A stretch of 64,000 bases of DNA from IMG/VR virus record IMGVR_UViG_3300022602_001838, positions 1-64,000 of that record. One strand, 5' to 3'. The notes under the pieces were generated by a model. The model was not told where the DNA came from and did no database searches. It saw only the letters and a program-made list of their open reading frames with translations. This DNA comes from a virus. Shown one piece after another: positions 1 through 64,000 of this stretch (positions are counted from its first letter, which is position 1; the number at the start of each line of letters is the position of its first letter). The position numbers and the translations under genes were made by a program.

Positions 1-71
1 GCTGATAGTTCCTTTACAACTGTTAGAGCGGGTGGATGTTGGTAGCATCGCGACCTGCACTTTTATTTATC
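1..71 (-). promoter_or_regulatory. Late promoter and structured 5' leader for a gene beyond the left edge
   Basis: On the minus strand a GATAAATA late-type box (64-71) is followed by a leader that repeats the one before the homing endonuclease at 25.5 kb. Bases 57-70 match 14 of 14 and bases 1-29 match 29 of 29, including the AAAGGA ribosome-binding site near the end. Between them, bases 28-33 and 53-58 can pair as a stem whose sequence differs from the other copy but keeps most pairs. The start codon would lie just left of base 1, so the gene is not visible. It may be another homing endonuclease or any late gene. Confidence 0.7.
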
Positions 72-79
72 AATTAAAA

Positions 80-1384
80 ATGGAATTTCCGAAAGAAAAG
101 CCTCCTAATTTGTGTTTAGCCGCTTGGACTCACACATATTTGAGTCCACAAACTGAACGCAGAATGTGTTGTGCGTCACGAGAACCTGCACAAAACTTTG
201 AACAGTATATTGATACTGGTAGTGGTACTGGTAAATACATCCCCATAACACTAGATGAACACTGGAACAGTGACCATATGCGTAGTGTACGCAGACGAAT
301 GATGGCCGGAGAAACACTGCCCGAGTGTGAAGTATGCAATGACAAACTATTGAATACCTCTGTTTACCGCAGTTATTTTGACCACTTGTTTGGGCATAAG
401 TATTCTCAAGTACTAGAAACTACTGATAATACTGGATATACAACCATGAAACCAGTCAGTTGGGATTACAGATTTAGTAATCTTTGCAACTTCAAGTGTC
501 GTATGTGTGGTGATATGTTGAGCAGTAGCTGGGAGTCAGAACAGCGCCAACACAACATGATCAATTGGCATAATCCAAAAAATAACTGGATGAAACCTGA
601 GGTCAGAAAGCAAATTGAGGAGTTCCAACAAAGTCAAATTGAACAAGAATTTGCACAGGCTGTGGAAGAACACAGGGTTGAAGAAGTGTACTGGGTAGGT
701 GGAGAGCCGCTAATGTATGAACAACACTGGCGTTACATGAAACGTATAATTGACTTAGGGGATGGACCAAATGTTTACGCACGCTATAATACTAATCTTA
801 GCCGTGTCAATTATCGCGGTGTTAATCTTTATAGGGACATTCTATCTGGGTTACGGGATTGGCAAATCTGTGCAAGCCTCGACGGAACAGGTGCGATTGG
901 AGAATACATTAGAACAGGCCTCAGATACGATAGCTGGCTTGAGAACTTCACTCAAGGAGTTTCGCATTCAACTAATCATAGACAGATGCGAATCGACTTC
1001 ACCCTTACCCTGCCAGGAATGTTTGAGATTGAACGCATTGAACGATTGTCCACAACCCTCGGTGTACAAGTTCTGGCGAAGGTAATTTTTAGTTTTAGCC
1101 CGGACATAGTTATGTCACCTTTAGCCCTACCCAGAGAACTACTTGATCCCTGGATAGATGAAACCATCACTGCCGGCGTCACCGGCCCGTTAAAGGATAT
1201 CTTAGTCCAGCTGAAATCTCGACCAACATTTGCAGAGCAATGGCCTGAAGAATATCAAAATGGGCTTGTAAAAGGCAAAGCTCGTGTGTTAAAATTAGAA
1301 AGTATTCGCACACAATCAATTACCATGCGTGAGATATTAAGTGAGCGACCAGAAATATTAGAATGGTGGGACAGCATTGAATAA
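80..1384 (+). CDS. Radical SAM protein with extra N-terminal cysteines
   Basis: The central CNFKCRMCG (CX3CX2C) is the canonical [4Fe-4S]/SAM-binding motif, so this is a radical SAM enzyme of 434 residues. The N-terminal part carries MCCAS and CEVC cysteine motifs that could hold another cluster, as in twitch/SPASM-like proteins common in marine phages. A GGEPL motif follows the cluster motif as usual. I chose the ATG at 80 because the in-frame ATG at 32 lies inside the leftward promoter and leader. The stop overlaps the next gene. The substrate is unknown; the neighbours (SGNH proteins, carbamoyltransferase, glycosyltransferases) suggest modification of a surface glycan, which is inference. 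Confidence 0.85.
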   Translation: MEFPKEKPPNLCLAAWTHTYLSPQTERRMCCASREPAQNFEQYIDTGSGTGKYIPITLDEHWNSDHMRSVRRRMMAGETLPECEVCNDKLLNTSVYRSYFDHLFGHKYSQVLETTDNTGYTTMKPVSWDYRFSNLCNFKCRMCGDMLSSSWESEQRQHNMINWHNPKNNWMKPEVRKQIEEFQQSQIEQEFAQAVEEHRVEEVYWVGGEPLMYEQHWRYMKRIIDLGDGPNVYARYNTNLSRVNYRGVNLYRDILSGLRDWQICASLDGTGAIGEYIRTGLRYDSWLENFTQGVSHSTNHRQMRIDFTLTLPGMFEIERIERLSTTLGVQVLAKVIFSFSPDIVMSPLALPRELLDPWIDETITAGVTGPLKDILVQLKSRPTFAEQWPEEYQNGLVKGKARVLKLESIRTQSITMREILSERPEILEWWDSIE

Positions 1385-2450
1385 AGTCGTAGTTACTCTA
1401 CAAAACCCCTTAGACAAGAAAGATACATTAGATTATACAATCGCAGTAGACGACACTGAGCTTGGTAATCTTTGGTATACAGCATTACAAGATATACTAA
1501 GACGCAATCTGTATCTTGAAAAGAACTTTTGCTTTTTGGGATTCCCCGACACACCCAGAGACTTGGATTATATCTGTCGTGAGCTAACGTTGGCACGTAA
1601 TCAGATCAATAGTTTCTTTGATCCCGACGACTATCACATCTACGAGATTTATTATCCTGATGTGCTACGCACGGGCTTGAACCCAAATCAAAGTGTAATG
1701 AACAAGCTACACAATCACTTTGAGCGACTACAAGGCACTGTATGGGAATTAAGTGACTATTACAAACGTGCCGACTATGAGACCAAGTATGCTATTAGAC
1801 AACTAAACAACTTGTGTCATGAGGCAGAGAGCTTGATGCTGAGTCAACGCAAGAAAGCAACACAGCCAGAGTGGGTTCGCCCCAGCCAGATCACAACATT
1901 TTTGAATGCACCACGTTATGACTTCCCGCAACAGCTTAAAAAGACTTTCACAGAAACTGCGTATGATCGCCGGCATGGACAGGTATTCCTTCATTGGACC
2001 CAAATTGGAAAAACGCTATATGAAGTATATAGAGATGAAGGCGGGGCCGATATGGACACAGCGACTTGTGAAGCTATCACGCATCTACGTTACTATTCGG
2101 GCGAGTTTGATATCGAGTGGGCGCAGAGTATCACGTATGGTGGACCTCATCCGTGGCATGACCAAGAACTCGACGGTTTTAAACTTTGGCTCGGACGAAG
2201 TGGAATTTCTACAGAAGATGCTGAATTCAATTTCGGCTATCACCCCGTCGCCCAAGTCCAATTACAAGAAAGTTTTGGCACTACTGACTTCCAAGAGATT
2301 ACCCAAACGCTCAGTCGATATCTCAATATCAGTCGAATTCAAGCCGCTGCCATCAGTGCAGACTATCTATATACCTACACTGATGCCGACTACCAGCAAC
2401 AACAAATCGAACATTTAAAGCCCGGATATGATTATAGTAGCAGGCGGTGA
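1377..2450 (+). CDS. Hypothetical protein, 357 aa, coupled to the radical SAM gene
   Basis: I do not recognise a family. The predicted start is a TTG at 1377, inside the end of the radical SAM gene (TTGAATAA overlap), which points to translational coupling and perhaps a joint function. The protein is soluble and rich in aromatic residues (many Tyr, Trp and His), with no signal peptide or membrane segment. Its end overlaps the following SGNH-like gene by 23 bases. It may be a partner or substrate-recognition protein for the radical SAM enzyme. Confidence 0.7.
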   Translation: MNKVVVTLQNPLDKKDTLDYTIAVDDTELGNLWYTALQDILRRNLYLEKNFCFLGFPDTPRDLDYICRELTLARNQINSFFDPDDYHIYEIYYPDVLRTGLNPNQSVMNKLHNHFERLQGTVWELSDYYKRADYETKYAIRQLNNLCHEAESLMLSQRKKATQPEWVRPSQITTFLNAPRYDFPQQLKKTFTETAYDRRHGQVFLHWTQIGKTLYEVYRDEGGADMDTATCEAITHLRYYSGEFDIEWAQSITYGGPHPWHDQELDGFKLWLGRSGISTEDAEFNFGYHPVAQVQLQESFGTTDFQEITQTLSRYLNISRIQAAAISADYLYTYTDADYQQQQIEHLKPGYDYSSRR

Positions 2451-3207
2451 TAGCTTTGTATGGGGCAGCGAACTGGCCAGCCCTGATAACACATTTACAG
2501 CACTACTAGGTGCAGACGAATGTGTTGCCTGGCCTGGATTTGGCAACGATGCTATTGCACGTACTACAATAGAACGATGTGAACACGGCATCGTAGATGG
2601 TGTAATTGTATCGTGGACCTTTCCTGGCAGATACGAATTTAGATTTGCCTACGATACAGAACAACGTAAGAGTCCTTGGTACAGTATCAATGCGTGGACT
2701 ATTAAACAGGATGTTAAAGAAATTGAACAAGAATTTGTTACCAAAGATAAAGCTATTTTGGATGCCCAGCTGGAATCCATTAGCCGAGCGAAGAAGACTG
2801 GTGTTGCGGATTTCGCACGGACATTTTTTGCGCACGTGGGTTCTACGGAATACTGGGAAGTGTATAGTAGTCTTAAAGAAATTGTTTACCTACAAAACTA
2901 TCTCAAAATAAAAAACATTCCCTATATGTTTACCTGTGCCGACAACAGTATAATCTACAATCATACAATTGAACACGCAGACAGTACAATCAGTAGTTTG
3001 GTACAGCAAATCGATCTTACTAAATGGTTTTGGTTTCCTGCAGGCACTGAGGCAAATGAAACTCAGGAGCAAAGAGGTTTTTACCAGTGGGCTATGGAAA
3101 ATAAATACCCTATAGGCACAACACATCCACTAGAAGCCGCACATCAAGATGCAGCAAAGCTGATGCAGGAGAAATTCAATGAACTGGTTAAAAAATCTAT
3201 ACAATAG
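2428..3207 (+). CDS. SGNH/GDSL hydrolase-like protein (copy 1)
   Basis: The N-terminus has the GGDSFVWG block expected for the nucleophile Ser of SGNH hydrolases, followed by a GFGND block and a VSWTFPGRYEF segment. Three other proteins in this window (3277, 12525 and 24805) share this arrangement of GDS/CS-F, G-x-N and a W-T-x-x-x-R-x-E segment. The C-terminal THPLEAAHQDAA offers a possible catalytic His. Family members remove or transfer acyl or other ester groups; the substrate here is unknown. It overlaps both neighbours in a plus-strand operon with carbamoyltransferase and kinase-like genes. Confidence 0.6.
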   Translation: MIIVAGGDSFVWGSELASPDNTFTALLGADECVAWPGFGNDAIARTTIERCEHGIVDGVIVSWTFPGRYEFRFAYDTEQRKSPWYSINAWTIKQDVKEIEQEFVTKDKAILDAQLESISRAKKTGVADFARTFFAHVGSTEYWEVYSSLKEIVYLQNYLKIKNIPYMFTCADNSIIYNHTIEHADSTISSLVQQIDLTKWFWFPAGTEANETQEQRGFYQWAMENKYPIGTTHPLEAAHQDAAKLMQEKFNELVKKSIQ

Positions 3208-3280
3208 AATAGCATTAGAAATACGCTATCGCAAAAAGCTCAAAGAGCTACGCAAACGAGATCCATTTATCTACAAATGA
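3179..3280 (+). CDS. Small basic protein, 33 aa
   Basis: A short gene starts inside the end of the preceding SGNH gene and ends in an ATGA overlap with the next ATG (3277-3280). The peptide is strongly basic (run of Arg and Lys, RYRKKLKELRKRD) and ends in DPFIYK. The overlaps on both sides bridge what would otherwise be the only untranslated gap in this operon. I recall similar tiny proteins with a KRDPFIYK end in marine T4-like phages, but could not check. Function unknown. Confidence 0.55.
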   Translation: MNWLKNLYNRIALEIRYRKKLKELRKRDPFIYK

Positions 3281-3924
3281 AAGTACTGACAGTAGGTTGC
3301 AGTTTCACTTATGGTGAAGAACTAGCACATCCACAGGCAGATTCTTGGCCAGTTGTGTTGGCTAGAAAAAATTTTTGGGAACTGAATAACCAAGGCAAAT
3401 GTGGTGGCAGCAACGACAGAAGTACTCGTGTTGTATTTGAAGAAATAGATAAGGGCTACGATCTAATCATAGTTGCTTGGACAGTGCCAGACAGATTTGA
3501 AGTCCCAGCAAATGGTACAGTCTTGGACATAAACATCAACAGTGGTGAAAAGCGCAATATGTATTGGGCAACTGAGTACTATGCAAAACACTATGATAGA
3601 CTTTATAGCTATACAAAGTGGTTGAGAAATGTTATACTGTTGCAAAGTTATTTGAAAAGTCGTAATCAACGCTATCTATTTTGTAGCACATTTGGTATGT
3701 GGAGTGATCTAGGCATAGACACATATCAGGAATATAGTAAGAATCTAGATTGGTTAATCAAGCAAGTGGATAAAGAACACTACGTTGATTGGCCAGAATG
3801 GGGAATGACAGACTGGATGGGCAATTGCCCAAAAGGTCCCGGCGGACATCCTTTAGAAGCTGGACACACAAGTATTGCAGTAAGAATCAATGAACACATT
3901 AGGCATCTCGGCTGGCTTTCATGA
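3277..3924 (+). CDS. SGNH/GDSL hydrolase-like protein (copy 2)
   Basis: This 215-residue protein has VGCSFTYGEEL at the N-terminus, GKCGGSNDRS as the oxyanion-type block and GGHPLEAGH near the C-terminus, the last giving a candidate catalytic His with a nearby acidic residue (DWPEWGMTDW). It is a paralogue of the gene just upstream. The start codon overlaps the stop of the 33-residue gene (ATGA). Its last 35 bases overlap the carbamoyltransferase gene. It is probably an esterase or transferase acting on the same surface molecule as its neighbours, which is inference. Confidence 0.6.
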   Translation: MKVLTVGCSFTYGEELAHPQADSWPVVLARKNFWELNNQGKCGGSNDRSTRVVFEEIDKGYDLIIVAWTVPDRFEVPANGTVLDININSGEKRNMYWATEYYAKHYDRLYSYTKWLRNVILLQSYLKSRNQRYLFCSTFGMWSDLGIDTYQEYSKNLDWLIKQVDKEHYVDWPEWGMTDWMGNCPKGPGGHPLEAGHTSIAVRINEHIRHLGWLS

Positions 3925-5368
3925 TGCGGCAGCAACAGTATTAGACCGTTATGGTAATATACTGTTTGCAGGCCACAGTGAACGCTACAGCAAACAAAAG
4001 AATGACGCAGAAATATCGTTTGATCTAATCGACGAGATTGATATGTCACGCATTAGCACCATTGCCTATTACGAACGTCCTTGGCTTAAACAACTACGTA
4101 GAGCCTACAGCGGAGAAGGAATCGAGTGGCACAAGTTAACTACAAGACAAATACTTGAACATCAACTTGGTAGAACCAGAATCAAGGGCAAGAAGATTAG
4201 AAATTATAGTCATCATCTAAGTCACGCAGCAGCTGGCTTTCAGACCAGTAAGTTTGATCGTGCCACAGTAGTTGTCATTGACGCTATCGGTGAATGGGAT
4301 ACTATCAGCATATGGGGCGCAGAGTATGTGAACAACCAAGCACGATACACTAAGCTATGGACACAAAAGTATCCACACAGTATTGGCTTGTTCTACAGTG
4401 CCATTACTGAAAAGATTGGACTCAAGCCCAATGAAGATGAATACATCACAATGGGTATGGCGGCGTATGGCAAAGATTTTGTCAGTATGGCCATGCGTAA
4501 CAGAATAGTAGGTCACGAATATGCAGTTACGTTCAAACAGAACCTACACCTTGGACTACACGATGAATACTTTAACATATTCCACGATGCTGACATGGCA
4601 GCAAGCGCACAGGCAGTAACAGAAGATTTGATACTAAATGTAATGACTCGTGCTAAAAAGTTCAAGTGGAGCACAAACTTAGTTTATATGGGAGGTGTAG
4701 CCCTTAACTGCACCGCTAACGCAAGAATAGGAAATTACTTCGATGATATATGGATTATGCCTTGTCCTGGCGATGCTGGCTCTAGTCTGGGGGCCGCTGC
4801 ACTTTCTTATGGCCATAGGATTAATTGGACAGATGCTTTTTTGGGTCACATTATTCCTGGTGCTTACCCTGTTAATGACGCCTTGGATCATTTACTGTCT
4901 GATCGCATTGTTGGTGTTGCGAGTGGTCGTGCAGAATTCGGACCGAGGGCGCTAGGCAACAGAAGTTTATTGGCAGACCCTAGACATAAAGATATAAAGG
5001 AACGTGTAAATGAAATTAAACAACGACAACAATTCAGACCCTTTGCGCCAATTATTCTGGAAGAGTTGGCTGATACTTACTTTGATATGCCTCGTGGTTG
5101 GGATACTAGTAGGTATATGCAGTCAGTCGCTCGTTGCAGGGTTCCTGACTTATTTCCTGCTATCGTTCACGTTGATTCAACTAGTCGTGTACAGACTGTG
5201 CCAAAAGATGGATCGGGAATTAGAGAACTGCTCGAAAAGTGGTATGTAATGACAGGCTGCCCAATGTTGCTCAACACCAGTCTGAATGTAAAAGGCGAGC
5301 CTATGGTCAATGATCGTGCTGACGCAGACAGATTTGAACGCCTGTATAAAGTAAAGGTGGTATCGTGA
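3890..5368 (+). CDS. Carbamoyltransferase, NodU/TobZ family
   Basis: The N-terminus (LGISAGFHDAAA) and the YSHHLSHAAAGF motif are those of the Kae1-like domain of O-carbamoyltransferases, which use carbamoyl phosphate and ATP to carbamoylate sugars or antibiotics. The C-terminal FGPRALGNRS, DPRH and FRPFAP blocks mark the YrdC-like/C-terminal domain. At 492 residues it is somewhat shorter than the usual 540-600 but has both domains. It starts 35 bases inside the SGNH gene and ends in a GTGA overlap with the kinase gene. It probably decorates a sugar made or moved by the adjacent glycan genes. Confidence 0.88.
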   Translation: MNTLGISAGFHDAAATVLDRYGNILFAGHSERYSKQKNDAEISFDLIDEIDMSRISTIAYYERPWLKQLRRAYSGEGIEWHKLTTRQILEHQLGRTRIKGKKIRNYSHHLSHAAAGFQTSKFDRATVVVIDAIGEWDTISIWGAEYVNNQARYTKLWTQKYPHSIGLFYSAITEKIGLKPNEDEYITMGMAAYGKDFVSMAMRNRIVGHEYAVTFKQNLHLGLHDEYFNIFHDADMAASAQAVTEDLILNVMTRAKKFKWSTNLVYMGGVALNCTANARIGNYFDDIWIMPCPGDAGSSLGAAALSYGHRINWTDAFLGHIIPGAYPVNDALDHLLSDRIVGVASGRAEFGPRALGNRSLLADPRHKDIKERVNEIKQRQQFRPFAPIILEELADTYFDMPRGWDTSRYMQSVARCRVPDLFPAIVHVDSTSRVQTVPKDGSGIRELLEKWYVMTGCPMLLNTSLNVKGEPMVNDRADADRFERLYKVKVVS

Positions 5369-5976
5369 CAACACGTATTTTGATTATGGGCTTGCCGGGC
5401 TCGGGCAAGACAACATTCGCACAGGAACTAGTCAAGCGATTTATGTTGGAGCATACTGTACAATGGTACAACGCTGATACAGTACGTGCGTTGTACAATG
5501 ATTGGGATTTTAGCGATGCTGGGCGCAAACGACAAGTCGAACGTATGCGTGACCTTAGCGATAGCAGCGATGCAGAATTTGTTATCTGTGACTTTGTGTG
5601 CCCCACTGACGAACTGCGCAACATTTATGCAGCAGACATTGTAATCTGGATGGACACTATACGTGCTGGCAGATTTGAAGACACCAATCGTGCATTCATA
5701 CCTCCGACAAAGTATACTTACCGTGTGACTGATTGGACTGAGCACTGGATAGAGGCAATCTCAAAACAATTAGTTAAGGTTGGTGATAGTCACAAACGTA
5801 GTCTACTCAAAGCACTGAGCTGGCGCACACTGGGTACTTTAGATACCTTTGTGCTGAGTTGGATCATTACAGGCAGTGTAAACTTTGCAGCAGCAATTGG
5901 CGGCATTGAACTACTGACCAAGAGCATATTGTACTATGCTCACGAACGAGTTTGGACTCGAATTAAGATTCGTTAA
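5365..5976 (+). CDS. APS-kinase-like P-loop kinase fused to a DUF2061 membrane domain
   Basis: Residues 1-130 form a P-loop kinase with Walker A GLPGSGKTT, resembling adenylylsulfate (APS) kinase CysC. From about residue 143 the protein turns into a DUF2061 domain: SWRTLGTLDT, TGSVNFAAAIGGIE, then TK and YYAHERVW, with two hydrophobic segments. DUF2061 is usually a free-standing small membrane protein. The start is GTG at 5365, overlapping the carbamoyltransferase stop (GTGA). The end overlaps the convergent gene by 14 bases. It may phosphorylate APS for sulfation, which fits two sulfotransferase-like genes elsewhere in the window; another small-molecule substrate is possible. Confidence 0.78.
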   Translation: MTTRILIMGLPGSGKTTFAQELVKRFMLEHTVQWYNADTVRALYNDWDFSDAGRKRQVERMRDLSDSSDAEFVICDFVCPTDELRNIYAADIVIWMDTIRAGRFEDTNRAFIPPTKYTYRVTDWTEHWIEAISKQLVKVGDSHKRSLLKALSWRTLGTLDTFVLSWIITGSVNFAAAIGGIELLTKSILYYAHERVWTRIKIR

Positions 5977-7129
5977 CTGCACTTCTGATATTGTCAAGCA
6001 ATTCATTCCAACAATAGTCCAAGAACTCGTTGCTATAGAATAGACTGTGATTGTGCTCTAAGACGGGCTGCATTTCTTGCAGAATATCATAGAGTTGCTG
6101 TTCACTCAGACTGCAAATTTTGCTCATAGTGTCTCCGATAGCCCCCATACGTAGTATAGGATCTTCTATATCATCGTAGCTCTCATCTATCCAAGGGCTA
6201 AATGTTTTGAAACCATACTCACGCAAATACTTTAGGTTATGTGCAGGTCCCGCAAGCACAAAGGGCATCTTACTCACAATCGGTTTAAAAATCTTTTCAG
6301 TCAAGTGATGCTTGCGCTCCCAATAGCAAGTCTCTGTGACCAAGAAGCAAAAACTTTCTTGTGTTTGCTCGATAGCCCCAAGTTGAAAGCTATTGTTTGG
6401 TATAAACTGTTCGTCAGTAAAATCTATGCGAAGTGGCAGAGGCGCCTGTGATATATTTTCAATGACCTCGTTCATTAGTTCTGTTGTTATCAAGCCTAAA
6501 TCTTTAGCACTGTTTAGATTCGCCACATAGTCCTGCTGATTCTCGGTACACACATCACTATAACTAACGTAGCCTTGATCGAGTATATCACGCTTTACAA
6601 GTTCACTTACAAGCAAACTGCGATACACTCTGCTAGAACTGGTAATTCTATTGAACGTGATGAATTTCTTTTTAATAATACGATCTTTGGGGTCAATCAA
6701 TCTGGCATCATATCTGTATCCGCGATACCAATCGTGTGCTGCAAAAGCATGATGGAAGTAGTAGACAGATTTCCAACGATACAGATGCAGGATTTTGTCC
6801 AGTGGATCACTCTCTTTCTCAGTGGTTACTAGAATGTGTGGACCCAATAGTTTCTTTATGCTATTGAATAGTGGATGATTAAATTCACCCAAGATTGGTT
6901 CTTGGTCGTAGAATAACAGCAGTGGACCATCTGCTAGATACTTTTTTGGTCTTGTGAAGTTCTCTGTATCATTGAGTTTTCGATTTAGTTCTTCTAGGTC
7001 ATCTGATACTGATTCTACATTTTCTGGTTGAGTGCTGCCGTAGGGCATTAGGTAAAATACTCTACGTTGTGTTACAATACTTTTTATTGCGTGAAAAATA
7101 TTTTCGTAATGTCTATGGATATCGTACAT
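5963..7129 (-). CDS. Glycosyltransferase-like protein with fucosyltransferase-type C-terminus
   Basis: This 388-residue protein has a C-terminal block of the type FLVTETCYWERKHHLTEKIF, PFVLAGPAHNLKYLREYGF and a WIDESYDD segment. The same order of E-x-x-Y, TEKIFKPI, PFVLxG and GFxTF is found in fucosyltransferase (GT10)-like proteins. The N-terminal half shows no clear motif. It is the only minus-strand gene in the first 9 kb apart from the edge promoter, and its start codon overlaps that of the next, divergent gene (shared CATG). Confidence 0.55.
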   Translation of the reverse strand: MYDIHRHYENIFHAIKSIVTQRRVFYLMPYGSTQPENVESVSDDLEELNRKLNDTENFTRPKKYLADGPLLLFYDQEPILGEFNHPLFNSIKKLLGPHILVTTEKESDPLDKILHLYRWKSVYYFHHAFAAHDWYRGYRYDARLIDPKDRIIKKKFITFNRITSSSRVYRSLLVSELVKRDILDQGYVSYSDVCTENQQDYVANLNSAKDLGLITTELMNEVIENISQAPLPLRIDFTDEQFIPNNSFQLGAIEQTQESFCFLVTETCYWERKHHLTEKIFKPIVSKMPFVLAGPAHNLKYLREYGFKTFSPWIDESYDDIEDPILRMGAIGDTMSKICSLSEQQLYDILQEMQPVLEHNHSLFYSNEFLDYCWNELLDNIRSAVNES

Positions 7130-9593
7130 GTTTGATGTTTTTTATTTTGGTGCTAAACCAAATCTATTTGCGTTTGAAAAACAGGCTGTGAGCTTGGAAG
7201 ATGCTGCCTTAAAGGCAAAAACTAGTCACTACTGGTATATTTATGGCAGCAATGACTACACTGGATTTGATTTTGACTATACGCCAGTGCCCTGGGAACA
7301 GGATCACTTGCACGTTTGGCCCACACAATGGTCAGAGTTTGGTGGTGCATACCTGGTCTGTGTCAATAGTTTAGCAGAACGCAAGTACCATCATCACACA
7401 AAAATTATAACAGCAAAGCCAACTACAGAGCATTGGACAACACTGCACGATGTAACAGAGTTTGACTATAGCTGGCATCCTCATCCAATGGATCCTCCAT
7501 TCATCTATGTGTTTGGCAATCAATGGCACAGTCCAGAACGTATGCCCACAGTAGAATATCGTGTAGAGGGCGCAACTGAACGCAAGTATATGCACAACAT
7601 TCGTGCCACACTGGCAGCTACTAAAGATAACTGGGTAGTCAACGCAGATACACCTATCAAGTTTGATTTTACGTGGTGTCCTGATCCATTTGACCCACCC
7701 TTCATTTATGTATTTGGCAATCAATACTGGGAAGGACAGCGTAGTGCAACAGTGGAGTATCACGCACCAGGAGCAACAGGGCGTAAGTTTGTAGAAGACA
7801 TACAGGCAGAACTCTCAGACTTGGATATCTTTTTCATAGACAAGAACAATCCATTGGCAACATCACGTGTGACTGGCTTGCGAGATTTGGGTATTGATGT
7901 AAAGACCACACGCTATGCCAATACAATGATAGACACGATCAAACGATGTGCCGCAAAAAGTAAGACTGCTCTGTTCTGGGTCATTAGCAGTGAGAATGAA
8001 TATAGTGAGTTTGACTTCGACTGGCAACCTGAACCTTGGCAGCGTAGTATGACTCACGTGTTTGGTAGTAAGTGGAATAAATGGACTGATACATTCTTGA
8101 TTAACAAGAACGAGTTCTTGCGACATATCACGTGGGCAGAAAAACTTGAACAGTTCCCTAACTTGAACTTTGTAGAAAATCAATTAGTGTCTACATCAAA
8201 TGACAGCAGTGCTATGTACTATGTCGATCATGGCAACGGCGATGCACGATACGATTTTCCCGAGTTGCAGAAGAAGTTTCCAAACATTCGCACAACCAGA
8301 TTTGTAGACAACTATCTTGACACATTCAAGCGTATCATAGCAACTGCCACAACTGATTATGTTTGGATTCTGAGCAGTGTTTGTAACTACAGCAATTTTG
8401 ATTTCTCATGGCAACCAGGAGCTTGGGAACGTGAACAGATCCATTGCTTCTGCAACAACATGGGTCAGTGGATGGAAAAGCGAGGAGACACATTTTACAT
8501 ACCAGTGGAAGTATTCAAGTCTCAAATGTACGATCTTGAGTTGTTAGATTGGTTCAATGTTATCAGCTATAATGCAAGTCAAGATGTTAAACGTTGGAAT
8601 ATACCCGTAGTTGAATACGAATCAGACAATTTAATTGAGGAAATCAAGAACTATAACTTCACTACACCCTATGTATTGTTTGCCAACAGAGAGTTTGCTG
8701 GTGCGGCTGGAGAAAATGTTGTTGATTGCTTGTGGACAGAGAAAGACAGAACAGTTCGTCCCTATTCACAAAGCGGTGGCATAACTTTGGTGCCACGTGA
8801 TGTTAAGAAGTATCTAAAAACTCAGATGTATGATTATCCATATCTATACAAATATGATGAGGGCTTGCCATACAATTATTATGCAGACAATTCGTTAGAT
8901 GTTGTCTACATCAGCAACGGGGAACCAGATGCCGAACGTTGGTACAAGCATTTAGAGAAAGTCTTAGATCAGAAAAATGTAGTAGCAGACTTTCCCAGAT
9001 TCTCAAACAAACTTCATCGTGTGACCAATGTGAATGGTCGTGTTGCAGCTTATCAGGCAGCAGCAAGAGCAAGCACAACACATTGGTTCTTTGCAGTGTT
9101 TGCCAAACTTGAAGTTGATAAGGATTTTGACTTTAACTGGCAACCTGACTACTGGCAAGAGCCCAAGCACTATATCTTCAATGCTCGTAACCCAGTCAAT
9201 GGACTTGAATATGGACATATGGGCTTGATTGCTTATAACAAGCGACTGGTGCTTGAGAATAATAATCCGGGCATTGACTTTACACTGAGTCAACCACACG
9301 AGTCAGTTCCCAAGCTAAGTGGGATCGCACATTTTAATCAGGATGCGTGGACCACTTGGCGTACTGCATTCCGTGAAGTACTCAAGTTGCGTATGTTTAT
9401 GGACTCTAAACCCACAATTGAAACTGAGCATAGATTGAATGTGTGGTGTACAAAAGCCACTGGCAATCACAGTGATTACAGCATTTGGGGTGCAGCCAAT
9501 GCGTTGAAATACTATGACGAAGTGGGCGGAGATCCAGCGAAACTACAGTTGAGTTTTGACTGGGATTGGCTGAGAGCACGTTATGATAAATAA
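7128..9593 (+). CDS. Large protein with about six repeated glycosyltransferase-like units
   Basis: The 821-residue protein begins MFDVFYFG and contains about six copies of a unit with the signature FDFxWxPxPWE followed by a hydrophobic (I/H)VFxN block, for example FDFDWQPEPW, FDFSWQPGAW and FDFNWQPDYW. The last unit is the most complete: NGRVAAYQAAARAS, a hydrophobic strand, FDFNWQPDYW and NPVNGLEYGHMG. This looks like a GT-A type nucleotide-sugar domain repeated in tandem, with the earlier copies shortened. The ATG at 7128 overlaps the divergent ATG at 7129. The stop lies inside a late promoter box for the next gene. Function is inferred only from the fold-like pattern. Confidence 0.5.
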   Translation: MFDVFYFGAKPNLFAFEKQAVSLEDAALKAKTSHYWYIYGSNDYTGFDFDYTPVPWEQDHLHVWPTQWSEFGGAYLVCVNSLAERKYHHHTKIITAKPTTEHWTTLHDVTEFDYSWHPHPMDPPFIYVFGNQWHSPERMPTVEYRVEGATERKYMHNIRATLAATKDNWVVNADTPIKFDFTWCPDPFDPPFIYVFGNQYWEGQRSATVEYHAPGATGRKFVEDIQAELSDLDIFFIDKNNPLATSRVTGLRDLGIDVKTTRYANTMIDTIKRCAAKSKTALFWVISSENEYSEFDFDWQPEPWQRSMTHVFGSKWNKWTDTFLINKNEFLRHITWAEKLEQFPNLNFVENQLVSTSNDSSAMYYVDHGNGDARYDFPELQKKFPNIRTTRFVDNYLDTFKRIIATATTDYVWILSSVCNYSNFDFSWQPGAWEREQIHCFCNNMGQWMEKRGDTFYIPVEVFKSQMYDLELLDWFNVISYNASQDVKRWNIPVVEYESDNLIEEIKNYNFTTPYVLFANREFAGAAGENVVDCLWTEKDRTVRPYSQSGGITLVPRDVKKYLKTQMYDYPYLYKYDEGLPYNYYADNSLDVVYISNGEPDAERWYKHLEKVLDQKNVVADFPRFSNKLHRVTNVNGRVAAYQAAARASTTHWFFAVFAKLEVDKDFDFNWQPDYWQEPKHYIFNARNPVNGLEYGHMGLIAYNKRLVLENNNPGIDFTLSQPHESVPKLSGIAHFNQDAWTTWRTAFREVLKLRMFMDSKPTIETEHRLNVWCTKATGNHSDYSIWGAANALKYYDEVGGDPAKLQLSFDWDWLRARYDK
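9585..9592 (+). promoter_or_regulatory. Late promoter-like box before the ADP-ribosyltransferase-like gene
   Basis: GATAAATA overlaps the stop codon of the preceding gene and ends 5 bases before the A of the next ATG. There is no Shine-Dalgarno sequence between them. In T4 late promoters the box lies at about -13 to -6, so the transcript would begin at or inside the start codon. Confidence 0.4.
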
Positions 9594-9596
9594 TAG

Positions 9597-10475
9597 ATGC
9601 GCATCCAAGAGATTATCACTGAAACACTGAGCAGAGTTGCTTATCATTATACTAATGTTTCCTCTGCACTAAAGATTGTGAAGTCGGGCGTGTTTGAACT
9701 CAGTAGTAGTTTGGGTAGTATCGAACAACAATATGCACCAAAGGGACACAACTACTTTCTAAGCACGACTCGTACCAAGATGGGCAATTACCATCGCAGT
9801 CGTGCAAGCAGTTATGGCGTCATATTTGTTTTAGATGGTAATTGGTTCAACAATCACTATGTGTCTAGACCCATAGACTACTGGGAAAATCGTAATCCAC
9901 AGGCCAGTCATCACAGAGATAGCGAAGCCGAAGACAGAGTTTTCAGCAGAGAGCCAACAATACCAATTGGTGGGGTTGTTGCTATTCATGTTCTGGCAGA
10001 TCCAGCAGAAGCACGACCACACAACAACGCCATTGTGCGTGAGTTGCTGATTGCTGCAAAAACTCAGGGCATCAAAACATACTTGTATGCTGATTTTAAC
10101 CCTTGGGCTAACCTAGATACAAGAAAAACCATTGCACCAACACACTTGACAGGTCAGCGTGACCCAGCATGGTTCCGTCCAAAGCGTAAAGCTGGTTATA
10201 TGCAGCATTGGATTGAGTTGATGATGATTGACGACAAGTCCAAGCTAAGTCCAAAAGCTGACCAAATGCGTTATAGTTTGAACTATACCTATGATAAGCA
10301 ATCTGCCATAGATGCATTGAAAACAGATTTAAGCAATGCACGTAAACCAGAAAACGGTCAAGAGCGCGCCGCAGCAGTCAGAATTATTGGTTATATGCGC
10401 CAGCATCGACTAAACACAGTTGCTGACTTTGTTGAGCACATTGCCAACAAGTGGAAACAGACTCAGGCTGTATAA
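9597..10475 (+). CDS. ADP-ribosyltransferase-like protein with capsid-targeting-like N-terminus
   Basis: The protein (292 aa) starts MRIQEIITET, which resembles the T4 internal-protein targeting peptide (MKTYQEFIAEA) and has an ITE prohead-protease-type site at residues 7-9. After it, AYHYTNVSSALKIVKSG, YFLSTTR and a SEAEDRVFSRE block give an H-Y-E order like that of ADP-ribosyltransferases. T4 packages the ADP-ribosyltransferase Alt, so a packaged enzyme would fit. The fold call is by pattern only and could be wrong. The last 13 bases overlap the convergent aminotransferase gene. Confidence 0.45.
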   Translation: MRIQEIITETLSRVAYHYTNVSSALKIVKSGVFELSSSLGSIEQQYAPKGHNYFLSTTRTKMGNYHRSRASSYGVIFVLDGNWFNNHYVSRPIDYWENRNPQASHHRDSEAEDRVFSREPTIPIGGVVAIHVLADPAEARPHNNAIVRELLIAAKTQGIKTYLYADFNPWANLDTRKTIAPTHLTGQRDPAWFRPKRKAGYMQHWIELMMIDDKSKLSPKADQMRYSLNYTYDKQSAIDALKTDLSNARKPENGQERAAAVRIIGYMRQHRLNTVADFVEHIANKWKQTQAV

Positions 10476-11563
10476 CACTGCTTCACAGTCTGAGCAATAT
10501 GCTCGACTTCTGCGTCAGTAAGCTCTGGATAGATTGGTAAACTCACACTCTCGTGCGTAAACTTGTATGCTTCCCATTGTGTGCCCATAACTGGATCAAG
10601 CAAGTGTCTGCCTGCAACTTCATCATATAGTGCCCGTTCGTAGTGAACTTTAGTGGGGATGTTATGATTGAGTAAAAAGCTACGAAGACTACTGCGATTT
10701 TGTGTTCTAAATGCAAACTTACTCCAAGCATGGACTGTGCCTTCTGTAATGGGCAACATATCAGCATAATCACCAAACGTAGAAATATAAAACTCAGCAA
10801 TCTCAGTTCTGCGCTTTTGCCAAGCATCAAAGTACTTGAGCTTGATTAACATTTGAGCACAATCAACTTCACTCATCTTGCTGTTGATGCCAGCAATCTC
10901 GTGTCCACTGTCTTTGCCATTATCTTTGAAGTCTCTGAGTACACCAGCAATGTAAGAATCATCGGTCAAAATCATACCACCTGAACCATAGTTATTCAGA
11001 TTCTTTGTGGGGTCAAAACTCAATACACTGATATCACCCATTTTACCTGACGGTATGCCTTTGTAACTGGCACCAAAACTCTGTGCGGCATCTTCGATGA
11101 TGAACATATTGCTATTAAAGAATTCAGTGTTTATTCTGAATCTATCATAGTCAACAGTATTGCCAAACAAGTTAACGTACATTACCGTGTCGATTGTGTC
11201 ACGGAACGGCTCATAAATTGATTCTAAATCAATCAAACCAGCTGTATTAACATCACAAACCGCAGTGTATTCCTCAATCATCTGTGTAGCATTAAGCGTA
11301 GCAACAAAACTCACAGCAGGAATCAATGTTCCCTTAATTTCACGATTTGGGTCACGACACTGTAAGGCAAACAATAAACCAATCGTTCCACTATTCACAG
11401 TGATTGCATAGTCTCTGTTGCAACGTTTGGCTACGGCTGCTTCAAACATTTTGGTATTGTCGCCATCCAATACTTGCCCGCTACGATACACATAATCTGT
11501 AGCATCGAGTATTTCATCATGTAGATTGTCGTACTGGCGTTTAACCCCAAAAAAGTCAATCAT
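10463..11563 (-). CDS. DegT/DnrJ/EryC1 sugar aminotransferase
   Basis: This is a PLP-dependent sugar aminotransferase of 366 residues. It has the family's EDAAQSFGASYKG block and SFDPTKN, in which the Lys binds PLP, followed by GSGGMI. Enzymes of this family convert keto-sugars such as NDP-4-keto-6-deoxyhexoses to amino sugars for surface polysaccharides. I chose the ATG at 11563 because it forms an ATGA overlap with the stop of the epimerase gene upstream; an ATG 15 bases earlier exists. It and the epimerase form a nucleotide-sugar pair. Confidence 0.88.
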   Translation of the reverse strand: MIDFFGVKRQYDNLHDEILDATDYVYRSGQVLDGDNTKMFEAAVAKRCNRDYAITVNSGTIGLLFALQCRDPNREIKGTLIPAVSFVATLNATQMIEEYTAVCDVNTAGLIDLESIYEPFRDTIDTVMYVNLFGNTVDYDRFRINTEFFNSNMFIIEDAAQSFGASYKGIPSGKMGDISVLSFDPTKNLNNYGSGGMILTDDSYIAGVLRDFKDNGKDSGHEIAGINSKMSEVDCAQMLIKLKYFDAWQKRRTEIAEFYISTFGDYADMLPITEGTVHAWSKFAFRTQNRSSLRSFLLNHNIPTKVHYERALYDEVAGRHLLDPVMGTQWEAYKFTHESVSLPIYPELTDAEVEHIAQTVKQCYTA

Positions 11564-12528
11564 AATTTGGCTTTCCAATAATTGCTATTCTTGAACCATT
11601 TTATGTAATCAGCAAACCCCTGCTCTATGTCCATTTTTGGTGCATAATCAAAATCTTGTTGTGCTGCGCTGATATCTAATGCACCACGTGATGGGAATGA
11701 TAAATCTCTGTCGCATAACTCAACTGTGCCCTTGCCAATCATATCCACAATCATATGTGCTGCTTCTGATAGACTGCGACCATTTGAACGTGTGATGTTG
11801 TAAGTCTTGTTTGCAGCATTTGCGCTAAGAACAGCCTGTGTTATTCCCATTGCGGTATCGTCAACATGCGTGAAGTCAAGTCGTTCAGTGGCTCCATTGA
11901 CTTTAAGTGGTTCCCCTCTAAGAGCCGTGAGAATAAATTTACTGACCACACGATCCTCCACATCACATTCTCCGTAGACAGCAGATGGGCGTATAATAGT
12001 ATGATCAAAGCAACCACGCTTAGTATAATCTCGAACAAGGTCTTCTCCCATTAATTTCATTATGCCGTATTGGCCCTGTGGTTTACACACAGCGTCTTCT
12101 GTGACTCCATCAGTAAAGTCACCATAGACCATACTGCTGCTGATATAAACAAACTTTGGAATTCTAAATGCTCGTGTTAGTTCAAGCAGATTGACTAAAG
12201 CACTACCCATTACATCGCTGGCCCAGATTGGATTCTTACTTACTGCTTTTTGTCTTGGAAAACTGGCAAGATGTATAACTGCCGAACACCCACCGCTAAA
12301 GGTGCGAAAGAAATCTTCTATCTGTTTGTGTTCTCTAAGGTCAACATAGTGTATATTGGCCCGCATACGTTTCTTGCGTTCTTGAGTCAAATATTCAAGC
12401 TCGGCTTTGTATACAAATCCATAGTTGGTATTTGAATCAATAATAAAGCATTCGTGTCCGCGTTCTTCTAATTTGCGTACCACATTGTGCCCGATGAAGC
12501 CGGCACCGCCTGTTACAATGTATCTCAT
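11560..12528 (-). CDS. NAD-dependent sugar epimerase/dehydratase
   Basis: A short-chain dehydrogenase of the extended type, 322 residues. It has the NAD-binding GGAGFIG at the N-terminus, the strand VYISSSMVYG, and YGIMK as the catalytic YxxxK. It acts on nucleotide sugars (epimerisation or dehydration), probably supplying the aminotransferase encoded next. The start at 12528 follows AGAGAAAG and overlaps the stop of the SGNH gene (ATGA). Confidence 0.88.
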   Translation of the reverse strand: MRYIVTGGAGFIGHNVVRKLEERGHECFIIDSNTNYGFVYKAELEYLTQERKKRMRANIHYVDLREHKQIEDFFRTFSGGCSAVIHLASFPRQKAVSKNPIWASDVMGSALVNLLELTRAFRIPKFVYISSSMVYGDFTDGVTEDAVCKPQGQYGIMKLMGEDLVRDYTKRGCFDHTIIRPSAVYGECDVEDRVVSKFILTALRGEPLKVNGATERLDFTHVDDTAMGITQAVLSANAANKTYNITRSNGRSLSEAAHMIVDMIGKGTVELCDRDLSFPSRGALDISAAQQDFDYAPKMDIEQGFADYIKWFKNSNYWKAKL

Positions 12529-13202
12529 TGTTCTACTTTCTCTATATGGGATAAACATTCGTTGGCAAATAATGTTTGAACTGGTTCTTTATCAACATGA
12601 AAGTAAGGTCTAACTTTCATGTTATTATGATACCATAAGTTTGTTAATAGTTGCTGATCTTTATAGTCTACAATGAAGTTTTCCATAAAATTTGAATTTA
12701 TAAATGCAGCATAGTCTTGTTGATATTCAAAACCGCCTAGGGTAAAACAAAATGGTATGTTTTTAATTTTCAACATTTGTAAACAGTAGCAGATGAAAAA
12801 ATAATTTTTAACTCTCTCAAAGTTTTCCGAAAATACTTCTAGTATGCACGAATCTAATTTTAACAGTAAAGCAGGATCAACCATATTTCTGTATTGATTA
12901 GTTGCGTATCTAGATTTGATGTAGTCTGCCAACCCTTCTGTGGATAGCTGATTGGGCAATGCATCAAGGTTTTTGTCTAACTCATATCTACCAGTGCTGG
13001 TAAAAGACAGTATGACAAAATCAGGATTCAGTCTGATGCCTTGTGTTAATTGTTCTGCAATAAGTGCGTTACTAGATCCACCGTAGGCCAAATTACATAC
13101 CTCATAGTTCGGCGAACTGTTTAAAATTTTTTCACTCCAGTGTAGTCCTGAGTAGTCTGGATCTGTTATGGAAAAACTGTCTCCGCATAATAGTATCTTC
13201 AT
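12525..13202 (-). CDS. SGNH-like hydrolase (copy 3)
   Basis: Starts MKILLCGDSFSITD, with the GDS nucleophile block, then AYGGSSNALI and SFTSTGRYELD, matching the pattern of the proteins at 2428 and 3277. No clear C-terminal catalytic DxxH pair is visible. It overlaps thymidylate synthase upstream and the epimerase downstream by ATGA junctions, so it is in the same operon. The coding sequence contains an unusual 11-bp perfect inverted repeat (12594-12604 and 12613-12623). Confidence 0.55.
   Translation of the reverse strand: MKILLCGDSFSITDPDYSGLHWSEKILNSSPNYEVCNLAYGGSSNALIAEQLTQGIRLNPDFVILSFTSTGRYELDKNLDALPNQLSTEGLADYIKSRYATNQYRNMVDPALLLKLDSCILEVFSENFERVKNYFFICYCLQMLKIKNIPFCFTLGGFEYQQDYAAFINSNFMENFIVDYKDQQLLTNLWYHNNMKVRPYFHVDKEPVQTLFANECLSHIEKVEQ
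12594..12623. repeat. Intragenic 11-bp perfect inverted repeat
   Basis: AACATGAAAGT (12594-12604) is followed after 8 bases by its exact reverse complement (12613-12623). On the minus-strand mRNA it would form a strong hairpin inside the SGNH-like coding region. There is no T-run, so it is not an ordinary terminator. It could be chance, an RNase processing site or a translational pause. Confidence 0.5.
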
Positions 13203-14245
13203 ACTGCCATTGGTGCCCGGATTGCGTCGTGACTGGTATAGTTTACCAGTTTGATATCTGACATTGTGAACTTGGTAATGTCAGTGATATCGGTATTAAG
13301 TTGTAGTTGCGGGGCAGGTAGTGGTTCACGTTTCAATTGTTCCTTAACTTGCTCTACATGGTTGAGGTATATGTGTGCGTCGCCGAGAACGTGAACAAAC
13401 TCACCAACCCCCAAATGGCACACTTGAGCTATAAGATGCGTCAGCAACGAATAACTCGCAACGTTAAAGGGTACCCCCAAAAACATGTCGCAACTACGCT
13501 GGTACATCTGGCAACTTAATTTTCTAGTTGGCAGACCTAATTCTTTTAAAATTTCTGCTGTCTTTTTCTGACCTTCAAATCTAGGATCTAAGAACATTTT
13601 ATGCACAGCATCAGTGTTACGATAATTCATATAAACACGATCAAGTTCTTGATCGGTCATATCACTGACATAGAACTGTGCAAAGCAATGGCAAGGGGGA
13701 AGAGCCATCATACTCAATTCCCCGGGATTCCATGCTGTCAAAATATGACGACGACTATCAGGATCGTTCTTGATGCCGTCAATTAATTCTCGAAGTTGAT
13801 CTGTTTCTTTGAAGTGTACACTGCCTTTGCGATTATACTGTGTACCAAAATCATCACGGAATGTTTCTGCTTTATGTACAACAGGAGTACGCCAGTGGCG
13901 CCATTGCACGCCATATACTCTGCCCAAGTCGCCCTCAAATCGGGCTTTGGGTCGCCAGTAGGGTGCTGTGGCATTGGCAGTCCAGATAGTTGTCTTGCTA
14001 GACTCGGCGCTACCATATAAAATCTCTCGCAGCCGCTTTTCATCTCCTGAACCTTCAAGCAGCCACAGCAACTCTGATACTACACTACGCCAGGCTAGCT
14101 TCTTAGTCGTAACCGCCGGAAAGGAGTCTGCAAGATTATATCTCTGTTGCATACCAAACAGACTAATAGTTCCAGTGCCCGTTCGATCTTGTTTAGTGGT
14201 TCCATTATCAAGAACCTGTTGTAGTGCGCCTAAATATTGATTCAT
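13199..14245 (-). CDS. thyA: Thymidylate synthase (ThyA type)
   Basis: Makes dTMP from dUMP with methylene-tetrahydrofolate. Seen motifs: DRTGTGT near the N-terminus, ALPPCHCFAQF with the nucleophile Cys, QRSCDMFLGVPFNVASY and EFVHVLGDAHIYLNH. The Asn in GVPFN fits dUMP specificity, whereas dCMP hydroxymethylases have Asp there. At 348 residues it is longer than the 264-residue E. coli enzyme because of insertions in the middle. Start at 14245 (MNQYLGAL) chosen by homology of the N-terminus; an upstream in-frame start would only add residues inside DHFR. It overlaps the DHFR gene by 38 bases. Confidence 0.95.
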   Translation of the reverse strand: MNQYLGALQQVLDNGTTKQDRTGTGTISLFGMQQRYNLADSFPAVTTKKLAWRSVVSELLWLLEGSGDEKRLREILYGSAESSKTTIWTANATAPYWRPKARFEGDLGRVYGVQWRHWRTPVVHKAETFRDDFGTQYNRKGSVHFKETDQLRELIDGIKNDPDSRRHILTAWNPGELSMMALPPCHCFAQFYVSDMTDQELDRVYMNYRNTDAVHKMFLDPRFEGQKKTAEILKELGLPTRKLSCQMYQRSCDMFLGVPFNVASYSLLTHLIAQVCHLGVGEFVHVLGDAHIYLNHVEQVKEQLKREPLPAPQLQLNTDITDITKFTMSDIKLVNYTSHDAIRAPMAV

Positions 14246-14714
14246 ATACAGTAAATGTGCAGTTGTCTTCGGGAGCAGCGCTGGCACTTACCATGCGATA
14301 CCCACTCAACATTGATTTTAAGTTAATCTTAGTATCTATTTTATACACACCCTTGAAGTGTGTCAAGTATATTCTGTCATACAAGTCAGCGCATTGTGCC
14401 AGAATCTCTGAACCGCCAACAACCCAAACAGTCTTGTTTGGATTTTCTTTTCCTATTTGTCGTACTTGTTCTTTGATATCGCCACTGATAACTCTGGCGT
14501 GCTCGATTGGTCTATTAGTAGCAACATACGCAGTCCTGCCTGGCAATGGCTTCGGCAGTTTGGGATCATCCCAACTACGACGACCCATAACAACGATGTG
14601 ACCATCTGTAAGATGCTTGAAGTTTTTCATGTCATTGGAATTATGGGGCCAAGGCAATGTGCCATTGAACCCAATGCCACCGAACTGATCGGCGGCGAAT
14701 AGGGCGTTTATCAT
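14208..14714 (-). CDS. folA: Dihydrofolate reductase
   Basis: Regenerates tetrahydrofolate used by thymidylate synthase. The sequence has GFNGTLPWP, DMKNFKHLT, VVMGRRSWD and VVGGSEI, in the family's order, and 168 residues is a normal length. It lies directly upstream of thymidylate synthase and overlaps it, as in many phages, and overlaps the 117-residue gene upstream (ATGA). Confidence 0.95.
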   Translation of the reverse strand: MINALFAADQFGGIGFNGTLPWPHNSNDMKNFKHLTDGHIVVMGRRSWDDPKLPKPLPGRTAYVATNRPIEHARVISGDIKEQVRQIGKENPNKTVWVVGGSEILAQCADLYDRIYLTHFKGVYKIDTKINLKSMLSGYRMVSASAAPEDNCTFTVYESIFRRTTTGS

Positions 14715-15064
14715 AGATTTTTTAATATGCTATTTGTAATAGGTTGAACAGTATTTGCAACGTTGTCTGCATCAATAAAGAAACTTGCGTCTTTAATTAC
14801 ATCATCGTTTGCATCTAATCGACTGTTAATCATATCTTCAAGTTCTTCTTCTGCATAGCCCTCAGCCAGCATATCACGAACATTGATTTCAACTACTGTA
14901 CCGTCGATTAGTTCTACTTCAATCTTTTGAATAACGGATATCGGAGCTTCAACAGTGTCTATCTCTGCCAATATCTGTTTCCATTTATCCCGCTCTGTCA
15001 CAAGCAGTTTAAGCCGTTTGCTTTTTCTTGGCTGTTTTGGCTTTTGTGGTTTTTGTTGTGCCAT
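14711..15064 (-). CDS. Hypothetical protein, 117 aa, basic N-terminus
   Basis: No family recognised. The first 20 residues are Lys/Arg/Pro/Gln-rich (MAQQKPQKPKQPRKSKRLK), the rest is acidic and helical. The start lies 56 bases inside the end of the preceding gene in another frame, and its stop overlaps DHFR. It may bind nucleic acid through the basic tail. Confidence 0.65.
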   Translation of the reverse strand: MAQQKPQKPKQPRKSKRLKLLVTERDKWKQILAEIDTVEAPISVIQKIEVELIDGTVVEINVRDMLAEGYAEEELEDMINSRLDANDDVIKDASFFIDADNVANTVQPITNSILKNL

Positions 15065-15680
15065 CGGTCTGAACAGGATTCAATGTAGCAGCCTCGGCTT
15101 CGAGTCGTGCTGCTTCTGCCAACATTTGTTGGGCTTCAAGTTTCATCTTAGCGGCTTGTGCAACACGTTGTGCGGCAAGTTGATCGTCTGTTAGAACATC
15201 GCCAATGGCAGCATTAGATGTTTCTGCAACATTGCTGCGACTTGCTGGGTTCTGACCAACTTCACGTGCTTCACGCTTGCCAGTGAATCCGGCGTTCTTG
15301 TCCAAATCTGCCATCTTTTTGATAGCTTCTTCGCCCTGTTCCATTTGATTCAAAATGCTGTTCAATTCATCAAGACGTACATTGGATTTAGCATTTGGGG
15401 TAATGATAACTTGGTTAGTTGGAACTTTTTTCATCAGCCCCATTTTGTGAACTGTTTCAAGACAGTTGCGACCATCAGCCATTGTATGACGGAACAATGC
15501 ATCAGCCAAGTCTTTACTGTTTTGACCAATTGGGCTTTCAAGTACTTTCATAACATCGTCGTGAATCATACTTGGCAGCATATCGCTGTACAAGACCAAG
15601 CACATATGTTCGTCACCTGGAATTTGGCGATAGGCCAAAACAATCTTTTTGTCGTTGTGTTTACCAATATGTTTAAGCAT
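15009..15680 (-). CDS. Hypothetical protein, 223 aa, conserved in T4-like aquatic phages
   Basis: Begins MLKHIGKHNDKKIVLAYR, behind GGAGAACAAA, which gives a clear start at 15680. The N-terminal 110 residues resemble a conserved T4-like cyanophage protein that I remember only as hypothetical. The second half is Ala/Glu/Gln-rich and probably coiled coil, ending in a Lys/Thr-rich tail (KTAKKKQTA). It follows the 81-residue gene with an 8-base overlap. A late promoter-like box lies upstream at 15998. A structural or assembly role is possible but not shown. Confidence 0.7.
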   Translation of the reverse strand: MLKHIGKHNDKKIVLAYRQIPGDEHMCLVLYSDMLPSMIHDDVMKVLESPIGQNSKDLADALFRHTMADGRNCLETVHKMGLMKKVPTNQVIITPNAKSNVRLDELNSILNQMEQGEEAIKKMADLDKNAGFTGKREAREVGQNPASRSNVAETSNAAIGDVLTDDQLAAQRVAQAAKMKLEAQQMLAEAARLEAEAATLNPVQTDGTTKTTKAKTAKKKQTA

Positions 15681-15918
15681 TTTGTTCTCCTGCTGGTGCT
15701 GCTGGAGCTTGACGGGCGATAGCACCTTGTGCTTCTAAGAAAGCAAACAAACGGTCGTGTAAGCCACCGATTGCAGACATTTCTTCTGCAGGAACTGCTC
15801 CGCGCTGTGCGAATGCTTGAATAGTTTGTAGAGCCAAAACCAAATCGCTTAGTTGCAGAGTTGGTGCAGAGGGTTGCTCTACTGGGGCTTCTGTTGTTTG
15901 AGTTGTGTCATCAGACAT
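15673..15918 (-). CDS. Small Ala/Pro-rich acidic protein, 81 aa
   Basis: Starts MSDDTTQTTEAP behind a GGAGAAAATAA leader and overlaps the next gene by 8 bases. It has disordered Ala/Pro/Gln ends and one amphipathic helix region in the middle. It is the first gene after a candidate late promoter (15998-16005). Function unknown. Confidence 0.6.
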   Translation of the reverse strand: MSDDTTQTTEAPVEQPSAPTLQLSDLVLALQTIQAFAQRGAVPAEEMSAIGGLHDRLFAFLEAQGAIARQAPAAPAGEQNA

Positions 15919-15980
15919 TTATTTTCTCCGTTCAAATAACTATAGATATTTAACACATAGTTACCGAACAGAAAAATTTT

Positions 15981-16268
15981 TTACCACTGAGGGGTTTTAT
16001 TTATAGTATCTAAAATTAGGCTAAAGTAGCTGGCTTCCCCGGGTTCTTCAAACGCTACGCATCGTGTAACACCAGTCTTACCCAAATCACTTTCTTTGTA
16101 GAAATCACCGTAGTAAAAGCGACCAGTCAGATGCTCATAAATCCAATCTGTGATGGTTTTTTCATTGACATAGGTATCAAACAGTACCTGGGTAAAATGC
16201 GGAGGGCAGTGCTCTACTCTCCGCAGTCCAAACACAGCCAATGGATTAGCTTCGTTGTGTTTCAGCAT
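15981..16268 (-). CDS. Hypothetical protein, 95 aa
   Basis: No family recognised. The sequence is rich in aromatic residues (FYYGDFY, YFSLIL) and has two Cys. It follows the 101-residue gene with a one-base start/stop contact and belongs to the VWA operon. The middle part (DTYVNEKTITDWIYEHLTGR) looks like a folded small domain. Confidence 0.65.
   Translation of the reverse strand: MLKHNEANPLAVFGLRRVEHCPPHFTQVLFDTYVNEKTITDWIYEHLTGRFYYGDFYKESDLGKTGVTRCVAFEEPGEASYFSLILDTINKTPQW
15998..16005 (-). promoter_or_regulatory. Late promoter-like TATAAATA box
   Basis: An exact T4-type TATAAATA on the minus strand, inside the end of the 95-residue gene and about 80 bases before the start of the 81-residue gene at 15918. 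It could drive the 15918-15009 pair late. Confidence 0.5.
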
Positions 16269-16573
16269 CAGATACCCAACTTGGCCTTGTCAATTTGACC
16301 AGTGATCACTGTGATGTTTTGATCCATGTGTGGATACTCGACAACGATTTTAGTTTCAAGCGACTTTTCTGCCTCGGGCATTTGACCTTCGATCAGGCTA
16401 AAGTCACGTACTGCAACTGCAATTTCTGCGGCACGATGCAAGTCACCCAAACGCAGTTCAAGTTCCAAAATACGCTCAATGGCAGCATCCAAGTCTGCTG
16501 GTGCATTGTGATACGTTGGCTTGATCATAACAGGGGTATCTGGATTTTCAGATGTTGTATCTACTTGAGACAT
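16268..16573 (-). CDS. Hypothetical protein, 101 aa
   Basis: An acidic, mostly helical protein. DLDAAIERILELELRLGDLHRAAEIA suggests a coiled coil. It lies between the zinc-ribbon-like gene and the 95-residue gene with no spacing. Function unknown. Confidence 0.65.
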   Translation of the reverse strand: MSQVDTTSENPDTPVMIKPTYHNAPADLDAAIERILELELRLGDLHRAAEIAVAVRDFSLIEGQMPEAEKSLETKIVVEYPHMDQNITVITGQIDKAKLGI

Positions 16574-16774
16574 TTAGTTTCCTTTAACAAGATTAGTAAA
16601 ATTCAAATGTTCTGCACACTTGACACAAATTGCATTGTACCGTGGGCCACCAGTTGTACTGATCACTGCATCGCAACTGTGACACAAGATAAAAGCCTGT
16701 GTTACAATGGCACCACGCGGTGTTTCGTAAATTGGCTCCAGAGTGTAGCCAATTATTTTGCGATTATTTTGCAT
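16574..16774 (-). CDS. Small zinc-ribbon-like protein, 66 aa
   Basis: Starts MQNNRKIIGY at 16774, 11 bases inside the end of the VWA gene. Two Cys pairs (CHSC and CVKC, 20 residues apart) suggest a zinc ribbon. An in-frame upstream extension to 16879 would lie entirely inside the VWA gene, so I prefer the shorter form. Possibly an adaptor or nucleic-acid-binding protein for the MoxR/VWA module. Confidence 0.6.
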   Translation of the reverse strand: MQNNRKIIGYTLEPIYETPRGAIVTQAFILCHSCDAVISTTGGPRYNAICVKCAEHLNFTNLVKGN

Positions 16775-18020
16775 CTTCGTAGTGTGCCCAGATACCGAAC
16801 TCGGGTTCAGCGCTAGGGTTGCCTTTGATGATCCAAACAGTGTCGCAGTAGCTTTCAACTTCTTCTGGACGCCAGCCATAGAAACAGTAGTCAGTGAACA
16901 TAATCAGTTTCTTGGGTTCGATACCGTTTTCGATCAAGTATTCCCACACACAGTGAGGGTCAGTACCGCCACCGCCTAGTGGATCAAACTCAGTGATTTC
17001 AGCCATGTTTTCACTAGTGAACTCACCGATGCCACCAATCTCAGTATCCCAACCCACGACACGGATTTTGTATTCAGTATACGAATCCATAATGCCTTTG
17101 ATTTCACTGAAAAAGATTTTCAGTTCCTCGGGACCAATCGAACCTGATGTATCGATACCGATAAAGATATCAATAGTTTCACCTGGCTTAGTAGATGGCA
17201 AGATAGCATCCATGTGCCAAGACTTACGACCTGGACGAGCAAATGTGTAATCGTTTTTGATCACTGATTGAATTTGTTGTTCAAGCAATTCTTTCCAGCT
17301 GATTTGAGGTTCAGTCAAATCTTGAATCATACGCTTGACACCACCGGGCAAGTTACCTGCACCTGCTGCCTGGGCAGCCTGCAACACAGCATCCTTGACT
17401 TCATCACGAATGGCTTTCTTTTCTTCCTCGCTCAGTTTAGGACGACCTTTACCATCTTTGTTGCCGTCACCATCACTATCACTTTCGCCATCACCATCGC
17501 CATCCAAGTGTTCATCAAGGATCTGCTTGAGCATATCGTTAATGTCTTTTTCAGTAGCGTTTTGCATCAAGTGATCGTAGACTTCTTCCATACTCCAGCC
17601 CTTGTATTTTTGATCATACAAGCCCACTGGAATCTTTTCACCCAAACGCTGATCAACCAAGTCATTGTTCACGCAGTAGTCTGCGGCAATGTTACTGACT
17701 TTGGGATCACGATCAACACGGCGACCCATGTGATCATAGACAACGTGCAACACTTCGTGACCAAACAAGAACTCAATCTGCTTGATCGGCATCTTGTTGA
17801 TAAATTCTGAGTTGTAATAAAAATGGCGACCGTCAGTGGCAGCAGTACCACACCATTCGTCGGCGTTAACCAACTTCAAACGAGTAGCCAAGTTGCCGAA
17901 AAATGGCGCACGGAGTAACAGACCGATACGAGCAGTGACGAGTTTATCACGTGCGGCTGCATCGACTTGGGGGTTAGTTACTGTTGCGGCTTTTGTTTTT
18001 TCTGCGAGAGTGTTAGACAT
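16764..18020 (-). CDS. VWA-domain protein with metallopeptidase-like N-terminus (MoxR partner)
   Basis: This 418-residue protein has HEVLHVVYDH (HExxH at 88-92) in the N-terminal domain, a linker rich in Asp/Gly around residue 180, and a C-terminal von Willebrand A domain with the MIDAS motif DTSGS. The same layout is known for VWA-like metallopeptidase-domain proteins paired with MoxR ATPases. The MoxR ATPase lies just upstream (18443-19543). The pair probably acts as a chaperone-like remodelling machine; its target is unknown. A good sigma70-type promoter (18042-18070) precedes it, with a GGAG ribosome-binding site. Confidence 0.85.
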   Translation of the reverse strand: MSNTLAEKTKAATVTNPQVDAAARDKLVTARIGLLLRAPFFGNLATRLKLVNADEWCGTAATDGRHFYYNSEFINKMPIKQIEFLFGHEVLHVVYDHMGRRVDRDPKVSNIAADYCVNNDLVDQRLGEKIPVGLYDQKYKGWSMEEVYDHLMQNATEKDINDMLKQILDEHLDGDGDGESDSDGDGNKDGKGRPKLSEEEKKAIRDEVKDAVLQAAQAAGAGNLPGGVKRMIQDLTEPQISWKELLEQQIQSVIKNDYTFARPGRKSWHMDAILPSTKPGETIDIFIGIDTSGSIGPEELKIFFSEIKGIMDSYTEYKIRVVGWDTEIGGIGEFTSENMAEITEFDPLGGGGTDPHCVWEYLIENGIEPKKLIMFTDYCFYGWRPEEVESYCDTVWIIKGNPSAEPEFGIWAHYEDAK

Positions 18021-18041
18021 TTCTGCTCCTGTTGAGTCTCT

Positions 18042-18070
18042 ATTATAGCATAGAGTTGAAAATTTTGCAA
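18042..18070 (-). promoter_or_regulatory. Sigma70-type promoter for the VWA gene
   Basis: TTGCAA (18065-18070), a 17-base spacer and TATAAT (18042-18047), with TGC before the -10 box. It lies about 20 bases before the VWA start codon. Confidence 0.7.
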
Positions 18071-18087
18071 ATTCGAAAATGTAATAC

Positions 18088-18381
18088 TCAAGTATTCATC
18101 CACTTGAGCGAAAAATATGTTAGTAGTTCATCTTTTAGATAGATGTAGTATTTACGATCATCTTTGTGCCAAGCCCATTTTGGGTTAAAACCATCCAACT
18201 TGTCCATAACTTCGTGATACTGTATTGCCCAGAAGGTATCACGATCAATACCCGGACCATAGTTTTCCCAACACCAGTTGCGAATCTGTATATACACAGC
18301 AATGTCACTAGTCCCAAGTCTAACACGGTGACTGAAAAAAGTGCTTAGTGCGTGTCTACCGTCAAGTTTTTCTAGTTGCAT
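18088..18381 (-). CDS. Hypothetical protein, 97 aa
   Basis: Rich in Trp, Tyr and His (WCWENYGPG, PKWAWHKDDRKYYIYL). No family recognised. The ATG lies only a few bases after the T-run of a terminator-like hairpin and no Shine-Dalgarno is visible, so its expression is unclear. It sits between MoxR and the VWA gene. Confidence 0.55.
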   Translation of the reverse strand: MQLEKLDGRHALSTFFSHRVRLGTSDIAVYIQIRNWCWENYGPGIDRDTFWAIQYHEVMDKLDGFNPKWAWHKDDRKYYIYLKDELLTYFSLKWMNT

Positions 18382-18384
18382 AGT

Positions 18385-18416
18385 AAAAAAGGGGACTTAC
18401 AGATTTCTCTAGCCCC
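18385..18416 (-). terminator. Terminator-like hairpin after the MoxR gene
   Basis: On the minus strand GGGG and CCCC arms enclose an inner AGA-GAAA-TCT hairpin, followed by six T. It lies 27 bases after the MoxR stop, which fits a Rho-independent terminator, though the stem has internal mismatches. Confidence 0.5.
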
Positions 18417-18442
18417 AATGTTCAACCTAAGGAGATAACCGA

Positions 18443-19543
18443 TTACTTACCGCTTGCGGCGATAATGTACTTGCCGAAGCGTTTGTGGAACTCGTCAAAG
18501 TGAGCCATCTTACCTGGCACCATTGGCAAGCTGTAAGTTGTCAGAGCAACACGAGCACCCATAACAGTCAACTCTGTGGAGAAGTTGTTCATCATGAATG
18601 ATAAGAAGTTGTCTGCCTGTTTGTGGAAGTCAGCAATCTTGTCCTTGCCCAACTTTTTGTATTGCTCTTGCAATTCGTAGCACATACTGATAGTCAATGA
18701 GTACATAGCACTCACTTCTTTGACTTTCAACTCAGTGACTTTGCCTTGCAACACATCAGAGGGGTTAGGCATTTGACCTGCAACTTTGCGGTGAGCCATA
18801 AAGCTCAGAGCAAGACCTTCACCAATAGTACCTGACACCAAGTCACGCAACTCGTCATCACTCATACCGTCTTGTTTCAAGAACTGCGACACGAACGACC
18901 AGCTACGAGGAGTAGCAAACGCACGACTTGCACTTTTTGGATCAAAGTCAAACAAACTGTGTTTTGCGAAACCAATGTAACCAACAACGTCTTGGTGAAC
19001 TTGATTGTTCACAGCCCATTGGAACCAGCTGTCAAAGTCAGGACGAACTTCCAAGTGAACAAAACGATTAGCCAGTGGGCTAGCCATACGATATGTCACA
19101 CCTTTGTCAGACTCACGGTTACCAGCAGCAACCACAACCACGTTGTCGGGCAACTGATATTTGCCAACACGGCGGTCCAAGACTAGTTGATAAGCAGCAG
19201 CCTGCACAGCGGGAGCCGCAGAGTTCATTTCGTCCAAGAACAATACAACGATGGGATACTGAGCACAGGTTTCAGCATCTGGCAAATCGATTGGGGGAGC
19301 CCAGTCCATTTTGCCTGTGTCACGATTGAAGTATGGAATACCTTTAATGTCAGTTGGCTCCATTTGTGACAAACGGACGTCATAGCAGACGCCATCAAGT
19401 TCTTGTGTCAGACCCTTGATAACGTCAGACTTGCCGACGCCTGGAGGACCCCACAGAAAAACGGGGCGTTTCGTATTGAAACAGGCTTTGATACGATTAC
19501 GGGCTTCACTCGGGGTGACGGTGCGAGACTCAGTTACTGCCAT
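18443..19543 (-). CDS. MoxR-family AAA+ ATPase
   Basis: Walker A GPPGVGKS and Walker B VLFLDEMN, followed by AAGNRESDKG as sensor 1, mark a MoxR-type AAA+ ATPase of 366 residues. It works with the VWA protein encoded next to remodel a protein complex or insert a metal in other systems. The start has an AGGAGT site. A TATAAT box and an inverted repeat lie upstream (19587-19615). Confidence 0.88.
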   Translation of the reverse strand: MAVTESRTVTPSEARNRIKACFNTKRPVFLWGPPGVGKSDVIKGLTQELDGVCYDVRLSQMEPTDIKGIPYFNRDTGKMDWAPPIDLPDAETCAQYPIVVLFLDEMNSAAPAVQAAAYQLVLDRRVGKYQLPDNVVVVAAGNRESDKGVTYRMASPLANRFVHLEVRPDFDSWFQWAVNNQVHQDVVGYIGFAKHSLFDFDPKSASRAFATPRSWSFVSQFLKQDGMSDDELRDLVSGTIGEGLALSFMAHRKVAGQMPNPSDVLQGKVTELKVKEVSAMYSLTISMCYELQEQYKKLGKDKIADFHKQADNFLSFMMNNFSTELTVMGARVALTTYSLPMVPGKMAHFDEFHKRFGKYIIAASGK

Positions 19544-19586
19544 TTAGATACTCCTTGTTGAATGACATTTTTAACATTGAAACTGT

Positions 19587-19615
19587 ATTATACAGACTTT
19601 TTATGATCTGTCTGT
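19587..19615 (-). promoter_or_regulatory. Promoter with overlapping operator-like inverted repeat
   Basis: TATAAT (19587-19592) lies next to a 6-bp inverted repeat, ACAGAC/GTCTGT (19592-19597 and 19610-19615), which occupies the spacer and -35 position. The -35 box itself is weak. A regulator bound at the repeat could control the MoxR operon; this is inference. Confidence 0.45.
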
Positions 19616-19644
19616 AGTTTTTATGCAACAAACAGAAAATATTT

Positions 19645-19929
19645 TTATGCCGCCTCCAGCATATTAGCTGGAACGCGCCAAGTAAGATGACTCTTGCCAT
19701 TTTCTGACACGAGAATGAATTTGCGGTTGACTTTTTTCACAGTGCCCAAGACGATTTTGTTATCACGGGTACTAGTAAAACGAACTTGGCTACCGATGAC
19801 CAAGCTGCCTGTATTTTTATGAACCAGTTGACTGCGGGCAAATTTCAGCGCATTGTAGATGGAATCCAGATCAGTATTAGAAAACTGACCAGAAATGATC
19901 GCTGAGTTAACTTCTTGAAGTGTAGTCAT
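19645..19929 (-). CDS. Hypothetical protein, 94 aa
   Basis: Starts MTTLQEVNSAI at 19929 after AGGAAGC. The C-terminal half (GSLVIGSQVRF, GTVKKVNRKFILV) looks like a small beta-barrel (SH3/KOW-like). It has its own promoter (19961-19989). Possibly a nucleic-acid-binding early protein; not recognised further. Confidence 0.65.
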   Translation of the reverse strand: MTTLQEVNSAIISGQFSNTDLDSIYNALKFARSQLVHKNTGSLVIGSQVRFTSTRDNKIVLGTVKKVNRKFILVSENGKSHLTWRVPANMLEAA

Positions 19930-19960
19930 TTTGCTTCCTGTTTCGTTTAACAATATATGT

Positions 19961-19989
19961 ATTATACAGCCGTTTTTCAAAATCACCAA
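19961..19989 (-). promoter_or_regulatory. Sigma70-type promoter for the 94-aa gene
   Basis: TTGGTG (19984-19989), 17-base spacer, TATAAT (19961-19966) preceded by TG (extended -10). It lies just downstream of the terminator of the methyltransferase gene. Confidence 0.65.
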
Positions 19990-19995
19990 ACGCAA

Positions 19996-20024
19996 AAAGA
20001 AAAACCGTTGCATTTCTACAACGG
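19996..20024 (-). terminator. Rho-independent terminator of the methyltransferase operon
   Basis: CCGTTG and CAACGG arms (20005-20010 and 20019-20024) form a stem with an 8-base loop; on the minus strand the stem is followed by a T-rich tract. It lies 25 bases after the methyltransferase stop. Confidence 0.75.
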
Positions 20025-20048
20025 CTTAAAAATGAATACTTTTGTTTG

Positions 20049-21014
20049 TCAGTCTAGTAAATGGTCTATGTTGATGGGCTTCAACTTGTCAGTAGTTGAT
20101 ACAACTACTGGCTCAATGAATCGCTGATCCATCTTTTCAAACATTTTTGGATCTCGCTCAATCAGAATGGCCCTACGATTCAGTGCCTGACAGGCAAGCC
20201 CAGCTGACCCACTTCCAGCAAAAGTGTCCAGAATCAAATCACCATCATTGGACAAGAGTTCGATAAAGTAACGCAAAACTTCTTGTGGCTTTTCAGTTGG
20301 GTGAATTTTGTTCTTGCCAAGACCGCCGCTGTACGTGATGGTATTTGGAACTACACACTCGATAAGCCCATTGGACTGTTTTCTTGAATTGAACACTGTT
20401 TCGTATTCTTTTCTGGCACGTTCAAATACCTCAGTCAAGTTATCAGTTGACTTGCTGTCCTTGATTGCTTTGTACAAGATACTGCTGGCTTTGTCGGCTG
20501 AGGCATATCGCTCAACCATACTGTCAATCTTTGCGTTGGCGTGAAATGTACGCTTACCCCCGGGCTTGATACCAAACAACACATACTCACACCCGCTCAC
20601 AGGATTTACTTGACGATTGAATGGCACGGCAGCTGGCTTCTTCCAAGTCCACACACGCTTGGGTTCAAACCCAACTCGCTCCATTGACTTCCACAGATAA
20701 GATACATACTGGTCAGAGATAAAGACTGCAAACGCTCCGCCCTTACGAACTTTTTTGAACCACAGAGCAGACCAGCTGTCAATCTGCTTTAAGAAGTCAT
20801 TGTGTTCTACTGAATCCCAATCCTGCTCAAAACTTTCGCTGAATCTTTGATTGTGAATAGTAGTTTTATTCTCACCAGTTTCTTTGTCGATCCACACTGG
20901 CTTGGCGCCATCTTCACTGATATTATATGGTGGGTCAGTAAGCAACAGGTCAACGCTGTTGTCGGCAATCAACTGATCCTGTTCGAGCATATCGCCCTGT
21001 ATTCTGGTAATCAT
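20049..21014 (-). CDS. DNA adenine or N4-cytosine methyltransferase, beta class
   Basis: The order of motifs is DPPYN (catalytic motif IV) near the N-terminus and DTFAGSGSAG (motif I, SAM binding) near the C-terminus, as in beta-class amino-methyltransferases of DNA. HPTEKPQEVLRYF before motif I is also typical. Length 321. No restriction enzyme gene is adjacent, so it is probably an orphan methyltransferase for self-protection or regulation. Its start follows directly on the 54-residue gene (TAAATG). Confidence 0.9.
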   Translation of the reverse strand: MITRIQGDMLEQDQLIADNSVDLLLTDPPYNISEDGAKPVWIDKETGENKTTIHNQRFSESFEQDWDSVEHNDFLKQIDSWSALWFKKVRKGGAFAVFISDQYVSYLWKSMERVGFEPKRVWTWKKPAAVPFNRQVNPVSGCEYVLFGIKPGGKRTFHANAKIDSMVERYASADKASSILYKAIKDSKSTDNLTEVFERARKEYETVFNSRKQSNGLIECVVPNTITYSGGLGKNKIHPTEKPQEVLRYFIELLSNDGDLILDTFAGSGSAGLACQALNRRAILIERDPKMFEKMDQRFIEPVVVSTTDKLKPINIDHLLD

Positions 21015-21179
21015 TTATTCTCCGTAGTCTGCACTGTCTTCTTGTTCTTGCCTGAATGCCTCTGCTTGTTCAAGCGTATCAAATGGATCACTTTGGAAAG
21101 CACACTGACCCCAGGGTCCGTTGAAGTAAACATAATACTTGCGTTCTTGATCATCAAAACGAATTTTCAGTTCATCCAT
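21015..21179 (-). CDS. Small acidic protein, 54 aa, upstream of the methyltransferase
   Basis: Starts MDELKIRFDDQERKYYVYF behind AAAGGAGC and a strong promoter, and ends with a TAA directly before the methyltransferase ATG. It has an FNGPWG turn followed by a C-terminal acidic helix (TLEQAEAFRQEQED). Function unknown; its position suggests a role linked to the methyltransferase. Confidence 0.7.
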   Translation of the reverse strand: MDELKIRFDDQERKYYVYFNGPWGQCAFQSDPFDTLEQAEAFRQEQEDSADYGE

Positions 21180-21201
21180 ACAATGCTCCTTTAAGTTCAG
21201 T

Positions 21202-21230
21202 ATTATACATTAGCACTGATTAAATGTAAA
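21202..21230 (-). promoter_or_regulatory. Sigma70-type promoter for the methyltransferase operon
   Basis: TTTACA (21225-21230), 17-base spacer, TATAAT (21202-21207) with TG in front. It is 22 bases from the start of the 54-residue gene. Confidence 0.75.
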
Positions 21231-21243
21231 GTAGAAAAAAGTA

Positions 21244-21615
21244 TTAATTATTTTCTTGCAGATTGTCCAAATACGTACCCAAGTTGCCAGCGTGTAGAGC
21301 CAGCATTATGGCATCTTGCTCACTGTGTACCCATAATTCTTTTAGGTCTTTGATGTAGTATGGCTGTGTTAACAGTCGCTCTAACTGTAACAACATTTTG
21401 GGGGTGATGGGTCTATCAAGACCTACAAGGTGTAAATCGAAGTCTGTTTTCTTTGCTAACCACATAGCGCCAACTTTGCTTAGGCGCATACTTGTGGGCT
21501 TGGTGGGATTAAAGAACCACTGATATCTGTCCCAGGTACTGGTCGGCGCATTTGGGATAGTGGCCCATTCTATGACCCATTGGTCTTGTGTCTTATGCTC
21601 TGTAGATTGTGTCAC
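21244..21615 (-). CDS. Hypothetical protein, 123 aa
   Basis: No family recognised. It has a Trp-rich N-terminal half (QDQWVIEWAT, WDRYQWFF) and a helical C-terminus. It overlaps the 96-residue gene upstream by 23 bases and is last in its operon, before the methyltransferase promoter. Confidence 0.6.
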   Translation of the reverse strand: MTQSTEHKTQDQWVIEWATIPNAPTSTWDRYQWFFNPTKPTSMRLSKVGAMWLAKKTDFDLHLVGLDRPITPKMLLQLERLLTQPYYIKDLKELWVHSEQDAIMLALHAGNLGTYLDNLQENN

Positions 21616-21883
21616 CTTGCTTCAACAAGACCACTGTAAATTTATCTGTCTTGAAAGTGTTGTTCATCTTTTTGCACAGATTGATAGCGTGTCCGCTATT
21701 GCTAAATGAAACCTTTTTGTATTTAGGTCCCGGATAGTGAACTAGGGTATGGAATGTTTTAAGATTAATAGGTTGGTTGTCGTAGAACACTGCCCATATG
21801 CCTTCGCTGGCTAGCACTTGATCGCTCTTATATGTAGTTTTGTTAACGTGTTCTAATAGAACCGTTGGCTTTGGTCTTGACAT
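21593..21883 (-). CDS. Hypothetical protein, 96 aa
   Basis: Start at 21883 (MSRPKPTVLLEHV) follows AAGGAAAG and lies 20 bases from an exact TATAAATA box. The protein is basic and probably alpha/beta. It contains KFTVVLLKQGDTIYRA at the end. Not recognised. Confidence 0.6.
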   Translation of the reverse strand: MSRPKPTVLLEHVNKTTYKSDQVLASEGIWAVFYDNQPINLKTFHTLVHYPGPKYKKVSFSNSGHAINLCKKMNNTFKTDKFTVVLLKQGDTIYRA

Positions 21884-21903
21884 ACTCTTTCCTTGACTAT
21901 AGT

Positions 21904-21911
21904 TATTTATA
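21904..21911 (-). promoter_or_regulatory. Late promoter box TATAAATA
   Basis: Exact T4-type late box on the minus strand, 21 bases before the start of the 96-residue gene at 21883, in the 45-base gap between two genes. Confidence 0.65.
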
Positions 21912-21928
21912 TTCAATAACTACGCACA

Positions 21929-22153
21929 TTATTTAAAACTGCCCCCATCCATCCCCATTTGGGCAACCTGCGCAACAGGTTCTGGTTGATCGCTGAGTTC
22001 TGCTATATGTGTTAATAAGGCAAAGATATCGTTGTGAAGATTTCTTGCCTCTTGTGCAGACAGTACCAACTGCTTGCTTTGTGTTTGATTCATAACACGC
22101 ACTTTGTCGTTAAACATACGCACGTGCAAACTTAGTTTATTGATTTCGATCAT
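21929..22153 (-). CDS. Hypothetical protein, 74 aa
   Basis: A helical protein starting MIEINKLSLHVRMFNDK and overlapping the 155-residue gene by 17 bases. QEARNLHNDIFALLTHIAEL probably forms a coiled coil. The end is Gly/Met-rich (GMDGG). Not recognised. Confidence 0.6.
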   Translation of the reverse strand: MIEINKLSLHVRMFNDKVRVMNQTQSKQLVLSAQEARNLHNDIFALLTHIAELSDQPEPVAQVAQMGMDGGSFK

Positions 22154-22604
22154 CTACTTCTCGTTCAGCGGCTTCTTGCGTTGCAAAAGGTCCACAGTAT
22201 TCGTAACGATTCAACATAATGAGTTTTGGACAGTATTGCAAACTCCAATCATCATCAAGTTTTACTGCGTAGTATCCAGCGCCGAAATAGCTCTTGCTCA
22301 TACGAGTTTTGGTATAGATTGGCAAGTAACGTTGGACATCAAACAGTGCATTGAAGTGTTTACCGCCTGTGGGGAATCCATAGATGTTATCTTCAACTGT
22401 GACTTTCTTGCGTTCGGCTTTGGCAAATACAATGTTGTATTTGGAACTCAGCATTTTGATACTGGGAAAGTATTCCCGCTGATAGTCATGCACATAAGCA
22501 TATCCACCATCTTCATCAATTGCCTGAATTGTAGCGCATTGCTGTCCATCACGCTCGACAATCCAGAACTTATCTTTAACTATGGGTTTTGCGATGGTGT
22601 TCAT
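22137..22604 (-). CDS. Hypothetical protein, 155 aa
   Basis: An alpha/beta protein with many Tyr, starting MNTIAKPIVKDKFWIVERDG and ending in an acidic helix (FATQEAAEREVDDRN). It overlaps both neighbours (ATGA with the one upstream). No family recognised. Confidence 0.65.
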   Translation of the reverse strand: MNTIAKPIVKDKFWIVERDGQQCATIQAIDEDGGYAYVHDYQREYFPSIKMLSSKYNIVFAKAERKKVTVEDNIYGFPTGGKHFNALFDVQRYLPIYTKTRMSKSYFGAGYYAVKLDDDWSLQYCPKLIMLNRYEYCGPFATQEAAEREVDDRNQ

Positions 22605-22939
22605 TTTTGTAGTTGGCTCATTGTAATAATTTTGCCCAACTCTTTATCGAAGTCAGCATCCTCGTGAATCAGATACAGCTTGGGTATTGGGCCAGACTGG
22701 ATGCTGATGATATAGCCACCGTTGGCATGTGTGATGCGTATTGTAATATCACTGTTGATATAAACGTTGGGTTCTTGTGCGCCTATGCTATATAAACTAC
22801 TTGCGTTGCCTAGTGCTATGCCCGCACTTGCGTATTGTCCTGCTATTGCCGTCATTGCTTTGTTTTCCTCTTTGTCAAATAAGATGCGTCCACCAGATAA
22901 CCAGTTGGCCAGACGCAGGCGTGATTTTTTGAACATCAT
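22601..22939 (-). CDS. Hypothetical protein, 112 aa, paralogue of the next gene upstream
   Basis: Begins MMFKKSRLRLANWLSGG; the C-terminal half (ITHANGGYIISI, then an acidic stretch and LGKIITMSQLQK) resembles the end of the 98-residue protein at 22936. Both start with a short basic amphipathic helix (RLANWLSGG / RFMAWVQDY). The two probably arose by duplication. There are two adjacent ATG codons, at 22939 and 22936. Confidence 0.65.
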   Translation of the reverse strand: MMFKKSRLRLANWLSGGRILFDKEENKAMTAIAGQYASAGIALGNASSLYSIGAQEPNVYINSDITIRITHANGGYIISIQSGPIPKLYLIHEDADFDKELGKIITMSQLQK

Positions 22940-23232
22940 TGTTTCAATAACTCCATGGCAACAATTTGTCCAATGCGATGAGCAATGTCTTGTTCGGTGT
23001 CGGGGATCACATAAGTTTTGTTGTTGCTTTCGTCCCGGCGACGATCGTATGTACGCATCTGTACAATGGTTCCGCCCTCGGCCGGCATCACTATGAATCG
23101 CATACCGTCAATGTCTGCTTCTTCGCCGACTCGTACTTTACCTGATGCCACTGTTGTAGCGTAGATCTCGTTTTCACGTTTTGGATAGTCTTGGACCCAT
23201 GCCATAAAGCGGTATAGAGTGCGTCTAATCAT
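22936..23232 (-). CDS. Hypothetical protein, 98 aa, paralogue of the next gene downstream
   Basis: Starts MIRRTLYRFMAWVQDY; contains PAEGGTIVQMR and ends TEQDIAHRIGQIVAMELLKQ. This matches in layout the 112-residue protein encoded next. It overlaps its neighbours by four bases. Function unknown. Confidence 0.65.
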   Translation of the reverse strand: MIRRTLYRFMAWVQDYPKRENEIYATTVASGKVRVGEEADIDGMRFIVMPAEGGTIVQMRTYDRRRDESNNKTYVIPDTEQDIAHRIGQIVAMELLKQ

Positions 23233-23585
23233 TTTTGTTCCTTGGTTTCTTCTTCTAGGGTGAGCGCCTTCATAATCTCAAGACGCTCGTATGCGTCTCT
23301 AAGGCCAGGATGTTGGTCCATTCTAGCCTTGAGTTCTAGTTCTTCAGCACGCCGTTGTTTGGCCCAATCTAGCAGACTTTCGGCCTCCTGGCTAAGTCCA
23401 ACACCAGCATAGCCCATATTCAATGTAACCCAACTAGCTCCATCGTAGACTTCCATATTTTGATTGCCGGTATTGTAGCGCACATTACCTACACCTTGAA
23501 GTCCACTGTAGCCATTTACGTAAGTGCTTGCCTGGCCACCTGTGATGTGTATATAACGCCCAATTGGGTTTATATCTCTAATCAT
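23229..23585 (-). CDS. Hypothetical protein, 118 aa, two-part
   Basis: The N-terminal 60 residues (GRYIHITGGQAS, GNVRYNTGNQNMEVYDG) look like a beta-rich tail or fibre-type module. The C-terminal part is helical (WAKQRRAEELELKARM) and ends with HPGLRDAYERLEIMKAL. A similar end, DHPAVADVFERLQVVMAL, is found in the 107-residue protein at 26302. The two may share an interaction helix. Confidence 0.6.
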   Translation of the reverse strand: MIRDINPIGRYIHITGGQASTYVNGYSGLQGVGNVRYNTGNQNMEVYDGASWVTLNMGYAGVGLSQEAESLLDWAKQRRAEELELKARMDQHPGLRDAYERLEIMKALTLEEETKEQK

Positions 23586-23788
23586 TCGCCATCGGACTCC
23601 GCAGCCGCCTGGCGCGCCACTTCCTCGTCAATCTTGGCCTGTAGCACTTGTGTTATAAGCTGATTGAGAGTGATGTCTTTTTCATGTGCCATCAGCATGA
23701 GTTGATACAGTTCTTCCTTAGGAAGATTGAGTTCAATCTCGCTGTAGCCGTCTAGTGATTCTTCAAAGTCTTCATGTTGTGTAGTCAT
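23582..23788 (-). CDS. Ribbon-helix-helix-like small protein, 68 aa
   Basis: The centre reads EIELNLPKEELYQLMLMAHEKD then ITLNQLITQVLQAKI, the strand-helix-turn-helix order of ribbon-helix-helix DNA-binding proteins. It overlaps both neighbours and follows the exonuclease gene. It may regulate early transcription. Confidence 0.5.
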   Translation of the reverse strand: MTTQHEDFEESLDGYSEIELNLPKEELYQLMLMAHEKDITLNQLITQVLQAKIDEEVARQAAAESDGE

Positions 23789-24783
23789 AGTTTAGTCTCC
23801 GGGTAAGGTGCTGCCAAGCAGTCAACATATTGTTGTGGGCTTTCGCTGATTTTCTTCAAGTCATACTTGCCGCAGAACTTCAAGAATTTAGAACCAATTT
23901 GTGGCACAGATTTGACCACGCTGCCTTCTGCAATGGTAGTGGCTATTTTGACTTTGACTTCATCTGGCTGAGCAGTGAGGTCAACGAGTGTGACATTGCG
24001 GTTGTAGTCATCCAATACTCGATGCTCAACCCCGTTGTGGTCAACCCACTTCTGCAACATAAGATTGTTCCAAGAATATCCTTTGCTATCCCTATCGGCA
24101 AAGGCTTCTTCCAGACCCGTCTTATTCTTAGTGCCCTTGGTTCTAACTCCAGGATATGCGGAGAAGACATTATCACTAGCATCTCCACGCATACATTTCT
24201 CAAAGAGTATCCACTTGGGCTCGGGAATTTTCTTGGGTTCTTTGGTTTTCTTATCAACGACTTGCTTGCCTTTTTTGTCAAAAATACCTTGCAGAGTGTG
24301 CAATTCTTCATTGACGCCATTGTACTGAACAACATTAGTGGCCAGTAACTGATGGAAGTCTGAATCTGTGCTGATGATAACGTGCTCGTCTTGTGGATGT
24401 GCCTGAATCCAACCAGCAATCAAATCATCTGCTTCTAAGTTTTCGTGTCGGAGCACTGTACAGTTTGTGCTTTCTTTGAGGAAAGTTTTAAGTGCATCAA
24501 ATGCTTCCCAAAACAAACGATCCTCTTCTTGTTCTTTTTCAGTCAATGATGCAGTTTTAACTGCACGATTCTTTTTGTATGGCTCATAGAAGTCCTTGCG
24601 CCAGCTACGACCTTCTAGGCAGATCACAACGTGGTCTGCTTTGTGATTACGAAACGCACTAGAAATGCTACTCAAGGTAACGTGGATAGCAAATCCAAGT
24701 TTGTCCCACATTTCTGCCTGACGATGTGCGCTGTGCCGAGCACGAAAGAATGTGTTTGCAGTATCAACAATTAGGTATTTCAT
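23785..24783 (-). CDS. 5'-3' exonuclease / RNase H (T4 Rnh-like)
   Basis: A FEN-family nuclease of 332 residues that would remove RNA primers. The N-terminal LIVDTANTFFRAR, the EADDLIAGW block and IISTDSDFHQLL supply the acidic metal ligands. A GDASDNVFSAYPGV block stands where family members have the helix-hairpin-helix. The TATAAT box ends only 7 bases before the ATG and no Shine-Dalgarno exists, so the message may be leaderless. It is first in an operon of small genes. Confidence 0.85.
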   Translation of the reverse strand: MKYLIVDTANTFFRARHSAHRQAEMWDKLGFAIHVTLSSISSAFRNHKADHVVICLEGRSWRKDFYEPYKKNRAVKTASLTEKEQEEDRLFWEAFDALKTFLKESTNCTVLRHENLEADDLIAGWIQAHPQDEHVIISTDSDFHQLLATNVVQYNGVNEELHTLQGIFDKKGKQVVDKKTKEPKKIPEPKWILFEKCMRGDASDNVFSAYPGVRTKGTKNKTGLEEAFADRDSKGYSWNNLMLQKWVDHNGVEHRVLDDYNRNVTLVDLTAQPDEVKVKIATTIAEGSVVKSVPQIGSKFLKFCGKYDLKKISESPQQYVDCLAAPYPETKL

Positions 24784-24790
24784 AGTTGAT

Positions 24791-24819
24791 ATTATACTAG
24801 CAGTTTATTTTTTAGTCAA
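24791..24819 (-). promoter_or_regulatory. Strong sigma70-type promoter abutting the exonuclease ATG
   Basis: TTGACT (24814-24819), 17-base spacer, TATAAT (24791-24796). With the usual geometry +1 falls at 24784, one base before the A of the ATG at 24783. Confidence 0.75.
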
Positions 24820-25509
24820 GTAATATTGCACAATTTGGTCGTACAGATAATCGGCCCAAGCTGCGTGTGCGTCTGCCCCAAAATGATAACTATTTTGTTT
24901 TACAGTTTTAAAACCCTGTGCCAAACACCAATTGTAATACGTTAGTTCTCTGTTGTATGGATCAAGATAGCAGTTGTTCCAATCCAAGTGTTCTACATTG
25001 GCAAACGGTTCATAGCAGGTAAAGAAGTAGTGATTGATGCCATGCTTTTCCAAGAACTGGTGAAAGTTGTGTATGGCTCTGTGCTCTTTGTTTATGTGTG
25101 TTTGATAGTCTAAGTTTACTATCCATTTTCGGTAACGATCTTTGATTTCATCAGGCCAATCTTCACCAACTCCACCTGCATTGACCTGATAGTAGCTGTC
25201 CTTGTGGAACCATTCTTCACGCTCCCAAGTTGACCATCCAATCACAATCAAGTCTGGACGAACCTGATTTAATATAAAGTCTTCTGTGGTGCGAACTATG
25301 CGTGTGTTACTGGCGGCACTTTCGGCATCACAATGTAGCGTAGCACCTAGTCTGTCTGCTAGTCTTTGTCCCCAGCTTACAGCAAGATTGTCAGGATGTG
25401 GCGCACGACCATATGCCCACAACTTGGGATCATCTTGTGCAAAACAATAATCGTTTACTGCTTCGCCTGCGGCAGTATGACTATCACCGTTGACGTATAA
25501 AATTGTCAT
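24805..25509 (-). CDS. SGNH-like hydrolase (copy 4)
   Basis: The start at 25509 gives [17 protein letters not shown], with the GDS nucleophile block. SAASNTRIV fits the oxyanion block and [12 protein letters not shown] the W-R/E segment of the other copies. [14 protein letters not shown] near the end gives a DxxH pair. An in-frame upstream extension would run through the divergent late promoter, so I reject it. The gene diverges from the homing endonuclease. Confidence 0.65.
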
Positions 25510-25515
25510 AATTAG

Positions 25516-25585
25516 TATAAATAAAAGTGCCGATCGCGGATTCCCCAACCCCATCGGCTCTAACAGTTGTAAAGGAACTATCAGC
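25516..25585 (+). promoter_or_regulatory. Late promoter and structured leader of the homing endonuclease
   Basis: TATAAATA (25516-25523) is followed by AAAGTGC, a 6-bp stem (GCCGAT 25529-25534 with ATCGGC 25553-25558), and a tail with AAAGGA ending right at the ATG at 25586. The tail (25557-25585) is identical to the reverse complement of bases 1-29. The homing genes of T4 also use late promoters and hairpin leaders to limit expression to the late phase. Confidence 0.75.
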
Positions 25586-26122
25586 ATGAATATTTATTAT
25601 GTATATGCCTACATCAGAGAAGATGGCACCCCATACTATATTGGAAAAGGTACTGGAAAACGAGCGTGGGTTCATTGCAATAACGATGTTATCCACCCGC
25701 CCAAGGACACAATGAGAATTGTAATTCTTGAAAATAATCTAACAAATCTTGGGGCACTTGCCCTTGAGCGTAGAATGATTCGTTGGTATGGTAGAAAAGA
25801 TTTGGGCACTGGGATTCTACATAACAGGACTGATGGTGGCGAAGGTGGGCAAGGATATAAACCAAAACCATTTACCGAAGAACACAAGAAAAATATGAGC
25901 AAGGCATGGGAAAAGAGAAGATTGACTCCTATATCTGAAAAAACTCGTGCCAAATTAAGTGCTAAACGCAAAGGTAGGACCTCTCCAAATAAAGGGTTAT
26001 TAGTTGGCTACAATAAAGGTAAACGTTTAAAAACATTTAAATGTATACATTGCGAAGTTGAAACTACCAATGGAAATTTGCAACGATGGCACAATGATAA
26101 TTGCAAGAAGAAAAGTTCATAA
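25586..26122 (+). CDS. GIY-YIG homing endonuclease (Seg-like)
   Basis: The N-terminus [20 protein letters not shown] is the GIY-YIG nuclease core, followed by a Arg/Glu-containing [10 protein letters not shown] block. Then NUMOD3-like DNA-binding repeats occur ([17 protein letters not shown] and [15 protein letters not shown] with SPNKG). The C-terminus has FKCIHCE and HNDNCK, a likely zinc finger. It is the only plus-strand gene for 20 kb around, has its own late promoter and leader, and lies against a gene that appears frameshifted. It is a free-standing mobile gene that cuts a related phage genome. Confidence 0.88.
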
Positions 26123-26153
26123 TTTCAATTGTATAAACGTTGCCATCTTGGGG

Positions 26154-26315
26154 TCATCGAATCTTACAATGGCTTTGATATCCCTTATAAGCAGGTCTAA
26201 CATCCCACCCTTCACCGCCTATGCGATTGTGTAGAACGAACTTTCGTGGGCCGACATACTTTTCTAATTGGTCAGCCATCCAGCGAAACCCACAATCAAA
26301 TTCAACTTCGACCAT
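26154..26315 (-). CDS. Small protein, 53 aa, likely frameshifted at the C-terminus
   Basis: Starts MVEVEFDCGFRWMADQ, 14 bases inside the gene upstream, and includes VGPRKFVLHN and GGEGWDV. The frame then runs PAYKGYQSHCKIR to a TGA at 26154. One base forward, another frame reads RDIKAIVRFDDPKMATFIQ up to 26117, which looks more like a natural C-terminus. The gene may be a frameshift pseudogene, contain a sequencing error or use programmed +1 frameshifting. Its end lies next to the homing endonuclease. Confidence 0.55.
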   Translation of the reverse strand: MVEVEFDCGFRWMADQLEKYVGPRKFVLHNRIGGEGWDVRPAYKGYQSHCKIR

Positions 26316-26625
26316 TTTCTTTTACTAATGCCATAACTACTTGAAGACGCTCAAACACATCTGCTACCGCGGGATGATCGTGATATCTTGCTGCATCGTC
26401 CAAAAGAGCCTTTAATGCAGTATACCTAGCAAAGTCACTGATTAGAGGGAACAGATAAGTTTTACCATCGGTCTTGAGTATTGTAGTTTTCTCTGTCGGG
26501 GCAGCTACCTTAATGGTAACATGAGATCCTGCTGGCGGAGGAGTAGTAAACATAATAGTGCCCTCACCAGCGACATAGTTAATGCCAGGCACCTGTACTA
26601 CACCATTTACAAAAACGCTTAACAT
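26302..26625 (-). CDS. Hypothetical protein with fibre-type N-terminal module, 107 aa
   Basis: The N-terminal VFVNGVVQVPGINYVAGEG and FTTPPPAGSHVTI is a repeat type common in phage tail fibres and adhesins. The C-terminal part has the DHPAVADVFERLQ helix shared with the 118-residue protein at 23229. It overlaps both neighbours. Confidence 0.6.
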   Translation of the reverse strand: MLSVFVNGVVQVPGINYVAGEGTIMFTTPPPAGSHVTIKVAAPTEKTTILKTDGKTYLFPLISDFARYTALKALLDDAARYHDHPAVADVFERLQVVMALVKENGRS

Positions 26626-26867
26626 TCTCTATATGCCGGGTTAGGAAATTCAAGTTCAAACACGAAGAACTTATTTCCATCTGTGTCTCTGAGAGTTTCT
26701 AATGTGCGATTCTGTTCCGCTTCACTCTGTGTCAAATAAAATCCTGACCCAATATACGCTGCACCAGCGGCAGCAGCGCCAGTGGTGCTAAAGTTCAGAT
26801 TTGTCTTTGTTGACATTCTGACTAACTGAAAGACCCGCATGGTCTTGGGTATTGGTAGAGACTCCAT
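26619..26867 (-). CDS. Hypothetical protein, 82 aa
   Basis: A Thr/Ala/Gly-rich protein with a central STTGAAAAGAAYIGSGFYL segment and a beta-rich C-terminus (KFFVFELEF). The start codon shares a base with the stop of the gene upstream (TAATG). Not recognised. Confidence 0.6.
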   Translation of the reverse strand: MESLPIPKTMRVFQLVRMSTKTNLNFSTTGAAAAGAAYIGSGFYLTQSEAEQNRTLETLRDTDGNKFFVFELEFPNPAYREC

Positions 26868-27235
26868 TAACTGGCCTCGCTACGTCCGTCACCTAGGTTC
26901 TTGCGATCAATGACTCGTGGACGAGCATCATATGGTTGATTAGACTCCCATTGCTCATAGTTTTCCATAGCAATGTTCTTGCAGATAGTTTGGAACCAAC
27001 GATCAATGATAACATCTTCTGCTTCGTTGGGCTTGCTTTGATAGCCAGCACGAACTAGATTAGTGATGAATTTCTCATTCCAATCTAATTCAAATGCGCC
27101 ATTACCCACATTGTCTGGATCAAGTTCAATGCTTATGATAGCAACATAGGGTTCACCCGCTTCTGTTGCGATTTCTTTTGCTGTCTTTACAGCTTCTGCT
27201 GGTTTCTTAGCAGGTGTTTTCTTTACTGTGGCCAT
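26867..27235 (-). CDS. Hypothetical protein, 122 aa, basic N-terminus
   Basis: Starts MATVKKTPAKKPAEAVKTAK, a Lys/Ala/Pro tail, at a TAATG junction with the QueE gene. The folded part has AIISIELDPDNVGNGAFELDW and an acidic helix. It is co-transcribed with the deazaguanine genes. Function unknown. Confidence 0.65.
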   Translation of the reverse strand: MATVKKTPAKKPAEAVKTAKEIATEAGEPYVAIISIELDPDNVGNGAFELDWNEKFITNLVRAGYQSKPNEAEDVIIDRWFQTICKNIAMENYEQWESNQPYDARPRVIDRKNLGDGRSEAS

Positions 27236-28083
27236 TAGGTTCCCCATTCATTTTTAAATAGCGGCACTTGCAATCGGTCGCTGTAACGCCAACCCTTACG
27301 CATTGCCATTTCTGCTACAGCACGATTGTTTAGACCATAGACTGATTCAACGCCGCCGCAGGGCATTAGATAAACGTGCCCTTTAAAGCCCTCTGCACGA
27401 TATTCAGCTACAGTATCTTCAATCTCTTGTAAGTCAGTGTCGTGTGCTATAACAAACTTTAGATACACTGTACCAACATCTTCGTATTCGCAAACGATTT
27501 TGGGTCGGATGGCTTCTTCGTGCTTCTCGCCACTAATACTTAGTTTTGGGCTGACACTGAAAGTAATTTCACGATCTGGTGATTGTGTAGCCCAGCCACG
27601 CAAAAAGTTGTAGAAACTTGCGCTGAGTTCCTGTGTGCCATTTGTTTCAAAGGTCAGTTCTTTTAGTTCTGCCATGAAAGGGTGTGTGAGTAAGTCTGGA
27701 TAACTGCGTTGCCATCCTAGAAGCGGCTCACCGCCTGTGATAACCAAGTGCGCATCCTGCCAAGCCCCTCCAGGCAATATATTCCTACAACGATCGGCAA
27801 TAGCATCAATTGTAAGCATAGGACTAAGGTCCTTAAAATCAGGGTGCCAACTAGCGTAACTGTCACATCCAGTTTCTGTGAGAGGAAGTTCTTCATATTT
27901 TGTGTATAAGTGTTTGACGGTTGCAATATCATCTGCTTCTGTACTTAGTTGACCCTTGGGCATACCAAAGCCGGCGCACTTGAAATTGCAGCCAAATGTT
28001 CTAAGAAACACGCTGGGTACGCCCATATAGCGCCCCTCGCCCTGAATACTATAAAACAATTCTGCGATTTTAATTTTGCTCAT
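27235..28083 (-). CDS. queE: 7-carboxy-7-deazaguanine synthase QueE, radical SAM
   Basis: QueE turns 6-carboxytetrahydropterin into 7-carboxy-7-deazaguanine (CDG). The sequence begins with AELFYSIQGEGRYMGVPSVF, which is characteristic of QueE, and has VITGGEPLL and ETNGTQEL. The cluster motif is CNFKCAGFG, which lacks the usual third Cys of CX3CX2C; a Cys at TGCDSY about 45 residues later may serve. Length 282 is somewhat above the bacterial enzyme. It overlaps MazG upstream and belongs to the QueD operon. Confidence 0.88.
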   Translation of the reverse strand: MSKIKIAELFYSIQGEGRYMGVPSVFLRTFGCNFKCAGFGMPKGQLSTEADDIATVKHLYTKYEELPLTETGCDSYASWHPDFKDLSPMLTIDAIADRCRNILPGGAWQDAHLVITGGEPLLGWQRSYPDLLTHPFMAELKELTFETNGTQELSASFYNFLRGWATQSPDREITFSVSPKLSISGEKHEEAIRPKIVCEYEDVGTVYLKFVIAHDTDLQEIEDTVAEYRAEGFKGHVYLMPCGGVESVYGLNNRAVAEMAMRKGWRYSDRLQVPLFKNEWGT

Positions 28084-28363
28084 AAATGTTTGACCACTTT
28101 GTTAGTTTATCTTTTTTCTGTAGTTTGGCCATTTCTAGCCCTTCTTGTGTGACAACCCCTTGTTCGACTAGAATATCAATCATGGCTAGTACATCACCTA
28201 GTTCCATTTGTAGATGTGTTCTGTGTGTGAGACCACTTTTGTAGTGTTTGTCATCAAATCCAAATCTGCGAACTTTGCTGACTTCTACAATGGCTTCTGC
28301 ACATTCTTCTTGTAGTATGTCTAGTGCTTCTTGAATTTGTTCTTGAGTTTTTCCGGGTGTCAT
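28070..28363 (-). CDS. MazG-like nucleotide pyrophosphohydrolase (copy 1)
   Basis: EECAEAIVEVSK followed by HLQMELGDVLAMID is the EExxE...ExxD metal-binding pattern of MazG-type NTP pyrophosphohydrolases. The start at 28363 makes an ATGA overlap with the small membrane protein gene; another ATG lies 12 bases upstream. It may clear unwanted nucleotides or (p)ppGpp during infection. Located between QueD and QueE. Confidence 0.8.
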   Translation of the reverse strand: MTPGKTQEQIQEALDILQEECAEAIVEVSKVRRFGFDDKHYKSGLTHRTHLQMELGDVLAMIDILVEQGVVTQEGLEMAKLQKKDKLTKWSNIYEQN

Positions 28364-28539
28364 ATTTGATTCCAATGTCTTAAAATACCTGCTACGATAA
28401 ACAAGTTTGTCACTACAGATATTAACACAATTGCGCTACGGATACAAGCAATTAGGTCTGCTTCTCGATCCGTACCGCCAGTTTTTTCACCAAGAGCTTT
28501 CGCCCAAAGTCTCCAGAGATTACGCAAACAAGTCCTCAT
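28360..28539 (-). CDS. Small membrane protein, 59 aa
   Basis: Starts MRTCLRNLWRLWAKALGEK with a basic, Trp-containing N-terminus, then DREADLIA and a hydrophobic segment (SAIVLISVVTNLFIVAGI). It overlaps QueD by 20 bases and MazG by ATGA. I recall similar small proteins in marine T4-like phages. A role at the membrane is likely, function unknown. Confidence 0.65.
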   Translation of the reverse strand: MRTCLRNLWRLWAKALGEKTGGTDREADLIACIRSAIVLISVVTNLFIVAGILRHWNQI

Positions 28540-29065
28540 TCCATTCTCTGTGGCCTTCACGGAAAGCCATGTTGCTCTGTGTCTCACGCACTTCTACACG
28601 GTAGCACCAAAGTCTTTTTGCTTCTCCTGGGCCCCACATTTCAGGAATGTAAACGCCATTCACATACTTGTAGAGTTGATCACTCAGTGCTTCGCAGCCC
28701 AATGCTGGCAGCACAATGATCTTGGCCATTTTCTTTTCTTGTAGCAGTTTGAAAGTTTCAAGTTCTGGATCATCTTGAGCCACGATTAAGGTATGGTCGA
28801 ACTGATCTTCAAGAAACTTCTTCAAGTCTTTCAATCCGCCATAGTCTGCGGCCCAGTTGCGAACGTCTAGGTCATCTGTACCAAAGTAGAACTTCATACT
28901 GAATGAGTATCCATGGATTAGATTACAATGGCTATCTGCACGCCACTGTCTATATGCACAAGGAAATGCATCGTGATACTCTTTTGTGCTGGTGTATTTG
29001 TATTGAACTGGATGACGAAGATACTGTCTGTAATCTTTATCTACTGCGTTAAAATCGTCTGACAT
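28520..29065 (-). CDS. queD: 6-carboxytetrahydropterin synthase QueD
   Basis: QueD converts dihydroneopterin triphosphate, the product of FolE, to 6-carboxytetrahydropterin. The core HCNLIHGYSFSMKFYF matches the family's C-x3-HGH zinc and catalytic block with Tyr in place of the last His, then GLKDLKKFLEDQFDHTLI and a YRVEVRET block. At 181 residues it has extra residues at both ends. It is the first gene after a promoter (29085-29114) and leads the QueD-MazG-QueE operon. Confidence 0.85.
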   Translation of the reverse strand: MSDDFNAVDKDYRQYLRHPVQYKYTSTKEYHDAFPCAYRQWRADSHCNLIHGYSFSMKFYFGTDDLDVRNWAADYGGLKDLKKFLEDQFDHTLIVAQDDPELETFKLLQEKKMAKIIVLPALGCEALSDQLYKYVNGVYIPEMWGPGEAKRLWCYRVEVRETQSNMAFREGHREWNEDLFA

Positions 29066-29084
29066 GCTGTTTTCTCCTATGTTA

Positions 29085-29114
29085 ATTTTAGCATAGGCTG
29101 GCAGAGTTTGTAAA
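29085..29114 (-). promoter_or_regulatory. Sigma70-type promoter for the QueD/QueE operon
   Basis: TTTACA (29109-29114), 18-base spacer and TAAAAT (29085-29090) with TGC before it. A TAGGAGAA ribosome-binding site follows before the QueD ATG at 29065. Confidence 0.6.
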
Positions 29115-29134
29115 GCGGGATGAAGCCAAGGCCG

Positions 29135-29974
29135 CTAGATCAACTGACCGATCAGTGATTCTTTATTACCATACCAATGTGGAATTGGTTCTGGTTTGTC
29201 TTTCTCACGCATCCGTTTGATGTTCATAAACTCAGTAGAAACATTTAAGAATGGTATGAAGTAACTATATTTAACCCTGACCCCTACATTGTAGAATTGT
29301 ATTTTATTATATTGTTCATCTAGTGTGCAATCAAACTGGTTGACATAACTCAGTGCAATCTCGGGAGTATATAGAAAGAATCCAGCTGGGTGTTTTCCAT
29401 TACGATGTATGGTCAATGGGAAATCCACATAATCACAAAAGAACTGTTGTCGTTCGAGGTCCCAGTTTGGATCAGCAAGTCCGCTGATACACACCCCTCC
29501 CAATTGCTCTACATAGTCTGCCAAATACAAATAGATTGTGGTTGTATAGTCACGAGTGTATTTAGGCAATATACGCAAGTATGGTTTAATAACTTTTCTG
29601 AGCAATTCTTCTGGAGTAAACGTGAGTACTATGGGCCGGATACCACGCTTATTGCACCAGTAGTCTGCGTACCATTTTTCTGGATAATTCACATCACCCA
29701 AATCAACAATGATGGGCGTGAATGGAATATTTTGCTCGTAGAATGAATTGGCAACACGCTCACTGTCTATGCCGCCACTGAGCATAAGATACAGGGGTTT
29801 GTTCCCCCAGTCTGTGTAGATGCACTGTGCGTTGTAGGCTGCTGCCTCATCAAAGTTAGTGTACAACTTAGTTGCTTTTTGATGACTCTGAAACAACAAC
29901 TGTTCTTGTGGCATAGCAACACTGAACCAGTTGTTTCGGCCAGCATAACTCCAATCAACTGTGGTCTTGCTCAT
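29135..29974 (-). CDS. PP-loop ATPase, asparagine-synthetase-like (copy 1)
   Basis: LMLSGGIDSERVANSFY is an SGGxDS pyrophosphatase loop as in asparagine synthetase, QueC and related adenylating enzymes. No N-terminal glutaminase and no QueC-type zinc cysteines are present. It overlaps a 112-residue gene that separates it from a second PP-loop gene, with which it shares the overall layout (279 and 281 residues). It probably adenylates a carboxylate or carbonyl and adds a nucleophile. Given the deazaguanine genes next door, it could act on CDG, but this is unproven. Confidence 0.7.
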   Translation of the reverse strand: MSKTTVDWSYAGRNNWFSVAMPQEQLLFQSHQKATKLYTNFDEAAAYNAQCIYTDWGNKPLYLMLSGGIDSERVANSFYEQNIPFTPIIVDLGDVNYPEKWYADYWCNKRGIRPIVLTFTPEELLRKVIKPYLRILPKYTRDYTTTIYLYLADYVEQLGGVCISGLADPNWDLERQQFFCDYVDFPLTIHRNGKHPAGFFLYTPEIALSYVNQFDCTLDEQYNKIQFYNVGVRVKYSYFIPFLNVSTEFMNIKRMREKDKPEPIPHWYGNKESLIGQLI

Positions 29975-30293
29975 ACCTATCCATAGTCTCTTGCATATTG
30001 TGTGTTACGATTTCATCGTAATACTTCAACAGAAACAAACTTGCCGTCGACGCATCTGTGCCAGAAAATCTGACCAAGTAATTACCAGTGCCGTCTTGCA
30101 TTTTGTGGCTGGGCTTGGCTTTACCAAAGCGAACGTGTTTGATCATACGTTTGCGACCATGATAGTCATATTCTTCTGTGGCCCAGGCTTCGCCACCTTG
30201 TAATAGAAACCACTGACACATTTCATCGGTTAGATCGTTGACTGCAAATTTGATTTCATAGCCAACTGTACATCCGGGAGGTAAACTAATCAT
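29955..30293 (-). CDS. Hypothetical protein, 112 aa, between two PP-loop genes
   Basis: A compact alpha/beta protein starting MISLPPGCTVGYEIKFAV and containing KHVRFGKAKPSHKM and a helix-rich end. The start overlaps the stop of the second PP-loop gene by ATGA and its end overlaps the first by 20 bases. The tight packing suggests it works with them. No family recognised. Confidence 0.65.
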   Translation of the reverse strand: MISLPPGCTVGYEIKFAVNDLTDEMCQWFLLQGGEAWATEEYDYHGRKRMIKHVRFGKAKPSHKMQDGTGNYLVRFSGTDASTASLFLLKYYDEIVTHNMQETMDRYEQDHS

Positions 30294-31135
30294 AATAATT
30301 TTCCAAGCAATTCTTGCGTGTCGCCCAATAAGGCACTATCAATGCTACCAAACAAGTCTCTGGGCTGTCTTAGTTTAGTCAATTGTCTAGCACTTTTTAA
30401 AAATGGTGCATTGATCATCTTGGGTCTGTACTCTGTATTATACAACTTTGCCTTGGCCTTTGTCATGTCCATACTAGTATCCCAGTTACCAATCACACTT
30501 GCCATAATTTCTGGACTCCAGTAAAAGAATGCCCAAGGATGTTGATTGGGACTCAGAATTTCGAAATAGGCGTCACACTCATTTAGTACAAAGCCACGAT
30601 AGTCTTTGGGTATGCCCTCTAGCCCACTGAATTGCTCATCAGGATGATATTCTACTTGCATACCCGCAATTATGTGACCATTTCTGCGCTCTACTTCATC
30701 AACTAAGAGTACAGGGGTAACCCCGATGTGCAATCTTGCTCTGGTAGTTTTAAGTGCATTGCGATACACTCCGTTGTCCATTATCTCATAGCCAAAATGC
30801 AAATGCAATGGCTCAATGTTTCTGTGCTTGCACCAACGAAACGCATAGTCAGTTTCTTCTGTAGCAATTTCACCCAGTGTCATTATAACTGGTACAAAAT
30901 CAATTTTGTTTCTGTACAGCACATTGGCTACGTGTTCACTGTCTGCGCCGCCGCTGAATGATAGATGCAGATTGTCATACTGTGCAGCAATTTCTTGTGC
31001 TGTTTGATCACATACTGCGTCAAAGTCCACTAGACCAGATGCTCGTTGTTTAAACTCAATTGTGAAATTTTCTTTGATGTGTCTGGGTATCTTGCCTTCC
31101 CACGACATATCTATCCAATTATTTTTTGATAGCAT
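30290..31135 (-). CDS. PP-loop ATPase, asparagine-synthetase-like (copy 2)
   Basis: LSFSGGADSEHVANVLY is the PP-loop; FVPVIMTLGEIATEETDYAFRWCKHRNI then corresponds to the segment of copy 1 around FTPIIVDLGDVNYPEK. The two proteins are clearly paralogous. Like copy 1 it lacks glutaminase and zinc-cysteine domains. It overlaps the Rieske oxygenase gene by 17 bases. Substrate unknown. Confidence 0.7.
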   Translation of the reverse strand: MLSKNNWIDMSWEGKIPRHIKENFTIEFKQRASGLVDFDAVCDQTAQEIAAQYDNLHLSFSGGADSEHVANVLYRNKIDFVPVIMTLGEIATEETDYAFRWCKHRNIEPLHLHFGYEIMDNGVYRNALKTTRARLHIGVTPVLLVDEVERRNGHIIAGMQVEYHPDEQFSGLEGIPKDYRGFVLNECDAYFEILSPNQHPWAFFYWSPEIMASVIGNWDTSMDMTKAKAKLYNTEYRPKMINAPFLKSARQLTKLRQPRDLFGSIDSALLGDTQELLGKLL

Positions 31136-31898
31136 TTAAGTGATGCAGTTTTAAGTCTGATAGATTATTGACGGGAACGGCAACAATGTTTTCACACAAT
31201 TCTTTGTCCTGTGCCCAAGCCTCTTCCCAAACAGTTTCATTCAACACCCATTCTGCGTCTGAGATTCTGCTGTCACGATATTTGTATATGACAACATCTG
31301 TGCCCGTTGCTGTAGCAACTGCAACATTTACAAATAGTGCGCCCTGTTGCCACTCAATGGTTGTGTTGGGATAAATTGTAGTCCATACTGCATCCTGATC
31401 CTGTACAAACTGATGCGATCCACAGTCAAAGAACTCTGTACGTATTGTGGATACATCTGTGATGCCTATTTTGTCATAAACGCCCCTGTGTACTACGGGG
31501 ATATGTTCTATGTCCAAGAATACATCTATGAATATTTCTGGACTAGTCTTTAGGCTGTCAACACGACATTCTACTAATTGCATAAAAGACAAGTCTATGG
31601 GATAATCAAACTCAATCTGTTCGCTGAATAACATATTGCCCACTGTGTAGACGGGCTTTGTTTCTAACTGATAACTGTTGTCTAGTCCCGTGCCCATGGA
31701 GTCAAAGCGTAGACCGTGGTAAGGACATACCATTACATCACTGCACACCTTTTTCGCTAATAAACTATTTTGATGGGGACAAACATTGGACAACAACGAT
31801 ATGTGATCATTGTTTTTTGTCAGTGCCCAATGTTTGTTGAGTTGTAGTAATGGTCTAATTTGATTGTCAGATAAATTTTGGACTAATCCTAAGAACAT
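31119..31898 (-). CDS. Rieske-type non-haem iron oxygenase
   Basis: CPHQNSLL and CPYHGLRF are the CxH...CxxH ligands of a Rieske [2Fe-2S] cluster. About 75 residues later FLDIEHIPVVHRGVYD fits the D/N-xx-H-xxxx-H mononuclear iron site of ring-hydroxylating oxygenase alpha subunits. At 259 residues it is shorter than the usual 330-450. The ATG follows an AATAAATA late-type box with no Shine-Dalgarno. It stands in an operon with PP-loop enzymes, cupin and S4 protein, so it may hydroxylate a modified base or a small molecule. Confidence 0.78.
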   Translation of the reverse strand: MFLGLVQNLSDNQIRPLLQLNKHWALTKNNDHISLLSNVCPHQNSLLAKKVCSDVMVCPYHGLRFDSMGTGLDNSYQLETKPVYTVGNMLFSEQIEFDYPIDLSFMQLVECRVDSLKTSPEIFIDVFLDIEHIPVVHRGVYDKIGITDVSTIRTEFFDCGSHQFVQDQDAVWTTIYPNTTIEWQQGALFVNVAVATATGTDVVIYKYRDSRISDAEWVLNETVWEEAWAQDKELCENIVAVPVNNLSDLKLHHLNAIKK

Positions 31899-31902
31899 AC
31901 AG

Positions 31903-31910
31903 TATTTATT
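31903..31910 (-). promoter_or_regulatory. Late promoter-like box before the Rieske gene
   Basis: AATAAATA overlaps the stop codon of the cupin gene and ends 5 bases before the A of the Rieske ATG, the same spacing as at 9585 and 52686. The first base deviates from TATAAATA. Confidence 0.35.
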
Positions 31911-32367
31911 TGCCAGCCATTCTACTGTTCAAGTATTCTTCGTGCTGTATCCATTTGCCACGAGTCAGAAATCCCCATTCACGTTTTTGTGGACCTGGCA
32001 TAAAAACGGTCCAACATTCTACGCTAGGATCAAGCTCAATACGATGAAAGCTGCCAGCGCTACATATACGAAAATGGCCGGGTCCACACCACCGAGCCAT
32101 CTCGCCAATTTTCTTTCCTGCTGCATCAAACTGCGGAGTCCATTCATAATAACCACCCTTCAAAATAACAGTAGCATAGCTCCAAGGATGATCGTGAACA
32201 TCATCTGGATCACTCTTTAGAAACTTGTGCAAGAACACATTGAAGGGAAACTTTTTGCGATCTTTCAGAAACAAGTAGTAGCGCTCGAGATAAGGTTCAT
32301 TGTCAATCCTGTCCATTACAATACGTTTGCGGCCCAAGCTGTCGAGCCAATTGAGAAACCAAGTCAT
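31906..32367 (-). CDS. Cupin-like protein, 153 aa
   Basis: DDVHDHPWSYATVILKGGYYEW and a later GSFHRIEL show the His ligands and Gly turns of a cupin beta-barrel that binds a metal. Start at 32367 after AGGAGATACA. It could be a dioxygenase, epimerase or binding protein. It lies between the S4 and Rieske genes in one operon. Confidence 0.65.
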   Translation of the reverse strand: MTWFLNWLDSLGRKRIVMDRIDNEPYLERYYLFLKDRKKFPFNVFLHKFLKSDPDDVHDHPWSYATVILKGGYYEWTPQFDAAGKKIGEMARWCGPGHFRICSAGSFHRIELDPSVECWTVFMPGPQKREWGFLTRGKWIQHEEYLNSRMAGK

Positions 32368-32384
32368 TGTATCTCCTATACATG

Positions 32385-32675
32385 TCAGTTGATTTGTGTT
32401 GCCACGTTCCGGTCTAGGCAGAGAATGATGTGCGGAGTCTTGACCGTGATTGGTTCATCTCCGGGCGGAAACATTATGTATCCATTGGGATCATTGGTCT
32501 TAGTTCCATCCAGACGTATGCCACCTTGAGCATGTAGTCGTCGTGCTTGACCGCGACTCTGCGCCAATCCTGTTTGTACCAGAATGCCAGGCAAATCAAT
32601 AGCATCTACCCACTTATCCAGTGGCACATAACGCCACTGTGTCAATACGTCCAATAACGAAACGTCACTTGTCAT
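32385..32675 (-). CDS. S4-domain RNA-binding protein, 96 aa
   Basis: The centre (LVQTGLAQSRGQARRLHAQG then GIRLDG) is an S4 RNA-binding fold as in the C-terminus of tyrosyl-tRNA synthetase or in small S4 proteins. Start at 32675 after AGGAGATACA. It overlaps the lipoprotein gene by ATGA. A free-standing S4 protein in a phage may bind host rRNA or tRNA. Confidence 0.7.
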   Translation of the reverse strand: MTSDVSLLDVLTQWRYVPLDKWVDAIDLPGILVQTGLAQSRGQARRLHAQGGIRLDGTKTNDPNGYIMFPPGDEPITVKTPHIILCLDRNVATQIN

Positions 32676-33853
32676 TGTATCTCCTTGATGTAAAAACTTG
32701 TGTCCAATAATTGTAGCATATAGCTCTTGTTTGTTGATGTGTTTCGGTAAACTGCCGCTGCCTGTGCTGTTGTGTGCCCTGCTGCCATGTCTGAGAAAGC
32801 AGTGGGTTGATACACTGTGTGGTCGCTGACTCGATACAATCTAGTGCCCACACTATTGCCTGGCATCAGGATCATTGGTGTGTTGTCTACAGTGACCAAA
32901 TAACTATAATAGTCGTTGCCCAATGTGTCCAGAGTAGCGTAGTACAAATAAGTATTACCAGCAGTGTTGACCCAAATATCACGACCATTTCCCGAGTTGT
33001 GCATAGTGATTAAGTCTTTGATACCATCACCAGTTACGTCTACTGCGATTGAGTCGATTGTGGCATCTTCACCGGGCTGTGCTGTGATTCCTACTGCGCT
33101 TTGAAATACCATTGCGCTGTCGTATACGTTGATATTGTCTGGGATACCTGTTGCGTAGTTGTTGGACAAGAAGATATCCACGTCACCGTTTGTTTGATGC
33201 ATTACTGCACAGGAACTGAAATAGTTGTTACCGTGCAACACTGTGTTGTCTAGTACAAAAGTTCTGTTGCCCTGATTATAGTAGATGCCACCACTAGCTC
33301 CACTATCAGCCACAATCATATCAAGTTTACCATCGCCATTCACATCGTCAATGCAAGCACCGTGTGATTCTGTTTGCTCTGTGAATGTTTGTCGTGTGAA
33401 TTGTGCATTACTGCCTGTACCCCAGAACATCACACTGTTTGCTGGGACTTCTGCGCTGCCGTCACGAAAGCCCGGCAACCAAATATCATTCTTACCATCG
33501 TTGTCAAAATCAGCAATGAATACGTGCTGACTGCCCAAGTAAGTGTTGCTGCCCAATAAGCTCAAGGTGCTGTCTGTGAGTGTGCCATCTGCGTTTTGAG
33601 TAAAGACCCAAAGATGTGCCACAGCACTGTCATATTTCCAACCACCGACTACAACATCTTCTAGACCATCGCCATTCAGATCGCCCACTGCTGTGTTATA
33701 CACTGTGTCTACGTTGGTGCTCTGTACTGCTAGAACTAAAGTATTACTCAGTGTATGCGATGAGTTGCTTGTGGGTTCACTAGACCCACCGGGACCACCG
33801 CCACAAGCAGTTAGAACTAAAGACAACAGAATTGGGGCAATGAATTTGTTCAT
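32672..33853 (-). CDS. Lipoprotein with FG-GAP/VCBS-like repeats
   Basis: The N-terminus MNKFIAPILLSLVLTAC is a lipoprotein signal with lipobox LTAC and a Gly-rich mature start. The body has repeats with DLNGDGLEDVVVGG, DFDNDGKNDIW and DVNGDGKLDMI, the Ca-binding FG-GAP motifs of a beta-propeller. It should be exported and lipid-anchored, possibly on the host outer membrane. The ATG coincides with +1 of a consensus promoter and there is no Shine-Dalgarno. Its bacterial character suggests transfer from a host. Confidence 0.85.
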   Translation of the reverse strand: MNKFIAPILLSLVLTACGGGPGGSSEPTSNSSHTLSNTLVLAVQSTNVDTVYNTAVGDLNGDGLEDVVVGGWKYDSAVAHLWVFTQNADGTLTDSTLSLLGSNTYLGSQHVFIADFDNDGKNDIWLPGFRDGSAEVPANSVMFWGTGSNAQFTRQTFTEQTESHGACIDDVNGDGKLDMIVADSGASGGIYYNQGNRTFVLDNTVLHGNNYFSSCAVMHQTNGDVDIFLSNNYATGIPDNINVYDSAMVFQSAVGITAQPGEDATIDSIAVDVTGDGIKDLITMHNSGNGRDIWVNTAGNTYLYYATLDTLGNDYYSYLVTVDNTPMILMPGNSVGTRLYRVSDHTVYQPTAFSDMAAGHTTAQAAAVYRNTSTNKSYMLQLLDTSFYIKEIQ

Positions 33854-33859
33854 AGCCCT

Positions 33860-33888
33860 ATTATACAATCAATTTGATTTTATGTCAA
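33860..33888 (-). promoter_or_regulatory. Consensus sigma70 promoter abutting the lipoprotein ATG
   Basis: TTGACA (33883-33888), 17-base spacer, TATAAT (33860-33865) with TG before it: the perfect consensus. The -10 box ends 6 bases before the A of the ATG (33853), which would be +1. Confidence 0.85.
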
Positions 33889-33889
33889 A

Positions 33890-34594
33890 TCAGCGTGGGG
33901 CAAAGTCCTGTTGCAGTTTGATGTTGTCAAAGAATTCTTTCTTGGTGCCTAAGTCTTCTTTGAACGCACCACGAAGAACGGTTGTTTGTGTAAGGGACGA
34001 GTGCGCCATAATACCACGGTTTTCACAGCAACCGTGTGTGGCTTGGATATAAACTCCAACATCAGTCGAACCCGTTGCCAACATAATCTCCCGAGCAATG
34101 TCCAAGCAGAGTTCTTCTTGTAGTGTACCTCTTCTGGCACACCATTGTGCGATGCGACTATATTTTGATAGGCCGATAAGTTTAGGCCCAGCAATGATTC
34201 CAATATAAGCCACGCCTGTAACAGGTTGATGATGATGGCTACACATACTCTTGAGTTCGCTGCGAACGACAAGCATACCCTCATATCGTCCCTCAGTATC
34301 ATTTGGGAAAGCTGTAGCGCTCGGACTTGGCTCATATCGCCCAGCCATAATTTCATTGAAGTACATTTTGGCGAGTCGTCGGGCTGTGTCTTTTGAGTTT
34401 GGGTCATTTTGTCTGTCAATCAACAATGTGTCAAGCACTTGCTCGAAAGCCTGTGTGGCTTCGTCAATCAAGACCGCTTTTTGTTCCTCGTCTACATAAT
34501 CGCTGATATTGTCTCCAGCCCAAAACCGTTTGCCGTTAGAACGCATTTGATTGCGAATTACTTGTGATAAGTTTTTACTTGTATCTGTCATATT
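33890..34594 (-). CDS. folE: GTP cyclohydrolase I FolE
   Basis: FolE makes dihydroneopterin triphosphate from GTP, the first step of folate and 7-deazaguanine synthesis. The sequence has MCSHHHQPVTG with zinc-binding Cys and His, IGLSKYSRI, and THGCCENRGI with the second Cys. Start MTDTSKNLSQVI at 34594; the longer frame only adds residues in the gap. It lies upstream of the lipoprotein promoter and after the PLP enzyme. With QueD, QueE and DpdA in this window it supplies the DNA-modification pathway. Confidence 0.92.
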   Translation of the reverse strand, partial: NMTDTSKNLSQVIRNQMRSNGKRFWAGDNISDYVDEEQKAVLIDEATQAFEQVLDTLLIDRQNDPNSKDTARRLAKMYFNEIMAGRYEPSPSATAFPNDTEGRYEGMLVVRSELKSMCSHHHQPVTGVAYIGIIAGPKLIGLSKYSRIAQWCARRGTLQEELCLDIAREIMLATGSTDVGVYIQATHGCCENRGIMAHSSLTQTTVLRGAFKEDLGTKKEFFDNIKLQQDFAPR

Positions 34595-34599
34595 GTTAC

Positions 34600-35532
34600 T
34601 TAGGATTGCTTTATGTCCTGCGGCAAAATTCCACTGTTGTAGTATTTGGCAAAGCATAAACGATTTGTGTCTACACTACCACGATTGTAATGATCATAGT
34701 TGTGATTATGGTCGATACCAAAAATCACAGTCTTGCTGGGCACAAGATTCATTTGTTTGCACCAGTCAAGTTGTAACTCTCGGTAAGTGTTGTAAATGTC
34801 ATCTGCGCCCCAAGTATTCATAAACTCTAGACCAATGGCAGCACCCAAACGATTTACATACTGTGTCTTATGATACACTAATAAGCTGTCATCGTCATCC
34901 TCTCTGGTAAAACGAATGCCAATACGAATCAAGTTGACGGGAAATGTCTTGCTCAGACTAAATGTAATGTCAGTGATTGCAGGATGATCAAAGTCAAACT
35001 CTAATCCACCCACGATGCCAAAAAATGCAGCATCGATCAGGATGGGCACACCCTTAGCATAACAATCATCCAAGAATTCTTTAGTGAACATCTTGTGAAT
35101 ATCACCAGTGTCTGCAAACGGCAAACTTGTTACCACTGCATCACCTGCCTGAATGGGTTCATCGTCAATGAATGCCCAATTAGGGAAGTAGTTACGCCAC
35201 GCTACTCTGTGGTACATATACTCGCCACGGAAACAACGGAATCGTTTTGTCGCATTCTTTAGATAGAACTTGTCAAAACTCTCTGTCGTACCGTTGCTAT
35301 AGGCCATAATGGGAAATGCATCTAGACCCTTGATGGTATTGTTGATGCTGCCCCCAATCCAAGAACGATACTTGTCGTAATATCGTGGGATAACGCTTTC
35401 ATCGTGCATACAATCATCAAACATCACACGAGTTGTAAAGAATTGCAGTGCTGCCTCACGTTTTGTATCAATAACGCATTGTGCAGCCGCAAACGGCCAA
35501 CCTTTGAGATTAGCTTGTAGCGGCAGTGTCAT
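34600..35532 (-). CDS. PLP-dependent aminotransferase-like protein (fold type I)
   Basis: PILIDAAFFGIVGG and ITFSLSKTFPVNLIRIGIRF match the aspartate-Tyr/Phe and SxSK blocks of fold-type-I enzymes; the Lys in SLSKTF would bind PLP. Start MTLPLQANLKGW at 35532 after GAGGAATAAT. The N-terminal domain is diverged. It ends 5 bases before the FolE start. Substrate unknown. Confidence 0.65.
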   Translation of the reverse strand: MTLPLQANLKGWPFAAAQCVIDTKREAALQFFTTRVMFDDCMHDESVIPRYYDKYRSWIGGSINNTIKGLDAFPIMAYSNGTTESFDKFYLKNATKRFRCFRGEYMYHRVAWRNYFPNWAFIDDEPIQAGDAVVTSLPFADTGDIHKMFTKEFLDDCYAKGVPILIDAAFFGIVGGLEFDFDHPAITDITFSLSKTFPVNLIRIGIRFTREDDDDSLLVYHKTQYVNRLGAAIGLEFMNTWGADDIYNTYRELQLDWCKQMNLVPSKTVIFGIDHNHNYDHYNRGSVDTNRLCFAKYYNSGILPQDIKQS

Positions 35533-35533
35533 A

Positions 35534-35917
35534 TTATTCCTCAATTTTTTTGATAATCGGATCACAGTCAATAATCATTTCTGTATCACCCTGTGTCCAG
35601 CCATGTTCTTCCAAGTCAAGCCAGCTATTGCCTTCGTCAAAGAATTCTTCTAGCCATTCCTGTGTTTCTTCATCACATTCATCTGTATCGTGCTCTTCCC
35701 AACACCCGTCAAATGTTTCAACTAGTTCAACTTCATAATCACAGTTGTATAGGTCAGTACCTTCTGTGATATCTGGCGGAGTGTCGTCTTCGGTCTCGCA
35801 AGTAAATTTTCCACCACGCCAACCAGTTTCAATGATGATTGTGTTGTCGTCTTTGTGATAATAAGAGCGTTCAATCAACGACTTTTTCATTGAAGGTGTA
35901 ATTGTCCAAGTTGCCAT
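35534..35917 (-). CDS. Acidic hypothetical protein, 127 aa
   Basis: Starts MATWTITPSMKKSLIERSYY after GAGGAGAAT. It is strongly acidic (EEHDTDECDEETQEW) with many Trp and Cys. Such acidity is typical of DNA-mimic or internal proteins, but no family is recognised. It lies between the 312-residue gene and the PLP gene. Confidence 0.65.
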   Translation of the reverse strand: MATWTITPSMKKSLIERSYYHKDDNTIIIETGWRGGKFTCETEDDTPPDITEGTDLYNCDYEVELVETFDGCWEEHDTDECDEETQEWLEEFFDEGNSWLDLEEHGWTQGDTEMIIDCDPIIKKIEE

Positions 35918-35918
35918 A

Positions 35919-36857
35919 TTAATTCTCCTCGTATTTAAATTCAACACTATCTGGGTCCACAGAAGCACCGCGCCAAGATTTGATTTTTAGAACTTCATCG
36001 CCCCAGTTAGACTTCCAGTATTCACCGGTCCACTCTGCGTTACGCAAATAGCTACTACGACCAGCTGTCATAACTTCATACATACCTGTACGCACTGGGT
36101 TAATTTTCTTTGGGAACCAATCAGTTGTTGGATATGTAATACTATCTACATTGGTATAGCTCTCAATGCTGTCTGGCTGATAGATATAGCCACCCGAGAA
36201 ACCTGACTTCAACGCATAGAGAGTCATATCATAACCCTTACCATTGGTGTTCATATCCATATTGTCTAGTTCTTCACCGTCATATTGTGCGCCAGACATA
36301 ATCTCATTTCCATCAACATCGCAGAAAGTGATATTAAGTTTTTCGAGTTCAAACGGGGCTTTGAGTTCAATCTCTGTTTCAAAAAACGTGCCCTTTTCAC
36401 TGCTGACCCCATAGAACACTACTTTGTCTTTGGTGACGTGTTGATGAATGAATGCTTCATCACCGCCGTCTGTGGTAATATCATCTTCGCTGATATCACT
36501 CATATCTTTACGATAGACTATGTTTCCCTCTTCGTCCTCGATTTCAATGGTACCACCATTCATATCGACTCCGTTAACGTGTATTAGATTATCACACTCG
36601 TACCACTGATCTGGCGGAAAAGGCCACATTTCTTCGGGAATATTGTTTTCTTCTGCATACGAATCGTTATAACAAAACTCAGCAAAATCAAGACGGCGAT
36701 TTTTAAAGTAGTCATAGATTTTGCGATCTACGGTACCCATAGCATAATCACCACCATAGCCCCATACTCGCATGGTATATGTACGTGGAGTAAACTTCAA
36801 AAGTTCAATGAGTTTTTGATGTTCTGCGTTTTCTGTTTCGGGAGTTTGGTCAGACAT
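35919..36857 (-). CDS. Acidic hypothetical protein, 312 aa
   Basis: Starts MSDQTPETENAEHQ at 36857 after AAAGGATGATT; an ATG two codons earlier exists. The protein is acidic, with FTPRTYTMRVWGYGGDYAMG at the N-terminus and beta-rich repeats of the type IEIEDEEGNIVYRKD. A promoter with TTGACA lies upstream. No family recognised. Confidence 0.65.
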   Translation of the reverse strand: MSDQTPETENAEHQKLIELLKFTPRTYTMRVWGYGGDYAMGTVDRKIYDYFKNRRLDFAEFCYNDSYAEENNIPEEMWPFPPDQWYECDNLIHVNGVDMNGGTIEIEDEEGNIVYRKDMSDISEDDITTDGGDEAFIHQHVTKDKVVFYGVSSEKGTFFETEIELKAPFELEKLNITFCDVDGNEIMSGAQYDGEELDNMDMNTNGKGYDMTLYALKSGFSGGYIYQPDSIESYTNVDSITYPTTDWFPKKINPVRTGMYEVMTAGRSSYLRNAEWTGEYWKSNWGDEVLKIKSWRGASVDPDSVEFKYEEN

Positions 36858-36883
36858 AATCATCCTTTGTGAATAGTGTTGTA

Positions 36884-36912
36884 ATTTTACTTTGAAGTGG
36901 CACTGCTGTCAA
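36884..36912 (-). promoter_or_regulatory. Sigma70-type promoter for the 35.5-36.9 kb genes
   Basis: TTGACA (36907-36912), 17-base spacer and TAAAAT (36884-36889). It lies 27 bases before the 312-residue gene and could also serve the genes from FolE upstream side onward. Confidence 0.7.
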
Positions 36913-36929
36913 ATAAGTCCTAACCGAAC

Positions 36930-37109
36930 TCATAGTCCTTTAAGGGTTTTTATCATAACATATTGGTCAAACAGGTTGGTCAACTCTGACTCTTCTCCCA
37001 AATACCAACGACTGGCTGCTTCTAAACTCAGTGCAGCCAGTTGATCCTCGGTGAGATTTGGGTATTGCTCACGGGCCAAAGTTAACCAAATTTGTTTCTT
37101 ATCATCCAT
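36930..37109 (-). CDS. Small hypothetical protein, 59 aa
   Basis: Starts MDDKKQIWLTLAREQYPNL with the ATG 8 bases inside the end of the glycosyltransferase gene, and ends with a TGA at 36930. It is a helical, acidic protein containing LTEDQLAALSLEAASRWY. The overlap and codon use support a real gene. Function unknown. Confidence 0.65.
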   Translation of the reverse strand: MDDKKQIWLTLAREQYPNLTEDQLAALSLEAASRWYLGEESELTNLFDQYVMIKTLKGL

Positions 37110-38172
37110 GCAGATTGTCCAATAATGCCTGTGCTGAGAAAAAGTTATTGGTCAATGTTTGTGCTTGCTGATATACGTGACCAACAATGTCTTCTTGATT
37201 ACGCATCATATAGCGAATACGCTCAACCAACTCTGCTCGATGTGCAATATAACTATCCCAATCCTGAGTCCATTCACTTGGATATTTGAATTCTGTATCG
37301 TACATTTCTGTATATGACAGACGATCTGGAACTAACGGGATACTACCCAACAACGCACCTTCGTAGCAGCCAATACCCAATGTTTCTTGTAAACTGCAAC
37401 TAAACACAATCTTGCTTTCGGCAAGTAAACGATGATACGCATCTTTGGTAAGTTGGTGATCCTGACAAACAACAAACTCGTATTCGGGCATTTGCTGTGC
37501 CAAGTCACGGAAGATTTCCACTTGCTTCTCGGGAGCAATACGATGTGGGAATAAAATCAAATTGCGCTTGATAAAGTGCTTGTATGGGTACAGCGTCATT
37601 GGCATATACTCCATTGGCCACCCTGTACGCACGATCTTCCTAGTGGGCATGTAATCTTGCCGTGAGTCTCTGGTTTCACCAAACAGATTTGTTAAAAACA
37701 TTTGGATGTGAAACTGTGTGGCAAAGTAGTTGTGGTCGATTGCGTGGAAGAATGACTTTTCAGCGTGTCTAACCCAAGGAGCATCGCCAATTAACCTACC
37801 AAGAAAGTCTGCTGGGTCATAACTACCAGCATGCCATAGTGCGTGAATCTTAACTGGAATGTTAAGAAGCTCACTCATATATTTTAAGTTGATAATTCCA
37901 GGGTGCCAAGCATCAGTAAAGATAAAATGATCGCCGGCATTGATTGTGCCTGCGCAAAACAAACGACCAAGTTGCTCAACTTGGGCAGACTTATAAACAT
38001 TAGTTCCGCCAAAGTTAAGGAATGCTCCTGGGGTTGTGGCTGCTGGGATGTCTGTGGGGCCTTCAATAACTGTAACATCTTGTCCTCTACCTAAAAGTAA
38101 TTTTGGGATGTGGGTCTTCCATTGACCTGTGTAGCGTGTTTCTACGGGTTCGATATCTACAATGTAAATCAT
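37102..38172 (-). CDS. Glycosyltransferase, GT-B type (family 1/4-like)
   Basis: The C-terminal half (LILFPHRIAPEKQVEIFRDL, CSLQETLGIGCYEGALLGSIPLV in pieces) has the P-H-R-x-x-P-E-K and E-x-x-G-x-x-x-x-E blocks of GT-B glycosyltransferases, where the Glu binds the sugar nucleotide. The N-terminal half has GTINAGDHFIFTDAWHPG. Length 356. Preceded by an extended -10 promoter (38199-38204). It may glucosylate DNA or a surface molecule. Confidence 0.75.
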   Translation of the reverse strand: MIYIVDIEPVETRYTGQWKTHIPKLLLGRGQDVTVIEGPTDIPAATTPGAFLNFGGTNVYKSAQVEQLGRLFCAGTINAGDHFIFTDAWHPGIINLKYMSELLNIPVKIHALWHAGSYDPADFLGRLIGDAPWVRHAEKSFFHAIDHNYFATQFHIQMFLTNLFGETRDSRQDYMPTRKIVRTGWPMEYMPMTLYPYKHFIKRNLILFPHRIAPEKQVEIFRDLAQQMPEYEFVVCQDHQLTKDAYHRLLAESKIVFSCSLQETLGIGCYEGALLGSIPLVPDRLSYTEMYDTEFKYPSEWTQDWDSYIAHRAELVERIRYMMRNQEDIVGHVYQQAQTLTNNFFSAQALLDNLHG

Positions 38173-38198
38173 TATTTTTTACCCTGAGTTGTGATTAG

Positions 38199-38204
38199 AT
38201 TATA
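38199..38204 (-). promoter_or_regulatory. Extended -10 promoter for the glycosyltransferase
   Basis: TGTATAAT with TATAAT at 38199-38204 in the 83-base gap before the glycosyltransferase. No good -35 is visible at the right distance. Confidence 0.45.
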
Positions 38205-38255
38205 CACTAAGTCTGCGAACATTGCATTACTCTTTTCACCCGTATACTAACAGTT

Positions 38256-38624
38256 TCATTTTTTCAAGTATGGCTCAAGATCAGGTGGAGTCCAGCCTAC
38301 TGGCTTGAGCACTTTGCCATCTTCACGCTTACGCACTTTGCCAGTTTCTTTGTCGATCTTGGCAAAGTTTGTACGCATTACTTCTTTCCACGCACCTTCA
38401 GCATCAAAGCCTGCGCTGTGAATAGCACCGACGGTAACAACTAGAATATCAATTAAGGCATCTAGTTGTTCTTTACGATTCTGAGCTTCTACGGCTTCGG
38501 TTAATTCTTTGTATTCTTCTTCGATGAGATTGAGATACAGCCCGTATTGATCTACGTTCATATTGTCTGTGCTTTGGTCACAGGCCCGCATAAATTTTTC
38601 TTGGTCTCTAAATGGATTTGTCAT
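38256..38624 (-). CDS. MazG-like nucleotide pyrophosphohydrolase (copy 2)
   Basis: LIEEEYKELTEAVEAQN and EQLDALIDILVVTVG give the ExxE...ExxD pattern. The N-terminal RDQEKFMRACDQ is common in phage MazG-like proteins. The C-terminal KIDKETGKVRKREDGKVLKPVGW is also typical. Length 122. Start overlaps the upstream gene by ATGA. Confidence 0.82.
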   Translation of the reverse strand: MTNPFRDQEKFMRACDQSTDNMNVDQYGLYLNLIEEEYKELTEAVEAQNRKEQLDALIDILVVTVGAIHSAGFDAEGAWKEVMRTNFAKIDKETGKVRKREDGKVLKPVGWTPPDLEPYLKK

Positions 38625-39199
38625 GAGTATAACTTCTGTAGGTCTAAAATGATTTCTTGTTCTGCACGTTTAACTAACTGCCACCAACGTTGATGTATTT
38701 GTGCAGCCTGTTCGTAGTAGTCTCTTAGTTCGAACCACTGAACAATCTTTCTGTACAATTCAACATCTAGTTGGGGTTTAAACAAATCTGCACTATCAAC
38801 GATCAACATATTGCTGTTGTTCAGCGAATGAATGCGATTGTTGTATTCCACAGTTTTTTCTTTAAATGTATGCACCAACGTAGTATTTAGGTTTGTGTTA
38901 AACTTTACATAATGTTTAAAAGCTAAATCTGGATCAGTTACCAATGCACAGTATTTTACATCAGACCGTAACTCACGTAAATGACTGAAAGCAATAAGCT
39001 GATCCAGTTCCATTCTCCACCGCCATTCGTAGTTGAGCCAGTTTTGCCAATTACGATCATCAGTGTAGACAAACTTGTTTATGAAAGCAAAGTTATCGGG
39101 TGCAAGGTCTCTGAAATATGAAAACTCAGGATCTAGCAACAGTAACCATCTAAGATGATTACCGCCACTACCTATGCACCCAATGACTTCACGTTTCAT
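38621..39199 (-). CDS. Sulfotransferase-like protein (copy 1)
   Basis: The N-terminal GCIGSGGNHLRWLLLLDPE resembles the phosphosulfate-binding loop of sulfotransferases, and the overall size (192) and helical content resemble small phage sulfotransferase-like proteins. The 3'-phosphate block is not clear. The start at 39199 shares a base with the upstream stop (TAATG). Weaker call than the gene at 43727. Confidence 0.4.
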   Translation of the reverse strand: MKREVIGCIGSGGNHLRWLLLLDPEFSYFRDLAPDNFAFINKFVYTDDRNWQNWLNYEWRWRMELDQLIAFSHLRELRSDVKYCALVTDPDLAFKHYVKFNTNLNTTLVHTFKEKTVEYNNRIHSLNNSNMLIVDSADLFKPQLDVELYRKIVQWFELRDYYEQAAQIHQRWWQLVKRAEQEIILDLQKLYS

Positions 39200-39468
39200 T
39201 AGTAAGAACGAACTTTCCAATTGGTGTTCGTGTCACGTGGGCGGAACTCACGCTTCTCTTTGGGATATGGACTCCAGTTGTCCTTTGGATGCTTACCGTT
39301 TTTAACACGTTGCATCTCACCCCACGGGGTCTTCTCGTTGTACAAATGACTTTCATCATATACATAGCCCTGCTTTTTGCAGAATACCAAGTATTCTTCG
39401 AGGTCATCGAAAATGTTGCGTACATCTTTAGACATACGGAAATATTTTTGTAAATGTTCATTAGCCAT
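39199..39468 (-). CDS. Hypothetical protein, 89 aa, T4-like phage family
   Basis: Starts MANEHLQKYFRMSKDVRN after AAGGAAAAACT. It has a helical N-terminus (IFDDLEEYLVFCKKQGYVYDE) and a basic tail. I recall close relatives in marine T4-like phages with no known role. Coupled to the next gene by TAATG. Confidence 0.7.
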   Translation of the reverse strand: MANEHLQKYFRMSKDVRNIFDDLEEYLVFCKKQGYVYDESHLYNEKTPWGEMQRVKNGKHPKDNWSPYPKEKREFRPRDTNTNWKVRSY

Positions 39469-39479
39469 AGTTTTTCCTT

Positions 39480-39920
39480 TTAAACGCTAATAAGTTGTGG
39501 TTTTGAAACTTCGTACTTGATTAACGCACCGTTCTCTCCGTCTTCACTGACTTCGATCCATACGGCACGATTGGGATATCGTTCTGCGATTTTTAAGTAT
39601 AAGTCATCGCTCATCATTTCGCAAGACTTGTAGTCCAGTTTAAGAACACTGTCTCGGTAGAGATTTTCCAACCAGCGCTTAAACTGGATGAATTCAATAT
39701 CTCGGTCATTGTGGAGTACATCGATCCAGACACGAAAATGAAAAATATGACGATGAGGTGTACCGAGAAAACTAACATCGTACTCGTCACCAGTTGCCAA
39801 AGTAGGATCAGTCGCTGCTGCGGGGTAGCAGTGAATACCCTCTTTCTGAAATGTAATCCAAATTTTTCTGTCTGCACGTTGTTTGATTCTTTCAATTGTG
39901 TCTCGTTCATCTTGTGTCAT
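39480..39920 (-). CDS. QueD-like T-fold protein, 146 aa
   Basis: FLGTPHRHIFHFRVWIDV followed by DIEFIQFKRWLENL and VWIEVSEDGENGALIKYE follows the strand-helix order of the tetrahydropterin/QueD T-fold, including a HxH block and a Glu near the end. The catalytic Cys and full zinc triad are not evident. It may be a diverged QueD relative or a tunnelling-fold binding protein. The ATG overlaps the next gene upstream (ATGA), in the operon that also carries DpdA. Confidence 0.45.
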   Translation of the reverse strand: MTQDERDTIERIKQRADRKIWITFQKEGIHCYPAAATDPTLATGDEYDVSFLGTPHRHIFHFRVWIDVLHNDRDIEFIQFKRWLENLYRDSVLKLDYKSCEMMSDDLYLKIAERYPNRAVWIEVSEDGENGALIKYEVSKPQLISV

Positions 39921-40504
39921 AGTGGGGTATCTCCTGTATAGTCTTTCCAGTCTGTGTAAACATCACGAGTCATTAGCTCGTTCAGTGGATGGCACCAAAC
40001 GCCGGGGTTGCTGTGACCCCAAGTAGTGTCGTCGATCTTTAGTGTAGCGTTGTAGTTGAACTGCTGAATATAGGGCAGTTTAACGCTGATCATGGGGATA
40101 AAGTTGAAATGCTCATTCCAACCAAATTCAAGTACTTCGGGAGCGTACTCTACTCCAAAGTCTAATGTAACCCACAAGCCAGCTTTGAGCAAGTCTGTGA
40201 TAAACTTATCCCACGCAGACCAATCTTCGTTTGTTTTGGGTGTGAAGCACTGACTTGTGCCAAGATATACGTGATTAACGTCTGCTGACATTGCAGAGTT
40301 AAATCTGTAGATACGTATTTGTTCTCGAACTTCTTCTAATGTTTTAATACCCACAACAAACAAGGTTAGTTTACCCTTCATTGTGGTATTCTCTACTTCG
40401 GTGCCAACAAAGTAATCTACTTGTTGACGACCGTCTGTATCAATTGCCATCTTGTGACCAATAAATGTAACCTCGGCTATAGTTTTGAGGTCTGTTGTAG
40501 CCAT
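39917..40504 (-). CDS. Hypothetical protein, 195 aa
   Basis: Starts MATTDLKTIAEVTFIGHKMA at 40504, which lies 65 bases inside the dehydrogenase gene. It is an alpha/beta protein with LTLFVVGIKTLEEV and many aromatic residues in its C-terminal half. Coupled to the T-fold gene by ATGA. No family recognised. Confidence 0.65.
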   Translation of the reverse strand: MATTDLKTIAEVTFIGHKMAIDTDGRQQVDYFVGTEVENTTMKGKLTLFVVGIKTLEEVREQIRIYRFNSAMSADVNHVYLGTSQCFTPKTNEDWSAWDKFITDLLKAGLWVTLDFGVEYAPEVLEFGWNEHFNFIPMISVKLPYIQQFNYNATLKIDDTTWGHSNPGVWCHPLNELMTRDVYTDWKDYTGDTPL

Positions 40505-41348
40505 CGGCAAACGCCTGTTGCCATTCTGTGTCTCTATTATAGCCCTTAGTCCAAAACTTGTCAATGTTTAACTCGCCCTTTTGGATAAGTCTGACTGCGT
40601 GATACATACTTTCTTGGAACCATTTTGTTCTGGGACTTGGAAATACCACTGTACAGGCCTTCCAAAGCAAGTTTGCAAAGTCTGTAGTTACTGATTTTTG
40701 TACGCCAAAGATAACAAGTGCTTCGTTGCGTAGAATGGGCTGTGTGAATACTTCATCTCCGTCGCCCAAATCAATCACAACATCATAATCGCCCACGGGC
40801 TTGTCTTGTAGTCTATTGCCCCATAGGTCACGATTGCTGCGTCCCACAACTTCGATTTCAAAGTTTAAATTGCGATGTACTAAATCTGTATATGCAACCC
40901 AAGCCAAGAAGCCACTGCCAATAATCAGCAATCTAGCTCCTACACGATCCCGACTAAGCAATGCTGCAATGTCTTGTCTGACAATGTTAAGTCCACAGGC
41001 CACTGGTTCAATGATGTATTTAGGATCAGCTTCGGGTACTGTGACATATTCATTGGCTCTGACATTGTAGTAATCTGCATAAGCAGGCTCGCCTCGTGTA
41101 GCGACAATGTTACCCACTTGTGTGCGCCCAATATTCTTGCCTACTTTGGTAACGATGCCCAGACCCTCGTGTCCCTGCATTTCTAAGGGCAACGGACCAA
41201 ACTCGCCCATCATCATGGCAATGTCACTGCGACATACACCAGTCATCACAGCACGAACTTCAATCTCGTCGTCTGTGGGTTCTGGCTTATCCCATTGAGT
41301 TTCGACAAAGTTACCTTTGCCATCAGTTGATAATAATCTTACTTGCAT
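40440..41348 (-). CDS. Zinc-type alcohol dehydrogenase-like oxidoreductase
   Basis: The GroES-like N-terminal domain has VMTGVCRSDIAMM, GHEGLGIVTKVG and PVACGLNIV in the order of medium-chain dehydrogenases. The C-terminal NAD domain is shorter than usual (302 residues against about 350) with LLIIGSGFLAWVAY. It overlaps the Gfo/Idh gene upstream by 10 bases. A dehydrogenase pair next to DpdA suggests sugar or base modification, which is inference. Confidence 0.8.
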   Translation of the reverse strand: MQVRLLSTDGKGNFVETQWDKPEPTDDEIEVRAVMTGVCRSDIAMMMGEFGPLPLEMQGHEGLGIVTKVGKNIGRTQVGNIVATRGEPAYADYYNVRANEYVTVPEADPKYIIEPVACGLNIVRQDIAALLSRDRVGARLLIIGSGFLAWVAYTDLVHRNLNFEIEVVGRSNRDLWGNRLQDKPVGDYDVVIDLGDGDEVFTQPILRNEALVIFGVQKSVTTDFANLLWKACTVVFPSPRTKWFQESMYHAVRLIQKGELNIDKFWTKGYNRDTEWQQAFADGYNRPQNYSRGYIYWSQDGN

Positions 41349-42202
41349 AGTTCGTCTATTTTAGCATGAATCCATAAGTCTTGTTGCAATTGTGTTTGCC
41401 AAAACTCTGCGTTGTCTCTGTTGTTGATTGCATCTATGACCATAGCCTTGTATGCACTCTCGGGGCACAAGCCAAGTTCAAATTCTTGTTTGTCAAATCT
41501 TATACTGCGGTCATCAGCAGTATCATCTTTCCAATCCGCATATAAGATCCAACGATCATCGAAATACACCGTTGCATGGTCATCAACATCATATGTGCCA
41601 TCGGGATCAACGTTGCCATATTCAGAACCAGTTAGTTTGTCCAATGTCCAAAACTGTCCCATGCTACTGTCTGTGACAGGTGTAGTCATCCAATTTGGAT
41701 TCAATGCAATGTACAAACTCAGTAGGTGTGGCATTAAGTCTCTGCTGACTCCGCCATAGGCCAATGATTTAGTAGTGAACCAACTACCTGGATTTGGCAC
41801 ACGGTCTTTATTGACCCAAGTGATTTCTATCTGGGCAGCATTAGCAGCGGCCTTTTGCAAGTCTGCAATGTTGTCACGCCACATATTGTTCTTGCTCATC
41901 ATAAAGCGTGTGCTGGGATAATCCTGAACAAGTTGTTGCCACGCTTCTGCTGTAGCAACTCCGGGCTTCTCAATGATAATGATATCACAGGCTGGAGCAA
42001 TCTTACGAGCAATCTTGATATGCGTAAAGTTGGGAGTGCAGATATGTGCAACATCAAACGCACTATTCTCTCGAATAGCGTCATCTACTGTAGCGTAATC
42101 TGCTGTGCCATTTGTATCTACGGTGACAATATCATTGACTAAATCAGTATGCACACTCTTATAGAGGTTGCCAAACCCCATGCCTACAATCAATACTTTC
42201 AT
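41339..42202 (-). CDS. Gfo/Idh/MocA-type oxidoreductase
   Basis: MKVLIVGMGFGNLYKS is the NAD(P) Rossmann start; FDVAHICTPNFTHIKIA and IIIEKPGVATAEAW contain the family's EKPG motif. Length 287. It starts at an ATGA overlap with the DpdA gene and ends in the alcohol dehydrogenase gene. Such enzymes oxidise or reduce sugars. Confidence 0.85.
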   Translation of the reverse strand: MKVLIVGMGFGNLYKSVHTDLVNDIVTVDTNGTADYATVDDAIRENSAFDVAHICTPNFTHIKIARKIAPACDIIIIEKPGVATAEAWQQLVQDYPSTRFMMSKNNMWRDNIADLQKAAANAAQIEITWVNKDRVPNPGSWFTTKSLAYGGVSRDLMPHLLSLYIALNPNWMTTPVTDSSMGQFWTLDKLTGSEYGNVDPDGTYDVDDHATVYFDDRWILYADWKDDTADDRSIRFDKQEFELGLCPESAYKAMVIDAINNRDNAEFWQTQLQQDLWIHAKIDELCK

Positions 42203-43737
42203 ACTTCCTCTGGATTATCGTTAATGTCTTCTGGATTGAATTCGTTTTCGTCTAGTTCGACTTCTTCTGAGTCGAACAGAGCATTAAACATAGTTGTAGC
42301 ATTACGAGCCTTCTTGCCAGTGTATCCACGAGTGCCAGCAATCTCAAGCCAATAGTTTGCATATTGTTCAATAAGATCCAAGCTGGCCTCTTTAGTGGGG
42401 GCAGCAAAGATTCGTTCAACAACTTCATCAAACTTGTCCTGAGTCGGCGCACTGTAGCGCATCATCTTTGGATATTCGCCTGCATCGTATCTGCGATTGG
42501 CTTCTTGCACTGCTGTGATGTGCATCCAGCAGTTATGTGCCTTCAACAAGATATAACTGAATCCATCCCAGCTACTCTTACCCTCCTTGCCAATCTTGTT
42601 CAGATCGCCTGGCTTGTAATAGCAAACATCTCGAATCTGCATCAGGTCACTGACTGGGCTGTCTTCAAATACTTTGTAGAATCCATCTTGCACAACTGCA
42701 TCACTGAGTTTGCGTGTGTCTGTTGAATACTTCTTATCGTCAGCAAACTTGTACATACGATAGCTCCAACGTCCATTATTTGGAAAACTACGTTCGTGAT
42801 AGACTTGTCCATTTGCTGCTGCCAAGAACGGACTTGCACAGTCAAAACTGATTTGAAAGTTTGGATTTGCATACTTACGAACTGCACGTTGAACTGCTGT
42901 GAGCAACACAGCCCATTCTAGTTTGCTTGTGCCCAAGAAGTGCATCCAATCGTGTACACCTTCTTGTAACAGGCCATCATACTTCAATGTAATCAGTCTG
43001 CGCAAAATCAAATGAATGTCACACATATTTTGTCCACCCATTGCCCAACCATTAAAGTGATTGTCTGGATACTTCGTTGGATCACAGTAGTGCTTCATGG
43101 TCTCGTACCATTCATCTGCGTCTGTGTGATTTGCACCCTGTAATACATTCAAGAACTTAGTACCACCATTCTTAACGCCCTTGCGATTGTTAATAAAGTA
43201 CTCATTGTTGAACTTAGTTGCATCAACTGCTTCTTGGTGGCTAGTAATTTGTGTGGCCTTCATACCAGCTGGCTCTCTGACGATCCAAGTTGGGATATCC
43301 AGAATCATTGCATAGTCTGTCAACGTGTCTAGCCAATTCAACACATCACGGCGTTTCTTGTCTGCTTTGGGACAGCCACTACCAGCACGCCAGTCGCCTT
43401 CCCATTTACCTTTACCGATCTGAAATCCGCCTGAGTCACCCAACATAAAAGTGCCCTTTTCACGATTTCTGACCATGTCTTCGCTCTTAACAACTTTATT
43501 AAGATCCAGGCTGGCGTGACCAGCACTGTACAGACTCCATTTATATGGAAAGAATCCATCCTGACTATTCCACCAGTTAAGATTCTCTACAGTGGTCATA
43601 CCCTTGGGCAATCTGCCACGGCTTTCTTCGTACTTGTCGAATCGCTCTTGTCCAATAGCTGTGCTAAAGTGTCCGCCAATGGCTGGCAAGAACAGTGCAT
43701 AATCGCTTTGCTTACTGGTTAAATCATCACGTGCCAT
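42199..43737 (-). CDS. dpdA: DpdA-type DNA 7-deazaguanine transglycosylase
   Basis: A TGT-like enzyme that exchanges guanine in DNA for a 7-deazaguanine base. The motifs fit in order: LGDSGGFQIGKG (DSGGFQ at 101-106), LQG (199-201), WAMGGQ (231-236), HFLG (266-269) and ISFDCASPF, where D299 matches the nucleophile in the FDCxxPTR motif of tRNA-guanine transglycosylases. At 512 residues it is longer than bacterial Tgt, as are phage DpdA proteins, with an acidic C-terminal tail. FolE, QueD and QueE elsewhere in the window would supply its substrate. Confidence 0.85.
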   Translation of the reverse strand: MARDDLTSKQSDYALFLPAIGGHFSTAIGQERFDKYEESRGRLPKGMTTVENLNWWNSQDGFFPYKWSLYSAGHASLDLNKVVKSEDMVRNREKGTFMLGDSGGFQIGKGKWEGDWRAGSGCPKADKKRRDVLNWLDTLTDYAMILDIPTWIVREPAGMKATQITSHQEAVDATKFNNEYFINNRKGVKNGGTKFLNVLQGANHTDADEWYETMKHYCDPTKYPDNHFNGWAMGGQNMCDIHLILRRLITLKYDGLLQEGVHDWMHFLGTSKLEWAVLLTAVQRAVRKYANPNFQISFDCASPFLAAANGQVYHERSFPNNGRWSYRMYKFADDKKYSTDTRKLSDAVVQDGFYKVFEDSPVSDLMQIRDVCYYKPGDLNKIGKEGKSSWDGFSYILLKAHNCWMHITAVQEANRRYDAGEYPKMMRYSAPTQDKFDEVVERIFAAPTKEASLDLIEQYANYWLEIAGTRGYTGKKARNATTMFNALFDSEEVELDENEFNPEDINDNPEEV

Positions 43738-44350
43738 AAAATTTTACTTGTTCTATTAATTTGTAATCGTCAGCAAAATGCTGTTTTAATCTGTCAACGT
43801 ATTTAGGATTGTTATCCAGAATTGTTTGAAAAATCTGTTTGAATCGTTTGCGATCTGGACTATTTTCGCTTACGTGCTGATAATCATAGTTTTCATATTT
43901 GTTATGTCCAAGATGCTCAAATACAAACTTGCTAAAATTACTACGATACTCTGTGTTGCACATCATAAATGTGCAGTTGTCTGTGTCTAGACCTTCAATG
44001 AATTTAATCTGATGTTCGGTGTGATCGTCAAATGTTATTCTATCAAATATCAATTGCTCTGTCTCATAAAATGGGACTTGCATTGTTGGATGATATAGTG
44101 TCAAGTACTCAGCAATGCCACTAAGCCAACGGTCAATGGGGTCACGCAGAACAACCAATGCTGGTTTGTCTAGTTTGTCTGTGTGATAATTATAAAACTC
44201 CCAACCCCAGTCTAGTAAATTGGGTTTAGTCCAAGAACTGGCATTTTTGGGAATGTGAACGTACATTAGGGCATACTCTGGGTGAGTCATACACTCCCCA
44301 AAGATATGACCTTTATGCTGCCATTCAGCAATACTACGTTCTATGATCAC
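43727..44350 (-). CDS. Sulfotransferase-like protein (copy 2)
   Basis: YVHIPKNASSWTK is the 5'-phosphosulfate loop and VVLRDPIDRWLSGIAEY the 3'-phosphate-binding block of PAPS-dependent sulfotransferases. Length 207. The start is GTG (GTGA overlap with the clamp gene) and the end overlaps DpdA by 11 bases. A glycan or another phage or host molecule may be the acceptor. The APS-kinase-like fusion at 5365 could help to make PAPS. Confidence 0.75.
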   Translation of the reverse strand: MIIERSIAEWQHKGHIFGECMTHPEYALMYVHIPKNASSWTKPNLLDWGWEFYNYHTDKLDKPALVVLRDPIDRWLSGIAEYLTLYHPTMQVPFYETEQLIFDRITFDDHTEHQIKFIEGLDTDNCTFMMCNTEYRSNFSKFVFEHLGHNKYENYDYQHVSENSPDRKRFKQIFQTILDNNPKYVDRLKQHFADDYKLIEQVKFYGT

Positions 44351-45084
44351 TTGGTCAGTGCTGGCAAGATGTAGTTGTATTCAATTAGACCACTGTCAAC
44401 AGTAATCATACTAGCACCATCATCGCTCATACGATAAGTCTTATCTCCCGGCAATGCTAGAATTGAGAGTACTGTTGCTACTGGCCAGTGCCATTGTGTC
44501 TTGGTGAAGTTGCCGCTTACGCCACTGGCAAAAACAAAGTTACCAGCGTGTGAGTTTGGATCACCGAAGAAGAATTTCAGATCGCCATTTTCTGTCTTTG
44601 CAGTAAACGATGTTTCTTCACTGTTTGCTGCTGCCTGAAAACGCAGACGCTGAATGTTTTGCACTGTTGGTGCAAACTCAACATTCCATTTAGCGCCACG
44701 GAACTTGACAGATTTCAATTTGTCATTGATAATGCCTTCTGCCATATAACGATAATCGTTTTTGAAGTCGCCTGCTGCGTTTTCGAAATGAAGTCCGCTG
44801 GGCACAGTATCGCCATTTGTGTCAGTTTGTGTGTTGACTGTGATTTTTGCGTTCTCACGATACTCGTCAATGCCCAGAATTGTTTTCAGTTTGCTGAGAT
44901 TGGGCATACCGAAAGTACCAATAAAGTCTGGGTGTGCTGATTTGAATTTGGCTTCAAGAATAACACTGCGGTCTTCGCTGATGCTGTTGATAAGTGTTTC
45001 GTTTTGTGTGCCAGTGATTTTGATAAGATCAATGTTGTTCAAGCCATGTGTATGTTGAACAATGTCTTTTAGATAGTCTTGCAT
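44347..45084 (-). CDS. Probable DNA polymerase sliding clamp (gp45-like)
   Basis: A beta-rich protein of 245 residues that repeats strand patterns expected of a clamp: VILEAKFKSAHPDFIGTFG, MPNLSKLKTILGI, then RFQAAANSEETSFTA and TYRMSDDGASMITVDSGLI. The size fits T4 gp45 (228). It lies next to a methyltransferase and DNA polymerase gene, as clamps do. A CTAAATA box lies upstream (45118-45125). The call rests on pattern memory and context. Confidence 0.55.
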   Translation of the reverse strand: MQDYLKDIVQHTHGLNNIDLIKITGTQNETLINSISEDRSVILEAKFKSAHPDFIGTFGMPNLSKLKTILGIDEYRENAKITVNTQTDTNGDTVPSGLHFENAAGDFKNDYRYMAEGIINDKLKSVKFRGAKWNVEFAPTVQNIQRLRFQAAANSEETSFTAKTENGDLKFFFGDPNSHAGNFVFASGVSGNFTKTQWHWPVATVLSILALPGDKTYRMSDDGASMITVDSGLIEYNYILPALTK

Positions 45085-45129
45085 AATATACTCCTAGTGT
45101 GTTGATTGTAACTTTTTTATTTAGGTTTT

Positions 45130-46065
45130 TCAAGGCATTCTGCGCTTTATTTCACCCATTACCTGATGTGCTTTGACCGTAGTCAGTGTACCTGGTCGTT
45201 TGACTTCTATCCAGCTGATGTTTGGTTCTTCTGTAATAGTCTGAACAACTTCAAATCCAATACCCTCGCAAGTCGGCACCAAGATACTCTTGGGGATAAA
45301 GGTCTGTGCAAAGTTTTCTGCCATACCAGCACCTGCAGGAGTATCACCATCGTTGTAACTGAACAAGAATACTCCGCCTGTACGTAGTAAGTTCTTAACG
45401 CTTTTCAGAACCTGTGTGATTGTATCCAAACTCACATAGTTGAAGTGTCCCCAACTGAATATAAATCCAAACTGTTCCTGGGGCAAGGGTGCAAAGTCGT
45501 ATTCTTTATTTAGGTATTTGCGCAGGCGTTGTTGATATTCTGGAGGGAACTTGCTGTTAGCACTATCCAGAAAACCCTGATACTTGTCCATAATGTACAA
45601 GGGATCGGCAGCAACTAAGTACTGCGTCCACTCACCGTCACGACAACCAATCTCTAGTGCAGGGTATTGCCAACTTGTATAGAGTTGAATACGCTGACGA
45701 ACCATATCTTCTACTTCGGGTCTTAGATGAATACGACGGTGATTTCTAACGTGGTCAATTCCTCCGTCGTGTTCTTCTAGTTCGTAGTTGTCTACAAACA
45801 ATTTGTGACTTACTTGATCGATTCTGCCCTGTATGTCAGCAATCTTGTATTTAAAGTCATCATAGGGCGCAACTACTTGATCCAACAAGGTTGAATAATA
45901 TTGAACCAAGCCCTCGATATAATCCAAGTTGTCTTGCTCAATCACTGGCACTTGCAGTTTTACATTCTCAATATGATTGCGTAATCTTGCTATGGATTCT
46001 TCAATCTCTTGTGTGTTAAAACTATCTAGCAGTGATTTCTTTAGTGTGACTAGATCGTAGAGCAT
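45130..46065 (-). CDS. SAM-dependent methyltransferase with N-terminal coiled coil
   Basis: The C-terminal domain has PALEIGCRDGEWTQYL (SAM-binding motif I), FIFSWGHFNYVS and LLRTGGVFLFSYNDGD. The N-terminal 110 residues are helical and Leu/Gln/Asp-rich, probably coiled coil. The start at 46065 lies 2 bases after the polymerase stop. Class I fold; substrate unknown. Confidence 0.8.
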   Translation of the reverse strand: MLYDLVTLKKSLLDSFNTQEIEESIARLRNHIENVKLQVPVIEQDNLDYIEGLVQYYSTLLDQVVAPYDDFKYKIADIQGRIDQVSHKLFVDNYELEEHDGGIDHVRNHRRIHLRPEVEDMVRQRIQLYTSWQYPALEIGCRDGEWTQYLVAADPLYIMDKYQGFLDSANSKFPPEYQQRLRKYLNKEYDFAPLPQEQFGFIFSWGHFNYVSLDTITQVLKSVKNLLRTGGVFLFSYNDGDTPAGAGMAENFAQTFIPKSILVPTCEGIGFEVVQTITEEPNISWIEVKRPGTLTTVKAHQVMGEIKRRMP

Positions 46066-46066
46066 A

Positions 46067-48727
46067 TCAGTCCCAGCTGAATAGATTGTCGAATGTTGAT
46101 TTAGTATCAGTGTGAGCAAGAATATCCCACTCTAGTACGCCCAACAAGTTTTCTACTTTCTGGTCAACAATGGTTGATTGCATAGTCTCTTGGTCGAATG
46201 GCAACTGTTTGAACCAATCGGGAATATTTGCCTGATCGATTGGATAGCCCACTGATGTATAGTCCAAAGGATTATCTTTGAGTTTACATACAATTGTTTT
46301 CATACCGTCAACAATCTTCATTGAATAATTGTCAGCATACATTCTGCGTAGAGTATTCCAATTCATAGCAGCACGAACGTGTCCAGGCATATTTGCTTTG
46401 CCCAGTCGTTGTTCATCTGCTGTGTATTTTGTCAGATTGTTCACACGCTTGGGTGTGCCCTTCTCCCACGCTGGCAGATCGTTGAAGTCTAGTTTGAATT
46501 TACGAATCTTTTCATAGATGTGTTCTTTATCGCTGCCAGTCAATACATCCAACAAGATTGCGCTCAAGAAATCCTGAACTAGTTTTGGCGTATCTGATCG
46601 TTTCAAGTCCAAGCCCATAGCCTTGACTTTGCCTGGCTTGCCATCAACATCTAGTCGTTTGCCCTCAAGATCAAAAATCAGTACAGCATACCGCTTCTTC
46701 TTGATGAACAAGCCCTTTTCAGCAATCAGTTCACGACCACCCTTGATGATAGCACCCATTTCACGTGGACAATGACAAGCACGTTCCATGAACGGTGGAA
46801 AACTTTCATTCACGCTGTCTGCGATTGTGTCATAGAGTGCGATACAAACGTCCTTGTTCCATTCCATCTTGCCAGCACGAATATCTTTTTCAAAGATTGG
46901 GTATGCACTGAAATAAACTGAGTCAGTATCACCATAGATGATTGATTTGCCCACGTGATCGTATTCACCAGTCAGACATTCATTAACGTGTGCATCCATA
47001 TGACGAGCAATGCTACGACCAGTAAGAGTAGTTGATTGACCAATGCGTTTGTCAAAGAATCTACAGCCAGCGTTCAAAATCGCACCGTACAAACTGTTCA
47101 AGTTAATCTTCTTAACAAGCTGACGTTTGTCCCAGTACGCCTTGTCCGCATCTGTCTCGGCTTCTTTCTTCTTGGCCTGCATTTCTTTACGTTCTGCATA
47201 CCAACGTTTCAACAAGCCGGGAATGATACCTTCAACGTCATATCTAAAGATAGTACCGTTTGCACTCAGAGTCCAGGGCTGATTGCTGTCAAAGATTAGA
47301 TGCCAGACTTCTGCTGCTGTGTGCGTAGTACTGCCACCCTCTTCCCAATCAATTGTGATTTCTGTGCCCTGTTCCATATTCATCACAGCGTTATACTCAA
47401 GACAGGCAAACAAACCTTCCCACGAGTCAGCGAAACTACTGCCAGCAGCCTGTTTCTGCGACAAGTGATGATCGGTCATTGTTTGTCTGAATTGCCCAAC
47501 GATGGTTTCGGGTCCCATGTTGAGTGCTCGAATAGTCGAGGGATAGAGTGAGTTAATGTCGATTGCCCCGATGTAGTCGTGCATACCTCTTTTGGGCGTA
47601 GCAACATAGGCACCTGCGGCTTGCGTTGATTCAGAGTCGTCATACTTCTTTCTATTTGGAACGATCATACCACGTCCGTGAGCCTCGTTGATGATGGCCT
47701 GCTCTGTAACTGCGACTGCACCCATAGTAGTCGCCAACAACACGGTATTATCGTGAGCAATTTCGTTGGCCAGGTCGATGAAACGTAGTTTCTTGTCTAG
47801 CTTTGCCAACAACATGGTATCTTGTCTGTTATAGTCGATGAACTTGTAGAAGTCAGTGTTGTACAACTGATCCAATGTGCCTTCGTAGGCAACTTTACGT
47901 TCATCAAGTTCGTATTCGCCAATGGCGTCCAAACTATAACTGTGTCGTTCTTCGTAGGTATACTTGCGATAGAGTTGCATATAGTCCATATGCACACGAC
48001 CAATTAAATCGTATGTAATGTTCTTTGCACCAAATCGCTCAAACTCACGCTGTTTGGGAAACTGATTCCACAAACACATTCTGCGTGTATCATCTTTGCT
48101 AAGAATGCGAATGATACGCCCAACAGTATAGGGTACGTCGAAGCCTTCGCTGTTCCAGCCACTCATAATATCTGCGTCTTCGATCAGGTCAAGGAATGTA
48201 TTGAGCATATCCTCTTCTCTGTCAAACAGATAGCAGTTTTCAAATCTGTTGCAGATTTCTTCTGCCGATTCCCAGCTATAACTCTTTGGAGGCAAGGCCA
48301 ATGTTACCATCTTGTCGCACCAATCAAGGTACACTGAGATAGCAGTTATAGCGTTAAATGGGTCTTCTGGGGGAGCATAGCCTTTCTCAGGGTGGAAATC
48401 CACCTCAATGTCGAAAAATGCTGTTTGTAGTTTAGGTGAATCGATTCCAAGATAGTTATTTGAGAGGCATCTAAACACGGGGTTAAAGTCACTCTCCCAC
48501 AATCTCTTGTTATCTTGAATCTTGAGTTCTTTGTGAAACTCTTTGCTATTGCGAGTGCTGAATCTACTGACAGGAGTCCCATAAATTGTGGTAAATTTAC
48601 CTTTGGGATCGTCATAATAGAATGTATATTCAGCTGGGTATTCTCGGTATTCTCTGACGCCGTTCACTCGTTCTACGATGTGAATACGGTCTTTTTGCCT
48701 GTCGTACAGGGCATCAACGTAACTCAT
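46067..48727 (-). CDS. DNA polymerase, family B (T4 gp43-like)
   Basis: 886 residues, close to T4 gp43 (898). Exonuclease motifs FFDIEVDF (exo I), GWNSEGFDVPY (exo II) and YNRQDTMLL (exo III) come first, then the polymerase motifs DINSLYPSTIRAL (A), KKINLNSLYGAIL (B) and YGDTDSVYFS (C). All catalytic acidic residues are present. It replicates the phage genome with the clamp encoded downstream. The start has a GGAGAG site. A CATAAATA box lies 73 bases upstream. Confidence 0.96.
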   Translation of the reverse strand: MSYVDALYDRQKDRIHIVERVNGVREYREYPAEYTFYYDDPKGKFTTIYGTPVSRFSTRNSKEFHKELKIQDNKRLWESDFNPVFRCLSNNYLGIDSPKLQTAFFDIEVDFHPEKGYAPPEDPFNAITAISVYLDWCDKMVTLALPPKSYSWESAEEICNRFENCYLFDREEDMLNTFLDLIEDADIMSGWNSEGFDVPYTVGRIIRILSKDDTRRMCLWNQFPKQREFERFGAKNITYDLIGRVHMDYMQLYRKYTYEERHSYSLDAIGEYELDERKVAYEGTLDQLYNTDFYKFIDYNRQDTMLLAKLDKKLRFIDLANEIAHDNTVLLATTMGAVAVTEQAIINEAHGRGMIVPNRKKYDDSESTQAAGAYVATPKRGMHDYIGAIDINSLYPSTIRALNMGPETIVGQFRQTMTDHHLSQKQAAGSSFADSWEGLFACLEYNAVMNMEQGTEITIDWEEGGSTTHTAAEVWHLIFDSNQPWTLSANGTIFRYDVEGIIPGLLKRWYAERKEMQAKKKEAETDADKAYWDKRQLVKKINLNSLYGAILNAGCRFFDKRIGQSTTLTGRSIARHMDAHVNECLTGEYDHVGKSIIYGDTDSVYFSAYPIFEKDIRAGKMEWNKDVCIALYDTIADSVNESFPPFMERACHCPREMGAIIKGGRELIAEKGLFIKKKRYAVLIFDLEGKRLDVDGKPGKVKAMGLDLKRSDTPKLVQDFLSAILLDVLTGSDKEHIYEKIRKFKLDFNDLPAWEKGTPKRVNNLTKYTADEQRLGKANMPGHVRAAMNWNTLRRMYADNYSMKIVDGMKTIVCKLKDNPLDYTSVGYPIDQANIPDWFKQLPFDQETMQSTIVDQKVENLLGVLEWDILAHTDTKSTFDNLFSWD

Positions 48728-48799
48728 AATCTCTCCGTATGTGATTTAAAGCTCACACTCACTCTACATGCCAGTTTATAGTCAGGCGACGACTTAAAA

Positions 48800-48807
48800 T
48801 ATTTATG
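48800..48807 (-). promoter_or_regulatory. Late promoter-like CATAAATA box
   Basis: CATAAATA on the minus strand just before the end of the small membrane protein gene, 73 bases upstream of the DNA polymerase ATG. The first base deviates from the consensus. A late promoter before the polymerase would be unusual. Confidence 0.35.
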
Positions 48808-49093
48808 CAACAATCATTCGCACCAGGCCAATAGTGTCGATTGAAGTCAAGAGGATATAGTTGGCCAACATCCCAAAACTCTTGCGAGTCCACGCAGCCC
48901 AAGCATACATAGCACAGCCACTGATCCATATAGGATATAGGGCAAAAAGAGGAGGGTTAGGTACTGTGCAAGCCATAGTGAGGCTGCAACCAATACTAGT
49001 AGCCCAAGCAAGTAGCTCAATGCAAAACCTAAATGGATGTGTTTTGTAGTCATCTTTGATCCACAGGAAAATGTTGGCCAATATATCGTTCAT
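48803..49093 (-). CDS. Small membrane protein, 96 aa
   Basis: Three hydrophobic segments (ELLAWATSIGCSLTMA, LYPIWISGCAMYAWAAW, YILLTSIDTIGLVRMIVA) follow a cytosolic start FLWIKDDYKTHPFRF. I recall closely similar proteins in marine T4-like phages, unnamed. An 11-bp inverted repeat lies just upstream. Function unknown. Confidence 0.7.
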   Translation of the reverse strand: MNDILANIFLWIKDDYKTHPFRFCIELLAWATSIGCSLTMACTVPNPPLFALYPIWISGCAMYAWAAWTRKSFGMLANYILLTSIDTIGLVRMIVA

Positions 49094-49099
49094 AATAAA

Positions 49100-49149
49100 T
49101 TTACAATCAGTGGTTTATAAAGTAATATATTGTTTCGTCTGATTGTAAA
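49100..49149. repeat. Perfect 11-bp inverted repeat in the intergenic region
   Basis: TTTACAATCAG (49100-49110) and its exact complement (49139-49149) flank a 28-base AT-rich spacer between the DsbA-like gene and the membrane protein gene. It may be an operator or a transcript hairpin. TTTACA of one arm could also act as a -35 box. Confidence 0.55.
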
Positions 49150-49158
49150 GTGCGTGAG

Positions 49159-49425
49159 TCACAGTGTTTTCCCAACAGTTTCTAGAATAGTGTTGAGTTC
49201 ATCGTGATCACGATTGGTCTCACCCAACTTGGCTTTATGTGCAATTTTCAGTGCCTTTTTCAGCGTTGCTGGTTTGATTTCCAATTCTTCTGCTACTGCT
49301 TTGACAGTATCATTCAGACCTGCGTTGAGGTCTTCGATTTCTTGCAACACACTCATACCTTCATTGATGAGTTGTGTCAATTTGATTTTGGCTTCGCCAT
49401 TGAATGTGCGGTCGTAATCGCTCAT
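49159..49425 (-). CDS. DsbA-like dsDNA-binding late-transcription coactivator
   Basis: An 88-residue protein with FNGEAKIKLTQLINEG, DLNAGLNDTVKAVAEELEI and KPATLKKALKIAHKAK. This pattern resembles the DsbA dsDNA-binding proteins annotated in T4-like phages, which bind near late promoters. The presence of TATAAATA boxes fits. It has its own promoter (49448-49476). The name is from memory of the family. Confidence 0.55.
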   Translation of the reverse strand: MSDYDRTFNGEAKIKLTQLINEGMSVLQEIEDLNAGLNDTVKAVAEELEIKPATLKKALKIAHKAKLGETNRDHDELNTILETVGKTL

Positions 49426-49447
49426 AAGTTCTCCTAAGTGATAATCT

Positions 49448-49476
49448 ATTGTATAAGTTTATGCGTTGATTTTCAA
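49448..49476 (-). promoter_or_regulatory. Sigma70-type promoter for the DsbA-like gene
   Basis: TTGAAA (49471-49476), 17-base spacer, TACAAT (49448-49453). A TAGGAGAA ribosome-binding site follows before the ATG at 49425. Confidence 0.6.
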
Positions 49477-49487
49477 GTTAAACGGTG

Positions 49488-50618
49488 TTATCCCTTGAAT
49501 TGTTCCAGCAGAATAGTGATGGCTTCTCTGACACCGGGGTCGTGCATATAGTACTGCTTTAGGTCTTTGTCCAAATAAGCTGGTCGCTTCATTGGATCTC
49601 CTGCGATACTTTCTGACTTGCGTTTGTTTTCAAAGTAGTCCATATTCTTATCCAAATCATAGATATATGATTTTGGTTCTTGTTTGTGTCGCTTGGGGTC
49701 AGCACACAATCTATCTAAATTACTATAACTCCAAGATTGGAAGTAGTCTGTGTTATAGAATGTGTCTGCGTTGTATTGTACCAGTGTACTCTGTGCAATG
49801 GATTTTCTGCCCTTGCTGTCTCTGGTATCAAAGAATGGTCTCAGCATACTGAATTCCCATTTCAAATTGTAGTAATGCCACCACCACCAATCTGATATGG
49901 TGTTGATACCTTCAATACCGACTTCTTCAATGTTTGCGCTGACTTTATCTGTGTACCAATCGGCAAAACTCTGACTGGCGCCTTTGTTAACTATGCCCTG
50001 TGCAATCAATCTTCGATTGTTGCGCCAAGGCAGTAAGTGCTGTTTATCTGCTAACAGATACTCATACATGGGCATACTGGGTCCAAACAAACAATCTCCT
50101 GGGTCACCGTGCGCAACAATGTGCGATTTGACGAACTCATCAGTGACATTTAGTGTAGCAGTTTCACGGCATTCTATTTTGCCTTCTATGAATTCTTGAT
50201 AGAAATGTGGGTTTTCTTCTACACTTTTTGCCGAATGATAGATAACAATCTGTTCTAGGTCGTTAGTGTTCTTTATCAAGGCACTGAGCACACAAGTGCT
50301 ATCAATGCCCCCACTCCACATCACAGCTATTCTACGATCTTGTGCAAGCAACTCTGTTGCTCTGCGATCCAACAAGTCGCTTAACTTGTCCTGAACATAA
50401 TACAATTCGGGAGCAGCAAATACGGGATTGCTAGTTGCTGACCAAGGATTAGTAAATGTGCCCTGTCTGGCTCTAAGATCGTGTAGCCCCAATACATAGA
50501 AAGCAATCTCTGCCCAATGTTGACCTTTTCCAGCAACACGCATCTGACGTATTGGCAAACATACCATAGCACTTGACTTTAATCCGGCTAAATGGTAATC
50601 TACGTAACGTGGGTTCAT
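49488..50618 (-). CDS. PP-loop ATPase, asparagine-synthetase-like (copy 3)
   Basis: The AVMWSGGIDSTCVLSALIKN block is the PP-loop of asparagine-synthetase-type domains; HGDPGDCLFGPS is the second conserved loop. No N-terminal Cys glutaminase is present, so ammonia or another nucleophile would be used. Length 376. The C-terminal third is Lys-rich. A TGTAGAAT -10 box ends 6 bases before the ATG without Shine-Dalgarno (possibly leaderless). Product unknown. Confidence 0.7.
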   Translation of the reverse strand: MNPRYVDYHLAGLKSSAMVCLPIRQMRVAGKGQHWAEIAFYVLGLHDLRARQGTFTNPWSATSNPVFAAPELYYVQDKLSDLLDRRATELLAQDRRIAVMWSGGIDSTCVLSALIKNTNDLEQIVIYHSAKSVEENPHFYQEFIEGKIECRETATLNVTDEFVKSHIVAHGDPGDCLFGPSMPMYEYLLADKQHLLPWRNNRRLIAQGIVNKGASQSFADWYTDKVSANIEEVGIEGINTISDWWWWHYYNLKWEFSMLRPFFDTRDSKGRKSIAQSTLVQYNADTFYNTDYFQSWSYSNLDRLCADPKRHKQEPKSYIYDLDKNMDYFENKRKSESIAGDPMKRPAYLDKDLKQYYMHDPGVREAITILLEQFKG

Positions 50619-50624
50619 TGTTGA

Positions 50625-50630
50625 ATTCTA
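50625..50630 (-). promoter_or_regulatory. Extended -10 box abutting the third PP-loop gene
   Basis: TGTAGAAT, with TAGAAT at 50625-50630; the predicted +1 is the A of the ATG at 50618. No good -35 is visible. Confidence 0.35.
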
Positions 50631-50652
50631 CAGGAATTTTAGAGGAAAATAA

Positions 50653-50718
50653 ATGCTCACTTTACCCAGAGAATGGCGTTTATCTGGGATTCGGCAGCAG
50701 CCGCCGACACCTTCGTAA
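50653..50718 (+). CDS. Micro-ORF in a structured gap, 21 aa
   Basis: A plus-strand frame begins with a strong Shine-Dalgarno (AGAGGAAA, then AAATAA) before ATG at 50653, opposite to all neighbours. It begins MLTLPREWRL and ends QQPPTPS at a TAA. After that stop the same frame continues with six sense codons (LSTVLR) to a TAG. The frame runs through two of three consecutive hairpins. It may be a leader peptide or a chance frame. Confidence 0.3.
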   Translation: MLTLPREWRLSGIRQQPPTPS

Positions 50719-50743
50719 CTAAGTACGGTCCTAAGGTAGGTGT
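50665..50743. other. Three consecutive hairpins in the 50.6-50.7 kb gap
   Basis: Stem 1: CCCAGA/TCTGGG (50665-50670, 50683-50688). Stem 2: CGGC/GCCG (50692-50695, 50700-50703) with a 4-base loop. Stem 3: ACACC/GGTGT (50707-50711, 50739-50743) enclosing CGTA/TACG. The region lies between two minus-strand genes. It could be a small RNA or a riboregulator; the coding strand of the RNA is not known. Confidence 0.5.
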
Positions 50744-51282
50744 TAAGAATATTTAGCGCGGAATGTAGCGTATAGGCTATATCTACTGGAATCTTTGACT
50801 GGATTAAGCATACCGTGTGGTAATCGTCTGTTGCAAATAGTTATGTAACCTGAATTTGGTACGAAAGCACAAGTATGTCTGCCTTTAGTAGTATACCAAG
50901 TAGTGCCAATATATGGGTCTAGACTTTGAATATAGACCTGAAAATGTGCATATACAACATTATCATCTTCGTGGAATGGAATCATATAACCAGGATCGTC
51001 ACGCCAGACTCTGACCTGATTGCATTGTATGTTTTGATTGTCTAGTAGTTCAATGATACCAGACATATCAACTGAGGTCAATTCTTCTAAGATGCCATCA
51101 TTGACCCAAGTCAATTCTTGTCTTAAATTACTTGCTGTACTTTGTACAAATGCTTCTTGGTCTAGCCCAAGCACAGTTTGTTTGATGTATTCAAAATCAG
51201 CAGAGTCAAAAAATTGACCAACACTCCATAGCCCATCGTCCAAAGGTACTACGTCTGATAGATTTAACTTGAGTTTTTTCAT
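50743..51282 (-). CDS. 2-oxoglutarate/Fe(II)-dependent oxygenase-like protein
   Basis: The sequence has VRVWRDDPGYMIPFHEDD (HxD iron ligands), VYAHFQVYIQSL, TTWYTTKGRHTCAF and RRLPHGMLNPVKDSSRYSL, with the distal His and the Arg that binds 2-oxoglutarate. Length 179 fits. Such phage enzymes hydroxylate proteins or nucleic acids. It starts at the last base of the deaminase/peptidase stop. Confidence 0.75.
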   Translation of the reverse strand: MKKLKLNLSDVVPLDDGLWSVGQFFDSADFEYIKQTVLGLDQEAFVQSTASNLRQELTWVNDGILEELTSVDMSGIIELLDNQNIQCNQVRVWRDDPGYMIPFHEDDNVVYAHFQVYIQSLDPYIGTTWYTTKGRHTCAFVPNSGYITICNRRLPHGMLNPVKDSSRYSLYATFRAKYS

Positions 51283-52241
51283 TAGAATAAGTCTGGGTTT
51301 TGGTCAGCAAAGTCACGCATCAACACACCCGCTTGTGCGTTGGCTTCGTTCTCGATCTCACTGCCAGTATCACCGTCGCCTGGTTGAATTCTGTCTTCTT
51401 CACGTTGTTTGTGATGTGTGAGTTCGTGACCCAATGTTCGCAGCATATCCATGATATGACGATCTCGGTATGCTACTTGTACGGTATTTGTATTTGGATC
51501 AAATAGACCAAATGTTGGATGTTCTGTAGAACCAATCTCTGCTACAAGTTTAATCTTTGGTAGTCGTTTAATACCCAAAGATTTAACGCAGTGTTTGACA
51601 AAGTTGTTGCCAACTCGATGTAGGTCTGGCTCGGCAGATTCTTTTAAGTGTTCTTTTTGGAATGTGTCAGCAAAGGCCTTACACATTTTTTCAATATCTG
51701 GATTGTTTGTGAAGCGAATATCAAAGTCGTTGTGCTCAACTTCTTGATGTTCTGGATCACGGTATCCGCAATAGACCACTTTAACAGGAGTAGTTTCAAT
51801 CAGTTCGTTGCAGCTAATGCCCTGTCTGTCTGGCATATCATCTACACAAGGACTCAGTGTAGTAACAATCACAGCATCTTCGGGTATCTCGCCATACATA
51901 CTCTTGAACTTGTCTAGTGCTCTGCGTTCAGCATGTGCCCACTTACCTTCAAAATGGCTAGTGGCGCAGACCTTTTTACCGTCGCCGATTACCGCAGCAG
52001 CAACAAGTCCACTACCACTGTCTTTGCGTTTGTTTTTGATGATCAGATCGCAGAGTTCTACTAGAACATCATCATAATCAGTTTCTTGTGATTCTGCTAG
52101 ATCAAATGCTTTGAGATTCTTTTGTATCTGTCCTGGACGAACATCCTTGGTCAGACTCATACTATAACGAGGGTCTTTAGCTTGTGATTTCGTAGCAATC
52201 ACGCCAGTACCACCAGCCTCAAACAACTCGTAGATATTCAT
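51282..52241 (-). CDS. Deaminase-metallopeptidase fusion with capsid-targeting-like peptide
   Basis: The N-terminus MNIYELFEAGG has an LFE prohead-protease-type site (residues 6-8). Residues 55-190 form a cytidine-deaminase-like domain: HAE (103-105), LSPCVDD (PC at 131-132) and C144. After an LKES site (199-202) a second domain has LGHELTHHKQ (HELTH at 272-276) and EIENEANAQAG, whose Glu can be the third zinc ligand. Thus two zinc enzymes are joined. It may be cut into separate proteins in the capsid and injected. Confidence 0.65.
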   Translation of the reverse strand: MNIYELFEAGGTGVIATKSQAKDPRYSMSLTKDVRPGQIQKNLKAFDLAESQETDYDDVLVELCDLIIKNKRKDSGSGLVAAAVIGDGKKVCATSHFEGKWAHAERRALDKFKSMYGEIPEDAVIVTTLSPCVDDMPDRQGISCNELIETTPVKVVYCGYRDPEHQEVEHNDFDIRFTNNPDIEKMCKAFADTFQKEHLKESAEPDLHRVGNNFVKHCVKSLGIKRLPKIKLVAEIGSTEHPTFGLFDPNTNTVQVAYRDRHIMDMLRTLGHELTHHKQREEDRIQPGDGDTGSEIENEANAQAGVLMRDFADQNPDLF

Positions 52242-52681
52242 TTCAAGACGCTTCTTAACATCCAGCTGTGTTTGCGATGTGCGTCCATACGCTCTGCTAA
52301 GAAGTTGCTGAATCCGTGTTCACCTTCTGCCTCAGCAACATCATAGACCATCTTTAACAAGATGCACATTTTGTCGCTGTCTTCTAGCAACATAGTGACC
52401 ATAGCACCATCTGGGATGACTTCGGTTTGGTCTTCAATACGAGTAAGAACACTCAACTTGCTCAAACTACCTGGAGCGTAGCAGTCTAAGGCGCGCAACT
52501 TTTCAGCAAAGTCATCTATGATGCCATAGACTTCTTCGTAGATGTTTTTAAATAGTTCGTGGAACTGTTGAAAGTGAACACCTTCGACATTCCAGTGAAA
52601 CTCGTGTGCCTTAAGATAGAAAGCAAACTCGCTGGCGAATGCGATTCTGGCTGCTTGCTGTAGTTGTGATAGTTCTTCCAT
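52238..52681 (-). CDS. Dps/ferritin-like protein
   Basis: FYLKAHEFHWNVEGVHFQQFHE, then NIYEEVYGIIDDFAEKLRAL, carries the His, Asp and Glu ferroxidase residues of Dps (DNA-binding protein from starved cells). At 147 residues it is slightly shorter than E. coli Dps. It could protect phage DNA or sequester iron. It follows a TATAAATA box 5 bases before its ATG and overlaps the deaminase gene by ATGA. No targeting peptide is visible. Confidence 0.82.
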   Translation of the reverse strand: MEELSQLQQAARIAFASEFAFYLKAHEFHWNVEGVHFQQFHELFKNIYEEVYGIIDDFAEKLRALDCYAPGSLSKLSVLTRIEDQTEVIPDGAMVTMLLEDSDKMCILLKMVYDVAEAEGEHGFSNFLAERMDAHRKHSWMLRSVLK

Positions 52682-52685
52682 ACTG

Positions 52686-52693
52686 TATTTATA
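52686..52693 (-). promoter_or_regulatory. Exact late promoter box before the Dps-like gene
   Basis: TATAAATA overlaps the stop codon of the giant amidoligase gene. The box ends 5 bases before the A of the Dps ATG and no Shine-Dalgarno is present. Confidence 0.5.
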
Positions 52694-55600
52694 TAATGTC
52701 GTATCCAGCTCGTTTCATAGCATAAAGACGACTTTCCATGATTTCATCTTCGTCAAATGGTAACTCTGTTTGCAACTCTTCTGGATCGTGCAACAACTCT
52801 TGTGTATGTCCCGGAGTTACCTTCATTGGGGCATTAGCTGGATTTTTCAATCCTCTGAGCTGACTTATCAAAGCATCTTTTTGGATTGTTAGTCTGGCTT
52901 TTTGACTTGAATCATCCCCGTAACTTCCAGGTATTTTATCCAACTGTTTTTGAATCAATTTGATCTGTTGCTGTAACTGTGTGATTGAGTCGTGATCATT
53001 GCTCTTAGCTGGAGCTGCTACTGGTGCTGGGGTAGGATGAACTTGTTGTTTTAGTTCATCTTTAGCAACTGGTTTGTCCAACTCTTTTCTAATCACTTCA
53101 CGCTCTTTGCTGTCTTGGTCTTTTTTCTGTTGAACTGGCACATCTGCGGCACGGACTTTGCTTGGCAAAGTTTGTGTTTTGACTTGATCAACTCGTTGAC
53201 TCAATCTGCGTAACAAATCTTGTTGCTGTTTGTTAACAGTTTCAACACCCTGTAACTCTCGTTCAGTACTGTCTAGTTCTGAGCTTAATGGATCTAGTTG
53301 ACGCAAAATTTTGTTGACCTGTGCGTAGTTGTCTCTGGTCTGTTTAGCAACCCCGCTCAAATATCCAAACACTGCGTCTGTATCGCTTTGTGCTTCTGGG
53401 TTAGTACGGCGAGCAACTCTGATTAGTTCTTTACCAGCTGGGCTAGAGATAGCTTCGTTGGTCTTTTGCTTTTGTGGTTGTTGACGTTGTTGTTTGCGTT
53501 TTTCTTGTTGAGCAACACGTTTGACCATGTCTTGATACTCATCACCATAATCAGCTTCTTGGTCTTTTTTCTTGCTTTCACCCAAGCTGCCCATACCACT
53601 ACCACCCACTGGGCTAGTTGTGTCTGTGACTGGAGCAATGCCGCCTCCGCCAAAGCCGCCACCGTATTGATCCTCACGAGTGTAGTTTCCAATTGGCTGC
53701 AGGATAAAATCCTCTGCACTTAACTTTTGTCTTGTTGGATCAGCTTCTGCTTTATGAACATATGTGTCGATGACTCGTTTAGCCATGATGTGATTAACTG
53801 CCTTAGCAACTATGATTTTTTTATTACTACGGTGTGGATTATAAATCACATTGACTTTTTGATCTGAGTGGAATATTCTAGACTCATCCACTTCGCCTCC
53901 TGGACTTGCACTACCCACTTGTTGTCCATCAGAGTTCATAATAAATATGGCCTCATTGCGAGCATTGGCAAGTTCTTGAGCCGCTTGAATAGCATCGCCT
54001 CCTCCCCAAAATTGACCAAGCATTGTGCCTTGCGCATCTGTTAGATTGAATGAATCGTCGTCGGTGTCATCGTTGTATTCATTTTCCTGTGGTCTTGCAC
54101 CGCCTACACGACCTGCATCGTCATTTACAAACACATGGATGTTGCGTTGATTTGCATATTGCTGTGCGGCATCTAGTGCATCTTCTTCTGAACCATTTAT
54201 GATATCAATAAGACCACCTTCGCTGTTTGTTAAACTATATTGACCCTGCGCAAGTCTTTGTTCTTGGTCTGCTGTGCGCTGACTTGTAAACTTGGCTGCA
54301 TCGGCTTTTGGAGCTGCCTTAGTGCCTGGTAATGGAAGTGGTTTACTTGTATCACCACGCAGTGCTTTAACAGCATCAACAAATCCTGGATCTGTTTGTT
54401 TAATGGTCTGCATATAGCCAATACCAACAGCATTCTTATCACGGTTCTCGTTATACATACCAAATGCACTACCACGTTCAGTACCATGAGCGCTGAATTT
54501 ATCAGCAAACTGTTCCAAGGTACTTCGTTTTGTTGGGAACATTTCGAGGCGTAAGAAGTTTTCTGGTGCTGCCGAAGCAATATTTTCTTTTGTTGCTGTA
54601 GCAAATCCACTATCTGCTAACAATCGTTCGCGGGCACTTGGATCTGGTACAACTTTGACAGTTATTCTACCAGTCCCGTAGTTAGATTTTGCCCAATATT
54701 TGGCAGCTTCTATTGCTTGTTCTGGTGTGCTACCACGAGTCGTAACAACATCAACAAAACGAACTGGAATACCACGAGCCGCAATAGAACGAATATCAGT
54801 TAATGCCAATTTATCAGAGTTTGAAACTTCAGGAGCTTTCATCATCTTGACCAACTTACCAACATATTCATCACGATAGGCAGTTGGATCACTTGCGATA
54901 ATCATGGCACGAACAAAACGGCCCACTGTGTTGGCAATATCTGCTGCCTTGCTCAAATAGTCACCACCTGCGTGTCTGAATGAAACATACTTGCCGTTAA
55001 AGTTGACTGTGGCAAAGTGATCGTCGCTGATGCGTTTGACCATCTCTTTCATTTCTTTTTCTGCGTCTTTGAATGTGGTAGAACCAACAGTTGGCAAACT
55101 ACCGTTGCCCTTTAGATTATTGATAACACTGCGAGCATAGCTGTTGTTTTCACGACCAAACTGTTTCAACACATAGTTGTCACCAATGAATGTTGCCAAC
55201 TTTAGCACATCAAGTTTGTCCGGAATACTGACATTGATGTGTAGGCCAGTAGAGTTGTTGGTATAGAAGTTTAACTGTTGTGCTTTCTGATACCATGTGC
55301 GTAGTGCTGTCATTGCAGCATCTGCCTTCAGTGGGGGACTAACAACCTCTGCTGCATAATCGCCCTGATTTGGGCGCAAGCTACCGTCTGGTTCAATATA
55401 CCAACGGTCAAGTTTCTTTGTTGCTTGGTGATACCCTCGGAAGATTTCCATGTTGTCACCAAACACATCTTTAAGATTTGCCTTCAAAAACTCAGCGCCG
55501 TCCATGTAATCGCCACTGTGGCTACTGCGTCTGCGTGGTGCTAAACTTGCTGGTTCAGCGGCCCCGGGAGTAACATAGTACCAAAGTTTTTCTTTTAGAG

Positions 55601-56693
55601 TGTCTGTGTTGTTATTAACGCGACCTTTGAATGCCCACTTGGTCTTTAACAAGTCTTTGAGATTGTCTGTGCCCATTGTTTCTGTGCAAAAATCAGCAAA
55701 GTGTTGTTTAAATTTATTAAGAAGTTCTGGAGTTTGCTCTTGTCTATAACTCCAGCCTGGAATATATTCACTGTAAAATTCATCTCTGCGACCATCTTCG
55801 GCGTTAGCAACTTGACTGCAACGACCGTCCACTGGACCAGTAGTAACACGATAGCAATGAAGCATTGCATCTTTGATTTGTGTGATTACTTCGGGGGTCA
55901 ACGCACTTTTTGCAACACGGCCACTGAAATCAATATCAGTATAATCTTTGAGAACTCTGATGACAAAATCACGAGCGTTGACATCCACGGGATTACCCTC
56001 TGCGTCTCTGCCATATCTGCGTTCAGCGTCACCGTTCATAAAATAAGCCGTCATATTTTTGAACTCACGGTCTTTTAACAGTTTTTTTAATTTTTCTAAG
56101 ATTGGGCTGCCTCTTTCGTCATTTGCTATAAGGTCCCTGACTTTTGTTTCTGCCCAATTTCTATAGTGCGCCCAAACGCTTTTGTACCCACCAGATGCAA
56201 CCTGAACGCTGCTTTTATACTTGAACAAGTCATCAAAGACTTTTTGAAATTTATCGCTACCATGTGCGGTACGCAGAATACCATCTATCAAATCGTTTGT
56301 GGTCTTGCCCTCAATCCATGTAATACTGTTTGGATCATAGCCCGCTGGCACTTCTTGTGGGCCCTCTTTCCATGCTTTTACAGTTCGTACTGGAATCAGT
56401 GTTTCAAACTCAAAACCAACCAACACACCTTTTTCAGCACCCTGACTAATAGCCTGAGCAAACGCTGAGGGGTTCATGGCTACTTCGTCAATATTGTCTT
56501 CTGTGACAGCCTCTTCTTCCATACTGCCGATTGGACTAACATCATTGTCTGTGCCCCAAGTAGCACTGACGCCATTGCCATCAGCCAATGCACCATCGAT
56601 GCCGTTATTCTCTTGAACACCCATCATTAGACCATTAAAGTCTTCGGCTAGTGTGTTCTTCTTGGTGCCTTCAAATAATGTGTATAAGTTCAT
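52689..56693 (-). CDS. Giant amidoligase-domain protein (1334 aa) with capsid-targeting-like peptide
   Basis: Starts MNLYTLFEGTKK, with LFE (6-8) and LAE (15-17-like) protease-type sites. Residues about 89-530 match the amidoligase fold: GFEFE (93-97), YIEPDGSL (432-439), AEVVSPPL (448-455) and TGLHINV (482-488). Amidoligases join amines to carboxylates with ATP. From 819 to 929 two related units occur (SLTNSEGG, FNLTDAQG). The remaining part is Gln/Lys-rich coiled coil and ends near a LPFDEDEIMESRL segment. It may be a large packaged enzyme. Confidence 0.65.
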   Translation of the reverse strand: MNLYTLFEGTKKNTLAEDFNGLMMGVQENNGIDGALADGNGVSATWGTDNDVSPIGSMEEEAVTEDNIDEVAMNPSAFAQAISQGAEKGVLVGFEFETLIPVRTVKAWKEGPQEVPAGYDPNSITWIEGKTTNDLIDGILRTAHGSDKFQKVFDDLFKYKSSVQVASGGYKSVWAHYRNWAETKVRDLIANDERGSPILEKLKKLLKDREFKNMTAYFMNGDAERRYGRDAEGNPVDVNARDFVIRVLKDYTDIDFSGRVAKSALTPEVITQIKDAMLHCYRVTTGPVDGRCSQVANAEDGRRDEFYSEYIPGWSYRQEQTPELLNKFKQHFADFCTETMGTDNLKDLLKTKWAFKGRVNNNTDTLKEKLWYYVTPGAAEPASLAPRRRSSHSGDYMDGAEFLKANLKDVFGDNMEIFRGYHQATKKLDRWYIEPDGSLRPNQGDYAAEVVSPPLKADAAMTALRTWYQKAQQLNFYTNNSTGLHINVSIPDKLDVLKLATFIGDNYVLKQFGRENNSYARSVINNLKGNGSLPTVGSTTFKDAEKEMKEMVKRISDDHFATVNFNGKYVSFRHAGGDYLSKAADIANTVGRFVRAMIIASDPTAYRDEYVGKLVKMMKAPEVSNSDKLALTDIRSIAARGIPVRFVDVVTTRGSTPEQAIEAAKYWAKSNYGTGRITVKVVPDPSARERLLADSGFATATKENIASAAPENFLRLEMFPTKRSTLEQFADKFSAHGTERGSAFGMYNENRDKNAVGIGYMQTIKQTDPGFVDAVKALRGDTSKPLPLPGTKAAPKADAAKFTSQRTADQEQRLAQGQYSLTNSEGGLIDIINGSEEDALDAAQQYANQRNIHVFVNDDAGRVGGARPQENEYNDDTDDDSFNLTDAQGTMLGQFWGGGDAIQAAQELANARNEAIFIMNSDGQQVGSASPGGEVDESRIFHSDQKVNVIYNPHRSNKKIIVAKAVNHIMAKRVIDTYVHKAEADPTRQKLSAEDFILQPIGNYTREDQYGGGFGGGGIAPVTDTTSPVGGSGMGSLGESKKKDQEADYGDEYQDMVKRVAQQEKRKQQRQQPQKQKTNEAISSPAGKELIRVARRTNPEAQSDTDAVFGYLSGVAKQTRDNYAQVNKILRQLDPLSSELDSTERELQGVETVNKQQQDLLRRLSQRVDQVKTQTLPSKVRAADVPVQQKKDQDSKEREVIRKELDKPVAKDELKQQVHPTPAPVAAPAKSNDHDSITQLQQQIKLIQKQLDKIPGSYGDDSSQKARLTIQKDALISQLRGLKNPANAPMKVTPGHTQELLHDPEELQTELPFDEDEIMESRLYAMKRAGYDII

Positions 56694-57778
56694 TTCGTTT
56701 GTCCTGGAACAGGGTTCTGCTGTGCAGTATTTGTGCTTTGTTGTGGTTGTTGACCCGCTGGCTGATTGGTACCAGTTTGTTGCTGTGCCTGTTGAACTTT
56801 AAGTTCTTTTTGCTTGTCTACTGTATCTGCTTTGGTAATCAACTGTTTCATTTGTGCAGCAGTCTGTGGGTTTTGCAAGGCCTTGCTTGTAGCAACTGCC
56901 AATGGTTCCATTTGCTTTAACTCTTGTGCATTTAAATCAGTGTTTGGCTTGTCATCAAGTTTAGTCATAGTATCACTGAACTTGACTTTATTTAATGGCT
57001 GCGCTGCACCCTGTTGATTTAATGCTGTAGATAACTGATTGGTATTCTTTTGAATCTGTTGCTGATCCATTTTCTGTTGTTGAGCTTTTGGATCGGGATT
57101 TTGATTTGTACTACCTTGTGGGGCTTGACTAGCAGCACCATAGCCACCAGTGCCACCATACTCGTTCAAGTCTTCTTTATCTTGCCACCAGTATTTTTGA
57201 CCTGCCTGCGTAGCTTTGGTTGGACGAGCTTTTGCTTTTGGACCACGATAGCCACGTTCCCATGCTGCTGCACCTGCTGCTGCTGATTTGCCCTGTTTAA
57301 CAAAGTGAGCAATCACTGCCTGCTTGCTGTCTAGTTCTTCTGCTATGAGTTGATTTATAAATGACTCGTTGATTTCGACTGGCATCATCTTACAAACTTC
57401 TTTTTTGGTCTCTATCTTAGCACTGGGCACACGTTGTTTCAACATCATCAAGTCTTGTTCTGCTTGTCCAAGATTGTTATATTTTGACGCTGGCTTATCA
57501 TTTACATAAAGAACAAACTCGTCTGCACTTTCTTTAAACTCTTGGAACTCACGCATTAATTGATGTGCGTTGGTACGAGGATTCTCTACTAGTGCTTTTT
57601 CTAGGTCTTTGATAATGCTTTCTTCTGCACTGCCACCAACCATTTTGTTCTTGGCCTGGCTTGCTTTGTCAGTGCCTTTCCAGTATCCAGGAAACTTTGG
57701 ACCCGTTGGCTTCTTAGTATCGCTTTTCATACTTTCGTCAATGCGGGCTAACTTGCCCAACAGGTCTCGCATACTCAT
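56690..57778 (-). CDS. Gln-rich internal or head protein, 362 aa
   Basis: Starts MSMRDLLGKLARIDES at an ATGA overlap. After a charged N-terminal part there is a LIAEELD site (146-150) and a helical AVIAHFVKQGKSAAAGAAAW segment. From about 210 it is low complexity: Gly/Tyr, then Gln/Pro/Asn-rich, ending in NPVPGQTK. Composition suggests a disordered packaged or scaffold-type protein. Function unknown. Confidence 0.6.
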   Translation of the reverse strand: MSMRDLLGKLARIDESMKSDTKKPTGPKFPGYWKGTDKASQAKNKMVGGSAEESIIKDLEKALVENPRTNAHQLMREFQEFKESADEFVLYVNDKPASKYNNLGQAEQDLMMLKQRVPSAKIETKKEVCKMMPVEINESFINQLIAEELDSKQAVIAHFVKQGKSAAAGAAAWERGYRGPKAKARPTKATQAGQKYWWQDKEDLNEYGGTGGYGAASQAPQGSTNQNPDPKAQQQKMDQQQIQKNTNQLSTALNQQGAAQPLNKVKFSDTMTKLDDKPNTDLNAQELKQMEPLAVATSKALQNPQTAAQMKQLITKADTVDKQKELKVQQAQQQTGTNQPAGQQPQQSTNTAQQNPVPGQTK

Positions 57779-58965
57779 CTTTTAATCATCCCTGATTTCT
57801 TTGGCTTTTTGGCTTTGAATGGACTGTTCTTTTGGCTATAGTTACCACCAAACAATGTACCAACATTGCTGCCTTTACCAACGCTCATAGATGTAGCAAT
57901 ACCACCAGCACCGCCACCTGCACTGGCAAACTCCATCAATTTGCTTTCAAACATCTCAGCATAGTCTGGGCTTTCCTTCATACCAGGATAGCGCTGTTTG
58001 CCGGGCTGTCCTTCGTTGCCATCATCACGAATTGGATGTGCTTCGTCACTGTAGTTGCCTCTTGGCATTTTTTGCGCCACACTTTGCTTTTGTAGATAAG
58101 CATAGTTGGTTACCAGGTCGCCTGGAAAGTCTTCGTTATACGTAAATAACATACGAGCACGACGGTCACCTAGTTCATCACGAGCAATAGTATATGCCGC
58201 TCCTAATACTTCTTCAGCAGAACCTGACGAAACTAAATTGGGATTTTCATTAAAGACTTGTTGTGCCAACTGTTCTGCATAATTAGAGCCTTCCGCCACA
58301 CCTTGATCGCCTTTGATAGAAAAAGGTTTCATTCCCATTTTCTGTCTAAGCACATTGATTTCTTGTATGGTTCTGAACTCACCATCTTGACATTTCAAAC
58401 GCATAGGTTCATTCTCGTCCCACGATGTGAATTTTCCGCGTTTGTTTATTGCCGGGGTAGCACTAGCACGGCCATCCAATCCTTCCGTCATGCCTTGTTC
58501 AAACATACCAGATTGGCCACGATGCATTTCTTTTTCGCTGATCAAATACTGCATAACGCTGGTCAACATACCTTTGGCAGCGCCCATCTTTTCTGCTACC
58601 CATTCAGGAATATCATCATCGGCACTGATATTTTTGTTTAAGTACACTGCCACGCGGTGTATGGTGTGTAGGCTGTTTTTAAATGTAGAACCATCATGCT
58701 CGGGTTCGCCGATGAATTCTTCGCCCACGCCTTGCTCACCAAGCCCATGTACTCTCAACGACTTCTCGTAATGAGATTCTTCATCGTTTGCTGGCTCATC
58801 GTCAAAATCATCAAAATCCCCATCAAATTCTTCTTCATCGTGATTGCCGTGCAAATCGTTGTAATAATCTTCATCACTGTCATAGTTATGAGGATTGATT
58901 TCATTGACGGTCTTGATAGATTCTGTCATCAATTTATTAATGTTAAAAAGATCGTTGGTTTTCAT
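57775..58965 (-). CDS. Acidic protein with QGVAEG-type sites, 396 aa
   Basis: Starts MKTNDLFNINKLMTES; LMTE (12-15) is a possible protease site. Residues 29-66 are an acidic stretch. Three QG-x-x-E sites occur: QGVGEE (78-83), QGMTEG (157-162) and QGVAEG (221-226). They separate short segments, including GLDGRASATPAINKRGKF and a helix-rich AEQLAQQVFNENPNL part. The C-terminus is Gly/Ser/Lys-rich. It is probably cut by the prohead protease. Confidence 0.6.
   Translation of the reverse strand: MKTNDLFNINKLMTESIKTVNEINPHNYDSDEDYYNDLHGNHDEEEFDGDFDDFDDEPANDEESHYEKSLRVHGLGEQGVGEEFIGEPEHDGSTFKNSLHTIHRVAVYLNKNISADDDIPEWVAEKMGAAKGMLTSVMQYLISEKEMHRGQSGMFEQGMTEGLDGRASATPAINKRGKFTSWDENEPMRLKCQDGEFRTIQEINVLRQKMGMKPFSIKGDQGVAEGSNYAEQLAQQVFNENPNLVSSGSAEEVLGAAYTIARDELGDRRARMLFTYNEDFPGDLVTNYAYLQKQSVAQKMPRGNYSDEAHPIRDDGNEGQPGKQRYPGMKESPDYAEMFESKLMEFASAGGGAGGIATSMSVGKGSNVGTLFGGNYSQKNSPFKAKKPKKSGMIKR
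58289..58305 (-). repeat. Linker-coding 17-bp repeat, copy 1
   Basis: CCTTCCGCCACACCTTG, the complement of the QGVAEG codons. Identical at 59776-59792 and one mismatch at 59524-59540. It could be a recombination site for module exchange. Confidence 0.6.
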
Positions 58966-58986
58966 ATTATTTTATCCGTGTTAGCG

Positions 58987-58994
58987 TATTTATG
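58987..58994 (-). promoter_or_regulatory. Late promoter-like CATAAATA box
   Basis: CATAAATACGC on the minus strand, 22 bases before the acidic protein start at 58965. The next bases match the box at 60734 (CATAAATACGCTA). Confidence 0.55.
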
Positions 58995-59265
58995 CGAAAA
59001 ACAATCCGCCGCCTCTGACATTGACTTCCCCGTTTATAGTCATATTTTGTGTGTAAAATACTGGGTCAGAGTTACATTCACGCACATACAATCTGTGCGC
59101 CCCTGGTTCAATATTAATTTCGATGTGTTCTCTAATGAATACATCGTATGCAGCCCAAGTCCAACTGCGTTCTGTGAGCATTTCATCATCAACATAGATG
59201 CGGTAGCTGGGCTGGCCTTCGCTACGACTGCAATAAACATCCACAGTTAAACTTACTGCTGCCAT
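58990..59265 (-). CDS. Beta-sandwich binding-type module, 91 aa
   Basis: A small beta-rich protein with YRIYVDDEMLTERSW, HIEINIEPGAHRLYVRE and GGGLFFA. It resembles carbohydrate-binding modules of CBM-like domains found in phages. The 158-residue gene at 60743 shares RPQYRISFNEAVLSE with its YRIYVDDEMLTER, so the two are related. It probably decorates the virion. Confidence 0.55.
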   Translation of the reverse strand: MAAVSLTVDVYCSRSEGQPSYRIYVDDEMLTERSWTWAAYDVFIREHIEINIEPGAHRLYVRECNSDPVFYTQNMTINGEVNVRGGGLFFA

Positions 59266-60716
59266 TATTTTGCCTTCTTCATACCAGCAATCAAGGCAAG
59301 CTCTTGATCAATACTTTGGACCACGCTTTCTGTCAGACCTTGCTTATGAATGAATCCACGACTATTTTGTGGAACATTTGTGGTGCAAAACTTGCCGCAT
59401 ACTTTGCCAGTTTTGTCAGTAGCGTGATGAGTCCACTCTAGATCATTTTTTGGTTTAATAACATTCAACCCTTGCGATTTTGCGTCATCTGTCCAAGATT
59501 TCAAATCTCGGTGCAACACTCTGCCTTCTGCCACACCTTGCTTGATGCTTTTAAGAATAGATTTAGCCTGGGTGCTAGAATCATATGAGCCAATTTGAGT
59601 GTTGACTCTTCCCATTGCTTGGAGAATTTTTCCATCGGCAGCATAATGAGTGACCTTGCCACCTTTTACTCTGAACAATATGCCGCGAAAACTATAAATG
59701 CCATCCGGTTTGCTTACTGACTTATCAATAATTAAATTTACATTATCGTTATCTAACACCCCGTACTGGATTTTGCCTTCCGCCACACCTTGCTCCCAAA
59801 CTTTAGAACCAGCACCTTTATTCTTGTCCCAGAAATGTGAGCCGGCATCTGTTTGGTGTTGACTACGATTGATTCTAAAGCCTTTTGCTTTGAGCATATC
59901 ATACACTGTTTGAGCGATGCCTTGCCCTCTGTATTCAGGTGTTACAGACATATCCTGTGCTTCAAGATCATGGCCAAGCATATCAAATGTAAAGCCTGCC
60001 ACTTGTTTTCCGCCCAATGTAACATCAACATAAAGTTCTTCACCTGCTGTTTCTATGTTGAATTTCATCTTGGGTTTGACGAATTTGTCCAATAAGCCTT
60101 CCGCCAAGCCGCCGCCCAAATACTTGTCTAGTATTTGTCTTGCCACTGCTGGATTGCGAGGATACAGGTCTGCGATAATGGCATTCTTTTGTGCATCATC
60201 TGCTTGTGGCCACATTGTGCGTATTTGTGTAGCACTGGTTACTCCACTGGGGCCTGCATCAAACTGTACAGTTGGCAAGTAGACCATGTAACCATGTTGA
60301 CTCATTGGAGCAAGATTGCCCTTGTGATATGGTTGTAGATAACTGGGAGTACCGTCTTTTTTGACACCACCTGCCCCTGGTGGTTCATTGCGATCTTTTT
60401 CGCTACGTGCAAAGATCAACACAGTATTATCAGGATCGTATTGACCAGTAACTTCTTTTGCTACAAAAGGGCTTTTTACCAGTTGGAAGTTCTTGGGGTT
60501 CACACCAGCGATCTGAGCAAGTTTTTGCTTTTCGGCAAATGGAAAAGGACGATCTTTACGGTCGTCCGTTGCTACATAAACGATGTGTGCTCCTGGGAAT
60601 GCTTGCTCTGCTGCTCGGTACAAGCTCAAGTGTCCGGGGTGAAATGGGTGAAAACCCCCTGGGATTAAGACCAGGGTTTGTTTTTGCTGTGCTTCAAAAA
60701 GATCAAGAATGAACAT
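59265..60716 (-). CDS. Five-module polyprotein: nucleotidyltransferase, GNAT and small domains
   Basis: Starts MFILDLFEAQQ with an LFE site (6-8). Module 1 (9-206): nucleotidyltransferase with LIPGGFHPFHPGH and SATQIRTM motifs. GLAEG (203-207) ends it. Module 2 (208-313): GNAT acetyltransferase, with VTPEYRGQGIAQTVY. QGVAEG (309-314) follows. Module 3 (315-397) is beta-rich, ending QGVAEG (393-398). Module 4 (399-463) has KVCGKFC and ends QGLTES (459-464). A short tail follows. The protein is probably cleaved in the prohead, releasing separate proteins. Confidence 0.8.
   Translation of the reverse strand: MFILDLFEAQQKQTLVLIPGGFHPFHPGHLSLYRAAEQAFPGAHIVYVATDDRKDRPFPFAEKQKLAQIAGVNPKNFQLVKSPFVAKEVTGQYDPDNTVLIFARSEKDRNEPPGAGGVKKDGTPSYLQPYHKGNLAPMSQHGYMVYLPTVQFDAGPSGVTSATQIRTMWPQADDAQKNAIIADLYPRNPAVARQILDKYLGGGLAEGLLDKFVKPKMKFNIETAGEELYVDVTLGGKQVAGFTFDMLGHDLEAQDMSVTPEYRGQGIAQTVYDMLKAKGFRINRSQHQTDAGSHFWDKNKGAGSKVWEQGVAEGKIQYGVLDNDNVNLIIDKSVSKPDGIYSFRGILFRVKGGKVTHYAADGKILQAMGRVNTQIGSYDSSTQAKSILKSIKQGVAEGRVLHRDLKSWTDDAKSQGLNVIKPKNDLEWTHHATDKTGKVCGKFCTTNVPQNSRGFIHKQGLTESVVQSIDQELALIAGMKKAK
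59524..59540 (-). repeat. Linker-coding 17-bp repeat, copy 2
   Basis: One mismatch from the copies at 58289 and 59776; codes for QGVAEG at residues 393-398 of the five-module protein. Confidence 0.55.
59776..59792 (-). repeat. Linker-coding 17-bp repeat, copy 3
   Basis: Identical to 58289-58305; codes for QGVAEG at residues 309-314 of the five-module protein. Confidence 0.6.
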
Positions 60717-60733
60717 ATTATACGCCTATAGCG

Positions 60734-60741
60734 TATTTATG
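60734..60741 (-). promoter_or_regulatory. Late promoter-like box with hairpin leader
   Basis: CATAAATA, then on the message ATACGC and GCGTAT pair around a TATAG loop directly before the polyprotein ATG. No Shine-Dalgarno is seen. Confidence 0.5.
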
Positions 60742-60742
60742 C

Positions 60743-61219
60743 TCACATTGTTTCTAGAAGCCAGATGTAGAAGGGGTTGGTCCAAGTCAAAGACCAAGCA
60801 CCGTTCCAGCCCATATTCACACATTTGTTGATGGTCTGAGTAGTTTCGCCTTTGTAAACCACTGGCATCTTGGTTGTATAAACCCCGTGATCGTAAGGAA
60901 TCATACCTAGATCAATCTCATCAATCTCAACGCTGACAACATTCAACAGCATATCTGCTACGATTGTATAGTTGTCGGGATCAGTGTCATTGTCTTTTTT
61001 AGTGTCTGAGGGTTCTTTGTTCAACAACTCAACTTTGAGTGTGGCATTGTCAGTGGTGTACTCTACATCAAACTCGTGATATTCGACTACCCCTGTTTCT
61101 GCCTGTACGCTACCCTCAGACAACACAGCTTCATTGAAGCTGATACGATACTGGGGACGTTTGTCCCAGTACGTACCACTCAGACCCAGTTTGATGTGAA
61201 TCTTTTCTAGGTCTGCCAT
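60743..61219 (-). CDS. Beta-sandwich binding-type protein, 158 aa
   Basis: Starts MADLEKIHIKLGLSGTYW; contains RPQYRISFNEAVLSEGSV and VEYTTDNATLKVELLNKEP, a beta-sandwich pattern related to the 91-residue protein at 58990. The end has WNGAWSLTWTNPFYIW. It probably binds a carbohydrate or another virion component. Confidence 0.55.
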   Translation of the reverse strand: MADLEKIHIKLGLSGTYWDKRPQYRISFNEAVLSEGSVQAETGVVEYHEFDVEYTTDNATLKVELLNKEPSDTKKDNDTDPDNYTIVADMLLNVVSVEIDEIDLGMIPYDHGVYTTKMPVVYKGETTQTINKCVNMGWNGAWSLTWTNPFYIWLLETM

Positions 61220-61221
61220 GT

Positions 61222-62127
61222 TTATGCCTTTTGTGGACCTGCAACTGGTTGACCAGCTTTGGCCATACCGATAGCGTCAAGCAGAGCCTGAGGAGCCCCT
61301 TGTGGCACACCGTGATCTTCGCCGTGATACTGATTCTTGGCCTGACCAACAATGTCCAACTTGCTAAGATCGCCTTGGAACTCATAGTGTCCAATGTGAT
61401 TCAACAAGACCTTGCTGTGTGCCCAAATCTCGCCACCCAGCTTTTGCCAACGACGGCAGAACAACCAGTCTTCTGACAAGTAGTGACCACGCTCATCGAT
61501 CTCACAATCAAAGATCGAGTACATCATTGGCTCGTATTGTTTGCCTAGGCCTACATCGTCAACATATTTTGTATCTGGATGTGCAGCAATCAACTTCTCA
61601 TAGACCTGACGCTTGAACAACAAGAAGCCTGTACCAGCTGTGTCAACTGTAAAGATATCGCCCTGAATCTTAGTTTCTGGTTTCAAGTTAATAACATAGT
61701 TGACTGGCAACGCTTTCTTGGGATACAGACCAGCAATGACTTCTTTGTCGCAGGCCAACATTTTCAAGATAGCATCTGGTTCAAAGCGAATGTCAGCATC
61801 AATAAACATAAAGTGAGTTGCTGTTTGATTGGTCATCATTTTGGCCATCAAGTTGTTACGACCACGAGTGATCAACGACTCGTTAACCATTGTATCTAGT
61901 GACCAGTTTAACCCAGCTTGTTGTGCCAACAAGATGAAACGCAACAGACTTGTGACTGTTGGTTCGCTCATCATACCACCATAACATGGGATACCGATGT
62001 GCAAATGAACTTGTCTAAAGTCGAAGGGAACGCCCTGCGGTTGTGCCTGAGCTTGCTGTGCTTGTTTAGCTGCCGCTGCCTTGATTAGGTTAACGGCGTC
62101 ACTTTGAGATTTTTTCTTGTCTGTCAT
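61222..62127 (-). CDS. Glycosyltransferase, GT-A type (GT2-like)
   Basis: VHLHIGIPCYGGMMSEPTV starts the nucleotide-sugar domain and HFMFIDADIRFEPDAIL supplies the DxD motif. LSEDWLFCRRWQKLG gives an EDW-like block. Length 301; the first 35 residues are Ala/Gln/Lys-rich. It may glycosylate phage DNA or a virion protein. Confidence 0.8.
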   Translation of the reverse strand: MTDKKKSQSDAVNLIKAAAAKQAQQAQAQPQGVPFDFRQVHLHIGIPCYGGMMSEPTVTSLLRFILLAQQAGLNWSLDTMVNESLITRGRNNLMAKMMTNQTATHFMFIDADIRFEPDAILKMLACDKEVIAGLYPKKALPVNYVINLKPETKIQGDIFTVDTAGTGFLLFKRQVYEKLIAAHPDTKYVDDVGLGKQYEPMMYSIFDCEIDERGHYLSEDWLFCRRWQKLGGEIWAHSKVLLNHIGHYEFQGDLSKLDIVGQAKNQYHGEDHGVPQGAPQALLDAIGMAKAGQPVAGPQKA

Positions 62128-62143
62128 TTTTTACTTTCTTGAG

Positions 62144-62311
62144 TTATGCTTTTTGAACTTCTACGATTACGTTGGCACCGGCCAATTCCTGTGCTACCAC
62201 TTCTAAATTAGTCAGTGTGTCGTCATTGATGATTTGTGTAACGTCTTCTTCACTGTCTTTAATCAAAGTACTGAATGTAAGAACTACTGTTTCTTGGTTA
62301 ATTTTGGCCAT
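62144..62311 (-). CDS. Small acidic protein, 55 aa
   Basis: Starts MAKINQETVVLTFSTLIKDS after CAAGGAGTGGCAT and ends with AGANVIVEVQKA. A strand-helix-strand fold with acidic helix (EEDVTQIIND). A late-type box lies 27 bases upstream. Function unknown. Confidence 0.65.
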   Translation of the reverse strand: MAKINQETVVLTFSTLIKDSEEDVTQIINDDTLTNLEVVAQELAGANVIVEVQKA

Positions 62312-62337
62312 ATGCCACTCCTTGAATAATATGCTAG

Positions 62338-62345
62338 TATTTATT
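62338..62345 (-). promoter_or_regulatory. Late promoter-like AATAAATA box
   Basis: AATAAATAC on the minus strand, 27 bases before the 55-residue gene. The stop of the gene upstream overlaps it. Confidence 0.4.
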
Positions 62346-63081
62346 GGAGGTGATCTATGGGGTGAATTTTTCCTACGATGCCAGGACTAATCAATGATAA
62401 AATAGTTGCAATACTGTCATCGTTTGCGTAGATGTATGCTCCCCAAAGGGCTGGATACTTTTTCTTTAGATGTGTCAGTACACCTCCTGGGATTTTAACA
62501 TCATCTCGGGCGGTTAACTGTGCCAGAATACTTCGTTTGGTTTCTAATGGGTAATTTCCGTCTCGCAACACAATCTTGTATTTGTATTCCGTTTTGTTCA
62601 GAAACACCACATTGTTGCGCAACGCATCTTCTGTGCCAGGTTTGGGTATGTTGATACTATACAAGTTGTCGTAAGAACTGATAGCTTCACTTATGATCTT
62701 TAGATCATATTCTGTTTCAGCATATACTTGTAGCATATTGCCCTCAGTTCTAAACTTGACTATGTGTTTGTGTGTTTTAATCACAGTGCGAACACGGTCA
62801 ATCAAAAACTCATCAACATCATCCCAGTTAATATAAGGGTTGTAGGTATAATTATTACTAGATTGATAGAAACCGCGATAGCCCATGCCTGCGTTGCCAC
62901 TATTAGCAGCAAGTCTATGCTTTATAACATAGGCAACGATATCCTCACAAAACTTGTCAGTGGCTAGATTTACCTTTTTTATATCATACACCAACCGCCA
63001 CAAGTAGCGGTTGAAGTATTGTTTTTTGGTAGTCTCTAGCTTGATATTGTGATTTAGATTAACCCAATACGATGAATCCAT
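62341..63081 (-). CDS. Hypothetical protein, 246 aa
   Basis: Starts MDSSYWVNLNHNIKLETT at 63081, 23 bases inside the end of the Clp ATPase gene. The N-terminal part is helical (CEDIVAYVIKHRLA), the C-terminal part alpha/beta with two repeats of a YKIVL/YAETEYDLKII type. I recall relatives in marine phages, unnamed. It may act with the Clp ATPase. Confidence 0.65.
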   Translation of the reverse strand: MDSSYWVNLNHNIKLETTKKQYFNRYLWRLVYDIKKVNLATDKFCEDIVAYVIKHRLAANSGNAGMGYRGFYQSSNNYTYNPYINWDDVDEFLIDRVRTVIKTHKHIVKFRTEGNMLQVYAETEYDLKIISEAISSYDNLYSINIPKPGTEDALRNNVVFLNKTEYKYKIVLRDGNYPLETKRSILAQLTARDDVKIPGGVLTHLKKKYPALWGAYIYANDDSIATILSLISPGIVGKIHPIDHLQ

Positions 63082-64000
63082 TTTCATCCACTTGAGGTTG
63101 ATGGGTAGTAATCGTACTGAATTCAAACTTGTCATCGTTGAAATCAATTTCGACTGTGTTGTTTGGAGCGATGCCTTCGAACAAGATTTTCTTGCTCAAT
63201 GGAACTTTGATTAGTTCGTTGATCTTACGACCCAACGGACGAGCACCCATCTTGCTGTCATAACCAACTGTGGCCAGATGATCAACTGCTGCTTCGCTCA
63301 AACGAACTCTTATACCCTTTTCAGATAACAAGTCGTTGAGTTCGTTGATAAACTTGGCAACGATTTTCTTGACACTGAATGTATCCAACTTGTTGAACTT
63401 GCAGATAGCATCAATACGATTGCGGAACTCTGGCTTAAAGTAGTCTTTGACTGCTTTGTCATCTTCGCCACTGCGCTCAAGATCACGACCAAAGCCGATT
63501 GCATTACGCTCATTAGCGGCAGCACCCAAGTTACTAGTCATAATAATGATAGCATTACGAGCATCTGCTTTTTTACCACTGCTGCTTGTGACTGTACCTT
63601 CATCCATCAGACTCAGCAACACATTGCTAACGTCTGGGTGAGCTTTTTCGATCTCGTCAAACAAGATGATACTATTTGGATTCTTTTCCAAATCACTGAT
63701 CAACAGGCCACCACCCAAGTTGCCGTCATCATAGCCAACATAGCCAGGGGGCGCACCAATCAGTTTGGCTGCTGTGTGTTTCTCTTGATATTCGCTCATA
63801 TCATAGCGAACAAGTTTCATACCCAAGTTGTCAGCAAGCAATTTAGCCAGTTCTGTTTTACCAGTACCTGTTGGACCCAAGAACAAGAAACTTCCAATGG
63901 GCTTGTTCACAGATTTCAACCCAGCACGACTGACATAAATCTTTTCAAGCACATTCTCAACGACCTGATCTTGACCATAGAGCTTAGTGCGAATGTTTGA
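63059..64000 (-). CDS. Clp-type AAA+ ATPase, second ATPase domain (partial)
   Basis: The visible 313 residues are the C-terminal half of a ClpA/ClpB-type unfoldase, cut by the window edge. Walker A GPTGTGKTE, Walker B IILFDEIEKAHPD and NLGAAANERN sensor 1, with GYDSKMGARPLGR as sensor 2, are all present. The first visible residues SNIRTKLYGQDQVV fit the start of the D2 domain. No ClpP gene is in the window. Confidence 0.92.
   Translation of the reverse strand, partial: SNIRTKLYGQDQVVENVLEKIYVSRAGLKSVNKPIGSFLFLGPTGTGKTELAKLLADNLGMKLVRYDMSEYQEKHTAAKLIGAPPGYVGYDDGNLGGGLLISDLEKNPNSIILFDEIEKAHPDVSNVLLSLMDEGTVTSSSGKKADARNAIIIMTSNLGAAANERNAIGFGRDLERSGEDDKAVKDYFKPEFRNRIDAICKFNKLDTFSVKKIVAKFINELNDLLSEKGIRVRLSEAAVDHLATVGYDSKMGARPLGRKINELIKVPLSKKILFEGIAPNNTVEIDFNDDKFEFSTITTHQPQVDENGFIVLG

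Follow-up and report, generated by a model that had tools for sequence, protein, structure and literature searches.

What kind of protein is encoded by an ORF that strings unrelated domains together through a short recurring peptide, and does this peptide mark a place of cleavage, a place of gene exchange, or both? The question arises from a 483-aa ORF in the window, that is, the whole 64 kb stretch of DNA analysed here, which is part of an 81.5-kb IMG/VR virus record and carries a T4-type DNA polymerase at 46067-48727. The first-pass annotation had described five modules joined by GLAEG, QGVAEG (twice) and QGLTES after an N-terminal LFE site. All four joints were recovered, at residues 202, 309, 393 and 459, with the leader site LFEA at residue 6. 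Four of the modules are real, and what had been counted as a fifth amounts to a 20-aa tail. The ORF is divided as follows, with module limits taken from homologues and a slash at each predicted cut.

59265..60716, minus strand: ORF of the 483-aa modular polyprotein
60693..60716, minus strand: N-terminal leader MFILDLFE with site LFE/A, likely a capsid-targeting sequence (leader type enriched among linker ORFs; low pLDDT)
60099..60692, minus strand: module 1, nucleotidyltransferase (NTase), residues 9-206 up to the joint Glu (Pfam CTP_transf_like; NadD/CoaD folds)
60096..60113, minus strand: joint GGLAEG (L-A-E/G), residue 202, with known homologous joints
59778..60098, minus strand: module 2, GNAT acetyltransferase-like, residues 207-313 (Pfam; near-identical copy in L268)
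59775..59792, minus strand: joint QGVAEG, residue 309, exact 18-nt word (word search)
59526..59777, minus strand: module 3, no assigned function, residues 314-397, bounded by joints, no family match
59523..59540, minus strand: joint QGVAEG, residue 393, exact 18-nt word, where identity to L259 starts
59328..59525, minus strand: module 4, no assigned function, residues 398-463, with 98% DNA identity to an L259 polyprotein
59325..59342, minus strand: joint QGLTES (L-T-E/S), residue 459 (motif search)
59265..59327, minus strand: C-terminal tail, 20 aa and stop codon (similar tail, IDQELAML..K, at the end of L262)

Pfam analysis of the 483-aa protein placed CTP_transf_like at residues 18-99, above the cut-off, and GNAT at residues 225-280, below it; homologues back the GNAT assignment. 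In all, Pfam gave one cytidylyltransferase-like and two GNAT models, and PHROGs nucleotidyltransferase-type families only. AlphaFold2, run with a 26-row alignment, gave confident NTase and GNAT folds, the former grouped by Foldseek with NadD/CoaD-type enzymes. Confidence was low at the leader, at the first joint and for everything after the second joint; modules 3 and 4 were poorly modelled, and the alignment there was almost empty. The pattern [LIVM]-x-E-[GSA] matched this protein five times only, at the five joints (leader site included).

The neighbourhood contains a second protein of this kind, at 57775, which bears the same type of linker as had been noted, and possibly others.

57775..58965, minus strand: second polyprotein, 396 aa, three modules (ORF, joints)
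58480..58497, minus strand: its joint QGMTEG (motif search)
58288..58305, minus strand: its joint QGVAEG, exact 18-nt word (word search)
58291..58482, minus strand: its 64-aa module (gain/loss comparison with L259 and L034/L257)
51282..52241, minus strand: deaminase with a C-terminal HExxH metallopeptidase-like module, leader MNIYELFE/A, and LKE/S between both (ORF, Pfam, motif)
52689..56693, minus strand: amidoligase protein, 1334 aa, leader MNLYTLFE/G (ORF, Pfam, motif)

The deaminase protein is a possible third member of the polyprotein set, and its HExxH module could be a peptidase. A C-terminal HExxH metallopeptidase-like module is also present in a different linker-bearing protein of L261, and the two possibly represent one exchanged module family. 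The amidoligase protein may be a further packaged protein. Adjoining the cluster at 52238-52681 is a Dps/ferritin-like protein (Pfam Ferritin; PHROG DNA-binding protein). Beyond the window, three adjacent ORFs at L244:2647-5572 (record ~66546-69471) resembled an acyl-CoA/AMP-dependent synthetase, a short-chain dehydrogenase and a beta-keto-acid cleavage enzyme when their translations were judged by eye, possibly a small metabolic operon. Two more ORFs, at L244:10075-11016 and 13006-13986, resembled by eye periplasmic solute-binding proteins (TRAP/DctP-like and tricarboxylate-transporter/Bug-like), which is unusual for a phage and a possible hint of a betaproteobacterial host.

The commonest joint proved to be an 18-nt DNA word, CAAGGTGTGGCNGAAGGC, which occurs five times in the window with up to three mismatches, compared with 0.08 expected in shuffles. 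Exact copies number at least 158 in at least 120 IMG/VR stretches, with up to four per stretch; among the exact copies listed, QGVAEG was the best reading in 157 of 158, with a wobble G in 151. The codons of the joint are near-fixed, with GCG at ~93% and GTG at 98% against backgrounds of 10% and 25% respectively in the same ORFs. The loci for these counts were chosen by exact match to the word, but 20 QGVAEG copies not matching it exactly still had 16 GCG and 17 GTG. A synonymous control word built from commoner codons gave 31 singleton matches in unrelated proteins, and among 17 large records the word was present in 16 and a reversed control pattern in none. Shuffles, frame bias, codon bias and the synonymous control together rule out a linker that arose by chance or codon bias. 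Bacterial genomes were also ruled out as carriers, since their 120 matches to the word pattern came one per stretch with no common frame or wobble. No INPHARED record carried the word (best matches 17–22 nt, E ~4). Separation by 2A-type ribosome skipping was set aside because the linker lacks the usual 2A motif.

Breakpoints were analysed in 131 linker ORFs with 352 recognised joints, the records being metagenomic fragments. Interior ends of DNA alignments of at least 80% identity lay at a joint in 45% of cases per side; random positions did so in 6.4%. When only alignments of at least 92% identity were counted, 30 of 52 interior ends coincided with a joint in both sequences. The 64-aa module of the 396-aa neighbour is 98.1% identical in L259, joint to joint, and exactly this module is missing from L034/L257, with flanks 97–99.6% identical. 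The GNAT module of the window recurs, again joint to joint and at 93.7% DNA identity, inside an unrelated 906-aa HD-domain protein of L268, and the 98% DNA identity of module 4 to the L259 polyprotein runs from the joint up to the end of the L259 contig. The NTase exists as a stand-alone ORF of 200–201 aa behind a leader of this kind in L263, L264 and L266, and L262 retains the NTase and a similar tail with middle modules other than those of the window. Near-identical modules in unrelated proteins, with identity breaking at the joints, bear out the earlier idea that the linker lets modules be swapped. The aligned sequences show that the 18-nt word has been a place of module gain and loss and of exchange between genes and phages, and the view of these proteins as shuffled chains of modules, with a joint kept at the level of DNA, is well supported. 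What the first-pass annotation had missed is the conservation of the linker in its DNA and its coincidence with recombination breakpoints in many uncultured phages. Assembly chimeras are probably not the source of the mosaic chains, because 18 nt is shorter than the usual assembly k-mers. Contig ends fell at joints three times compared with 0.52 expected, which is weak as a sign of population heterogeneity.

Chains range from two to about 12 modules, with a median of ~77 aa for internal modules, and the longest have 11 recognised joints (L266 and L031). The L266 chain (L266:6938-10603; 1222 aa), with several modules below 70 aa, is among the most modular. In L063, L021 and L081 a joint follows almost directly after the N-terminal leader, for example MRATEFIIEGVAEG, MRINEILVEQGVAEG and MKTLRDYINLIESNEQGVAEA. 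In L052 a joint-bounded module of 167 nt is common to two ORFs of one contig at 99.4% identity, which suggests a recent duplication inside one genome.

DNA conservation beyond what the codons need, together with breakpoints that fall at the word, would also be expected if the word were mainly a DNA element, such as a selfish repeat or the site of a dedicated recombinase, forced to stay in frame within coding DNA. We consider this improbable, since the peptide itself is constrained. The first and second positions of the core codons had ~3.4 changes per site compared with 10 at the third, QGVAEG was the best frame for all but one of the 158 copies listed, and the peptide motif persists at diverged joints that have lost the word. 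Copies of QGVAEG with one substitution numbered 133, compared with 0.95 expected in shuffles; the residues changed were Q (51), P1′ (52), A (12), V (10), G (5) and E (3), and nine of the ten V changes were to M, L or I. At homologous joints without the DNA word the P1 Glu and a hydrophobic P3 were retained ([VLIM]-x-E). GNAT modules end there in QGVAE, QGVSE, QGLAE, QGVEE or AEMGE, and NTase modules in GLAE, AVAE, ELAE, AVDE, DIKE, DVKE, PVAE or PVDE. Among NTase C-terminal stretches 11 of 14 contained [LIVM]-x-E against a background of 0.145 per 12-aa window (p ~1.5e-7, an optimistic value because the stretches were hand-picked and some homologues are related).

This motif is reminiscent of the T4 prohead protease gp21, which cuts after L/I-x-E (PMC9026906), as the first-pass annotation had stated. 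Strict agreement with that rule (L/I at P3, E at P1) was seen at the leader, GGLAEG and QGLTES, and most other joints have V at P3 with a near-invariant Glu. The V of QGVAEG had been called a deviation; among these joints, however, V predominates at P3, and V, L, I or M is kept in diverged joints. QGVAEG-type sites between domains, whose search in related phages had been proposed, were found. Shuffling does not need cleavage, and the joints could instead be uncut flexible hinges of intact multidomain effectors, packaged or cytoplasmic and shuffled at short repeats; polyvalent proteins packaged unprocessed do exist, for example N4 vRNAP (PMC5512222). A hinge, however, has no need of a near-invariant Glu with a hydrophobic residue two positions before it, and the leaders terminate in the same motif as the joints. 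We regard uncut hinges as unlikely, although they are the strongest of the competing explanations.

The leaders point in turn to the phage head. With the first ATG as start, and with a motif chosen after leaders had been seen, [LI]-x-E was found within residues 5-20 of 53 of the 79 linker ORFs, compared with 197 of 836 other ORFs of the same loci, and these leaders resemble T4 capsid-targeting sequences. In T4, packaging of IPIII needs its first ten residues (PMC9026906). In the six head cassettes read, the leader of the major capsid protein ends in L-x-E/[NS]A near the protease gene, the cut position being taken from that of T4 gp23 as an analogue. Cyanophage proteins annotated ‘structural protein’ contain modules that resemble those of L031. 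Taken together, these sequence features suggest that the chains may be packaged and cleaved. Counted against this are the following observations: a gp21-type protease (PF03420) was found in six of the 18 linker records searched, mostly partial records, and the 81.5-kb fragment to which the window belongs, possibly an incomplete one, has none; P3 is usually V and not the L/I of T4; module interiors show no depletion of [LIVM]-x-E-[GSA] (349 matches compared with 211 expected by shuffling, with control ORFs also in excess); and the leader motif is absent from a third of linker ORFs (26 of 79). The last point, together with the missing leader of homologues that begin directly at the NTase, would fit products that are cut by another protease and act in the infected cell without packaging. 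Leader enrichment, the likeness to T4 capsid-targeting sequences and a virion precedent in cyanophage S-SM1 (PMC3037559) speak against this possibility, to which we give the least weight of all.

The 483-aa ORF belongs to a large class of modular polyproteins of uncultured, partly jumbo, phages of the T4 superfamily. We think it probable that these chains are packaged in the head and processed by the prohead protease, and that recombination at the joints, which would double as cleavage sites, diversifies them in frame. The leader (M....LFE/A) would act as a capsid-targeting sequence that takes the chain into the prohead core. A gp21-type protease would then cut behind the leader Glu and behind that of every [VLIM]-x-E/[GSA] joint, so that small individual proteins remain in the head to be ejected along with the DNA. 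Exchange at the word, the site of module gain and loss, preserves the reading frame, since the word itself is always in one frame. If the word also codes for the cleavage site, any module that is exchanged would bring its own cut site.

Known systems share parts of this design. The internal proteins and Alt of T4, which have a capsid-targeting sequence cut by gp21, are similar in their short N-terminal leader ending in hydrophobic-x-E, in a gp21-family protease found in some records of the lineage and in enzymes as likely cargo, and leader-only single-domain proteins occur here too. However, the T4 cargoes are single proteins that lose end propeptides, whereas the present chains have many modules and internal sites, bear V at most P3 positions and share a DNA joint. 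Polyvalent proteins (Iyer et al. 2017, PMC5512222) likewise carry many enzyme domains per chain in shuffled architectures, and were likened by those authors to viral polyproteins; their release was ascribed to embedded peptidase domains, which are frequent and not universal, and the word ‘linker’ is nowhere in that text. The window protein combines two unrelated effector domains, NTase and GNAT, and families among the matches listed for 50 related chains include GNAT, HD, ParB_N, deaminase, amidoligase and LysM. No embedded peptidase was detected in the 483-aa protein by Pfam or PHROGs (modules 3 and 4 match nothing) or among the 20 families listed for the 50 chains. In phiKZ, SPN3US and 201phi2-1 a prohead protease likewise cleaves head proteins after x-x-E, but the motifs differ (A-x-E or S/A/G-x-E) and long propeptides are removed by multiple cuts; the parts of PMC9026906 and PMC10052503 consulted describe no common joint. 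The S-SM1 cytidylyltransferase SSM1_190 (T4-GC190) was reported as newly detected in purified virions (PMC3037559), and has a leader MKKFSAFLNE/A, an NTase domain and then QGIPE/G. Its sequence does not match that of the window protein significantly (no such match was obtained by blastp of seven window proteins against twelve S-SM1 proteins), and the 18-nt word is absent from INPHARED. It is therefore a precedent and not a demonstrated homologue, and it is the nearest experimental one.

Our literature search, which covered jumbo-phage papers in part, yielded no paper containing the string QGVAEG and no description of a cleavable chain with exchange joints. We put it at slightly better than even that a single 18-nt word serves as both in-frame recombination joint and prohead-protease site, allowing combinatorial building and delivery of exchangeable sets of injected proteins, which phages would share by way of the joint. 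If true, many injected phage proteins would be made as one cleavable chain whose joints double as exchange points. The joint would offer a simple means of locating where modules begin and end, and of picking out candidate injected effectors, among many phage proteins that lack annotation. The question of what T4-type heads carry could then be put to a direct test by way of peptides whose first residue follows the joint Glu.
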